This document shows, piece after piece, positions 1 through 64,000 of a DNA stretch of 64,000 nucleotides. This stretch comes from Chondrosia reniformis (Eukaryota > Porifera > Demospongiae > Chondrillida > Chondrillidae): assembly GCA_947172415.1 (NCBI GenBank), contig OX359199.1, positions 5,267,384 to 5,331,383 on the forward strand, given 5' to 3'. The position numbers were made by a program, and so were the translations under genes. Under the pieces are notes generated by a model. That model did not search any database. It had not been told where the DNA came from and saw only the letters and a program-made list of their open reading frames with translations. Positions within the stretch are counted from its first letter, which is position 1. Each line of letters begins with the position of its first letter.

Positions 1-56
1 AGGGTAGGACAAGGGACAGTCAAGGGTAGGACAAGGGACAGTCAAGGGCAGGACAA
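1..56. repeat. Short tandem repeat, 24-bp unit, cut by window edge
   Basis: About 2.3 copies of a unit containing AGGGTAGGACAAGGGACAGT, with the last copy changed to AGGGCAGGACAA. It starts at the window edge, so the array may continue outside. It lies downstream of the last visible SF3B1 exon, so is probably intronic. Confidence 0.8.
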
Positions 57-362
57 ATATGTGTAAGGTGTGACTAAAGAACAACTCATAGTACAGTTGG
101 CTCTAGTTAGGGTAAACAGAGCAATTGAATAGCATAGGGTGCAATCGCCATATAAAAGAGCTAACTCAAAGTGACACATCAGCACAACTTTTAACAATTA
201 TACATTTATTAATGTACTCATACATCAGTACATATGTAATTATTTATACAGTACATATACGTACGTATGTATGCAACACATTATATCAAAAAGGAAAATA
301 ACAAAAAAATAAAAATAGCATGTATTTACAGTGTTAGCATACTAACAAGGCTAAATACTTAC

Positions 363-880
363 ATTCCCTGTTCCTTGGAAATCTTTCAGAACATCAGATG
401 GCGCTGTGATGCTCTTTCCAGCGAGCTTTGATGAATAATCATCCTCTTCATCTTCATAATCTGTGGGTGGTATGGAGGTCAGGTATCCTTCGTAACGCCT
501 AGAGAGGAAAGAAGGCATTACAGAAGTCTCAGGAAACATATTTATGTACTCACTTTGAAGATGGTGCATCGTAAATTTCCGAGTCGAAATGACCTTCTGT
601 ACCTAGGCCAATCTGTAGGGTTACATTGGGCGATACGACTTCAAAGCAATAATAAACATATTTGGGACTTACCTGATCGCTTTTGGGTTCTTCTTGTGGC
701 TTAGCTCGCTTTTCTTGATACTCCCTTATTTGCGCGTCCAGTTCTATGTGCAAACAAAATGGTGCCCAAGTAAATTCTCATTAAAAGTACAATTCATTTG
801 TAACGTTAGCATAAATAATAGAAATGGGAGGAAAATAAGTATGTATTCTATCAGTTACCTTCTTGAGTGGTCGCTGCCAT
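363..880 (-). CDS. SF3B1: Splicing factor 3B subunit 1, N-terminal exons (partial)
   Basis: SF3B1 is the HEAT-repeat core of the U2 snRNP SF3b complex, which recognises the branch point in the nucleus. Four exons are visible: 880-859, 743-673, 612-554 and 498-363, all with GT-AG borders and matching phases. The joined peptide begins MAATTQEELDAQIREYQEK and continues with IGLGTEGHFDSEIYD and YEGYLTSIPPTDYEDE. This follows the human SF3B1 N-terminus (EDIEAQIREIQ, VGLDSTGYYDQEIY, FAGYVTSIAATELEDDDDDYSS) in the same order. This part is the disordered N-terminal region; the HEAT repeats would lie beyond position 1. The last donor (GTAAGT at 362) opens an intron running to the window edge. No further exon was seen in 1-350. 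Identity rests on remembered similarity but the order and spacing fit well. Confidence 0.88.
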
Positions 881-987
881 CGTTGAAGTACACTGAACGT
901 GACGAGCTCACGAAAAAATGGCAGTTCACATTAAACGTTGTATGTACGTAGTCCTAACGCAAACGCAGTAAGAGGGAAAATCCCTCT
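881..987. promoter_or_regulatory. Divergent promoter between SF3B1 and COX16
   Basis: Only 107 bp separate the SF3B1 start codon (880, minus) from the COX16 start codon (988, plus), so both core promoters and both 5' UTRs must fit here unless upstream non-coding exons exist. No TATA box was recognised. A shared bidirectional promoter is inferred from the spacing. Confidence 0.6.
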
Positions 988-1263
988 ATGATCGGAAGCA
1001 GAAGGTTCTTCAAATTTGGGCTCCCTCTCATTCTCTTTGTCGTGCTAGGCTCTTTCGGTCTATCCGAGTTCACCTCTCTTAGAGTGGAGAAAAGGGACGA
1101 AAAGAATCGCATGTTAACAGCCGAAGAAACATTAAAGTTTCAGAAAAAGGTACAAAAGGTCGAAATTGAACAAGAATTTGAAGACATTAAATCTAAGGTC
1201 AACATTGATCAGTGGGAGAATAAAAGAGGACCACGCCCTTGGGAGACCGATAGCAAGCCATGA
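988..1263 (+). CDS. COX16: Cytochrome c oxidase assembly protein COX16
   Basis: A 91-aa single-exon gene. COX16 is a small single-pass inner-membrane protein of mitochondria that helps assemble the copper centre of complex IV subunit COX2. A basic N-terminus (IGSRRFFKFG) is followed by one membrane segment at about residues 10-27 (LPLILFVVLGSFGLSEF), then a charged helix facing the intermembrane space. The hallmark GSFGLxEF and the C-terminal WENKRGPRPWE match human COX16 (GSFGLREF, WKNIRGPRPWE). The stop codon TGA overlaps the start of GTF2A2 (ATGA at 1260-1263), so both ORFs probably share one transcript. It is head-to-head with SF3B1 across 107 bp. Confidence 0.93.
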   Translation: MIGSRRFFKFGLPLILFVVLGSFGLSEFTSLRVEKRDEKNRMLTAEETLKFQKKVQKVEIEQEFEDIKSKVNIDQWENKRGPRPWETDSKP

Positions 1264-1592
1264 GTTATCAAATTTACCGCGAAACCACCCTAGGAACAAC
1301 TCTACAGGACACGGTCGACTATCTTGTGCAAACACAGCAAATTCCTCCTTCACTGGCAGCCAAGATCTACACCCAGTTCGACAAAAGCATGAGTGGAGCC
1401 TTTGATAAACATGCCCGTAACACGCGCATGACTTTCAAAGGGCAGCTGGACACATATCGCTACTGTGACAATGTTTGGACTTGCATACTGACAGACACGG
1501 AATTCAGAGAAAGTAGCGACATTTTGAAAACCTCAAAAATCAAAATAGTTGCCTGTGATGCTCGGGATGCCAGAGCCCCAGCCCCAGAATAA
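1260..1592 (+). CDS. GTF2A2: Transcription initiation factor IIA gamma subunit
   Basis: A 110-aa intronless ORF. TFIIA gamma pairs with TFIIA alpha/beta to stabilise TBP on the TATA region during RNA polymerase II initiation. The protein begins MSYQIYRETTLGTTLQDTVD (human [20 protein letters not shown]) and contains TYRYCDNVWTCIL and KIKIVACDARDA, matching the beta-barrel half of the family (TYRFCDNVWTFVL, KVKIVACDGKN). Length is normal (human 109 aa). The start ATG overlaps the COX16 stop by 4 nt and no separate promoter or splice acceptor is evident between the ORFs. The stop codon TAA lies inside an AATAAA at 1589-1594, so the 3' UTR must be very short. Confidence 0.94.
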   Translation: MSYQIYRETTLGTTLQDTVDYLVQTQQIPPSLAAKIYTQFDKSMSGAFDKHARNTRMTFKGQLDTYRYCDNVWTCILTDTEFRESSDILKTSKIKIVACDARDARAPAPE

Positions 1593-1594
1593 AC
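1589..1594 (+). terminator. Poly(A) signal overlapping the GTF2A2 stop codon
   Basis: AATAAA in which the TAA stop (1590-1592) is embedded. It is the only canonical hexamer close to the stop, and the convergent gene TUBG1 ends 82 bp further on. Confidence 0.65.
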
Positions 1595-1669
1595 TTGTTT
1601 TAGATGTGCTTTAATATACAAATACTGTTAATGATATAGACACATGTTACATTGTGAATGTTTCAAAAG

Positions 1670-1674
1670 TTTAT

Positions 1675-1675
<1 letters not shown>
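1670..1675 (-). terminator. Poly(A) signal overlapping the TUBG1 stop codon
   Basis: On the minus strand the stop TAA (1677-1675) runs straight into ATAAA, forming AATAAA that shares its first A with the stop codon. It mirrors the arrangement in GTF2A2 on the other strand. Confidence 0.65.
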
Positions 1676-5121
<3,446 letters not shown>

Positions 5122-5231
5122 TCTGCAGTACAACTTCTGTACACATGCACTGCAAATCTGCCGCTAATTAAAATATTCCTTGGATGCGCCCTTTATTAAT
5201 TGCAGCAGTCTTACTCTTTGATCACGGGGCA
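5122..5231. promoter_or_regulatory. Divergent promoter between TUBG1 and EHD
   Basis: 110 bp between the two start codons. No TATA motif was identified. A shared bidirectional promoter is inferred from spacing. Confidence 0.55.
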
Positions 5232-6902
5232 ATGTTCTCTTGGTTGAAGGGAGACGAAAGACGGCATAAGACGGTCGAGGTCTTTAATGATGTTGTAGAT
5301 GGAATTAAGAAATGTTACAAGCGTACTTTATTGCCCTTAGAGAAGAGTTACGAGTTTGGGCGGTTTCATTCGCCTTATTTGAGCGATGGAGACTTTGAGG
5401 CCAAGCCGATGGTGCTGCTCATTGGACAGTACTCGACTGGGAAGACCACGTTTATACGTTATCTTCTAGAGAGAGATTTCCCGGGCATTCGCATCGGTCC
5501 AGAGCCGACCACGGACCGATTTGTGGCCGTAATGCACGGACCTCACGAGCAAACGACTCCGGGAAACGCTCTCGCCCACGACCCTAGCAAGCAGTTTCGG
5601 GCCCTACAAACCTTTGGAAATGCCTTTCTGACACGCTTTGAGGCCTCGACCCTCCCATCTCCGGTTCTGGAGAGCATTACCTTGATTGACACCCCGGGTA
5701 TTCTATCGGGAGAGAAGCAGAGGTTGCAGAGGGGGTACAACTTTGAGGCTGTGATGGAGTGGTTTTCTGAAAGGGCTGACCGCATCATACTCCTCTTTGA
5801 TGCTCACAAATTGGATATATCTGATGAGTTCCGTAGAGTAATTGAGCTGATCCGTAAGAATCCGGAGAAGATTAGAATAGTGCTCAACAAAGCAGACATG
5901 ATTTCCACCCAGCAGCTAATGAGAGTGTACGGTGCCTTAATGTGGTCCTTGGGTAAGATAATGGGTACGCCTGAAGTAGTGCGTGTCTACATCGGGTCCT
6001 TTTGGGATAGACCATTGCATAACGATGAAAACCGCAAATTGTTTGAAGCAGAACAAGAAGACCTTTTTGCTGATATACAGAGTCTCCCTCGCACTGCTGC
6101 TGTTAGAAAGTTGAACGAATTGATTAAAAGAGCAAAACTAGCAAAGGTTCACGCCATTTTGTTGTCACATCTTCGTGGCGAGATGCCTTCCTTATTTGGA
6201 AAGCAGTCAAAGAAGGATCAGCTGATTTCTGATTTGCCATATGTCTTTAACTCACTCCACAAACGCAATGGTATCCCTGTTGGGGACTTTCCTCCAGTTA
6301 AGAAAATGCAGACACAGCTAGTGGAGTATGATTTTACAAAGTTTCAAAAGCTCCAACTGCACCAGATTGAGGCGGTGGACCGAATGCTTTCAGTAGACAT
6401 TATCAAATTAATGGAGATGCTGCCTAAAGAGGAAGCACTGGTCAAAGATGTTCGTATAAGGGGTGGAGCCTTTGGAGTAGGAGAAGACACTCTTGATCCA
6501 TTTTCCAAGGATTACACCATCTCCGCTGCAGCTCAAGGATCAGAGGGTTGGCTGATTAGCCAAGATATCGCCAAGTATGATGCCATGTTTCACAAAATTT
6601 GCCCTGATACTGAATCAAAAATTTCTGGAACTGCTGCTCGTGAGGAAATGATCAAATCCAAGCTGCCAAGCAGTGTCCTTAAACGTATTTGGAACCTAGC
6701 GGACATTGATAAAGATGGCATGCTTGATGGTGATGAATTTGCTGTGTGCATGTTTCTGATTGATCATAAAATTTCTGGGTATGATATCCCTGAGGTGCTT
6801 CCCAGTCACTTGATTCCTCCCTCAAAGAGAAGCAACCAGCTCTATGAACCAGAAGACGCAGGTACTGACTTTGGAGATGGACTTGGTTCTCACTTTAGTT
6901 AA
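5232..6902 (+). CDS. EHD1: EH-domain-containing ATPase (EHD1/EHD3-type)
   Basis: EHD proteins are dynamin-like, membrane-remodelling ATPases of endocytic recycling. This single exon encodes 556 aa (human EHD1 534). An N-terminal helical segment is followed by the P-loop GQYSTGKTT at residues 65-73, DTPGILSGEKQR, NKAD and the conserved VYGALMWSLGKI and SFW motifs. A second helical part leads to a C-terminal EH domain with the calcium loop DIDKDGMLDGDEF. The chosen start MFSWLKGDERR aligns with human MFSW. An in-frame ATG at 5184 would add 16 hydrophobic residues and is less likely. The linker before the EH domain is diverged. Invertebrates usually have one EHD gene, so assignment to a particular vertebrate paralogue is not meaningful. 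Absence of introns is notable among intron-rich neighbours. Confidence 0.95.
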   Translation: MFSWLKGDERRHKTVEVFNDVVDGIKKCYKRTLLPLEKSYEFGRFHSPYLSDGDFEAKPMVLLIGQYSTGKTTFIRYLLERDFPGIRIGPEPTTDRFVAVMHGPHEQTTPGNALAHDPSKQFRALQTFGNAFLTRFEASTLPSPVLESITLIDTPGILSGEKQRLQRGYNFEAVMEWFSERADRIILLFDAHKLDISDEFRRVIELIRKNPEKIRIVLNKADMISTQQLMRVYGALMWSLGKIMGTPEVVRVYIGSFWDRPLHNDENRKLFEAEQEDLFADIQSLPRTAAVRKLNELIKRAKLAKVHAILLSHLRGEMPSLFGKQSKKDQLISDLPYVFNSLHKRNGIPVGDFPPVKKMQTQLVEYDFTKFQKLQLHQIEAVDRMLSVDIIKLMEMLPKEEALVKDVRIRGGAFGVGEDTLDPFSKDYTISAAAQGSEGWLISQDIAKYDAMFHKICPDTESKISGTAAREEMIKSKLPSSVLKRIWNLADIDKDGMLDGDEFAVCMFLIDHKISGYDIPEVLPSHLIPPSKRSNQLYEPEDAGTDFGDGLGSHFS

Positions 6903-7459
6903 CCAGAATTCCCCCTTTCCTGTAGTTTGGTAACAGATGCTTTTTGAGTTATTACATTATAGTAACTCTGTCCTTTGTAATATTTTAAATCTAACAGTGT
7001 GGCTCCATTCATCCTTTTCAACTACCAATCAGACATTGCTAAAAACCCTACACATGTTTTTAAAGTAGTCTTATAGATATCACTAGAATATAGAGATAAG
7101 TCTTGGTACACGATAACAACACACACTAAATAGACAGACAGATAAATAGAATAGTCAATTAGCATAAAATTAGTTATGCATGTAATTTCTGCAACACTCA
7201 AGGATATCAAAGTAGTTCTCGACCAACAACTCTTTAAAAGACGGAAGTAATTAACTAACTTGACAACAGAAAAATGGCGATGGTAAAGATTCCAGAATAA
7301 GAATGTGCTAATTTTGTGTTTGTTCCTCGTGAAATACTGCATATTTCCAATCATGTGTCACGTGTCATGACTTAAAAGAAGAAATAAGACGGATAGCTTC
7401 GTAAACTAGCAATCTATTGCTTTATTGATCTTTAAATCTTCCCGTTGTAGGTTAAAGAG
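6903..7459. other. Intergenic, no gene recognised
   Basis: AT-rich spacer after EHD. It contains a short TAGA/CAGA-rich patch near 7130-7150 and a GTGTCACGTGTCATGAC palindrome near 7357. No convincing coding or RNA gene was found. A minus-strand AATAAA at 7421-7426 is unassigned. Confidence 0.6.
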
Positions 7460-8829
7460 ATGAGCGGACGAACGATGGGGTATCTCCAAAGCCTGAGGAA
7501 CATGTTACAGTATCTGTGGCTGCAACGGTTACGCTCGATTGCTAGTACTCCGTCAGCAATCAGTCGACCTCTGCTGAATGGATTACCAGTTACCTTCTCC
7601 ATCTTACAGGCATCGCGCCAGAACACCAGTTAGTGCAAGTAGGCGCGTATACATGTCGCATGGCAGGTTATAGTGACCAACCCAGCGGACCTTATAGTGT
7701 GACTCTTACTATAATTTTATTTTAGGAACGTTTGGCTCAGTTGTACGGTTGTACGTCATTAACTCTGCGATTTCAATGAAATTTAAGCTATGATAAGAAT
7801 TCTGAAAATCTGATATTTAATGTGTATTTTGGAAAAGTTTTCCAAGATTGATGGACCCCAAATATCGATCTCTTATCGATCTTTCAAAATGGCGGGTATT
7901 TGTTTTACGGGCTACATATATAAACACTGTATACGCACTCTGTAGTTCAGTCTCCAACCACGCGAACGACATAACTTTTTTAGCACAATATTCTTAGGAA
8001 AAACTACTCTAGTTGGAAAGTGACTTTTGTCTTTTCCCATCAGAGAGTGAACTTCCTTCAATGTACGAGGCTTTCTTGGTAGGCAAAACGTTTGTTTTGC
8101 CGGGAACAACTGGTTATATTGGGAAAGTAAGTTTGATAGTTAGCCTGAGTTAATGAAGGCCTGACCTGCTACATATTCACTGAATATGGGATGAATATTG
8201 GTATTAGAGTCCAGAGGAAGATGTAACAAAGGTTGAGATAAGCGTAAGAAAATGTCCAAGTTACCTCCAGAAAGGGTTCATGTTGCTGTTTCCAGAGGTT
8301 TCTGTTCCTAAAGATGGACTGACAATCCTCACTGTCTGTAAACACACAGACAATGATATGTCTACTTGGAGTTCATCTGTTGAGGAGGAAAGAGATAGTC
8401 TGACTAAAAAAGTAATTCTTTTCCCTTCAACTGACACTAAACTGTATGCATCTATTACCAAGCCAATTTGATTGTCTTTGTATAGTTTATTGAAGCTGGT
8501 GAGGAGATTTGTACAAATTTAAAATCAGCTGGTCACTGGGCCGACTTTATAGATCCTTCATCTGGTAGAGCTGTAAGTTTCTATTGGGTTTCTGGCTGTA
8601 GTATTTAATTATTATTTTACTTTGTGTTTTGCAGTATTTCAGTCCACATACCAATGACATCTTATTGGAGACAGACCATAGGTATACATACTTGGGATTG
8701 GATATTGTCGACTTGGGCTGTTGCAAGTGCGTGTCTCATCCGATGTGGGGAACATTTACGTTCGTGGGGACAGTTTTCACAAATGCTCCAGCAGATTCGC
8801 AGCCTATACGGAACATTTTAGGCGTATAA
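7460..8829 (+). CDS. MMADHC: Cobalamin trafficking protein CblD
   Basis: MMADHC (CblD) works with MMACHC to route vitamin B12 to cytosolic methionine synthase and mitochondrial methylmalonyl-CoA mutase. Exons: 7460-7628 (proposed), 8044-8126, 8208-8411, 8486-8572, 8635-8829; 245 aa. The C-terminal nitroreductase-like domain is unmistakable: [50 protein letters not shown] and [16 protein letters not shown] match human [44 protein letters not shown] and DDLGCCKVIRHSLWGT. Exon 1 encodes a basic amphipathic leader ([20 protein letters not shown]) suited to mitochondrial import; its donor A|GTTAGT has the right phase for exon 2. An internal Met falls at residue 63, beside human Met62. Exons 2-5 are solid; exon 1 is inferred. 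A tiny alternative first exon (7889-7895) is also possible. Confidence 0.9.
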
Positions 8830-9037
8830 CAATTATTGCTTATGAGAATTTATCTATAATCATTGTGGTTTATTGTAACTGATAAGTGTATTGCGCAACC
8901 AATATAAGCGTGGTTTGGAAGAGAAGAAAGTAAGTAGAATCGCAGCAACACTGCAGCTTCCTTTAGTCAAGATATTCTTTTATAGCTTTCTTTGGATTGT
9001 TTCATCTTTTATTTTGATGCTAACACGTTATAGGTTT
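8830..9037. promoter_or_regulatory. Spacer and RPL27 5' region
   Basis: 208 bp between the MMADHC stop and the RPL27 start on the same strand. A donor-like AAAG|TAAGTAG near 8929 and an acceptor ATAG at 9031-9034, just before the start codon, suggest a 5' UTR intron of RPL27. This is inferred. Confidence 0.4.
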
Positions 9038-9664
9038 ATGGGGAAGTTTCTTAAGAGTGGAAAGGTGGTCATTGTGTTATCCGGTAGATACGCCGGTAGA
9101 AAGGCCATAATTGTTAAAAATTATGATGATGGCAGCAACGATAGACAATATGGTCATGCTGTGCTAGCAGGAATTGATCGTTATCCATTAAAAGTTACAA
9201 GAAACATGGGAAAGAAGAGAACTATAAAAAGATCAAAAATAAAGCCTTTTGTAAAAGTGTTGAACTACAATCACATCATGCCTACAAGGTAAGCTTCTGC
9301 CTTTTCCTCTAAGTGTACCTAATCATTTCAGATTTATTAAATAGTATATTTAGTACATATACAGTAAGTGACGGAGAATGTGAGTTGTAAGATACCATCT
9401 GTTGCAGTCATTCACAGTGCATGACATCTCTGTTCAGGTACTCTGTCGATGTAACTTTTGATAAAAAAGTGGTAAACAAGGAGTCGCTGAAAGATGGTGC
9501 TCAAAGAAGGAAGACAAGAGGTCATGTGAAACAAGTTTTAGAAGAAAGGTATTATAGTAAAGTTACTTAGCAAGTAAAAATCCATTTAACTGTTTGATGC
9601 TTTCTGTTCGTACAGATACAAATCCGGAAGAAACAAGTGGTTTTTCACCAAACTTCGATTTTGA
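9038..9664 (+). CDS. RPL27: 60S ribosomal protein eL27
   Basis: Three exons, 9038-9288, 9438-9548 and 9616-9664, encode 136 aa, the exact length of human eL27. This is a component of the large ribosomal subunit. It begins [20 protein letters not shown] (KOW-type fold) and continues with [36 protein letters not shown] and the terminal [10 protein letters not shown], all near-identical to the family. Both introns split Arg codons (AG|G and AG|A). No canonical AATAAA is visible after the stop, and the next gene on the same strand starts 54 bp later. The open frame extending upstream to 8891 contains the probable 5' UTR intron and is not taken as coding. Confidence 0.97.
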
Positions 9665-9718
9665 ATATATTATGTGTATTTGAATCAATTAAGAAGGGAA
9701 TGGCCCTGTGGGATCAAA

Positions 9719-11146
9719 ATGGCTTCCGATGCGAGTTATAGAGATTTATTGCAAATCTATAAAACAAATGGTGGAGAAGAATTTATTCAAATGTTACTGA
9801 GAAATGGCGAAAATGTAAATAGAGAATACGAAGATGGGCAAACCCTTTTGCACCTTTTCGCTAATTTGGGGTCCTACAAGCTAGTTCAGTATTTGTGGGA
9901 CCACGGCGCCAAGCCGACCCTTCTTGGCATTGATAAGTCTAACGTTCTATTGTCCGCCGTTAGAGCAAAGGATAGTTCAGAAGATGAAGAGAGGGCGCAG
10001 ATTTTAGAATTGTTTCTGAAAGGTCAACGTGACAAGGAATGCGAAGAGCAATCGGAGGAAATTGACGTAAACCATCGAAACGAAAGAGGATGGACAGCTG
10101 TAAAGTTGGCTGCCCGCAAGAACCTGGAGAGATGTGTTGAAGTGCTAGTACAATACAACGCTGACCCAGACATAGCAGACAATGAAGACTACACCCCATT
10201 ACACAACAGCATTGACAACCCATCCATACTAAAGCTACTGGCTGTCAAGTGCGAGAACCTAAACAGGCGCAATCAGGCGGGAGAGACAGCATTGTACATG
10301 GCTTGCGATAGAGGTTCTGGAGCTGGTGCTTACATACTCCTGGAACAGGGGGCAGATCCTAATATTTCTGATAGAAGTGGTCAGAACACACCTGCCATAT
10401 CACATGACTTCAAGATCTGTATACATTAATTAAATGAGTGGTGGTTCAATCTTTTATTATGTAGGAGTAACTCCGCTCTTTCTAGCTTCTCGCAATGGAA
10501 ACGTTGATTTAGTGAAGGCACTAGTAAAGGCAGGGGCTAATGTGAATCACTTAGGAGGTACTCAAAATCTGGGACCTCTACACTGGGCAGCTCACAAGGA
10601 ATATACAGAAGTCGCTTTGTTCCTTATTGAGCACAAAGGAGACATCTTGCTGGAAGACAAAGAGGGGAGAACCCCCTTATCAATGGCATCTCCTGCCTTG
10701 GCTGAAAAGATGATTGGTGAGTTTTATACTCATTCCTCCAATAAGCAGTTAAATTTAATTATTTTGCTCATTAGAAATGACAAAAAGGAACAATCCTGAC
10801 TTTGCTGTGAATTTTCAACCTGGCATTTCTGGTGAGTGTTTGTTTGCAGCTTTCAAAAGACTGTCTTGTCGTGACCTGAGTGCCTACCTCCCCAGCCAAA
10901 GAGAAAGCCTTGGCTGCTTGTTGTGGCGGAAACCTTCAAGCCCTGGATTCTCTGCTGAAGAACAAGGAAATTCTTATTAACATGGTCTCAGGAAAGACTA
11001 AAGGATCTCTGTTGCATATGGCGGCCTACTGCGGACAGGTGAGGAGTGAAATCACTGTCTCTTATGGTGTATTCCTCTGTATGCATATACGTATGTGTGT
11101 GTATATGTGTGTGTACTGTATGTGTGTATATACGTATGTGTGTATA

Positions 11147-11185
<39 letters not shown>

Positions 11186-14100
11186 GCACCGAGTTCGGAG
11201 GTGGTGCATTATATTATAGTTCAAGTGAAATAAAGGATGAAGGGTGATTATGTGTGTGTACTGTATGTATTTATGTATCCACTGTAGATGAATATAGCAG
11301 CATATCTGGTGCACGAGGGGGCTGACTGTCTAGCCAGAGATACTGAGAATGACACTATACTACATTTTGCTTGCATGAAAGTAGTACCTCATGGCTCTCA
11401 TCTTTCCACAGTGGAGTTTCTACTTGTAACAAGTGCCATAAAAAGTATCAATTCCCGTAACAGCACTGGAGACACTCCTTTAATGGTGGCAGTGAGGTGT
11501 GGCTTTGCTGAGAGAGCAAAGGCCATCTTGAAGGCTGGGGCAGACCCTTTAATTGGTAACAACAAGAATGAACTTCCTTTGCATCGTGCATGTGGCAATG
11601 ACACACTATTGGAAGTGAGACATTTGATCCATTAATATCAGATGCTTGATATTTTAATAATGTAGCCATTTTGCTCATTCTTATACTATACAGTTGGTGA
11701 TGAGACTAGCTGAGGTAACCCCTGATATTAATGTACAGGATAAGGATGGGTGGAGTCCATTGATGTTTGCATGCAAATCAAAATGCAAGCTCACTGTTCA
11801 ATATTTGCTACAAAGAGGAGCAAATCCTTCTGCCAAGCAGGTACTGTTTGCATTATCCAGCTAAACATTTCTTATTATAGTTACCTGGGCTAGGGGTCGG
11901 CCATTTTAAATTTTCATGTCTAATAATGTTCCAATCCTCTTTAATTGTCTATAATGTTCCAATCCTCTTTAATTGTCTATAATGTTCCAATCCTCTTTAA
12001 TTGTCTATAATGTTCCAATCCTCTTTAATTGTCTATAATGTTTCAATCCTCTTTAATTGTCTATAATGTTCCAATCCTCTTTAATTGTCTATAATGTTCC
12101 AATCCTCTTTAATTGTCTATAATGTTCCAATCCTCTTTAATTGTCTATAATGTTCCAATCCTCTTTATTTGTCTATAATGTTTCAATCCTCTTTAATTGT
12201 CTATAATGTTCCAATCCTCTTTAATTGTCTATAATGTTCCAATCCTCTTTAATTGTCTATAATGTTCCAATCCTCTTTAAATGTCTAGGGTTCTGGGTTT
12301 TCAGCACTGTACTTAGCAGCCCAAGAGAATGCTCCTGAGATTTGTGCCTTACTTTTGGAATCTGGAGCAGACCCTAACGAGCAGGGAGGTCCTCAAAAGC
12401 TCAGTGCCCTGCACTTTGCAGCTCATTCCAATCACATGGCTGTTTGTTGTGTTCTGGTGGAGCACGGGGCAAACCCTCAATTGGAAGATGCTGATGGGGA
12501 CACTCCCATTTCCCTAGCTTCCCCTGAACTACATACTGCCTTGTTAAGTAAGTCTTCTATTATTTGTATACTCTTCTCCATAGAATACTTAAGAGATTTT
12601 GTTTTATTCTTCAGTTGCCCAAACAAAGTATTTGAACACACTTCGGCAAAGACAAAGAAATTCAACAGCCCAGAATGATCCTAGATTACGCCCACCAAAT
12701 GAATTAGAGGATTCTCCCCATAGTGAACTTAGTAATGATTCATCAAGAGAAGCTCAGAACAAGGAAACAGCTACAGGAGTGGATAAAACAGAGTCAGCCT
12801 TAGTGGAATCTCAGACGGCAATAGTAGGAAGTGATAACCTTGTAAAAGAAATAGAAGAGTTAAAATTTCATGTAAAAATGCTTGAGGAAGAAAGGCAGTC
12901 CCTTTTGAGTGAGATGCATAGCTCTCACCTAGCTACCAGCCATCCGACAGAGCCTGTAGCCTCAGGTTTAGACCAACTTCAAATTGAGTTCACCTTGAGA
13001 GACTATCAAACACTAAAGGTAGGAGCCTAGATTTAGTCACATGATAGGGGTATGACATTTACCTCTTCTGTGTAGAGGGAGAAGCTTGTATTCAGCAGTT
13101 CCTTTAAAGATGTCCATCTTGGTTGTTATCATGAGATGAATGTAACTGTAGTTGATGTGAAATGTAGTGAAAGCTTCAATAGTGGATTGACAGCCATTTT
13201 GTAAGTGTACTCCCTTCTATTATACATAAGTACATGTTAGGGAACAATATTATTATTTTGTGCGCACCAATCTACTAAAGGGAACAAAGGCCTGGGCCCT
13301 TATTCAAGGATATACAAAGGTCTGGGGCCTTATTCAAGGATATACACTTCTTTGATATGATCCAGGACATTTAAGAAGAATGTAGTGTAGTGATTTAGTT
13401 ACTTGATATCATACTAGTTACTGTATTTCTAATGTATTTTTAAAGTGCAGCATCTACTATATTCCTTTGTATCTTATGTAAATGTGAAGGAAGCTAAAGA
13501 GTCCCAACTTGGTGTCATGTCTCGGTATCTGTACTGACGAACCAGTTATCCACCTTGTGTGCGAGCCCATGCATTATGGTACTCTTAATTACTTCCTGAA
13601 GAATATGGATTTCCCCTTGGAATACTCTAAGCAGCTGTCTATTGTAAGCAGTCCTTGAGAAGAGTAGTTCCTTGTCTTTACTCTCCCCACCGCCCCTCAG
13701 GCTCTTGATGTGGCCTGTGGTCTGGCCTACCTTCATCGTCAAACAGTACCAATATTGTATCAGTACCTGCATACGACCAATGTGCTTGTCAACAGACATT
13801 TTGTGGCAAAGCTTTCACTGGAGGTTAGTGTCAGGCTGTCATGTGATGATCACATGTCACTTGTAATAACCTTGACATATAGGGTCTGCTGCAGCAGTCT
13901 GTGAAGAAAGGAAGTTCTGAATTTTCAAATGTCAGTTAATTTTACTATTTTTAATAAGGCTCAATTGATTATCCTCTTGTTCTACAGTTTTACTGTCCTC
14001 CAGAAATAATTGAAGGAACTTCCTCATTTTGTAAATCCTCTGATGTTTATATGTTTGGTAGGGATGGCTGTAGGGTGTGATTTGAAGCACATTAATCTCT

Positions 14101-14375
14101 TCTATCATTTTTTATCAATTTTAGGTCTATTCCTTTATGAATTGGTAACAAGAAGGGAAATCTGTTTTGATGAAGAAGGCAGACACCTGGATGAGCTCAG
14201 ATTCACATATAAAATAATAATGGGTGGACGTCCTTTAATTGAAGATACTTTGCCCCAAGAGTGTAACTCTTTGATTTGTGGCTGCTGGTCCCAAGACCCA
14301 ATTGAGAGATTTGAAATTAAACAAGTTGTATCTAAACTCAAAGAAATAACAGAGGAAGATTTTAATTGTAATTGA
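9719..14375 (+). CDS. Ankyrin-repeat protein with C-terminal pseudokinase domain
   Basis: Fourteen exons (9719-10379, 10465-10716, 10775-10831, 10896-11038, 11288-11614, 11694-11840, 12289-12547, 12615-13018, 13076-13200, 13490-13643, 13701-13823, 13883-13930, 13988-14057, 14125-14375) give 1006 aa. Residues about 30-620 hold many ankyrin repeats in two blocks (for example GWTAVKLAARKNLERCVEVL, GPLHWAAHKEYTEVALFLIE, LSALHFAAHSNHMAVCCVL). A charged linker and a short coiled coil (about 700-725) follow. A protein-kinase-like domain starts near 750. Key catalytic residues are lost: HRDLKxxN reads YQYLHTTN (863-870) and DFG reads LEG (883-885), while the beta-3 Lys (K779) and PPE (904-906) remain. 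It is probably a catalytically dead scaffold. Architecture recalls TNNI3K-like ankyrin kinases, but orthology was not established. Exons 9-10 give an unusually short helix C. Confidence 0.85.
11148..11185. repeat. (ATT)n microsatellite in ankyrin gene intron 4
   Basis: About 12 uninterrupted ATT triplets, preceded from about 11090 by a GT/GTAT-rich stretch. Intronic. Confidence 0.95.
11925..12286. repeat. 28-bp minisatellite in ankyrin gene intron 6
   Basis: Thirteen nearly identical 28-bp units of the form TAATGTTCCAATCCTCTTTA plus ATTGTCTA. The last unit (changed to AAATGTCTAG|G) supplies the polypyrimidine tract and the AG used as the 3' splice site of exon 7. Confidence 0.95.
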
Positions 14376-14503
14376 ATGTCATATTATAAAGCTGCTATGT
14401 GTTTTTGTATATATATAAACAGAATTAGAATAGTGTGGTTACAATCACTCTTGGAAAATTCTACAAATGTTCAATTAATGATATAGACTCTTATTTTGAA
14501 AAA

Positions 14504-17500
14504 TCACACAGTCGAAGAAACAGATCCCCTTCTTTGTACCATGACAAGTGATAAATAGGATTTGATCAACTTTGCAAGTTCATTCACCTAGCATATTTTA
14601 GGAAAGAAACAATTGAAATTGCAATAGTAATAGTCAATTACAAGTTTCTATAACCAGGATTAGAGAGTTGCTAGACTCTTGATTCATAACTGGTTATAAA
14701 AGCAGCTGCCAGGGTAGGTAGGTATGACTGACTATAGCTGCCATGTACTGTACATGATCAAATCTTGCTCAAACGACTATATATGTAATTGGCATATCAT
14801 AGAGCAAGGATTTCTTCCATGTAATTAGTACCTTGTTAGTTTCAAACAGCATTGCATCTTCACCAACTACAACTAATTTAAACTTATTCAGATAAGGACC
14901 ACCAAAGGATTCAATCCTACAAGGAAATTTAAAATATTGCACAATCACACATACGGACATACCCAATCACATTTAGTTTACTTACTCTTCATAAGGGATT
15001 ATTCTAATGGCTTTTGATTGGTTCTTTTCATAAATCTGAACACCAGTATAGCCAATAGCAAGCCAAATGTCGCTTGGAAGACGTTGATCTGATAGAACAT
15101 ACTACACAGACACATACATTAAGACATAATTAAATGGAGGAGAAACATTTAAGACTTGTAGTACAACTCTCATTCACTGAGCTGTATAACTACTTATCAG
15201 TTGACAAAAGATCCTTTGTACCTAAGGATTAGTAACAGCTATTTCACAACTCTGTAGTTGGACAAAGTTTTCACTTAAAAAACCCTTGTCCTTAAGGATT
15301 AGTAACTATGGAAACAGCTCTCTCACAACTCTGTAGCTGGACAAGGTTTTCACTTAAAAGCTATGTGTGAGTGCACCTTCACATCGTGTATGATGGAACC
15401 GAAGCCTTCCCAACTCTGGAGTATGTCCATGTACAGCTTCTGAGCTTCCTCTGATGGCAGCCCCTAGCACAGATAAACAGAATCTAAAAACAGCCTAATC
15501 AAGAGGGATTTACTCATACGTACTTGTAGTTTCTGCCACTGCTGAAGGATTAGAGACCTAACCTGGCCCATTTTAGCAGTTAAAGCCTCTTGTGAACGTT
15601 CTTCATCAGAGTATTCTATAAAAACATGGATTGGTTCAACTTATTTTGGTCGCCTCTTATACTAATTACAAAGCAAGTAATTAGACTCCATTTATACTAG
15701 TTAGTGGTGATTTCAATTTATCATGTCACACCTTTTCCCTTCAATCTGCTCAGAGTACCTCCTAGCCAGGTCTTACTGGCTCTACTAATGGACTCGTAGG
15801 TTTTAGTGATATTTTTGGCTCCAAGAAAGTCCTTCTGAGTCTCGGCTTCTTCCATCAGCTTTGTCCAGGGATAGAGTTGTCTCACGTCACTTCTACAGAA
15901 TGATATATAGGCATGGCTATAGAATGGTGTCCCCAAGTGACTCAACCCAACTTCTCACATTGAAGAGTGTTCCTGTGGATCATAGTCACTGTAGAGATAC
16001 TGTTGACGCAGAGCTCCCAGTTTTATTAGATTCTCTTCACTAGTTGGAAAGTGTCCTTCCAAAACTTGAGCACATCCCTACATGCATGGAAACGCGTTGG
16101 ACGATAGAATTTTACCTACGTAGTTTTAATTTGAGTCTAGGAAGAGTTTATCAGTCTAGTTGATTTATCTGTTTTCTTGCCTCATGCATATGCAAAAAAA
16201 TTTCAACATGCTACATCTATTCTAAAGTAAAAGGATATAGACCTAGCGAGCTTTGGAGGAGGATAAAAGAGTTTTCTTCTTCTCCACTGGGCCAGACAGC
16301 TGTTTCTGGGAATTCCACCCTTCATCAGCGACCCTGGGAGTCTTTGTTTTCTTTTTTGTTCTTTTGTGAGTCCTGGGTATATGTACTTTACATGCTTGGA
16401 CATACATATCCTTGCATTACATGCAATCGACAACCACACCTGTCTACTGTTGCATTACATGCAAACTGGTCATGAATCTACTAAGCAAACCTGTTCAAAT
16501 AGGAAGGTCCCTTCAATGCTATCTAAGGGAACTGCTGAGATACTTTTAAAACAGTGGATTTTAAAGAAGAGCCTCCATTTCTTAACAGTCTCCCCTTGCT
16601 GCTGCTGCTGCTGCTGCATCTCCTTTTGCTTCTCAAACTTGGCTAGCAAATCTGCCACACATGATCGGCCTTGAATGAATCTACTCTCTTCACCGCAAAC
16701 CTCAAACAGCCCAAACTTGTTGTGACTTGAACGGATTCCCAGGCCAAGCATTAAATTGTTGACAACCTGTAAATGAGAGGCAGGATTGCACAATAATGGC
16801 TTTACATTGCACAATTTAAAGCATGTAATAAACAACAGTGACACTGCACATATACGTACGTATACTTTATCTTACATCTTGGGCTGTTGTGGCAGAGTTT
16901 ACAGTAATTTTACACTCAGAATCTCCATAGGTATACACTACAGCAACCATTTCTCTGCATCCCTACAGTAGGTTACAGGAGAGAAAAATGACACAGAACT
17001 TACTTAGGAATAGAAGTGGGTAGAAGAGGGTGTAGGGGGCAGGGAAGGGAGGAGAGAGTGAAGGGAAGGGAGGAGAGAGTGAAGGGAAGGGAGGAGAGAG
17101 TGAAGGGAAGGGAGGAAGGGGGCAGGGAAGGGAGGAGAGAGTGAAGGGAAGGGAGGAGAGGGTGAAGGGAAGGGAGGAAGGGGGCAGGGAAGGGAGGAGA
17201 GAGTGAAGGGAAGGGAGGAGAGGGTGAAGGGAAGGGAGGAAGGGGGCAGGGAAGGGAGGAGAGAGTGAAGGGAAGGGAGGAGAGGGTGAAGGGAAGGGAG
17301 GAAGGGGGCAGGGAAGGGAGGAGAGGGTGAAGGGAAGGGAGGAAGGGGGCAGGGAAGGGAGGAGAGAGTGAAGGGAAGGGAGGAGAGGGTGAAGGGAAGG
17401 GAGGAAGGGGGCAGGGAAGGGAGGAGAGGGTGAAGGGAAGGGAGGAAGGGGGCAGGGAAGGGAGGAGAGGGTGAAGGGAAGGGAGGAGAGGGTGAAGGGA

Positions 17501-20500
17501 AGGGAGGAAGGGGGCAGGTCAATGAGAGAGACCAGAACAGCCTGAGAGGATCAACACAACACCAACCAGACAAGCAATGATTTCATTTCTTGAAGGGGGG
17601 TATTCCCTTTGCTTCGTTCTCTTCATATTCAACTGACAATATTGTGCAAACTTGGCTATCTCAGTGCCAGGGTATCTCAAGAGAGTTCTACAAATCCAGA
17701 AATACAAATACACATACATTCATGAATTAAGTACGTATATGATATGTTGTAACTCTCACTTTTTGATGTGCATGGTCAAATATCGTTGAATAGCTCTTTC
17801 TGGAATAAATGCACAAACCATACAAGCTAGTAGCTGCCAGGCACTGATTACCAGCTGGCTGTCCATGTCTGCCTCCTTTATAATGGCAGTCTGTTTTATC
17901 AACTGACAAAACACCTGCAAACAGAATATCAATTGTATTTCAGTGGGGACCCTTCTGTCAATGGTCCAACGTCCAGCCCACTTCTGGCAGCCATCTTAAG
18001 GGGCAAAAGTAATGGTGGTCTGTCAGTTTAAGTCAAAGAGCTCAATATTCTAAACTGTTAATCAGGAATTCTGGCCAATCATATAAATTCAAGTATGGTT
18101 GTAATGATAACAATTCAAATATTATATTTGATTGACCAGGTTCTGGAACCTAATGTATTTTTATTAAAAATTCCAGACCAGCTCTTTGCATGAAAATGGC
18201 AGACAGAAGATTTGGACCGGAAATGGGACTATGATCAGAAGAGATTAAAGATTTGATGTCCAACCTCTGATCTGAGATCCTGGAGGTCAAAACAGCTACC
18301 CAGGATGCTCTGGGCAGTCGGGATAGGATCTGTTAGAGCTCCCTGGCTCAACAGCTTAGTAAATATGTTGACAGCTTCAATGTGAAGGTTCTTGTATTCC
18401 CTGTACTTTTCCTTTGGTAAATTAGGTTTACCATATGGAAGGGCCAATAGGGGAGCCTTAATTGGAACTTTAGTGTGAGCCAGAATTGGATGAGCATCAT
18501 AAACTTTATCCCAATCTGGTTTGCGGGATTTCTGGGGAGACAATAAAGGAAGCATTTTGAATGGGTTTGTGTTGTGTGTATAGAAACTGCTCACAATAAG
18601 TGACAAAATAAGTCTCTCCGTCAATGTCTGTATTGGCTGGGAGCTGTCAATGGCATCTTGTAGAGCTATAATCCACTTGTTAGCTTCATCTAAATTCTTT
18701 GTACTCAACTCATGGATGTGTCTCCTTGCATGCAGCCTGATCGTGTAGTAACCAGATTCCTTGAACTCAGTTTCATTCAATGGATCAATTGAGCAGAGAC
18801 TATCCATAGGAAAAAGCAAGTGAAAAAACAAGAGAACGGTCTTACAAGAATAATTACCAGTTAAGAGTGATGGTCCCTGCTGAAGCCTCATTTGTGTCCT
18901 CGGAACGATAATATGTTAGCCCCTTCTCCGTTAGCACAAAGAACCTGCGACGTCTAATCCTACCTTCCTTCATCAGCCATCCTGGAGGGTGTGGTCGGAG
19001 GAGGGATCATAATTGAGCCCAACGTATAGTACCCATATATGGCTTAAAAACACAGTACCTTTCTCCAGCCAATCTTCCCTCTGCTGGCTCTCAAAGGCAG
19101 ACATTTTTCTTGGAGAGAGGGCACTAATCCATTTATGCATCACGTGTGGGTCATCAGCCACAAAATTATACACTCGATTGGCAGTTATCACGGCAAAGGC
19201 ATTTGGCCTATCAATACACAGAGCATAATCAGTATCACATGGGGATCATGTGATGGTCACATGATAGTCACACGGTGCCTACTTCTTTGGATTATTGATG
19301 GCCTGCACAGCTTCTATATCAGTTAAATAAATCGTTCCTATGGCATTCCTTGGATCAACTTCACTCTCCATCAAGCTGCGAATCTTCTTCTCAGACATGC
19401 TTCTGACAAACTTTAGTAACTCCAGCCACTCCCTAGAAGTCAGAATCAGGTATAGAGTTGAAGCAGGTGGAGTTACGTAGATCAAAGGCATGCAGCAAAG
19501 AGACAAATGCCTACTTTTTCTCTGCCGCACTGTTGGCTTTTAGCTGGAATGTCTTAGATGGAGTCACAATACCGAAACTGTGCTCACGAGAGGTTACTTC
19601 CTCAATTATGTCACTGAAGAAAGCATGGTTACCTAGGTGACCATACAGTTACCATGGTTACATTGCAAGACCATCACTTACGTAACATTTGCAATCTCAA
19701 CTATTCCCGAGTATTTTGTAGCATCTTCAATGGCATCTCTTTCGTAATAGCAGAGAGTTCGGTTGGGGTACATCACAAAGTACCTCTGTTTCCAGCTCCT
19801 CCTAAGAAACAAGAGAGAGAGAGAGGAGTCACTACCACTTGCCACAGGTGACAAGGTAGCCCTGTACCTGCTGAGAGTTCCACTTCCTCCCCCCTTCTTC
19901 CAAAGCCAGCCTTGTTTCAGAGCCTCCTACAATACCAGATGACATATTCACAACACACTCATGACATTAGTAGTAGCTTACCTGTTTCCCATGGAAAAAC
20001 ATGAAAGTCTCCTCCTTAATGATACACCATCTTCTTTTCCATCCTTGGTGTTTCATTGACAGGAAACCTTCAACAAAAAGCTCTTCACCACTCCAGAACA
20101 GGTCTGAGCCTGTCTCCACAAAGGTCTTTCTTCTTGTCTCATCTTCTTCCTCGGTGACAACAATCTCTTCGAGGTCCTCCTCTGGCTCCTCTTCCCATTC
20201 TGGTTCATCTGGTTTATTAACCATCATCTCCTCAAGCTCCAATTCTAAGATCTCTGCTAGTGCAGCCACCTCCTCTTCAGCCTCCCGACGAGCCCTCTCT
20301 TCATAAGCTTCCTGTTCCTGAACTGCTTTCTCTCTACGAGCCACTTCCTCTTGAGCAATACGCTCCTCTTCTTCATGTTGCCTAGCAACCAAAGCACAAC
20401 AGTAGTAGTATAGCTAGCACTATGTTATTCCATCAACTTTCTTACTTTTGCTCTTCAATTAATCTTAACTCCTCCTGCTTCTCCTGAGGATGACACAAAT

Positions 20501-23500
20501 TTCACATTTCACATTCAACTTACATTATTCCAAAACAAATCTGGAACATAAATACCTTATCTCTCTGCTCCTGCAATACTTTGGCTTTAGCTAAAGCCTG
20601 CTGTCTGGACTCTTCTTCTGCCTTCAGTCTCATTTCTTCTTCCTCTCGCTTCAACCTTTCTGCCTCTTCAAACTACAAGGTGACCTCATTGGGTAACCCA
20701 CTGCATCCATCACACCACTTCATAGACCTACCTGTCTCCTCATTTCTTCTGCCTCCTTCTCCTTCTGCTCTCGTTCCAAACGTTCTAGTTCACTGAGCAA
20801 TTAAAGAGCAAATGGTAACTCACACATACAGATTATACAATCTTGTCTATAGTTATACCGTTGTCTCTCCTCTTCCAATCTTCTCTCTTCTTCCCTCCGA
20901 CGTTCCTCCTCAATTCTCTTCTGCTCAAGGAGCTCGGCATAGAGACACCGGGCCTGTCTTCCTCTCTCCCACTACAACAGAGAAAGGTTTCATTCTAGTT
21001 ACAGATCTGATTACATACAATGAAGGATTATAAACCTTTTGGATTACAATGATGGCTTGTCTGACTTGGAAGAAGTGTCTCATTGCTAGGAAACGCTACA
21101 ATTACAACATTCATGTTATCACAAATGAACTTCAAAAAAGAGAAAAAATTACTAACACGAACAAACTTTTGGACAAAAATGATTCTCTGCCTGATTCTCA
21201 AGTAACGCTTTCTGCCAGAAAGAGAATATTTAGTACATCTTGCATTCAATCTCATAATAGTCGAAAGGGTATGTACACTTGTACCTCTGAATGACTGTCA
21301 GAACACAGTTGAAAATGATTTGGTAGATAACTCTAAGAGCACTATCTCTCTCCCTCTCCAACATCCTCTCCAAGTCCTCTCTCATGAACGCCTGTAAAGA
21401 CACACTCACTGGTATATAAATACATACAAACCTTTACAGTAGGTAGTAGGGGATCCCCAGAGGTAGTAAGGGGGATCCCCAGAGGCAGTAAGGGGAAGGC
21501 CCAGACAAACTGAGGAACTCACCTTGGTCATGCCTAGCTGCCAGTTCTTTCCTTCAGAATCGTACTTTTGCAGAATTCTATGGCAACCATGTTTAGAGTC
21601 ATTTTTACCAATACCCATGCTTCTTCCAAGCACATGATAGCGATGCAGAAAGTCATCAAATATTCTTCTGACAGGGAACCCAGCTCTTCTGATCCTGACT
21701 GTCTCCATCATTCCAGAGTACCTCAGCTGGTTGAGGACCACCTGAGGTATGTACCTATCGGCCATCTGGAGTAGAGGAGTGAAACAAACAATGTCATCAC
21801 ATGCCCACCACAGCACAGTCAAGGCTTCAACTGATATCATCTTTCTATATAGCAAGCTTTTAGGGAAAACCCTATCCATCTATGAATCTGTTTACCATAC
21901 ATAGAGTATTATGACAGCCTACTATGCACATTAAGGCAGCACCTGACTCAGTGGAAACTTTATTATTTTCATTTTCTATAATTATTCATGCCTAGATACA
22001 TTTCACTTATCAAGTAATTTTACAACCTTTTTTAACTTCAAAGAAGCATAAACATATAGCCCATAATTAGTGAACTCTGACCTTTTCCATATTTGGCTTT
22101 ATGCATCTCACAAAGTAAGGGTTGGCATGACCAAGGGTGGTCATCAGAGCATGAAGAGAGTCCTTGAACTGTGAGCTGACAGTGGCCTTCTTCTTAGCGC
22201 CAGCCTTCTTCTTCATGCTCATCCTGCGACCCAACCCACCTGCCCCTCCCACTCCAGACTGTTCCTTCAATTGCATATGATCAAACAGGTCATAGACATA
22301 GTCAGACCTATAGCATATTGACATGCCCACATTTATACAGTTACATTGGCATAGTAAGTACATATTTCCTTCAAACCTGCTGTCTTTAAGAATTTGCAGA
22401 ACATCGTCCCTGAAGTTGTCTCTGTTCTTCTCAAGTAGTCCATCCACTTCATACATTACCTCACCTGCATAGTGACGCACACCAAACTTGGGAACATTCA
22501 CCTTTGGCTTGATGTAGTAGGAGTTTTCCTGGAGACCAACAAACAAACAAGTAAATAAACAGCTAAAGGTTAGAAAAAGGTGAAATACTAATAATAAATA
22601 AGAATGGATAGGTGAGCAGAATAAAAAATATGCTACAAAAGAAACAAATGGCCGCCATGTTGGCATAACAACGGGAGTCATCCATGGGCTGGCTGCTCCA
22701 GACACACCTTGTGGGCATTGTGAAGCTTCTCCAGGAGTGTCTTGTCTGTTCCTTTGGGGAACCTGCTCTCCTCATCCAGCAGGGAGAGAACACCAAGTTT
22801 CTAAGTCCACACAACAAATGAAACCAGTGATGTACCAATGAACATGTAATCATCATTGTGACTATCATGTGATTATCATGTGATCATCATGTGACCCCGA
22901 TAGTAAAGTAAAATTACTGCTGCTTACCCTTTCAATGAGATCCAAACACTCTGCATTATCCACCCATTCAATGTCAGACCAGTTAATGCCTTCTCTAAAT
23001 AATTGACAAGAAACACATGGCACTCAACCGGTAATACTCTACTGTATCAAAATTAATAAATATGAAGGCAGGATAGTGGTCTGGCTACACGAGACTAGAC
23101 AAAAGACTCTCTTACTTGCTATACTCATGTTGCTCCAAAGAGAAGATGTGTTTGTTAAAGTATTCCTGAAGTTTTTCATTTGCAAAATTAATGTTAAACT
23201 GTTCAAACCTGTTCACCTACACAGTCAGTAAGTGCACATGAAATCAAGTACAAAGCCTAAAAAGCTACAATACCTATTAAGGTACTTATTCCACTATACA
23301 CACCAACAAGCAGTGCTCAACAAAATTACCGAAAAGTTTTCAAAGCCAAAAATGTCTAAAATGCCAACTGTAGCAAATTGCTCTCCTCCGACGATTCTTG
23401 CATTGATTCTCTCCAGGACCCATTTGAAGGCATTAGCATAGAGTGCCATTGAGAGGGAGTCGCGAGAGTCAGTAGCTTGCTCTATTGTCAGAGGAGTTGT

Positions 23501-26424
23501 TATCTGTTCCCCCCTGAGCACCATCACCCTCTGAGTGAGACAGTCTGAAAACTGGTCCGAGTCCAGTCCAAGCAGCCTGCTCACTCTATCTATGACTACA
23601 GGGCAACACAAATATCATAGGTACAGACCCTACTATCAAGGTCACATGGTGATCACATGATGGTCACATGATGGTAATAGAAACAACATACCTGACTTGT
23701 CTGATACCTGGGCTCCACCAGCATTAACAAAAGACACATTCCCAATATGTAAAATGGAAGCCAGTATGGAAAACAAATCATACACTTGATCAGGACCAAT
23801 TTCCATAACCTGAAAAGCTCTCAGTACTTCAGTATAGTCAGCTGTGTCATTGATGGTCGGGTCTGTGATGCAACCAGTTTGGCTCAAGTAGTAGAAGAAT
23901 GAAGGATCCTGGAGACCCAGTCGGTCTGAAATAGCAATGAACATGACATGACAACTCAAGAGCAGGCAGCTTGCCTTCCCATGTACCTACCTCTCAGTTG
24001 TTCATCAGCTCCAGAGAGAAGACAATAGAAGATGTGGAAGTTACGTTCTCCTGGGTTCTGTCTGACCACTCTGTTCTATATTACACAATATGCACTATGT
24101 ATATACGTACAGCCTATACCGGACCGGGAGGTGATATGCTGCCAACCTGACTTACCTTTTCAAGGAGATCTGAAAACAGTTAAGGAAAGTGTCATCAGTG
24201 GACATAATACATGTAAATAGTGCAATGAACAGGTTTAGAAAACTCATTTGAAGGATACAATCCACAATCTTTCCACCTGTGACAAAACCCCTTTGGCTAA
24301 AGTTCAACTCTATGAATTTCCCAAAACGACTTGAATTGTTATTGTATACAGTTTTGGCATTCCCAATTGCTTCCAGTATTGGACTAAGGGAGACAGATGT
24401 AATTCATACACACACAAACACACACTCACACATATACACTGTCACACATACACACCTGCTTAATACAATGGCCTCTTCCACAGCTGCATCTTGGTGGGTG
24501 AGGACCTTGCCCGTGCTAACCAGGGATTGTTGGCTCATGGCAGAGAGAAAGCTGATGATAAACTTTGCAGATTCAGTCTTTCCTGCTCCACTCTCTCCAC
24601 TAAATATTCAAGAGGAGTGGAAGGGGCTGGAATCGGAGACCAAGATGGAGGCTCAATGCTTACCTTATGAGGACACACTGATTTTCTCCCATTCTCCACA
24701 TACTCTCGTAGACTTCATTAGCTATTGCATAAATGTGAGGGGGGAGATCCCCTAATTGCCTCTTCATGTACTGCTGCATTATGTCTGGTCCATACACATT
24801 GTCAACAAACTTGTAGGGATTCACCGCAGAAAGAATTGATCCAATATATGTCTGTACAAATAACATACAAGAGGAGTGGGAGGGGCTGGAATTGGAGACA
24901 TGAGAGAGCATTAGTGACCACGCCCACCCACACCAGTGACCACGCCCACCCACCTCAGTAATATACACATATAGCTGTATTCCTACTAAATCTGATACTT
25001 AATTGTGCCAATGATAAACACAGTAATTAGCACCAATTAAAGCCATTCATAAACAAATAAATAAAAGACAGCCAGTTTTAGCACACAATGTGATGAAGAG
25101 GTGACTGCGGATATAAGACATGTACAGTTGTAATAAGATAGCATTCCTCTCTTCTCTTCTTACATAAATTTTGTTCTCCTGATATCGCTTGTGCAAGTTG
25201 AAGAGAATAGCAGATTCGTGAAGGTCAGCCAATGAAGCCATGTCTTGAACTCCATGAATACTTGATTCATGCATCACGACAACATTTTCATGAGTAATTG
25301 ATGATCTGGCACAGCTGTAAGTCTAGAAAAGACATTACATGACCATCACAAGACTTGCATGTGACATCACATGACCATCACAAGACTTGCATGTGACAAT
25401 CAGAAGTATATAAGCACTTACACCTCCATAATGCGATGTAAAGTTTAATTCACTTGAAGTAACACCACTGATATAGGCTGGAAGATACTCATTGTTCATA
25501 GACAGCCAAACATTGACACCCTAATGATCACATAATGAAACAATTAACTATAAATTTACTGTAAATGTGATCATTTATCAGTTTGGGCTCCACTTCATCT
25601 CCAAAATATTACTTCACACAAGTTGAAAGCCCAACAGTACACATAAAGTCAATATTGATCATATTAAATCACACTAAATGACATTCAGGATGTCAGTTTG
25701 GTTCTGGCATTATATGTGTGTACACTAAATAAATGAATTTTCCCTTTTAACCCTCAAATCATTTTAATATTCATCCCAATTATCTATTTCTCTCCACCAG
25801 TTTCCTGTACTATATGCCTGAGTACCCTGGAAAGTAGCAAATTGCTAATGGGACCTCTCCCAGCCTAAATAAGACCATTGAATTGAATTACTGTGATTAT
25901 ATTTGTGGGTTAATTTTCACTTCGCGACAGCTCGTACGAATATACATAATCTGCCTCATCGAGAATCGAAATCAAAAGTCTACATATTAATCAAATACAG
26001 TTAAAGGAAAAACTCAGATTACACGATATTTTCCAATGCAGCTATTATCATAGTACCTCCAGATGAATTCGATTACTTTCAAATTCCTATATACAGGCAT
26101 CGATAGATCATTGTGACTGACCGTCTAGTTAATGAGCAGAGTTATATGAATTCAGATGTACAGAATAGGATATCCATTTATGATTTTTACACCACCTATA
26201 TACACGTAGCCTTCTTATGAATACCTTATCTTAATCCTACCGAGAATCCTACCACATATAGACGATCGAATAGATCTATCTGAAGTATATAAATACCACA
26301 TCTAGTAGTGCAGTTTTGGTAGCAGCTGACACGATAACCTGTGGGGTGACTAGGATCTTTTTCTACTTTACTATACTCTTTTTAAAGAACGACTTACCTC
26401 TTGCAAAGATAACGAGGACGCCAT
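14504..26424 (-). CDS. MYO10: Unconventional myosin X (motor-IQ-PH-MyTH4-FERM)
   Basis: MYO10 is the plus-end-directed motor that carries cargo to filopodial tips. Forty-two exons give 5793 nt, or 1930 aa (human 2058). The motor (about 1-740) shows GESGAGKT near 159, switch [10 protein letters not shown] and switch [10 protein letters not shown] near 440. IQ motifs lie at about 745-830 (VQKFVRRFLAMRH). A charged coiled coil (820-980) and an acidic stretch follow. A split PH1 is interrupted by PH2 (QGWLWKKG), as in human MYO10, then PH3 (GWLMKEGRI). MyTH4 comes next ([16 protein letters not shown]), then FERM with a seven-Gln run absent from human. Exons: 26424-26398, 25520-25422, 25322-25164, 24851-24664, 24599-24456, 24383-24259, 24169-24156 (14-nt microexon), 24075-23991, 23925-23692, 23595-23330, 23216-23116, 22994-22928, 22800-22708, 22528-22377, 22307-22082, 21765-21523, 21391-21285, 21211-21157, 21095-21036, 20971-20859, 20792-20732, 20672-20556, 20483-20446, 20381-19982, 19926-19868, 19801-19682, 19613-19515, 19432-19283, 19207-19059, 18981-18858, 18799-18265, 17914-17760, 17687-17567, 16962-16876, 16766-16491, 16077-15959, 15892-15732, 15615-15524, 15463-15377, 15101-14986, 14916-14832, 14587-14504. 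Confidence 0.94.
15217..15360. repeat. Local tandem duplication in MYO10 intron 39
   Basis: Two roughly 70-80 bp copies sharing AAGGATTAGTAAC, CACAACTCTGTAG and TTTTCACTTAAAA, the second with small insertions. They sit between exons 39 and 40. Confidence 0.75.
16597..16618. repeat. CAG-repeat encoding polyglutamine in MYO10 FERM region
   Basis: Plus strand (CTG)n; on the coding strand it encodes seven consecutive Gln in exon 35, between the F1 lobe ([12 protein letters not shown]) and [10 protein letters not shown]. The human protein has no such run as far as I recall. Confidence 0.9.
17029..17518. repeat. G-rich minisatellite in MYO10 intron 33
   Basis: About 490 bp of nested units built from GGGAAGGGAGGA with spacers GAGAGTGAA, GAGGGTGAA and AGGGGGCA. 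A higher-order unit of about 58 bp recurs. The plus strand is almost pure purine and G-quadruplex-capable. The MYO10 transcript itself carries the C-rich strand. Confidence 0.95.
19233..19273. repeat. TCACATGA-type 12-bp repeat cluster (MYO10 intron 28)
   Basis: Run of ATCACATG/ATCATGTGATGG/TCACATGATAG units spaced about 12 bp. Similar clusters occur at 22856-22895, 23639-23673, 25335-25400, 60520-60553 and 63955-63998. Confidence 0.75.
22856..22895. repeat. TCATGTGA-type repeat cluster (MYO10 intron 12)
   Basis: Three to four units of TATCATGTGAT at 11-12 bp spacing. Confidence 0.75.
23639..23673. repeat. TCACATGA-type repeat cluster (MYO10 intron 9)
   Basis: Three units of GTCACATGRTG/ATCACATGATG at 12-bp spacing. 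Confidence 0.75.
25335..25400. repeat. Duplicated CACATGACCATCACAAG block (MYO10 intron 2)
   Basis: Two copies of about 28 bp containing ACATGACCATCACAAGAC and TTGCATGTGACA. Confidence 0.8.
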
Positions 26425-26469
26425 TTCTTTCCGGATATCTTAATTACGATTGGAACATCATAATCTAAA
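26425..26469. promoter_or_regulatory. 45-bp gap between MYO10 and CCDC174 start codons
   Basis: Only 45 bp lie between the two divergent ATGs. The gap holds TTTCCGGATATC (CCGGAAA on the other strand, ETS-like core) and no TATA box. It must contain both 5' UTRs, or one or both genes start at unseen upstream exons. Confidence 0.6.
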
Positions 26470-28467
26470 ATGGCTTCCAAAACTAGCACCACAGTGAGTA
26501 ATGAGGTTGTGTGTTACTGGTGTAGTTATTTATATGATATGTGGCTTTCATATAGTTGGTGGACTTAAAAGCAGAGCTCTTCAAAAGACGGGAGGAGAGA
26601 AAGCGAAAGTCTAATGTAATCGTTAACGTAGATCAGATAAAAGATAGTCGCGGCGATGGTTCTCTTCAGATTCGCCAAGTATCCGACAAGGTTCGTTTTT
26701 GTATACCATCTGCATTGTCCTAAAACATGCAATATCTTGTGTGATGTGCCACAGACCGCTTCTCTTTGGAAGAAGAAGAGGCAATCTCGGAGAGAAGATG
26801 CCATTTCCGAGGAATCCTCTAGGCCACCTTTGGGCAGTGACACTTCTGAAGATGACCTCTTAAGATCAAGGTACTAGGTGTACGCGTGGCTTATACCCTA
26901 GTTGTATGACTTGTGACCTCTCAATGAAACAGGCTTGCCTTAGAGGCTAAGGTCAAGATCTACGATGAAATGAGCAAAGGCCAGGGTTTGCCAGATGAGG
27001 AGTCCAATCTCCATGGCGATTTGTGTCTAGTTGATTTTGAAAGGAAACCAGCTCCGGTGGAACAGGTATTTGAACAAAAGGAAGAATTATCCTATCCCAT
27101 GGCAGAGGATTTTGCAACACCCACTTCAGCTGTTCATTATCAGCATATTCATGACAACGGTAGTGTAGTGAATTATCAATATTTTTCATTGAGAATATTA
27201 TCTTTGGTAATTATCAATTGCTCTTTTTATAGAAATTCGAGATCATGGAGTTGCTTATTACAAGTTTTCTGAAAATGAAATGGAGAGACAAGAACAGTTA
27301 ACTACATTAAAAAAACTGAGGCAACAGGTAAATCCCTGTAATTATATACCAATTATAAGGAGCTAAATTTAGATGTCTTTCAGTAGACAAAGGATCAAAG
27401 AGTAAAGAGTCAAAAAATAAAAGAAAAAAGGGAAAGTTTACTTAAAAAGAGACTTGAAAAAGTACGAACAAACAAGTTAGGCTTACCAGCAAAGGAGAAT
27501 GATAGTATTGAGGAAGGTGTTACAGAAATCAAAGAAGTAAAGATTGAAGGAGAGGAAGACAGGGATGTTATCCGGGGAAAAGGAGAAGATTTGGGTACTA
27601 CTGAGGTAGGAAATGGTCTACAGAACAAGAGAAAATATGTCCGACCCTGGGACAAAGGGAAACGTGAGTACTAGGGTTATCTTATCTTTATTGCTGCAGG
27701 ATAGCTACTGATCTAAATATGTTTTACTTTCTTTTCTGCCTACCTGTTAAGCAATGAATCCTACAATCAAATGGAAAAGAGATTTGGAGAATGAAAGGAA
27801 CCTTGACTTTGCTCCGCCCTCCCAGTACTTTGTTAAAGGCCCCACATTCAAGCCAACGACAAATCAGACACACCCTCCTGATATAGAGACACACCTTCCC
27901 AGTGCAGAGCCAGGCACTGAGCCAAACCCTCCAGGCATAGAGACACACCTTTTCAGTGTAGAGCCACACCCTCCAGGCATAGAGACACACCTTTTCAGTG
28001 TAGAGCCACACCCTCCAGGCATAGAGACACACCTCTTCAGTGTAGAGCCACGTCCTCCAGGCACTGAGTCACACCCTCCAGGCATAGAGACACACCTCTC
28101 CAGTGTAGAGCCACGTCCTCCAGGCACTGAGTCACACCCTCCGGGCATAGAGACACACCCTCCCAGTGTAGGGACACACCCTCCCAGCGTAGGGTCGCAG
28201 CCATCTAGAGAGACTTTCCTAGCTAATATTCAAAGACTACAGTCAAGCTCAGTAAGGTGGCCAACATTCCCAATTAATGCCCATCAGCATCCCCCTGTAC
28301 CAAAGCCACTGCCACGTGCACCCATGGAGCAGTTGGTACAAGTTCCCATCCTGCCAGAAAAGACTGTACCTGTAAAAAATGTTACATCACTTGTCAGTAA
28401 TTTTATAGAAGAGTGCAGAGAAAGATCAACCATAAAGAATTCAAACTTGTCACAAGCTAGTCAATGA
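26470..28467 (+). CDS. CCDC174: Coiled-coil domain-containing protein 174
   Basis: CCDC174 is a nuclear protein associated with the spliceosome/exon-junction machinery. Seven exons (26470-26493, 26556-26690, 26755-26870, 26933-27159, 27233-27327, 27387-27663, 27752-28467) give 529 aa (human 467). Order and motifs match human: LVDLKAELFKRREE (human LVDLKAELFRKQEE), SLWKKKRQ, KIYDEMSKGQG, LVDFERK, VHYQHIHDNEIRDHGVAYY (human VHYEDIRENEARQLGVGYF), TLKKLRQQTKDQRVKSQKIK and FAPPSQYFV. The last exon contains a coding minisatellite (27868-28200) with a 14-aa repeat, which explains the extra length. It is head-to-head with MYO10. Confidence 0.92.
27868..28200 (+). repeat. Coding 42-bp minisatellite in CCDC174
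   Basis: Seven or so in-frame units encoding PPGIETHLFSVEPH variants (alternating with PPGTESH), roughly residues 331-440. Unit length 42 bp, a multiple of three. Neighbouring copies are nearly identical, which points to recent expansion. Confidence 0.93.
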
Positions 28468-28997
28468 AATGTATTGCATATTATATAGAACTCCAAATAT
28501 TGGCATAATATATTGCATTTTAATTTATAAAAGCATAACATGTACTTGTTATGCAATAATTTAAAACTGAATGCTTATAGACTTGACATATATATATTTA
28601 TACTCTAAGATATATACTCTCAGAGATCTGGAAAAAGTAACCAAACAAGACAGGGATCATGTGACAAGGCTAACCATACAGAAGTGCATATACACTGAAA
28701 TTTAAGTGACTTAACCATACACATCACTTCCATGTTTGGAAGCACTGCCATCCCCACTTTTAATTTTAAATATTTCATACCTATAATACTGTTAAAATGG
28801 AATATCACTTACTATAGCTACTTGTTTAATTGACTGTAAAGCAAGTATATACTAGTAGTATATGTCAAGTATTATGCATTGGAAAAAGCGTAATGTACAG
28901 ATTCAAATTTCAATATATATGCTAAATACTGTTTTTAAAGAAACTGTAGCTCCAAAAATGTTTTTAAATATATTCTGTCTATACGTAAATAGCTACG
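28468..28997. other. Intergenic AT-rich DNA with one interspersed repeat
   Basis: Between the CCDC174 stop and the satellite block. Apart from the repeat at 28625-28766, I see only AT-rich sequence and no supported gene. Confidence 0.6.
28625..28766 (+). mobile_element. Single-arm copy of the foldback repeat found at 59373-59726
   Basis: About 140 bp similar, with many substitutions, to the left arm and loop of the perfect inverted repeat in UTP6. Shared blocks include GAAAAAGTAAC, AAACAAGA, CATACACATCACTTC and CTACTTTTA-like ends. It shows that the arm is an interspersed repeat and that the palindrome arose by inverted duplication. Confidence 0.75.
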
Positions 28998-30300
28998 TAC
29001 CCATTGGACATTTTCTATAGATGTCTGTGAATGCTGACACAAAGTATTAGCTTCATATCTCACCATTTGATGGAGTGACAGCCCTCAATGACTATTAAAT
29101 TCTTGTATACAAAGTTAATGTATGGTGAGAGATAGGGCAAATTTTAAGTTTCATCAAAATTGCAAAAACCCATTGGACATGTTTTATAGATATCTGTGAA
29201 TGCTGACACAAAGATGTAGCTTCATATCTCTCCATTTGAAGGAGTGACAGCCCTCAATGACTATTAAATTCTTGTATACAAAGTTAATGTATGGTGAGAG
29301 ATAGGACAAATTTTAGTTCCACCAAAATTTCAAAATCTCATTGGACATGCTCCATAAATGTTTGTGAATGCTGACACAAAGTATTAGCTTCATATCTCAC
29401 CATTTGATAGAGTTACAGCCCTCAATGTACATTAAATTCTTGTATACAAAGTTAATGTATGGTGAGATATAGGGCAAATTTTAAGTTTCATCAAAATTGC
29501 AAAAACCCATTGGACATGTTTTATAGATATCTGTGAATGCTGACACAAAGATGTAGCTTCATATCTCTCCATTTGAAGGAGTGACAGCCCTCAATGACTA
29601 TTAAATTCTTGTATACAAAGTTAATGTATGGTGAGAGATAGGGCAAATTTTAAGTTTCATCAAAATTTCAAAACCCCATTAGACATGTTTTATAGATATC
29701 TGTGAATGCTGACACAAAGTATTAGCTTCATATCTCACCATTTGAAGGAGTAACAGCCCTCAATGACTATTAAATTCTTGTATACAAAGTTAATGTATGG
29801 TGAGAGATAGGACAAATTTTAGTTCCACCAAAATTTCAAAATCTCATTGGACATGCTCCATAAATGTTTGTGAATGCTGACACAAAGTATTAGCTTCATA
29901 TCTCACCATTTGATAGAGTTACAGCCCTCAATGTACATTAAATTCTTGTATACAAAGTTAATGTATGGTGAGATATAGGGCAAATTTTAAGTTTCATCAA
30001 AATTGCAAAAACCCATTGGACATGTTTTATAGATATCTGTGAATGCTGACACAAAGATGTAGCTTCATATCTCTCCATTTGAAGGAGTGACAGCCCTCAA
30101 TGACTATTAAATTCTTGTATACAAAGTTAATGTATGGTGAGAGATAGGGCAAATTTTAAGTTTCATCAAAATTACAAACCCCATTAGACATATTCTATAG
30201 ATGTCTATGAATGATGACACAAAGTATAAGCTTCATATCTCTCCATTTGATAGAGTTACAGCTCTCAATGTACATTCAATTCTGGCATACAAAGTTAATG
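28998..30300 (-). repeat. Satellite family B, left flank (inverted relative to core)
   Basis: About eight monomers of 168-171 bp, each starting near CCCATTGGACATGTTTTATA and containing GTGAATGCTGACACAAAG and GTTAATGTATGGTGAGAGAT. Reverse-complemented, they align with the core monomer but are clearly diverged. A 505-bp three-monomer higher-order unit recurs (29337 and 29842). Confidence 0.92.
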
Positions 30301-30568
30301 TACGTATCTCTCACCATACATTAAATTTGTATAGCAGAATCTAATGTACATTTAGTGCTGTAACTCTGTCAATTGGAAAGATGTGAAGCTGAAACTTGCT
30401 GTCAGCATTCACAGACATCCATAAAACATATCCAAAGAGTTTTACAAATTTTGATGATCACTCATATTTGCCCTACGTATATCTCACCATACTTTAAATT
30501 TGTATACAAGAATCTAATCTACATTTAGTGCCGTAACTCTGTCAATTGGAAAGATATGAAGCTGAAAC

Positions 30569-31290
30569 CTCTTGGCTGTATGCACATATAGCTATACAGT
30601 ATATCCTGCTAGTTTTGTAAAATTTCAAAAAAGGATACCCGAGTTACTGCAGATCGAAAAATACCCTATTCTAAAGTATTGAAGATTCGCCAACCACAAG
30701 CGTTTTCATAGGCAATTACTTTATTTAAATAGAAGATAAAACCTTATAATAGTAGGCCTACCTGGACACATCTCTATGGTGGTTGCGGTTCCCATAGAGG
30801 TTGGTAGCGCTTAGACTCTGAAGCTGTCTCCTAATCGGTTGGTGCCATAGAGACGTGCTCACCAATAATCCGGATTTCGGGGGGGTTCCACGTAATGTGG
30901 GATTGGCATCTGATATCTTAGGATTCATATGAGTCGGCCATATCGAGAAGAACTGGTTCTTCTCACGCAAGTGACACCCAAAGCTCAACTCGGCAGAGCG
31001 TTACCACCGATCCCGGCCTCTGAGCGTCGTGGATGGTAGCGTTCGGTATGGTCCAATTTTTTTCCTTTGGAGTTTCTTTAGCAGTCGATTGACGATTTTT
31101 CACTTTAGCGACATCCATATATTATAATATGGACGGATACTACTTCAAAACAATCAAGTATTACAGAGTGAATATCCATGTGTATTAAAATCTTTAAAAA
31201 CGTTCTCGTCATTCAAAATATACATATAAAAGTACCGTATTTTCAATATTCCCTTCTCTAGGTCGGCCATTTATATTATTACGAAACTAC
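30569..31290 (-). mobile_element. 722-bp interspersed element, copy 1
   Basis: Non-satellite insert in the core array, running from GATGAAGCTGAAAC-type satellite sequence at the left to a CGTACATTAAATTT satellite restart at the right. Its ends read GCTAGTTTTGTAA (near 30612) and the complement TAGTTTCGTAA (31290), weak terminal inversions. On the minus strand it has AT-rich 5' DNA, a GC-richer middle of about 300 bp, then AATAAA (near 30720). No transposase was found. Class unknown. Confidence 0.7.
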
Positions 31291-34200
31291 CGTACATTAA
31301 ATTTCTATACAAGAATCTAATGTACATTTAGTGCTGTAGATCTGTCAATTGGAAAGATGTGAAGCTGAAACTTGTTGTCAGCATTCACAGACATACATAA
31401 AGCATATCCAAAGAGTTTTACAAATTTTGATGTTCACTCATATTTGCCCTATCTCTCACCATACATTAAATTTGTATAGCAGAATCTAATGTACATTTAG
31501 TGCTGTAACTCTGTCAATTGGAAAGATGTGAAGCTGAAACTTGCTGTCAGCATTCACAGACATCCTTAAAGCATATCCAAAGAGTTTTACAAATTTTTAT
31601 GTTCACTCATATTTGCCCTATCTCTCACCATACATTAAATTTGTATAGCAGAATCTAATGTACATTTAGTGCTGTAACTCTGTCAATTGGAAAGATGTGA
31701 AGCTGAACCTTGCTGTCAGCATTCACAGACATCCATAAAACATATCCAAAGAGTTTTACAAATTTTGATGTTCACTCATATTTGTCCTATCTCTCACCAT
31801 ACATTAAATTTGTATAGCAGAATCTAATGTACATTTAGTGCTGTAACTCTGTCAATTGGAAAGATGTGAAGCTGAAACTTGTTGTCAGCATTCACAGACA
31901 TCCTTAAAGCATATCCAAAGAGTTTTACAAATTTTGATGTTCACTCATATTTGCCCTATCTCTCACCATACATTAAATTTGTATACAAGAATCTAATGTA
32001 CATTTAGTGCTGTAACTCTGTCAATTGGAAAGATGTGAAGCTGAAACTTGCTGTCAGCATTCACAGACATCCTTAAAGCATATCCAAAGAGTTTTACAAA
32101 TTTTGATGTTCACTCATATTTGCCCTATCTCTCACCATACATTAAATTTGTATACAAGAATCTAATGTACATTTAGTGCTGTAACTCTGTCAATTGGAAA
32201 GATGTGAAGCTGAAACTTGCTGTCAGCATTCACAGACATCCTTAAAGCATATCCAAAGAGTTTTACAAATTTTGATGTTCACTCATATTTGTCCTATCTC
32301 TCACCATACATTAAATTTGTATACAAGAATCTAATGTACATTTAGTGCTGTAACTCTGTCAATTGGAAAGATGTGAAGCTGAAACTTGTTGTACGCATTC
32401 ACAGACATCCATAAAACATATCCAAAGAGTTTTACAAATTTTGATGTTCACTCATATTTGCCCTATCTCTCACCATACATTAAATTTGTATAGCAGAATC
32501 TAATGTACATTTAGTGCTGTAGATCTGTCAATTGGAAAGATGTGAAGCTGAAACTTGTTGTCAGCATTCACAGACATACATAAAGCATATCCAAAGAGTT
32601 TTACAAATTTTGATGTTCACTCATATTTGCCCTATCTCTCACCATACATTAAATTTGTATAGCAGAATCTAATGTACATTTAGTGCTGTAACTCTGTCAA
32701 TTGGAAAGATGTGAAGCTGAAACTTGTTGTCAGCATTCACAGACATCCTTAAAGCATATCCAAAGAGTTTTACAAATTTTGATGTTCACTCATATTTGCC
32801 CTATCTCTCACCATACATTAAATTTGTATACAAGAATCTAATGTACATTTAGTGCTGTAACTCTGTCAATTGGAAAGATGTGAAGCTGAACCTTGCTGTC
32901 AGCATTCACAGACATCCATAAAACATATCCAAAGAGTTTTACAAATTTTGATGTTCACTCATATTTGTCCTATCTCTCACCATACATTAAATTTGTATAG
33001 CAGAATCTAATGTACATTTAGTGCTGTAACTCTGTCAATTGGAGAGATGTGAAGCTGAAACTTGTTGTCAGCATTCACAGACATCCTTAAAGCATATCCA
33101 AAGAGTTTTACAAATTTTGATGTTCACTCATATTTGCCCTATCTCTCACCATACATTAAATTTGTATACAAGAATCTAATGTACATTTAGTGCTGTAACT
33201 CTGTCAATTGGAAAGATGTGAAGCTGAAACTTGTTGTCAGCATTCACAGACATCCTTAAAGCATATCCAAAGAGTTTTACAAATTTTGATGTTCACTCAT
33301 ATTTGCCCTATCTCTCACCATACATTAAATTTGTATAGCAGAATCTAATGTACATTTAGTGGTGTAACTCTGTCAATTGGAAAGATGTGAAGCTGAAACT
33401 TGCTGTCAGCATTCACAGACATCCATAAAACATATCCAAAGAGTTTTACAAATTTTGATGTTCACTCATATTTGCCCTATCTATCACCATACATTAAATT
33501 TGTATAGCAGAATCTAATGTACATTTAGTGGTGTAACTCTGTCAATTGGAAAGATGTGAAGCTGAAACTTGCTGTCAGCATTCACAGACATCCATAAAAC
33601 ATATCCAAAGAGTTTTGAAAATTTTGATGTTCACTCATATTTGCCCTACGTATCTCTCACCATACATTAAATTTGTATAGCAGAATTTAATGTACATTTA
33701 GTGCTGTAACTCTGTCAATTGGAAAGATGTGAAGCTGAAACTTGTTGTCAGCATTCACAGACATCCTTAAAGCATATCCAAAGAGTTTTACAAATTTTGA
33801 TGTTCACTCATATTTGCCCTATCTCTCACCATACATTAAATTTGTATAGCAGAATCTAATGTATATTTAGTGCTGTAACTCTGTCAATTGGAGAGATGTG
33901 AAGCTGAAACTTGCTGTCAGCATTCACAGACATCCATAAAACATATCCAAAGAGTTTTACAAATTTTTATGTTCACTCATATTTGCCCTATCTCTCACCA
34001 TACATTAAATTTGTATAGCAGAATCTAATGTACATTTAGTGCTGTAACTCTGTCAATTGGAAAGATGTGAAGCTGAAACTTGTTGTCAGCATTCACAGAC
34101 ATCCTTAAAGCATATCCAAAGAGTTTTACAAATTTTTATGTTCACTCATATTTGCCCTATCTATCACCATACATTAAATTTGTATAGCAGAATCTAATGT

Positions 34201-37130
34201 ACATTTAGTGGTGTAACTCTGTCAATTGGAAAGATGTGAAGCTGAAACTTGCTGTCAGCATTCACAGACATCCATAAAACATATCCAAAGAGTTTTACAA
34301 ATTTTGATGTTCACTCATATTTGCCCTATCTATCACCATACATTAAATTTGTATAGCAGAATCTAATGTACATTTAGTAGTGTAACTCTGTCAATTGGAA
34401 AGATGTGAAGCTGAAACTTGTTGTCAGCATTCACAGACATCCTTAAAGCATATCCAAAGAGTTTTACAAATTTTGATGTTCACTCATATTTGCCCTATCT
34501 CTCACCATACATTAAATTTGTATAGCAGAATCTAATGTATATTTAGTGCTGTAACTCTGTCAATTGGAGAGATGTGAAGCTGAAACTTGCTGTCAGCATT
34601 CACAGACATCCATAAAACATATCCAAAGAGTTTTACAAATTTTTATGTTCACTCATATTTGCCCTATCTCTCACCATACATTAAATTTGTATAGCAGAAT
34701 CTAATGTACATTTAGTGCTGTAACTCTGTCAATTGGAAAGATGTGAAGCTGAAACTTATTGTCAGCATTCACAGACATCCTTAAAGCATATCCAAAGAGT
34801 TTTACAAATTTTGATGTTCACTCATATTTGCCCTATCTCTCACCATACATTAAATTTGTATAGCAGAATCTAATGTACATTTAGTGGTGTAACTCTGTCA
34901 ATTGGAAAGATGTGAAGCTGAAACTTCCTGTCAGCATTCACAGCTATCCTTAAAGCATATCCAAAGAGTTTTACAAATTTTGATGTTCACTCATATTTGT
35001 CCTATCTCTCACCATACATTAAATTTGTATACAAGAATCTTATGTACATTTAGTGCTGTAACTCTGTCAATTGGAAAGATGTGAAGCTGAAACTTGTTAT
35101 CAGCATTCACAGACATCCTTAAAGCATATCCAAAGAGTTTTGCAAATTTTGATGTTCACTCATATTTGCCCTATCTCTCACCATACATTAAATTTGTATA
35201 GCAGAATCTAATGTACATTTAGTGCTGTAACTCTGTCAATTGGAAAGATGTGAAGCTGAAACTTATTGTCAGCATTCACAGACATCCTTAAAGCATATCC
35301 AAAGAGTTTTACAAATTTTGATGTTCACTCATATTTGCCCTATCTCTCACCATACATTAAATTTGTATAGCAGAATCTAATGTACATTTAGTGGTGTAAC
35401 TCTGTCAATTGGAAAGATGTGAAGCTGAAACTTCCTGTCATCATTCACAGCTATCCTTAAAGCATATCCAAAGAGTTTTACAAATTTTGATGTTCACTCA
35501 TATTTGTCCTATCTCTCACCATACATTAAATTTGTATACAAGAATCTTATGTACATTTAGTGCTGTAACTCTGTCAATTGGAAAGATGTGAAGCTGAAAC
35601 TTGTTGTCAGCATTCACAGACATACATAAAGCATATCCAAAGAGTTTTACAAATTTTGATGTTCACTCATATTTGCCCTATCTCTCACCATACATTAAAT
35701 TTGTATAGCAGAATCTAATGTACATTTAGTGCTGTAACTCTGTCAATTGGAAAGATGTGAAGCTGAAACTTCATGTCAGCATTCACAGCTATCCTTAAAG
35801 CATATCCAAAGAGTTTTACAAATTTTGATGTTCACTCATATTTGCCCTATATATATCTCACCATACTTTAAATTTGTATACAAGAATCTATTGTAAATTT
35901 AGTGCTGTAACTCTGTCAATTGGAAAGATGTGAAGCTGAAACTTGTTGTCAGCATTCACAGACATCCTTAAAGCATATCCAAAGAGTTTTACAAATTTTG
36001 ATGTTCACTCATATTTGCCCTATCTATCACCATACATTAAATTTGTATAGCAGAATCTAATGTACATTTAGTGCTGTAGCTCTGTCAATTGGAAAGATGT
36101 GGAGCTGAAACTTGTTGTCAGCATTCACAGACATCCTTAAAGCATATCCAAAGAGTTTTACAAATTTTGATGTTCACTCATATTTGCCCTATCTCTCACC
36201 ATACATTAAATTTGTATACAAGAATCTAATGTACATTTAGTGCTGTAACTCTGTCAATTGGAAAGATGTGAAGCTGAAACTTGTTGTCAGCATTCACAGA
36301 CATCCTTAAAGCATATCCAAAGAGTTTTTCAAATTTTGATGTTCACTCATATTTGCCCTATATCTCACCATACATTAAATTTGTATACAAGAATCTATTG
36401 TACATTTAGTTCAATAACTCTGTCAATTGGAAAGATGTGAAGCTGAAACTTGTTATCAGCATTCACAGACATCCTTAAAGCATATCTAAAGAGTTTTACA
36501 AATTTTGATGTTCACTCATATTGGCCCTACGTATCTCTCACCATACATTAAATTTGTATAGCAGAATCTAATGTACATTTAGTGCTGTAACTCTGTCAAT
36601 TGGAAAGATGTGAAGCTGAAACTTGTCAGCATTCACAGACATCCTTAAAGCATATCCAAAGAGTTTTACAAATTTTGATGTTCACTCATATTTGCCCTAT
36701 CTCTCACCATACATTAAATTTGTATAGCAGAATCTAATGTACATTTAGTGCTGTAACTCTGTCAATTGGAAAGATGTGAAGCTGAAACTTGTTGTCAGCA
36801 TTCACAGACATCCTTAAAGCATATCCAAAGAGTTTTACAAATTTTGATGTTCACTCATATTTGCCCTATCTCTCACCATACATTAAATTTGTATAGCAGA
36901 ATCTAATGTACATTTAGTGCTGTAACTCTGTCAATTGGAAAGATGTGAAGCTGAAACTTGCTGTCAGCATTCACAGACATCCATAAAACATATCCAAAGA
37001 GTTTTACAAATTTTGATGATCACTCATATTTGCCCTACGTATATCTCACCATACTTTAAATTTGTATACAAGAATCTAATCTACATTTAGTGCCGTAACT
37101 CTGTCAATTGGAAAGATATGAAGCTGAAAC

Positions 37131-37852
37131 CTCTTGGCTGTATACACATATAGCTATACAGTATATCCTGCTAGTTTTGTAAAATTTCAAAAAAGAATAC
37201 CCGAGTTACTGCAGATCGAAAAATACCCTATTCTAAAGTATTGAAGATTCGCCAACCACAAGCGTTTTCATAGGCAATTACTTTATTTAAATAGAAGATA
37301 AAACCTTATAATAGTAGGCCTACCTGGACACATCTCTATGGTGGTTGCGGTTCCCATAGAGGTTGGTAGCGCTTAGACTCTGAAGCTGTCTCCTAATCGG
37401 TTGGTGCCATAGAGACGTGCTCACCAATAATCCGGATTTCGGGGGGGTTCCACGTAATGTGGGATTGGCATCTGATATCTTAGGATTCATATGAGTCGGC
37501 CATATCGAGAAGAACTGGTTCTTCTCACGCAAGTGACACCCAAAGCTCAACTCGGCAGAGCGTTACCACCGATCCCGGCCTCTGAGCGTCGTGGATGGTA
37601 GCGTTCGGTATGGTCCAATTTTTTTCCTTTGGAGTTTCTTTAGCAGTCGATTGACGATTTTTCACTTTAGCGACATCCATATATTATAATATGGACAGAT
37701 ACTACTTCAAAACAATCAAGTATTACAGAGTGAATATCCATGTGTATTAAAATCTTTAAAAACGTTCTCGTCATTCAAAATATACATATAAAAGTACCGT
37801 ATTTTCAATATTCCCTTCTCTAGGTCGGCCATTTATATTATTACGAAACTAC
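37131..37852 (-). mobile_element. 722-bp interspersed element, copy 2
   Basis: Nearly identical in length and sequence to the copy at 30569-31290, with the same satellite junctions. One visible change is GGACAGATAC for GGACGGATAC. It therefore spread with the array rather than by separate insertion. Confidence 0.7.
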
Positions 37853-40649
37853 CGTACATTAAATTTCTATACAAGAATCTAATGTACATTTAGTGCTGTA
37901 GATCTGTCAATTGGAAAGATGTGAAGCTGAAACTTGTTGTCAGCATTCACAGACATCCTTAAAGCATATCCAAAGAGTTTTACAAATTTTGATGTTCACT
38001 CATATTTGCCCTATCTCTCACCATACATTATATTTGTATAGCAGAATCTAATGTACATTTAGTGCTGTAACTCTGTCAATTGGAAAGATGTGAAGCTGAA
38101 ACTTATTGTCAGCATTCACAGACATCCTTAAAGCATATCCAAAGAGTTTTACAAATTTTGATGTTCACTCATATTTGCCCTATCTCTCACCATACATTAA
38201 ATTTGTATAGCAGAATCTAATGTACATTTAGTGGTGTAACTCTGTCAATTGGAAAGATGTGAAGCTGAAACTTCCTGTCAGCATTCACAGCTATCCTTAA
38301 AGCATATCCAAAGAGTTTTACAAATTTTGATGTTCACTCATATTTGTCCTATCTCTCACCATACATTAAATTTGTATACAAGAATCTTATGTACATTTAG
38401 TGCTGTAACTCTGTCAATTGGAAAGATGTGAAGCTGAAACTTGTTGTCAGCATTCACAGACATACATAAAGCATATCCAAAGAGTTTTACAAATTTTGAT
38501 GTTCACTCATATTTGCCCTATCTCTCACCATACATTAAATTTGTATAGCAGAATCTAATGTACATTTAGTGCTGTAACTCTGTCAATTGGAAAGATGTGA
38601 AGCTGAAACTTCATGTCAGCATTCACAGCTATCCTTAAAGCATATCCAAAGAGTTTTGCAAATTTTGATGTTCACTCATATTTGCCCTATATCTCACCAT
38701 ACTTTAAATTTGTATACAAGAATCTATTGTAAATTTAGTGCTGTAACTCTGTCAATTGGAAAGATGTGAAGCTGAAACTTGTTGTCAGCATTCACAGACA
38801 TCCTTAAAGCATATCCAAAGAGTTTTACAAATTTTGATGTTCACTCATATTTGCCCTATATCTCACCATACATTAAATTTGTATAGCAGAATCTAATGTA
38901 CATTTAGTGCTGTAACTCTGTCAATTGGAAAGATGTGAAGCTGAAACTTGTTGTCAGCATTCACAGACATCCTTAAAGCATATCCAAAGAGTTTTACAAA
39001 TTTTGATGTTCACTCATATTTGCCCTATATCTCACCATTCATTAAATTTGTATAGCAGAATCTAATGTACATTTAGTGCTGTAACTCTGTCAATTGGAAA
39101 GATGTGAAGCTGAAACTTGTTGTCAGCATTCACAGACATCCTTAAAGCATATCCAAAGAGTTTTACAAATTTTGATGTTCACTCATATTTGCCCTATCTC
39201 TCACCGTACATTAAATTTGTATAGCAGAATCTAATGTACATTTAGTGCTGTAGCTCTGTCAATTGGAAAGATGTGGAGCTGAAACTTGTTGTCAGCATTG
39301 ACAGACATCCTTAAAGCATATCCAAAGAGTTTTACAAATTTTGATGTTCACTCATATTTGCCCTATCTCTCACCATACATTAAATTTATATACAAGAATC
39401 TAATGTACATTTAGTGCTGTAACTCTGTCAATTGGAAAGATGTGAAGCTGAAACTTGTTGTCAGCATTCACAGACATCCTTAAAGCATATCCAAAGAGTT
39501 TTTCAAATTTTGATGTTCACTCATATTTGCCCTATATATATCTCACCATACATTAAATTTGTATACAAGAATCTATTGTACATTTAGTTCAATAACTCTG
39601 TCAATTGGAAAGATGTAAAGCTGAAACTTGTTATCAGCATTCACAGACATCCTTAAAGCATATCTAAAGAGTTTTACAAATTTTGATGTTCACTCAAATT
39701 GGCCCTACGTATCTCTCACCATACATTAAATTTGTATAGCAGAATCTAATGTACATTTAGTGCTGTAACTCTGTCAATTGGAAAGATGTGAAGCTGAAAC
39801 TTGTTGTCAGCATTCACAGACATCCTTAAAGCATATCTAAAGAGTTTTACAAATTTTGATGTTCACTCATATTTGCCCTATCTCTCACCATACATTAAAT
39901 TTGTATACAAGAATCTAATGTACATTTAGTGCTGTAACTCTGTCAATTGGAAAGATGTGTGGCTGAAACTTGTTGTCAGCATTCACAGACATCCTTAAAG
40001 CATATCCAAAGAGTTTTGCAAATTTTTATGTTCACTCATATTTGTCCTATCTCTCACCATACATTAAATTTGTATACAAGAATCTATTGTACATTTAGTT
40101 CAATAACTCTGTCAATTGGAAAGATGTGAAGCTGAAACTTGTTATCAGCATTCACAGAGATCCTTAAAGCATATCCAAAGAGTTTTACAAATTTTGATGT
40201 TCACTCATATTTGCCCTATCTCTCACCATACATTAAATTTGTATACAAGAATCTAATGTACATTTAGTGCTGTAACTCTGTCAATTGGAAAGATGTGAAG
40301 CTGAAACTTGTTGTCAGCATTCACAGACATCCTTAAAGCATATCCAAAGAGTTTTACAAATTTTGATGTTCACTCATATTTGCCCTATCTCTCACCATAC
40401 ATTAAATTTGTATAGCAGAATCTAATGTACATTTAGTGCTGTAACTCTGTCAATTGGAAAGATGTGAAGCTGAAACTTGCTGTCAGCATTCACAGACATC
40501 CATAAAACATATCCAAAGAGTTTTACAAATTTTGATGATCACTCATATTTGCCCTACGTATATCTCACCATACTTTAAATTTGTATACAAGAATCTAATC
40601 TACATTTAGTGCCGTAACTCTGTCAATTGGAAAGATATGAAGCTGAAAC

Positions 40650-41371
40650 CTCTTGGCTGTATACACATATAGCTATACAGTATATCCTGCTAGTTTTGTA
40701 AAATTTCAAAAAAGAATACCCGAGTTACTGCAGATCGAAAAATACCCTATTCTAAAGTATTGAAGATTCGCCAACCACAAGCGTTTTCATAGGCAATTAC
40801 TTTATTTAAATAGAAGATAAAACCTTATAATAGTAGGCCTACCTGGACACATCTCTATGGTGGTTGCGGTTCCCATAGAGGTTGGTAGCGCTTAGACTCT
40901 GAAGCTGTCTCCTAATCGGTTGGTGCCATAGAGACGTGCTCACCAATAATCCGGATTTCGGGGGGGTTCCACGTAATGTGGGATTGGCATCTGATATCTT
41001 AGGATTCATATGAGTCGGCCATATCGAGAAGAACTGGTTCTTCTCACGCAAGTGACACCCAAAGCTCAACTCGGCAGAGCGTTACCACCGATCCCGGCCT
41101 CTGAGCGTCGTGGATGGTAGCGTTCGGTATGGTCCAATTTTTTTCCTTTGGAGTTTCTTTAGCAGTCGATTGACGATTTTTCACTTTAGCGACATCCATA
41201 TATTATAATATGGACAGATACTACTTCAAAACAATCAAGTATTACAGAGTGAATATCCATGTGTATTAAAATCTTTAAAAACGTTCTCGTCATTCAAAAT
41301 ATACATATAAAAGTACCGTATTTTCAATATTCCCTTCTCTAGGTCGGCCATTTATATTATTACGAAACTAC
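40650..41371 (-). mobile_element. 722-bp interspersed element, copy 3
   Basis: Same junctions and length as the other copies, including the GGACAGATAC variant shared with copy 2. Confidence 0.7.
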
Positions 41372-44300
41372 CGTACATTAAATTTCTATACAAGAATCTA
41401 ATGTACATTTAGTGCTGTAGATCTGTCAATTGGAAAGATGTGAAGCTGAAACTTGTTGTCAGCATTCACAGACATCCTTAAAGCATATCCAAAGAGTTTT
41501 ACAAATTTTGATGTTCACTCATATTTGCCCTATCTCTCACCATACATTAAATTTGTATAGCAGAATCTAATGTACATTTAGTGCTGTAACTCTGTCAATT
41601 GGAAAGATGTGAAGCTGAAACTTATTGTCAGCATTCACAGACATCCTTAAAGCATATCCAAAGAGTTTTACAAATTTTTATGTTCACTCATATTTGCCCT
41701 ATCTCTCACAATACATTAAATTTGTATAGCAGAATCTAATGTACATTTAGTGGTGTAACTCTGTCAATTGGAAAGATGTGAAGCTGAAACTTCCTGTCAG
41801 CATTCACAGCTATCCTTAAAGCATATCCAAAGAGTTTTACAAATTTTGATGTTCACTCATATTTGTCCTATCTCTCACCATACATTAAATTTGTATACAA
41901 GAATCTAATGTACATTTAGTGCTGTAACTCTGTCAATTGGAAAGATGTGAAGCTGAAACTTGTTGTCAGCATTCACAGACATCCTTAAAGCATATCCAAA
42001 GAGTTTTACAAATTTTGATGTTCACTCATATTTGTCCTATCTCTCACCATACATTAAATTTGTATACAAGAATCTTATGTACATTTAGGGCTGTAACTCT
42101 GTCAATTGGAAAGATGTGAAGCTGAAACTTGTCAGCATTCACAGACATCCTTAAAGCATATCCAAAGAGTTTTACAAATTTTGATGTTCACTCATATTTG
42201 CCCTATCTCTCACCATACATTAAATTTGTATAGCAGAATCTAATGTACATTTAGTGCTGTAACTCTGTCAATTGGAAAGATGTGAAGCTGAAACTTGTTG
42301 TCAGCATTCACAGACATCCTTAAAGCATATCCAAAGAGTTTTACAAATTTTGATTTTCACTCATATTTGCACTATCTTTCACCATACATTAAATTTGTAT
42401 AGCAGAATCTAATGTACATTTAGTGCTGTAACTCTGTCAATTGGAAAGATGTGAAGCTGAAACTTGTTGTCAACATTCACAGACATACATAAAGCATATC
42501 CAAAGAGTTTTACAAATTTTAATGTTCACTCATATTTGCCCTATCTCTCACCATACATTAAATTATTATAGCAGAATCTAATGTACATTTAGTGGTGTAA
42601 CTCTGTCAATTGGAAAGATGTGAAGCTGAAACTTGTTGTCAGCATTCACAGACATCCTTAAAGCATATCCAAAGAGTTTTACAAATTTTGATGTTCACTC
42701 ATATTTGCCCTATCTCTCACCATACATTAAATTTGTATAGCAGAATCTAATGTACATTTAGTGCTGTAACTCTGTCAATTGGAAAGATGTGAAGCTGAAA
42801 CTTGTTGTCAGCATTCACAGACATCCTTAAAGCATATCCAAAGAGTTTTACAAATTTTGATGTTCACTCATATTTGCCCTATCTCTCAACATACATTAAA
42901 TTTGTATAGGAGAATCTAATGTATATTTAGTGGTGTAACTCTGTCAATTGGAAAGATGTGAAGCTGAAACTTGTTATCAGCATTCACAGACATCCTTAAA
43001 GCATATCTAAAGAGTTTTGCAAATTTTGATGTTCACTCATATTGGCCCTACGTATCTCTCACCATACATTAAATTTGTATAGCAGAATCTAATGTACATT
43101 TAGTGCTGTAACTCTGTCAATTGGAAAGATGTGAAGCTGAAACTTGTTGTCAGCATTCACAGACATCCTTAAAGCATATCCAAAGAGTTTTACAAATTTT
43201 GATGTTCACTCATATTTGCCCTATCTCTCACCATACATTAAATTTGTATAGCAGAATCTAATGTATATTTAGTGCTGTAACTCTGTCAATTGGAAAGATG
43301 TGAAGCTGAAACTTGTTGTCAGCATTCACAGACATCCTTAAAGTATATCCAAAGAGTTTTACAAATTTTTATGTTCACTCATATTTGCCCTATCTCTCAA
43401 AATACATTAAATTTGTATAGCAGAATCTAATGTACATTTAGTGCTTTAACTCTGTCAATTGGAAAGATGTGAAGCTGAAACTTGCTGTCAGCATTCACAG
43501 ACATCCTTAAAGCATAACCAAAGAGTTTTCCAAAATTTGATGTTCACTCATATTTGCCCTATCTCTCACCATACATTAAATTTGTATAGCAGAATCTAAT
43601 GTACATTTAGTGCTGTAACTCTGTCAATTGGAATGATGTGAAGCTGAAACTTGCTGTCAGCATTCACAGCTATCCTTAAAGCATATTCAAAGAGTTTTAC
43701 AAATTTTGATGTTCACTCATATTTGCCCTATCTCTCAATATACATTAAATTTGTATAGGAGAATCTAATGTATATTTAGTGCTGTAACTCTGTCAATTGG
43801 AAAGATGTGAAGCTGAAACTTGTTATCAGCATTCACAGACATCCTTAAAGCATATCTAAAGAGTTTTGCAAATTTTGATGTTCACTCATATTGGCCCTAC
43901 GTATCTCTCACCATACATTAAATTTGTATAGCAGAATCTAATGTACATTTAGTGCTGTAACTCTGTCAATTGGAAAGATGTGAAGCTGAAACTTGTTGTC
44001 AGCATTCACAGACATCCTTAAAGCATATCCAAAGAGTTTTACAAATTTTGATGTTCACTCATATTTGCCCTATCTCTCACCATACATTAAATTTGTATAG
44101 CAGAATCTAATGTATATTTAGTGCTGTAACTCTGTCAATTGGAAAGATGTGAAGCTGAAACTTGTTGTCAGCATTCACAGACATCCTTAAAGTATATCCA
44201 AAGAGTTTTACAAATTTTTATATTCACTCATATTTGCCCTATCTCTCACAATACATTAAATTTGTATAGCAGAATCTAATGTACATTTAGTGCTTTAACT

Positions 44301-45702
44301 CTGTCAATTGGAAAGATGTGAAGCTGAAACTTGCTGTCAGCATTCACAGACATCCTTAAAGCATATCCAAAGAGTTTTGCAAAATTTGATGTTCACTCAT
44401 ATTTGCCCTATCTCTCACCATACATTAAATTTGTATACAAGAATCTAATGTACATTTAGTGCTGTAACTCTGTCAATTGGAAAGATGTGAAGCTGAAACT
44501 TGCTGTCAGCATTCACAGCTATCCTTAAAGCATATTCAAAGAGTTTTGCAAATTTTGATGTTCACTCATATTTGCCCTATATCTCAACATACTTTAAATT
44601 TGTATACAAGAATCTATTGTACATTTAATGCTGTAACTCTGTCAATTGGAAAGATGTGAAGCTGAAACTTGTTGTCAGCATTCACAGACATCCTTAAAGC
44701 ATATCAAAAGAGTTTTACAAATTTTGATGTTCACTCATATTGGCCTTATATCTCACCATACATTAAATTTGTATACAAGAATCTAATGTACATTTAGTGG
44801 TGTAGCTCTGTCAATTGGAAAGATGTGAAGCTGAAACTTGTTGTCAGCATTCACAGACATCCTTAAAGCATATCCAAAGAGTTTTGCAAATTTTAATGTT
44901 CACTCATATTGGCCCTGCGTATCTCTCACCATACATTAAATTTGTATACAAGAATCTAATGTACATTTAGTGGTGTAGCTCTGTCAATTGGAAAGATGTG
45001 AAGCTGAAACTTGCTGTCAGCATTCACAGCTATGCTTAAAGCATATCCAAAGAGTTTCGCAAATTTTGATGAACACTCATATTTGCCCTATCTCTCACCA
45101 TACATTAAATTTGTATACGTAGCAGAATCTAATGTACATTTAGTGCTGTAACTCTGTCAATTGGAAAGATGTGAAGCTGAAACTTGCTGTCAGCATTCAC
45201 AGACATCCATAAACCATATCCAAAGAGTTTTACAAATTTTGATGTTCACTCATATTGGCCCTGCGTATCTCTCACCATACATTAAATTTGTATAGCAGAA
45301 TCTAATGTACATTTAGTGCTGTAGCTCTGTCAATTGGAAAGATGTGGAGCTGAAACTTGTTGTCAGCATTCACAGACATCCTTAAAGCATATTCAAAGAG
45401 TTTCGCAAATTTTGATGTACACTCATATTTGCCCTATCTCTCACCATACATTAAATTTGTATACGTAGCAGAATCTAATGTACATTTAGTGCTGTAACTC
45501 TGTCAATTGGAAAGATGTGAAGCTGAAACTTGCTGTCAGCATTCACAGACATCCTTAAAGCATATACAAAGAGTTTTACAAATTTTGATGTTCACTCATA
45601 TTTGCCCTACGTATATCTCACCATACTTTAAATTTGTATACAAGAATCTAATCTACATTTAGTGCCGTAACTCTGTCAATTGGAAAGATATGAAGCTGAA
45701 AC

Positions 45703-46424
45703 CTCTTGGCTGTATGCACATATAGCTATACAGTATATCCTGCTAGTTTTGTAAAATTTCAAAAAAGGATACCCGAGTTACTGCAGATCGAAAAATACCC
45801 TATTCTAAAGTATTGAAGATTCGCCAACCACAAGCGTTTTCATAGGCAATTACTTTATTTAAATAGAAGATAAAACCTTATAATAGTAGGCCTACCTGGA
45901 CACATCTCTATGGTGGTTGCGGTTCCCATAGAGGTTGGTAGCGCTTAGACTCTGAAGCTGTCTCCTAATCGGTTGGTGCCATAGAGACGTGCTCACCAAT
46001 AATCCGGATTTCGGGGGGGTTCCACGTAATGTGGGATTGGCATCTGATATCTTAGGATTCATATGAGTCGGCCATATCGAGAAGAACTGGTTCTTCTCAC
46101 GCAAGTGACACCCAAAGCTCAACTCGGCAGAGCGTTACCACCGATCCCGGCCTCTGAGCGTCGTGGATGGTAGCGTTCGGTATGGTCCAATTTTTTTCCT
46201 TTGGAGTTTCTTTAGCAGTCGATTGACGATTTTTCACTTTAGCGACATCCATATATTATAATATGGACAGATACTACTTCAAAACAATCAAGTATTACAG
46301 AGTGAATATCCATGTGTATTAAAATCTTTAAAAACGTTCTCGTCATTCAAAATATACATATAAAAGTACCGTATTTTCAATATTCCCTTCTCTAGGTCGG
46401 CCATTTATATTATTACGAAACTAC
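45703..46424 (-). mobile_element. 722-bp interspersed element, copy 4
   Basis: Same junctions. The satellite following it (TTGTCAACATTCACAG, CTCCCACCATAC) is almost identical to that after copy 5, so the two copies belong to one duplicated block of about 2156 bp. Confidence 0.7.
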
Positions 46425-47858
46425 CGTACATTAAATTTCTATACAAGAATCTAATGTACATTTAGTGCAATAACTCTGTCAATTGGAAAGATGTGAAGCT
46501 GAAACTTGTTGTCAACATTCACAGACATCCTTAAAGCATATCCAAAGAGTTTTACAAATTTTGATGTTCACTCATATTTGCCCTATCTCCCACCATACAT
46601 TAAATTTTATAGCAGAATCTAATGTACATTTAGTGCTGTAACTCTGTCAATTGGAAAGATGTGAAGCTGAAACTTGCTGTCAGCATTCACAGATATCCAT
46701 AAAACATATCCAAAGAGTTTTACAAATTTTGATGTTCACTCATATTTGCCCTATCTCTCACCATACATTAAATTTGTATACAAGAATCTAATGTACATAA
46801 CTCTGTCAATTGGAAAGATGTGGAGCTGAAACTTGTTGTCAGCATTCACAGATATCCTTAAAGCATATCCAAAGAGTTTTACAAATTTTGATGTTCACTC
46901 ATATTTGCCCTATCTCTCACCATACAATAAATTTGTATAGCAGAATCTAATGTACATTTAGTGCTGTAACTCTGTCAATTGGAAAGATGTGGAGCTGAAA
47001 CTTGTTGTCAGCATTCACAGACATCCTTAAAGCATATCCAAAGAGTTTTACAAATTTTGATGTTCACTCATATTTGCCCTATCTCTCACCATACATTAAA
47101 TTTGTATAGCAGAATCTAATGTACATTTAGTGCTGTAACTCTGTCAATTAGAAAGATGTGAAGCTGAAACTTGGTGTTAGCATTCACAGACATACATAAA
47201 GCATATCCAAAGAGTTTTACAAATTTTGATGTTCACTCACATTTGCCCTATCTCTCACCATACATTAAATTTGTATACAAGAATCTAATGTACATTTAGT
47301 GCTGTAACTCTGTCAATTGGAAAGATGTGAAGCTGAAACTTGCTGTCAGCATTCACAGACATCCATAAACCATATCCAAAGAGTTTTACAAATTTTGATG
47401 TTCACTCATATTGGCCCTGCGTATCTCTCACCATACATTAAATTTGTATAGCAGAATCTAATGTACATTTAGTGCTGTAGCTCTGTCAATTGGAAAGATG
47501 TGGAGCTGAAACTTGTTGTCAGCATTCACAGACATCCTTAAAGCATATTCAAAGAGTTTCGCAAATTTTGATGTACACTCATATTTGCCCTATCTCTCAC
47601 CATACATTAAATTTGTATACGTAGCAGAATCTAATGTACATTTAGTGCTGTAACTCTGTCAATTGGAAAGATGTGAAGCTGAAACTTGCTGTCAGCATTC
47701 ACAGACATCCTTAAAGCATATACAAAGAGTTTTACAAATTTTGATGTTCACTCATATTTGCCCTACGTATATCTCACCATACTTTAAATTTGTATACAAG
47801 AATCTAATCTACATTTAGTGCCGTAACTCTGTCAATTGGAAAGATATGAAGCTGAAAC

Positions 47859-48580
47859 CTCTTGGCTGTATGCACATATAGCTATACAGTATATCCTGCT
47901 AGTTTTGTAAAATTTCAAAAAAGGATACCCGAGTTACTACAGATCGAAAAATACCCTATTCTAAAGTATTGAAGATTCGCCAACCACAAGCGTTTTCATA
48001 GGCAATTACTTTATTTAAATAGAAGATAAAACCTTATAATAGTAGGCCTACCTGGACACATCTCTATGGTGGTTGCGGTTCCCATAGAGGTTGGTAGCGC
48101 TTAGACTCTGAAGCTGTCTCCTAATCGGTTGGTGCCATAGAGACGTGCTCACCAATAATCCGGATTTCGGGGGGGTTCCACGTAATGTGGGATTGGCATC
48201 TGATATCTTAGGATTCATATGAGTCGGCCATATCGAGAAGAACTGGTTCTTCTCACGCAAGTGACACCCAAAGCTCAACTCGGCAGAGCGTTACCACCGA
48301 TCCCGGCCTCTGAGCGTCGTGGATGGTAGCGTTCGGTATGGTCCAATTTTTTTCCTTTGGAGTTTCTTTAGCAGTCGATTGACGATTTTTCACTTTAGCG
48401 ACATCCATATATTATAATATGGACAGATACTACTTCAAAACAATCAAGTATTACAGAGTGAATATCCATGTGTATTAAAATCTTTAAAAACGTTCTCGTC
48501 ATTCAAAATATACATATAAAAGTACCGTATTTTCAATATTCCCTTCTCTAGGTCGGCCATTTATATTATTACGAAACTAC
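47859..48580 (-). mobile_element. 722-bp interspersed element, copy 5
   Basis: Same junctions. It has GAGTTACTACAG where other copies have GAGTTACTGCAG. Part of the 2156-bp duplication with copy 4. Confidence 0.7.
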
Positions 48581-51500
48581 CGTACATTAAATTTCTATAC
48601 AAGAATCTAATGTACATTTAGTGCAATAACTCTGTCAATTGGAAAGATGTGAAGCTGAAACTTGTTGTCAACATTCACAGACATCCTTAAAGCATATCCA
48701 AAGAGTTTTACAAATTTTGATGTTCACTCATATTTGCCCTATCTCCCACCATACATTAAATTTTATAGCAGAATCTAATGTACATTTAGTGCTGTAACTC
48801 TGTCAATTGGAAAGATGTGAAGCTGAAACTTGCTGTCAGCATTCACAGATATCCATAAAACATATCCAAAGAGTTTTACAAATTTTGATGTTCACTCATA
48901 TTTGCCCTATCTCTCACCATACATTAAATTTGTATACAAGAATCTAATGTACATAACTCTGTCAATTGGAAAGATGTGGAGCTGAAACTTGTTGTCAGCA
49001 TTCACAGATATCCTTAAAGCATATCCAAAGAGTTTTACAAATTTTGATGTTCACTCATATTTGCCCTATCTCTCACCATACAATAAATTTGTATAGCAGA
49101 ATCTAATGTACATTTAGTGCTGTAACTCTGTCAATTGGAAAGATGTGGAGCTGAAACTTGTTGTCAGCATTCACAGACATCCTTAAAGCATATCCAAAGA
49201 GTTTTACAAATTTTGATGTTCACTCATATTTGCCCTATCTCTCACCATACATTAAATTTGTATAGCAGAATCTAATGTACATTTAGTGCTGTAACTCTGT
49301 CAATTAGAAAGATGTGAAGCTGAAACTTGGTGTTAGCATTCACAGACATCCTTAAAGCATATCCAAAGAGTTTTACAAATTTTGATGTTCACTCATATTT
49401 GCCCTATCTCTCACCATACATTAAATTTGTATACAAGAATCTAATGTACATAACTCTGTCAATTGGAAAGATGTGGAGCTGAAACTTGTTGTCAGCATTC
49501 ACAGATATCCTTAAAGCATATCCAAAGAGTTTTACAAATTTTGATGTTCACTCATATTTGCCCTATCTCTCACCATACAATAAATTTGTATAGCAGAATC
49601 TAATGTACATTTAGTGCTGTAACTCTGTCAATTGGAAAGATGTGGAGCTGAAACTTGTTGTCAGCATTCACAGACATCCTTAAAGCATATCCAAAGAGTT
49701 TTACAAATTTTGATGTTCACTCATATTTGCCCTATCTCTCACCATACATTAAATTTGTATAGCAGAATCTAATGTACATTTAGTGCTGTAACTCTGTCAA
49801 TTAGAAAGATGTGAAGCTGAAACTTGGTGTTAGCATTCACAGACATACATAAAGCATATCCAAAGAGTTTTACAAATTTTGATGTTCACTCACATTTGCC
49901 CTATCTCTCACCATACATTAAATTTGTATACAAGAATCTAATGTACATTTAGTGCTGTAACTCTGTCAATTGGAAAGATGTGAAGCTGAAACTTGCTGTC
50001 AGCATTCACAGATATCCTTAAAGCATATCCAAAGAGGTTTAAAAATTTTGATTTTCACTCATATTTGCCCTATCTCTCACCATACGCACATTAAATTTGT
50101 ATACAAGAATCTATTGTACATTTAGTGCTGTAACTCTGTCAATTGGAAAGATGTGAAGCTGAAACTTGTTGTCAGCATTCACAGACATCCTTAAAGCATA
50201 TCCAAAGAGTTTTACAAATTTTGATGTTCACTCATATTTGCCCTATCTCTCATCATACATTAAATTTGTATAGCAGAATCTAATGTACATTTAGTGCTGT
50301 AACTCTGTCAATTAGAAAGATGTGAAGCTGAAACTTGGTGTTGGCATTCACAGACATACATAAAGCATATCCAAAGAGTTTTACAAATTTTGATGTTCAC
50401 TCACATTTGCCCTATCTCTCACCATACATAAAATTTGTATGCATTCTAGAATCTAATGTACATTTAGTGCTGTAACTCTGTCAATTGGAAAGATGTGAAG
50501 CTGAAACTTGCTGTCAGCATTCACAGACATCCATAAAATATATCCAAAGAGTTTTACAAATTTTGATGTTCTCTCATATTTGCCCTATCTCTCATCATAC
50601 ATTAAATTTGTATAGCAGAATCTATTGTACATTTAGTGCTGTAACTCTGTCAATTAGAAAGATGTGAAGCTGAAACTTGGTGTTGGCATTCACAGACATA
50701 CATAAAGCATATCCAAAGAGTTTTACAAATTTTGATGTTCACTCACATTTGCCCTATCTCTCACCATACATTAAATTTGTATGCATTCTAGAATCTAATG
50801 TACATTTAGTGCTGTAACTCTGTCAATTGGAAAGATGTGAAGCTGAAACTTGCTGTCAGCATTCACAGACATCCATAAAACATATCCAAAGAGTTTTACA
50901 AATTTTGATGTTCACTCATATTTGCCCTATCTCTCACCATACATTAAATTTGTATACAAGAATCTAATGTACATAACTCTGTCCATTGGAAAGATGTGGA
51001 GCTGAAACTTGTTGTCAGCATTCACAGATATCCTTAAAGCATATCCAAAGAGTTTTACAAATTTTGATGTTCACTCATATTTGCCCTATATCTCACCATA
51101 CAATAAATTTGTATAGCAGAATCTAATGCACATTTAGTGCTGTAACTCTGTCAATGGGAAAGATGTGGAGCTGAAACTTGTTGTCAGCATTCACAGACAT
51201 CCTTAAAGCATATCCAAAGAGTTTTACAAATTTTGATGTTCACTCATATTTGCCCTATCTCTCACCATACATTAAATTTGTATAGCAGAATCTAATGTAC
51301 ATTTAGTGCTGTAACTCTGTCAATTAGAAAGATGTGAAGCTGAAACTTGGTGTTGGCATTCACAGACATACATAAAGCATATCCAAAGAGTTTTACAAAT
51401 TTTGATGTTCACTCACATTTGCCCTATCTCTCACCATACATTAAATTTGTATGCATTCTAGAATCTAATGTACATTTAGTGCTGTAACTCTGTCAATTGG

Positions 51501-54163
51501 AAAGATGTGAAGCTGAAACTTGCTGTCAGCATTCACAGACATCCATAAAATATATCCAAAGAGTTTTACAAATTTTGATGTTCTCTCATATTTGCCCTAT
51601 CTCTCATCATACATTAAATTTGTATAGCAGAATCTATTGTACATTTAGTGCTGTAACTCTGTCAATTAGAAAGATGTGAAGCTGAAACTTGGTGTTGGCA
51701 TTCACAGACATACATAAAGCATATCCAAAGAGTTTTACAAATTTTGATGTTCACTCACATTTGCCCTATCTCTCACCATACATTAAATTTGTATGCATTC
51801 TAGAATCTAATGTACATTTAGTGCTGTAACTCTGTCAATTGGAAAGATGTGAAGCTGAAACTTGCTGTCAGCATTCACAGACATCCATAAAACATATCCA
51901 AAGAGTTTTACAAATTTTGATGTTCACTCATATTTGCCCTATCTCTCACCATACATTAAATTTGTATACAAGAATCTAATGTACATAACTCTGTCCATTG
52001 GAAAGATGTGGAGCTGAAACTTGTTGTCAGCATTCACAGATATCCTTAAAGCATATCCAAAGAGTTTTACAAATTTTGATGTTCACTCATATTTGCCCTA
52101 TATCTCACCATACAATAAATTTGTATAGCAGAATCTAATGCACATTTAGTGCTGTAACTCTGTCAATGGGAAAGATGTGGAGCTGAAACTTGTTGTCAGC
52201 ATTCACAGACATCCTTAAAGCATATCCAAAGAGTTTTACAAATTTTGATGTTCACTCATATTTGCCCTATCTCTCACCATACATTAAATTTGTATAGCAG
52301 AATCTAATGTACATTTAGTGCTGTAACTCTGTCAATTAGAAAGATGTGAAGCTGAAACTTGGTGTTGGCATTCACAGACATACATAAAGCATATCCAAAG
52401 AGTTTTACAAATTTTGATGTTCACTCACATTTGCCCTATCTCTCACCATACATTAAATTTGTATGCATTCTAGAATCTAATGTACATTTAGTGCTGTAAC
52501 TCTGTCAATTGGAAAGATGTGAAGCTGAAACTTGCTGTCAGCATTCACAGACATCCATAAAATATATCCAAAGAGTTTTACAAATTTTGATGTTCTCTCA
52601 TATTTGCCCTATCTCTCATCATACATTAAATTTGTATAGCAGAATCTAATGTACATTTAGTGCTGTAACTCTGTCAATTAGAAAGATGTGAAGCTGAAAC
52701 TTGGTGTTGGCATTCACAGACATACATAAAGCATATCCAAAGAGTTTTACAAATTTTGATGTTCACTCACATTTGCCCTATCTCTCACCATACATTAAAT
52801 TTGTATGCATTCTAGAATCTAATGTACATTTAGTGCTGTAACTCTGTCAATTGGAAAGATGTGAAGCTGAAACTTGCTGTCAGCATTCACAGATATCCAT
52901 AAAACATATCCAAAGAGTTTTACAAATTTTGATGTTCACTCATATTTGCCCTATCTCTCACCATACATTAAATTTGTATAGCAGAATCTAATGTACATTT
53001 AGTGCTGTAACTCTGTCAATTAGAAAGATGTGAAGCTGAAACTTGGTGTTGGCATTCACAGACATACATAAAGCATATCCAAAGAGTTTTACAAATTTTG
53101 ATGTTCACTCACATTTGCCCTATCTCTCACCATACATTAAATTTGTATGCATTCTAGAATCTAATGTACATTTAGTGCTGTAACTCTGTCAATTGGAAAG
53201 ATGTGAAGCTGAAACTTGCTGTCAGCATTCACAGACATCCATAAAATATATCCAAAGAGTTTTACAAATTTTGATGTTCTCTCATATTTGCCCTATCTCT
53301 CATCATACATTAAATTTGTATAGCAGAATCTATTGTACATTTAGTGCTGTAACTCTGTCAATTAGAAAGATGTGAAGCTGAAACTTGGTGTTGGCATTCA
53401 CAGACATACATAAAGCATATCCAAAGAGTTTTACAAATTTTGATGTTCACTCACATTTGCCCTATCTCTCACCATACATTAAATTTGTATGCATTCTAGA
53501 ATCTAATGTACATTTAGTGCTGTAACTCTGTCAATTGGAAAGATGTGAAGCTGAAACTTGCTGTCAGCATTCACAGACATCCATAAAATATATCCAAAGA
53601 GTTTTACAAATTTTGATGTTCTCTCATATTTGCCCTATCTCTCACCATACATTAAATTTGTATAGCAGAATCTATTGTACATTTAGTGCTGTAACTCTGT
53701 CAATTGGAAAGATGTGAAGCTGAAACTTCCTGTCAGCATTCACAGATATCCTTAAAGCATATCCAAAGAGTTTTGCAAATTTTGATGTTCACTCATATTT
53801 GCCCTATCTCTCACCATACGTACATTAAATTTGTATAGCAGAATCTATTGTACATTTAGTGCTGTAACTCTGTCAATTGGAAAGATGTGAAGCTGAAACT
53901 GTCTGTCAGCATTCACAGACATACATAAAGCATATCCAAAGAGTTTTGCAAATTTTGATGTTCACACATATATGCCCTATCTCTCACCATACATTAAATT
54001 TGTATACAAGAATCTAATGTACATTTAGTGCTGTAACTCTGTCAATTGGAAAGATGTGAAGCTGAAACTTGTTGTCAGCATTCACAGACATCCTTAAAGC
54101 ATATCCAAAGAGTTTTACAAATTTTGATGTTCACTCATATTTGCCCTATCTCTCACCATACGT

Positions 54164-54985
54164 ATGGTGAGAGATAGGGCAAATTTTAAGTTTCATCAAA
54201 ATTTGAAAAACCCATTGGACATGTTTTATAGATATCTGTGAATGCTGACACAAAGTATTAGCTTTATATCTCACCATTTGATGGAGTGACAGCCCTCAAT
54301 GACTATTAAATTCTTGTATACAAAGTTAATGTATGGTGAGAGATAGGGCAAATTTTAAGTTTCATCAAAATTTCAAAAACCCATTGGACATGTTTTATAG
54401 ATATCTGTGAATGCTGACACAAAGTATTAGCTTCATATCTCACCATTTAATGGAGTGACAGCCCTCAATGTACATTAAATTCTGGCATACAAAGTTAATG
54501 TATGGTGAGAGATAAGGCAAATTTTAAGTTTCATCAAAATTTCAAAAACCCATTGGACATGCTCTATAGATGTCTGTTAATGCTGACACAAAGATGTAGC
54601 TTCATATCTCACCATTTGAAGGAGTGACAGCCCTCAATGACTATTAAATTCTTGTATACAAAGTTAATGTTTGGTGAGAGATAGGGCAAATTTTAAGTTT
54701 CATCAAAATTTCAAAAACCCATTGGACATGTTTTATAGATATCTGTGAATGCTGACACAAAGTATTAGCTTCATATCTCTCCATTTGATGGAGTGACAGC
54801 CCTCAATGTACATTAAATTCTGGAATACAAAGGTAATGTATGGTGAGAGATAGGGCAAATTTTAAGTTTCATCAAAGTTTCAAAAACCCATTGGACATGC
54901 TCTATAGATGTCTGTGAATGCTGACACAAAGTATTAGCTTCATATCTCTCCATTTGATAGAGTTACAGAACTACAGTTAGACTGT
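54164..54985 (-). repeat. Satellite family B, right flank (inverted relative to core)
   Basis: About five monomers of 169-171 bp of the same family as the left flank (CCCATTGGACATG, GCTGACACAAAG, GTGACAGCCCTCAATG). The junction with the core is a perfect palindrome centred at 54163/54164. Confidence 0.92.
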
Positions 54986-54989
54986 TTTG

Positions 54990-55560
54990 TTAGAGAAAAT
55001 TGCGTAATACTATATATGGCCGACCGTAGAAGCTAAAGACAAAAATTCCATACTATATCTGAAAATCTAGAATACTTTCCAATTTTTTATACATAGGAAT
55101 ATGCACTGTGTAGTACTTGATTGTTATTGAAGTACTATCTATCCATATATTTTATATGGATCTCGTTAAAGTTAAATTTCGTCAATCGACAGCCAACGAA
55201 ACTCCAAAGAAAAAAAGTTGGACCATACCGAACGCTACCATCCACGACGCTCATAGGCCGGGATCGTTGGTAACGTTCGATCGAATCTGCCGAAGCAAAT
55301 TACTGCCGAATTGAGCATTGGGTGTCACTTGCGTGAGAAGAACCAGCTCTTCTCGATATGGCCGACTCATATGAATCCTTAAAGATATCAGATGCCAATC
55401 CCACATTACGTGGAACCCCCCGAAATCCGGATTATTGGTGAGCACGTCTCTATGGCACCAACCGATTAGGAGACAGCTTCAGAGTCTAAGCGCTACCAAC
55501 CTCTATGGGAACCGCAACCACCATAGAGATGTGTCCAGGTAGGCCTACTATATAAGGTTT
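54990..55560 (+). mobile_element. Diverged sixth copy of the 722-bp element, inverted
   Basis: Plus-strand counterpart of the core element. Shared blocks include GGACCATACCGAACGCTACC, GGTGTCACTTGCGTGAGAAG, CCGAAATCCGGATTATTGGT and GCTTCAGAGTCTAAGCGCTA. It has an extra stretch of about 26 bp near 55270-55300 and many substitutions in the AT-rich part, so it is older than, or separate from, the homogenised core copies. Confidence 0.8.
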
Positions 55561-56021
55561 TTCGCTTCCATTTATATGAAGTTTTGTCCAAAGAAAACGG
55601 TTGTGGTTGGGACCTTTTTTAATATATTTCTCGTTATTTCCAGATCAGTGAATTGTTTCAAGCAAGTTTAAAGACAAAGGCATTATTAGTGGTTCACCTG
55701 AAAACTGGGAAAAGCGAAAAAAATCCTGTAAGTGTCTTGATGGGCCGAGGAGAATGACTTTTCTGATCCCAATTATTTTCGAGAAATCGTCAATTTATTC
55801 CACTTTAATTCCAGACCAGTGAATCGTTCCAAGCAATTTTACACACATACGTAGTATTTCCAATACATCTCAAACCTGTGGCAAATGGATAAAAGCCTGT
55901 ATGTGTCTTGGTGGAGGGAGGAGAGCGACTTTTCATGATACAAAAAACTAGATATAGTGAGAGGTCCGATTTTATCGTCTGTACGATATAAATGTCTATG
56001 ATCGATATTTCAACTAGGCAG
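55561..56021. repeat. Two diverged direct repeats of about 130 bp
   Basis: Segments near 55637-55765 and 55809-55938 share CAGAYCAGTGAATYGTTYCA, a CCTGTAWGTGTCTTG block and a GGAGARYGACTTTT end. They are probably parts of an old transposable element. No gene was seen. Confidence 0.6.
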
Positions 56022-56165
56022 GTTTTATTAGATGTCTGTGAGTGCTGACACAAAGATTTAGCTTCATATCTCTCCATTTGATGGAGTGACAGCCCTCAAT
56101 GTACATCAAATTCTGGTATGCAAAGTTAATGTATGGTGAGAGATAAGGCAAATTTTAAGTTCCAG
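56022..56165 (-). repeat. Stray satellite B monomer
   Basis: One monomer (GCTGACACAAAGATTTAGCT, GTTAATGTATGGTGAGAGAT) separated from the array by about 1 kb of other repeats. Confidence 0.85.
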
Positions 56166-56463
56166 CAAAGGTGCCAGTGTTTAGAGCAAAAAGTGACTTA
56201 AGCACCCGCAGGCGGCATAGGACAGTTGGCAGACACCTGGACCCCTTAACTGTCAGTATGGGGCTTGCTGGTGCTTAGAGCAAAAAGTGACTTAAGCACC
56301 GGCAAGCTTATAAGATGGGCGTAGGACAATTGGCAGACACCTGGACCCCTTTAACTGTCCGTTTGGGGCTTGCCGGTGCTTAGAGCAAAAAGTGACTTAA
56401 GCACCGGCAAGCTTAAAAGATGGGCGTAGGGCAGTTGGCAGACACCTGGATCCCCTTAACTGT
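56166..56463. repeat. Three tandem units of about 105 bp with hairpin core
   Basis: Each unit contains GTGCTTAGAGCAAAAAGTGA followed by CTTAAGCAC and then GGCAGACACCTGGAYCCC and TTAACTGTC. In the third, TTGCCGGTGCTTA pairs perfectly with TAAGCACCGGCAA around a 15-nt loop. The second has one mismatch or wobble, and the first is more diverged. It ends about 290 bp upstream of the UTP6 start codon. Confidence 0.9.
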
Positions 56464-56753
56464 CAGTCTCTTTCCGTTCCCTTTTGCCATTCACTGAGCC
56501 AAAGAAATAACTAAGGTGTTCTATAACGTATTGTTTTATTATGGCTACTTTAACACAGCTATAAGCTGGTGCTTATCGATGTACCGTTATACTTGTATTA
56601 TATTTATATAAAAGTAATATAATTCTTGACGGTGCTGAACCACACTTGAATCTCACTTTGTTGAGCCCTTTTTTGTGTACCGGTACGGTAGCGGCACTTG
56701 AACGCAATACGTTCCGTTACCGTTACCGGTACTCTAGACACTGCATAATAAAA

Positions 56754-59700
56754 ATGGCCGAACTTGTTCAGAAGCGCTTGGAAGCAACTGTATTTGATCT
56801 TGAAGAATTAGAGCGCAATGGAATATTTTCTAAAGCAGAAATAAAGTAAAATCTCACTGATCCAGTGTTTTATTTGGTATTTTCATAAGCACATTAAATA
56901 TTCAGGAGTATTGTTAAGAAGAGACGAAAGTTTGAATACCGCTTAATTCGACGACCTGCACTTAAAGAGGACTTCCTTTCCGCTGTTCAGTATGAACTCA
57001 ATCTAGATATGTTGAGGAAACATCGCATGGAGGTTAGACGGATGCTTATGCGCATGCTTCAGTGTCGACTTAAGAGGTGTCTACTGTACCTTTAGAAATT
57101 AGGTATCAAGCAGATGAGTGAAGCAGCATCTGGCATCCGTTCACGAATCCATGGGATATTTCAGAGAGCTGTTAAGAAATTTAATTGTGATGTTGACTTG
57201 TGGCTGGAGTATATAGAATTCTGCAAAAGAGTGGTAAGTGTATAGGAGGCAAGGCTAATTATAGCTCAATTGTTTCCGTCTCATTAATCAACCTCTTCTA
57301 CTCTTCTCCTTGCAATCCTGTCAACTTCAGCACCACTATGTTGCCTTGGGAAAGGCTCTGGGACAGGTTCTCTCCCTCTCCCCAAAGGAGCCCAGCTTGT
57401 GGGTAACAGCAGCTCAGAATGAGATAGGAGTGAATAGAGACTTCTCCAATGCAAGGTATCCACATAATGTGATATTCAGCGGCGGACTTAGAGGGAAATG
57501 CAATATGAACACTCAAACTTCCATCTTATGCCATACTGATGAGTCCTAATAAGGACAAAACAGCTGTCTATGGCTCGGCCATCTTTTTGAGTGGCTAGGG
57601 GGAGACTCTGTTTCCCATCAAGTGAACTTCAGTTCCGCCCATTAGCTCCATTACCTGATAGTAGCTTCCTGTGTCACTGACAGATTTAGGGGGGGGGGGG
57701 GGGGGGTGCTCCACATTCTTTTTGAGGGATATCACCCCTAATTTTATCCTTCTGTTACACTCCTATATAGCTTAGTACCCCTTTACAGATATCTAGGTCT
57801 ACTCCTGATGTAACCTAACCTTTGTAACTCCTGCTTGTGGTTGTCTCCAGGATACTGCTTCAGAAGGGTCTTCGGGTAAATAGCACTGCTCAGCTTCTCT
57901 GGTTGGAGGCCTTTAGATTGGAACTGCTATATGTAGACCAGTTGAAGAGAAGAGAGGATGTGTTGCATATTGAAGTGGGTCATCTTTGTTTTGTATATAT
58001 CAGATATGTTGAGTATACATGTGGAATGATTTATAAGTAAATAATGACTTTCTCTTATTTTTTAATATTCCTTCCATTTTTAAGTTTCTCTCACATTTTG
58101 GTTCTAGTGAGTTATGTAACAGATACTGTATCTTAGAACTAGCTGAGGCTATGTAGAGTGTAGTTGTTGGTATACCACTTTGAAAACACTAGTTGTTTGT
58201 GGTGTATATTATAGAATGTGACTGTGGATGATGCTGTCTTATCGAACAAAGCTGCTGAGCTTGTTTTCAAGGAAGCTATCAAGGTTATTCCAGGTCAGTT
58301 TAGCAACCAGTGTAATGTTTTAATCTATAATCAGATTCATGGCCTGTTTGATTACCAATACTGAATAGAGAATGTTGCATTTAGAAGTGAGTGTTTAGAA
58401 GTGTTGAAAGACTTTGATGAAATGGAACACTTACAGAATCTCATATGCAAAAGGTAATTATTTATATTACACATCAGATTTTTCAGTTGATGACTTATGA
58501 ATGCTAAAGGTTCATATTAAATGTCCTCTGAAAAAGACTACTTACTTAATAATTACATTTAATAATGCCATGTAGATCTACAGTATGTCAGAGAGTACGG
58601 TAGTACTCTCTAAGTAGGGATGGCCGAAAAAAAACATGGCCGCCCTATTCAATGTATTATCAATTAACACCTCATAAATCAACAACGTTCAGATTTTCGG
58701 TTGCATTTGTGTGTTTGCAGTCGTTTTTGCATGCTTTTCTAAACGCCAAAACATGTTACGATGCTCTACAACCTTCGCAAAGTGGTTAAACCGAAATAGG
58801 CCAAATTCTGCAATTCCTCATTTTTTCTTCTTCTTCTTCTTCTTCTTCTTCTTCTTCTTCTTCTTCTTTTTTCAAATGACCTAGCGCTAACATGCGAACT
58901 TACGCAGGTACATACAAATACTAAATCGTCATGAATGTTTCCGAACTAGGGAATAGGCTACCCTAGATTTCAACGCGCTCCAACCGAAGCGTGTTACTTT
59001 TGAAAGTGCCAAATTTAGGGCCTCTTTGAACGCCATTTTTTAATTAAGTTTCAAATTCTCTGTATATAAAATAAGTAACCCGAATGAGTAATATTTGTGG
59101 TACTGCCGTTACCCGCGATCGAATTTCTTAGTCGCTTTGCAGGGCCTATATACAGTCGTATTTTTAACGATTATGGACCCTTTAATATCCTAAACTGAAT
59201 GTTAAAGAACGGTAGAAAACATCTTATCAAATTTGGGATCTTTTCGGACGCCATTTTTTAATTTAGAGCTCTCTATTATATCGTCTATTCTGCTACTTTA
59301 TTTCGAGTTTTCGCCAAGAAAACTTTCAAAACAAATATTAACAAGAAAAAAGGAGCAATACAAGTTAAATAAAAACATTCAAAAATGAAGTTAAAAGTAG
59401 GGATGGCACTATAACAGTGATTGGCACATCTAGAAAAAGTAACGAAACAAGAAAGTGATCATATGGTAAGGCTAACATTGCAGAAGTGGCATACTGAAAC
59501 TTAACTATACACATCACTTCTATGTTTGGGCGCATCGATCCCTACTTTTAGTATATATCCATGATGCGCCCAAACATAGAAGTGATGTGTATAGTTAAGT
59601 TTCAGTATGCCACTTCTGCAATGTTAGCCTTACCATATGATCACTTTCTTGTTTCGTTACTTTTTCTAGATGTGCCAATCACTGTTATAGTGCCATCCCT

Positions 59701-62204
59701 ACTTTTAACTTCATTTTTGAATGTTTATATATATATGTTACCTTAACAATTAAAAGAGTAGGTATTGGCATTTTGTGATTTATGAGTGAATTGAATTGTG
59801 ACTTAGGTTGGAGATAAGGAGTAATTTATATATAAGAAAATAGTAGATAGTCTAAATTGATAGATAGTAGCCTATAAACTAAAGACAAAATAGATAAATA
59901 AATAAACTGCTGGTTAGAGTCATGTGCTATATCTCCCTCCATGCAGCTTATTAGAAGACTGTTCCCACTTACCACAGACTTGGACTGTGTTGGTACAGCA
60001 GCACTCCAGAGATGTCCAGCTATCCTCTCTGACAGGTACTCTCTGATAGAATGCAGGATGACACTCACCTTGGTTAGCACTCTGTCCTTTTTCCCTGATC
60101 AGAAGAGAAAGCTGTCGCCTTGTTTAAAGAAGTCACTGAAACCTTTATGAAAGGACTGGAAAGTGTTGATCATGCTAAAGGTACTCTATCTACTGGATAG
60201 TATTAAAAGGCTCCATTTTGAGTAATTCTGTAGCTATGTTATCTTGATTGTTGGAAAATACTTCTAAACATAATTTTGGCCAAGGACATTACATTTTTAT
60301 AAGAAATATCTTATCCATATATGTATACACACTCAATGATAATTGTGTTCATGTCCTTGTTTTTACAATTCCTATTTTTATATGCTAATTGTTATGAATT
60401 GTAATATGTACTTTGATATATTATTTTAGCTGAAGTTTGGTCAAGTTACATTGACTGGCAAGTCGAATTCTTGAAGGAGCTGCCCAAATGTAGCTTTGCT
60501 AAGGTCTGATGCCTACCTAAACCATGTGACAATCACATGATAACCATGTGACATTATTCTGGCACAGGAGAAGCTACTGCAGTGCTGTGAGGAGGTCATT
60601 TGTGATGATTGCATAACAGAAGAACTGCTATTGCTTGCAGTAAGCACCCACTTCTGAAGTTTTATACAGCTGATATGAGGAGGTGTACATTCTCATTCTG
60701 CAGATTGAGACCACATCCAAATATGGCAGCCCAAAAGCAGTTGGAAAATTGTGTTCTCTTGGAGTAGACAAGTTCCCCACGTCAGAGTCCATATGGTTAA
60801 AGAGACTAAGAGATTGTTCTGGGGTTACCATGGAAATGTTTTCAAATTGCCTAAAATCACTTCCAGTTGGTCCATCTGTCTGTCTTACTGTCCTCTTACA
60901 TGATCGTTCTTCATCAATTTCTTCAGGGTAGTTCAGCCATCTGGGAGTACTACCTTACATGGTGCCTGAACAATTGTCTTCCCAATGAAGTGGAACAGGC
61001 CTTCAAGGTAAGAGAGGCGTTACAACTTTACTGTAGTTAATACACTTCTACTTTATAAGTACTTAATGTGTACTGTGAGCTAGAATGTTATTGAGTGTCA
61101 GCAACAAGGAATTCTTTAATAGATAGTTTCGACCCATGGGTCTTCATCAGCAAATTGAGGAAATTGGTGTTTATATAGAGGTTGGATGACAGGTGTAAAA
61201 GGTGACGAAGACACACCGGTTGAAACATTCTATTAAAGAATTCCTTGTTACTGATGCTCAATAACTTTCTAGCTCATCATGATCACAATAAATACTCCTT
61301 ATCATTAATATGTACTGTATATATACTCTGTATATTGTGTACTGTATACAGTATATCCCTAATATATTATATACTGTATATATACCTACTATGTATATAT
61401 TGCTGTATATATACCTATGTATATATTGCTGTCTATAACATTTTGAAAATAATAGGCTTTAAGTTAAGTATTATTTTAGCTAAATTATCCACTGTACATG
61501 AAATCTCTCACAATGCTTGTATATAGAGTGGTGTGAAACACCAGTTGAAGAACGTATCCAGTGTTTGCACAAAAATGTATCTTAAGTGGTTGTTCAAGAC
61601 AAAACCAATAAAAGAAGTCCGAACTCAGTATATCCAGTTAGTTGCTTATCATATACCCACTTCTATATGCCTACAGTACATCATCAATGTACATTTTATA
61701 GAATATTAGATTATCATCCTGTTGCCTTGGAAACCTACTGTGAATGTATCAAACTTGAAAGAGAACGTGCATCCTCTGTTAGTCTATACCTTTATCACCA
61801 CACGTGACTCCTCCGTTAATGTGAACCTCTGTCTCCCTTCTTGTTGCATTCACCACAGGATCATAGCTTTCAAAAGCAGACTCGTGTGATTTATCAGAAA
61901 GCCATACTGGAGCATGGCCATGCTGACATTGGCAAGTTGTTGTCTACATACGTATCTTGCTAAGTGTGTATATTATGTTCATTATATTTATTACTGCTGG
62001 AACTTTACAACTGTTATACTACGTATGTTTAAATGTGTCTTGTATGTAGACATATGGTTGGATTTTCTCAAGTTTGAGGTTGAGTGTAACACTGCAGAAA
62101 GCTTGCTAAATGCCAATAACATTTACTGGAAAGCCAGAAAGACTTTAAAAAAGGAGCTAATTTCTGAATTCACTACAAAACATTCTCTGCTTCGTTCAAA
62201 GTAA
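56754..62204 (+). CDS. UTP6: U3 small nucleolar RNA-associated protein 6
   Basis: UTP6 is a HAT-repeat protein of the UtpB complex in the small-subunit processome, needed for 18S rRNA processing in the nucleolus. Seventeen exons (56754-56845, 56906-57032, 57096-57233, 57331-57455, 57851-57974, 58215-58297, 58385-58453, 59947-60035, 60103-60180, 60430-60503, 60568-60639, 60704-60865, 60927-61007, 61527-61627, 61702-61777, 61859-61931, 62050-62204) give 572 aa (human 597). MAELVQKRLEATVFDLEELE, ALKEDFLSAVQYELNL and GIFQRAVKKFNCDVDLWLEY follow human MAEIIQERIEDRLPELEQLE, LFKEDFINYVQYEINL and GVFQRASAKWKDDVQLWLSY. HAT-like WxxYxxxE helices recur to the C-terminus. The donor of exon 16 is GC (ATTG|GCAAGT). 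Borders of exons 6-9 are less certain. Intron 7 holds a perfect inverted repeat and intron 13 a MITE. Confidence 0.92.
57689..57706 (+). repeat. Poly(G) run of 18 in UTP6 intron 4
   Basis: An uninterrupted run of 18 G on the sense strand of UTP6. It may be a true polymorphic homopolymer or have assembly length error. Confidence 0.9.
58454..59372. other. Left part of long UTP6 intron 7
   Basis: Unusually long intron for this locus (1493 bp in all). It contains TE-like non-coding DNA with two occurrences of ACGCCATTTTTTAATT (near 59032 and 59247) and a CTT tract, and no coding exon. Confidence 0.55.
58825..58868. repeat. (CTT)n microsatellite in UTP6 intron 7
   Basis: About 13 CTT triplets on the plus strand. 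Confidence 0.95.
59373..59726. mobile_element. Perfect 164-bp inverted repeat (foldback element)
   Basis: Left arm 59373-59536, loop 59537-59562 (26 bp), right arm 59563-59726. The arms are exact reverse complements wherever compared, with no indel (paired coordinates always sum to 119099). The loop contains CCCTACTTTTA, which also occurs at the outer part of the arm. A diverged single-arm relative lies at 28625-28766. It lies in the sense direction within UTP6 intron 7, so the pre-mRNA would form a 164-bp duplex. Confidence 0.95.
60520..60553. repeat. TCACATGA-type repeat cluster (UTP6 intron 10)
   Basis: ACCATGTGAC, ATCACATGATA and ACCATGTGAC in a row at about 12-bp spacing. Confidence 0.75.
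61076..61275. mobile_element. MITE with terminal inverted repeats of about 47 bp
   Basis: A 200-bp non-coding element in UTP6 intron 13. Terminal inverted repeats begin TGAGCTAGAA and contain GTTATTGAG and AACAAGGAATTCTTTAATAG, with only a few mismatches. An internal pair GTTTCGACC/GGTTGAAAC flanks the middle. No ORF. The class is not assigned. Confidence 0.85.
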
Positions 62205-62231
62205 ATGTACATTTCAAATATTACTTTTGAT

Positions 62232-63948
62232 TCAAAGTTGGGACATTGAATTGCGACATCGCTTGCATATGGGCTTATGAACCTTTGGTAGTCGCCATGG
62301 CAACACAGCAGTCAGCCTTAAACATGTAGTGCATGCCAGATTCCCACAGTTGGAACAGGTCAACTACAGAAAAAGGTTATCCATACATACACATGTCTAC
62401 ATACACATGTCTACAGACACATGTCTACATACACATGTCTACAGACACATGTCTACATACACATGTCTACAGACACATGTCTACAGACACATGTCTACAG
62501 ACACATGTCTACAGACACATGTCTACATACACATGTCTACAGACACATGTCTACAGACACATGTCTACAGACACATGTCTACATACACATGTCTACATAC
62601 ACATGTCTACATACACTGTAGTCCATGCATCCTTACTCGTCTGTTTGTCAGGGAAAAGGCTTGTTTGCATACACATTGCTCAGTACAACGCGGAACAGTA
62701 AACTGTATTGGAATGGGGTAAACCTCTCTCATTAAAGGAGTGGGAGGAGTGTCTGCTTCCAGGGACTGTTTCAGCTCAGTCAAAGTCTACCAAAGAGTCA
62801 AAATACAGTTCCAAGGTTGTCATGACAACCTTGTACTACAGGTATATGCCTACTTGCTGGAGGTAGTCGCAATGATCCTCAAGAGCTTCATCGTACTGAC
62901 ACAGACCAGTAATGACATCCTCAATGTTCTCATTCAGCAAGGGAGCAGAATGAAATTGGCAATACATGTCCCTCCATAATCTAAAGGAGTTAATAGAGCT
63001 CATACTGTGTCTAGTGAATGAGAAGGGTTTAATCAGAAACACACTGCAGCTCTGCTAGAAAGGATACTCACTTGAACTGTCTAATGTCAGTTGAAGGAAA
63101 TATAAATTCTGAAGAATTTGGATCATACAAAGGATCACGAAACTCGGCTTCTTTGCTATACATGTAATTCCAAATTGAACTAGTTTTCTCTGATAGTCTA
63201 CATACAAACAAATAAGTTACCTTGACAACAGTGAATATACAAACATAATTATACACACATATATATACATACTGCAGTATTTTACGTTCCCTTTCACAAT
63301 TTCCCAAAAATGTTCCGAACTGTACATTTTAATAAGAATAGAATACAGTGAAATGGACAACAGATTGTAGCAAAATTTGTGCCTTACCTGACATGAATTT
63401 ACATGTTCCTGCAGGATAAGTAGAAAATGTGTGTTAAATTGAAAGGCAGTTGGATATTGCTGTTTAATCTGCCAAACACATTCTAGAAATTGTAAAAACA
63501 CAGGAGAAACATCTTTTCCTCCATCATTAGTTGCTAAATGACCATGTCTGCCAGAAAATTTGTGCCCAAACGATAACCACTCTCGCTCAATCAAAATCTA
63601 CATACCAAATATGGAAACTGAGGCATGCAAGCAATAGCTATGTAAGACAGTTCAGCCTACCATAAAGCCGTGTAGAGTTCTATAGTAAGGGTCAACTATA
63701 AGCTCTGCAATAGAGCAGGTCTGTGAGGTTCTATCCCAGCCATCAGAACAGTGCACAATGACACTTTTACCTTCAATAACCAGAGCCTAGGTTTGAAGAA
63801 AAGGCATCAGTTATATTCATTTGTTTTCCTACAGCAGTTCATACCCTGGCTAGGAAAGTTGATGCTTCAAGGATTGCTCTGATGTGCTGAAACCAGTTAG
63901 ATGACTCCAACAATGAGTAATAGGTAGACATCTTCTTGCTCTCTGCAG
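62232..63948 (-). CDS. Myotubularin-family phosphatase with C-terminal FYVE domain (5' partial)
   Basis: Myotubularins remove the 3-phosphate from PI3P and PI(3,5)P2 on endosomes. Eight exons are visible: about 63948-63845, 63786-63661, 63597-63388, 63319-63273, 63197-63072, 62980-62854, 62786-62637 and 62363-62232; the PH-GRAM and early catalytic parts lie beyond 64000. The active-site loop HCSDGWDRT is intact (Cys and Arg present), so it should be active. SWLSFGHKF-like [40 protein letters not shown] and LWRDMYCQF resemble the MTMR6/7/8 group. The last two exons encode [17 protein letters not shown] joined to [14 protein letters not shown] and KPICKRC, an FYVE-type zinc-finger pattern that human MTMR6-8 lack. 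Its stop is 27 bp from the convergent UTP6 stop. Confidence 0.88.
62385..62617. repeat. 14-bp minisatellite in myotubularin gene intron
   Basis: About 16 copies of ATACACATGTCTAC / AGACACATGTCTAC, lying between the two exons that encode the FYVE finger. It leaves all plus-strand frames open, which produces spurious Thr/His-rich ORFs. Confidence 0.95.
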
Positions 63949-63954
63949 CTGGAG

Positions 63955-63998
63955 GACACATGATTGTCACATGATTGTCACATGACTGTTACATGATA
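63955..63998. repeat. TCACATGA-type repeat cluster (myotubularin intron)
   Basis: Four units of ATTGTCACATG at about 12-bp spacing, running to the window edge. Confidence 0.75.
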
Positions 63999-64000
63999 TA

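Follow-up and report, generated by a model that had tools for sequence, protein, structure and literature searches.

RESULTS

COX16 and GTF2A2 overlap by four nucleotides

Are two unrelated nuclear genes of the sponge Chondrosia reniformis, COX16 and GTF2A2, read from one mRNA, and if so, how do ribosomes reach the second? The question arises from the window (the whole stretch of 64,000 nucleotides analyzed), in which the COX16 ORF (positions 988 to 1263, plus strand; 91 amino acids, single exon, ATG at 988, TGA at 1261 to 1263) runs into the ORF of GTF2A2 (TFIIA gamma; 1260 to 1592, plus strand; 110 amino acids, single exon, ATG at 1260, TAA at 1590 to 1592). The stop codon of the former and the start codon of the latter share the letters ATGA at 1260 to 1263, with GTF2A2 in the −1 frame with respect to COX16. 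The initial annotation had claimed this 4-nt overlap as well as two full-length, unrelated genes on the same strand, and both claims are borne out. The COX16 product matches the whole Pfam profile PF14138 (1 to 79 of 79; E = 2.7e-30), both the N- and the C-terminal domains of TFIIA gamma (PF02268 and PF02751; E of about 3e-19 each) are found in the GTF2A2 ORF, and a search of the PDB aligned the latter from residue 1 with TFIIA subunit 2 (E = 3e-35). Of the 91 COX16 residues, the domain extends to residue 86, and so the overlap costs it nothing. The locus thus has one of the features expected of an animal bicistronic gene, namely, two separate ORFs, each with a recognizable protein product; the other would be a mature mRNA that carries both.

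Several trivial origins of this arrangement were considered. Chance ORFs are ruled out by the full-length family matches. A retrocopy with a parent elsewhere is ruled out by the single match of each protein in the genome (117,379,552 bases, 15 contigs; E up to 0.001 and up to 10), with the qualification that the genome was read exon by exon and a copy split into very short exons might escape. Sequencing error is unlikely because the published primary assembly has a QV of 69.8 (PMC12181767) and both ORFs are intact. A frameshift or readthrough fusion is ruled out by a TAG at 1251 in the GTF2A2 frame; indeed, the two frames are jointly open only over 1254 to 1260, and not over a slip site, as a frameshift fusion would require. 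A structured RNA element was rejected as well, since no Rfam family matches the window at the gathering score and the junction shows no unusual fold. No relatives of GTF2A2 were found among 28 candidate stretches in prokaryote genome contigs and 16 in viral contigs, nor any of COX16 among 101 and 24 such stretches, respectively; because these collections comprise prokaryote genomes and viruses, the scans say little on sponges.

The pair lies between close neighbors and carries no intron

Upstream lies the 5′ part of SF3B1 (1 to 880, minus strand, start at 880, cut by the window edge), identified by a match between its joined exons and splicing factor 3B subunit 1 (E = 1.7e-11). Its start codon is separated from that of COX16 by 107 bp (881 to 987), presumably a two-way promoter shared by both genes. 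Downstream follows, in convergent orientation, the gamma-tubulin gene TUBG1 (1675 to 5121, minus strand; E = 3.6e-43), the stop codon of which ends at 1675, 82 bp from the GTF2A2 stop. A gene of the EHD family (5172 to 6899, plus strand), which is one open frame with EHD_N, Dynamin_N, and EH domains (Pfam), is arranged head to head with gamma-tubulin (start at 5121) and makes a second tight two-way pair within 5 kb.

In the first 5.1 kb, 11 GT-AG introns could be placed in SF3B1 and gamma-tubulin, 4 of which are only 55 to 61 nt long; neither COX16 nor GTF2A2 requires any. For C. reniformis as a whole, a mean of 7.20 exons per transcript has been published (PMC12181767). Because both ORFs are intronless, no exon junction lies downstream of the COX16 stop, and this agrees with the decay-immune layout that has been argued for polycistronic mRNAs (PMC3951408).

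Poly(A) signals point to a spanning mRNA

The initial annotation saw no poly(A) signal between the two genes. We sought 13 hexamers, a set that may not be the one used by this sponge, and from the COX16 stop to position 1587 only one of them occurs, the weak GATAAA at 1404; to this extent the claim stands. It has to be qualified for COX16 itself, which contains, ahead of its stop, AATAAA at 1219 to 1224 (plus strand), ATTAAA at both 1131 and 1186, and a further two weak variants. Being located 5′ of the stop codon, the AATAAA at 1219 is unusable for a complete COX16 mRNA. The next strong hexamer is the AATAAA at 1588 to 1593 (plus strand), which sits on the GTF2A2 stop and is the probable shared poly(A) signal; AATATA follows at 1613. 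Therefore, any COX16 mRNA with an intact stop codon must enter GTF2A2 and would most likely cross it. This gap in hexamers is the strongest argument for a spanning COX16-GTF2A2 mRNA, whose existence we regard as very likely, whereas the translation of GTF2A2 from such an mRNA is a separate matter. Given how tightly the two ORFs are packed, with stop and start overlapping, a common mRNA probably serves both proteins.

Start codons and AUG pattern

How might ribosomes arrive at the second ORF? The COX16 start has a weak context (T at −3, A at +4), and that of the GTF2A2 start is better (G at −3, A at +4). Under a rule that calls for A or G at −3 and G after the AUG (PMC11291117), borrowed here and not derived for this sponge, a weak ORF1 start is thus followed by a stronger ORF2 start, as leaky scanning demands. 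The sole AUG between the two starts (1111 to 1113, plus strand) is in frame with COX16 and weak as well (C at −3, T at +4). Out-of-frame ATGs are absent from this stretch, compared to 1.55 expected from synonymous resampling (P = 0.106). Control windows (36 of 270 nt from putative host exons) had a mean of 3.9 and none had zero; they derive from 10 open stretches chosen by eye from 36 listed, 2 of which (at window positions 5171 and 9664) were confirmed by Pfam as gene families.

Relative to expectation by composition, the ratio of observed to expected ATGs in the COX16 ORF is 0.40 with the start included (2 versus 5.06; P = 0.120) and 0.20 with the start excluded (P = 0.042). It is 0.36 over 945 to 1259 (P = 0.081) and 0.58 over 881 to 1259 (P = 0.188), and reaches 1.51 in the GTF2A2 ORF. 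With P values of 0.04 to 0.19 at one locus, the shortage of AUGs before GTF2A2 is only suggestive.

Two further AUGs lie upstream of COX16. One opens a possible uORF of 17 codons (918 to 971, plus strand) in a strong context (A at −3, G at +4), which would interfere if the transcript began upstream of 918 and so included it. The other, at 942, has a weak context and would likewise require a transcript that begins upstream of it. Given the 107-bp gap shared with SF3B1, a transcription start downstream of 942 seems likelier.

Close ORF pairs and small mitochondrial genes in the genome

Same-strand ORF pairs in which the second start lies −8 to +20 from the first stop were counted in a sample of 298,227 bases from 32 sequences of this genome, among them the window and L003, which overlaps the window by 1 kb. 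With ORFs of at least 80 amino acids there were 3 such pairs, compared to 0 in 6 dinucleotide shuffles; at a minimum of 60 amino acids, there were 12, compared to a shuffle mean of 3.0. Besides COX16-GTF2A2, the longer class contains a frame overlap within a single long open stretch of L015 and a pair of ankyrin-repeat ORFs (9719 to 10429 and 10434 to 10799, plus strand). The latter are separated by TAA plus 4 nt and probably belong to a single gene broken by a stop codon, if they are not another close pair.

Family searches for small mitochondrial proteins led to 11 loci, at 3 of which (L024, L030, and L032) the match lies in an ATG-initiated ORF of at least 60 amino acids that looks single exon. 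No family-like ORF adjoins the stop codon at any of these three, a 62-amino-acid ORF overlapping L030 having been dismissed by eye. Apparently single-exon small mitochondrial genes of this sponge without such a partner speak against the bicistronic leaky-scanning model.

Other features of the window are repeats. A large satellite array, built from units of about 169 bp, occupies 31289 to 54161 (about 134 copies in the main block), with related copies at 28999 to 30302 and 54162 to 54968. A direct repeat of 105 bp is present in 2.4 copies at 56214 to 56467, and minisatellites are found at 11917 to 12287 (unit of 28 bp), 17034 to 17518 (about 62 or 103 bp), and 62384 to 62616 (14 bp).

DISCUSSION

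A model for the expression of COX16 and GTF2A2

The best explanation for the locus is a compact, intronless bicistronic unit in which GTF2A2 is reached by leaky scanning, a reading to which we give about even chances. In our model, transcription would begin in the 107-bp gap common to SF3B1, and the transcript would end downstream of the AATAAA that overlaps the GTF2A2 stop. Ribosomes that accept the poor COX16 start while scanning would make COX16; those that pass it would meet one weak, in-frame AUG and then the better GTF2A2 start, where they would make GTF2A2. Of the two modes of translation that the initial annotation had offered for one common mRNA, leaky scanning fits the locus anatomy best (weak COX16 start, AUG pattern, better GTF2A2 start) and we infer that it is the main route to GTF2A2, while the common mRNA itself is well supported, if indirectly, by the lack of strong hexamers between the COX16 stop and 1588. 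Reinitiation, the other mode, has little in its favor beyond the overlap.

Reinitiation coupled to termination at AUGA, which is known from bacteria, caliciviruses, and a small number of cellular mRNAs, is improbable. AUGA is indeed among the geometries listed for it (PMC5972666), and reinitiation on bicistronic mRNAs can be induced in yeast even where cis-elements are lacking (PMC11952965). Features of the TURBS type, in which an upstream structure would present UGGGA for pairing with 18S rRNA, were found in part: UGGGA occurs at 1213 and 1240, 47 and 20 nt upstream of the overlap, but both copies are Trp-Glu codons of the COX16 domain, and the RNA from 1180 to 1280 folds no better than its shuffles (z = −0.07). 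Moreover, in one measured cellular case the output of ORF2 was about 82-fold below that of ORF1 (PMC5972666). Another possibility, to which the initial annotation had pointed as its alternative, is that GTF2A2 is made mainly from an mRNA of its own, with a promoter inside COX16, and that the long mRNA serves COX16 only. In flies, where the 3′ gene also has monocistronic transcripts, these usually stem from a promoter that is downstream or external (PMC4528330), and COX16 would still require the common 3′ end; the promoter would, however, have to fit within about 272 coding nucleotides, and we consider this arrangement unlikely, though a serious contender. From the other side, only 45 of the 159 dicistronic loci of flies appear exclusively dicistronic (PMC4528330), which counts against the bicistronic model.

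Splicing offers two more ways to GTF2A2. A candidate alternative intron of 81 nt at 968 to 1048 (plus strand; donor GCA/GTAAGA, acceptor TGCTAG/GCT), a route that the initial annotation had not seen, would remove the COX16 start from some transcripts, which would then serve GTF2A2. With a model built from the 11 local introns, the acceptor at 1048 obtains a score of 9.1; a score of at least 8 is reached by 23 of 4092 plus-strand AGs of the window, and 3 of the 11 real acceptors outscore it when left out of the model. For the donor at 968 the score is 5.7, above that of 3 of the 11 real donors. Furthermore, splices disrupting one of two cistrons are reported in FlyBase (PMC4528330). Against this stands that the pyrimidine tract before 1048 also encodes the hydrophobic segment of COX16 and may therefore be incidental, that the donor is carried only by transcripts starting upstream of 968, and that the splice model comprises 11 introns, with candidates scored by the full model and real sites by leave-one-out. 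(Twelve exon junctions were tried, of which one gave no intron and was dropped; for one intron the acceptor was chosen between two, the alternative putting a stop codon in the join.) Such an intron is an unlikely source of GTF2A2 but, like the internal promoter, a serious contender. The absence of a good splice acceptor between the genes, as claimed originally, applies to the surroundings of the junction, where the best candidate ends at 1253 and scores −1.5 (1 of the 11 real acceptors is lower), but not to the interior of COX16 with its acceptor at 1048. The same values bear on spliced-leader trans-splicing, by which a two-gene precursor would be resolved as in nematode operons. A leader of about 37 bp has been reported for a glass sponge, and the authors suggest that trans-splicing is ancestral in animals (PMC10282587); a good acceptor is available at 1048. 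That acceptor, though, is 211 nt upstream of the GTF2A2 start, and the one at 1253 is poor; predicted leaders were present on only 4% of the glass-sponge long reads (PMC10282587), and no demosponge case was among the matches listed in our literature search. Trans-splicing is thus highly improbable here.

Comparison with known bicistronic and overlapping genes

That a stop/start geometry of this kind is rare in animals, as initially stated, is too strong. FlyBase holds 159 dicistronic pairs, as well as 18 pairs that share coding sequence in different frames (PMC4528330), and overlaps of stop and start are also found at some algal loci (PMC11291117). Like the Drosophila loci, the sponge pair consists of two unrelated ORFs of animal nuclear genes with a small first ORF, and its spacing falls within the −34 to 319 nt between stop and start that are reported for exclusively polycistronic fly loci (PMC4528330). 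Unlike them, it is predicted from genomic sequence, and other genes and another phylum are concerned. Leaky scanning has been described for stoned and Snapin of Drosophila (cited second-hand in PMC11291117). In the bicistrons of green algae, it is supported by mutation; there, ORF1 has median lengths of 291 and 357 nt, and the medians of observed over expected ATGs before ORF2 are 0.49 and 0.43 (PMC11291117). The sponge locus resembles them in its short ORF1 (276 nt), weak ORF1 start, and few AUGs before ORF2; the difference is that the sponge case is one locus read from its letters.

Two animal cases involve comparable partners. The human RPP14/HsHTD2 bicistronic mRNA also joins a nuclear RNA-related and a mitochondrial protein, but the order is reversed, with the mitochondrial protein second, the genes are different, and the spanning mRNA of the sponge is only predicted (PMC4705651). 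In helminths, COX16 is annotated beside an unrelated domain in a merged COX16-PTH2 gene model; there, 416 bp separate the domains and the authors judge the annotation an error, in contrast to the sponge ORFs, each of which has its own start and stop (PMC12964723). Among the matches listed in the literature search there was no bicistronic COX16 or GTF2A2 and no sponge nuclear bicistron, which is not proof of absence. To our knowledge, ribosome recruitment of the bacterial style is not expected in the cytoplasm of animals. The likeness of the ATGA to the 4-nt overlaps of bacterial and archaeal stop/start pairs (PMC6728339, PMC10666635) is likely a matter of convergent packing.

What the overlap would mean

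In sum, bicistronic and overlapping animal loci are uncommon but already known, and the sponge pair probably adds a case to that range; being one locus, it leaves the general picture unchanged. If the spanning mRNA exists, the sponges, an early-branching animal phylum, would have a clear case of a nuclear bicistronic gene, with two easily recognized core products. The locus would also provide a simple test system in which leaky scanning can be set against bacterial-style reinitiation for touching ORFs in animals. A further step, which we hold to be rather improbable, is that this sponge lineage has no source of GTF2A2 other than the bicistronic mRNA with COX16, which would make the two genes an obligate unit. 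If so, the stringency of start codon selection would set how much respiratory-chain assembly factor is made relative to a general transcription factor and thereby link respiration with nuclear transcription.
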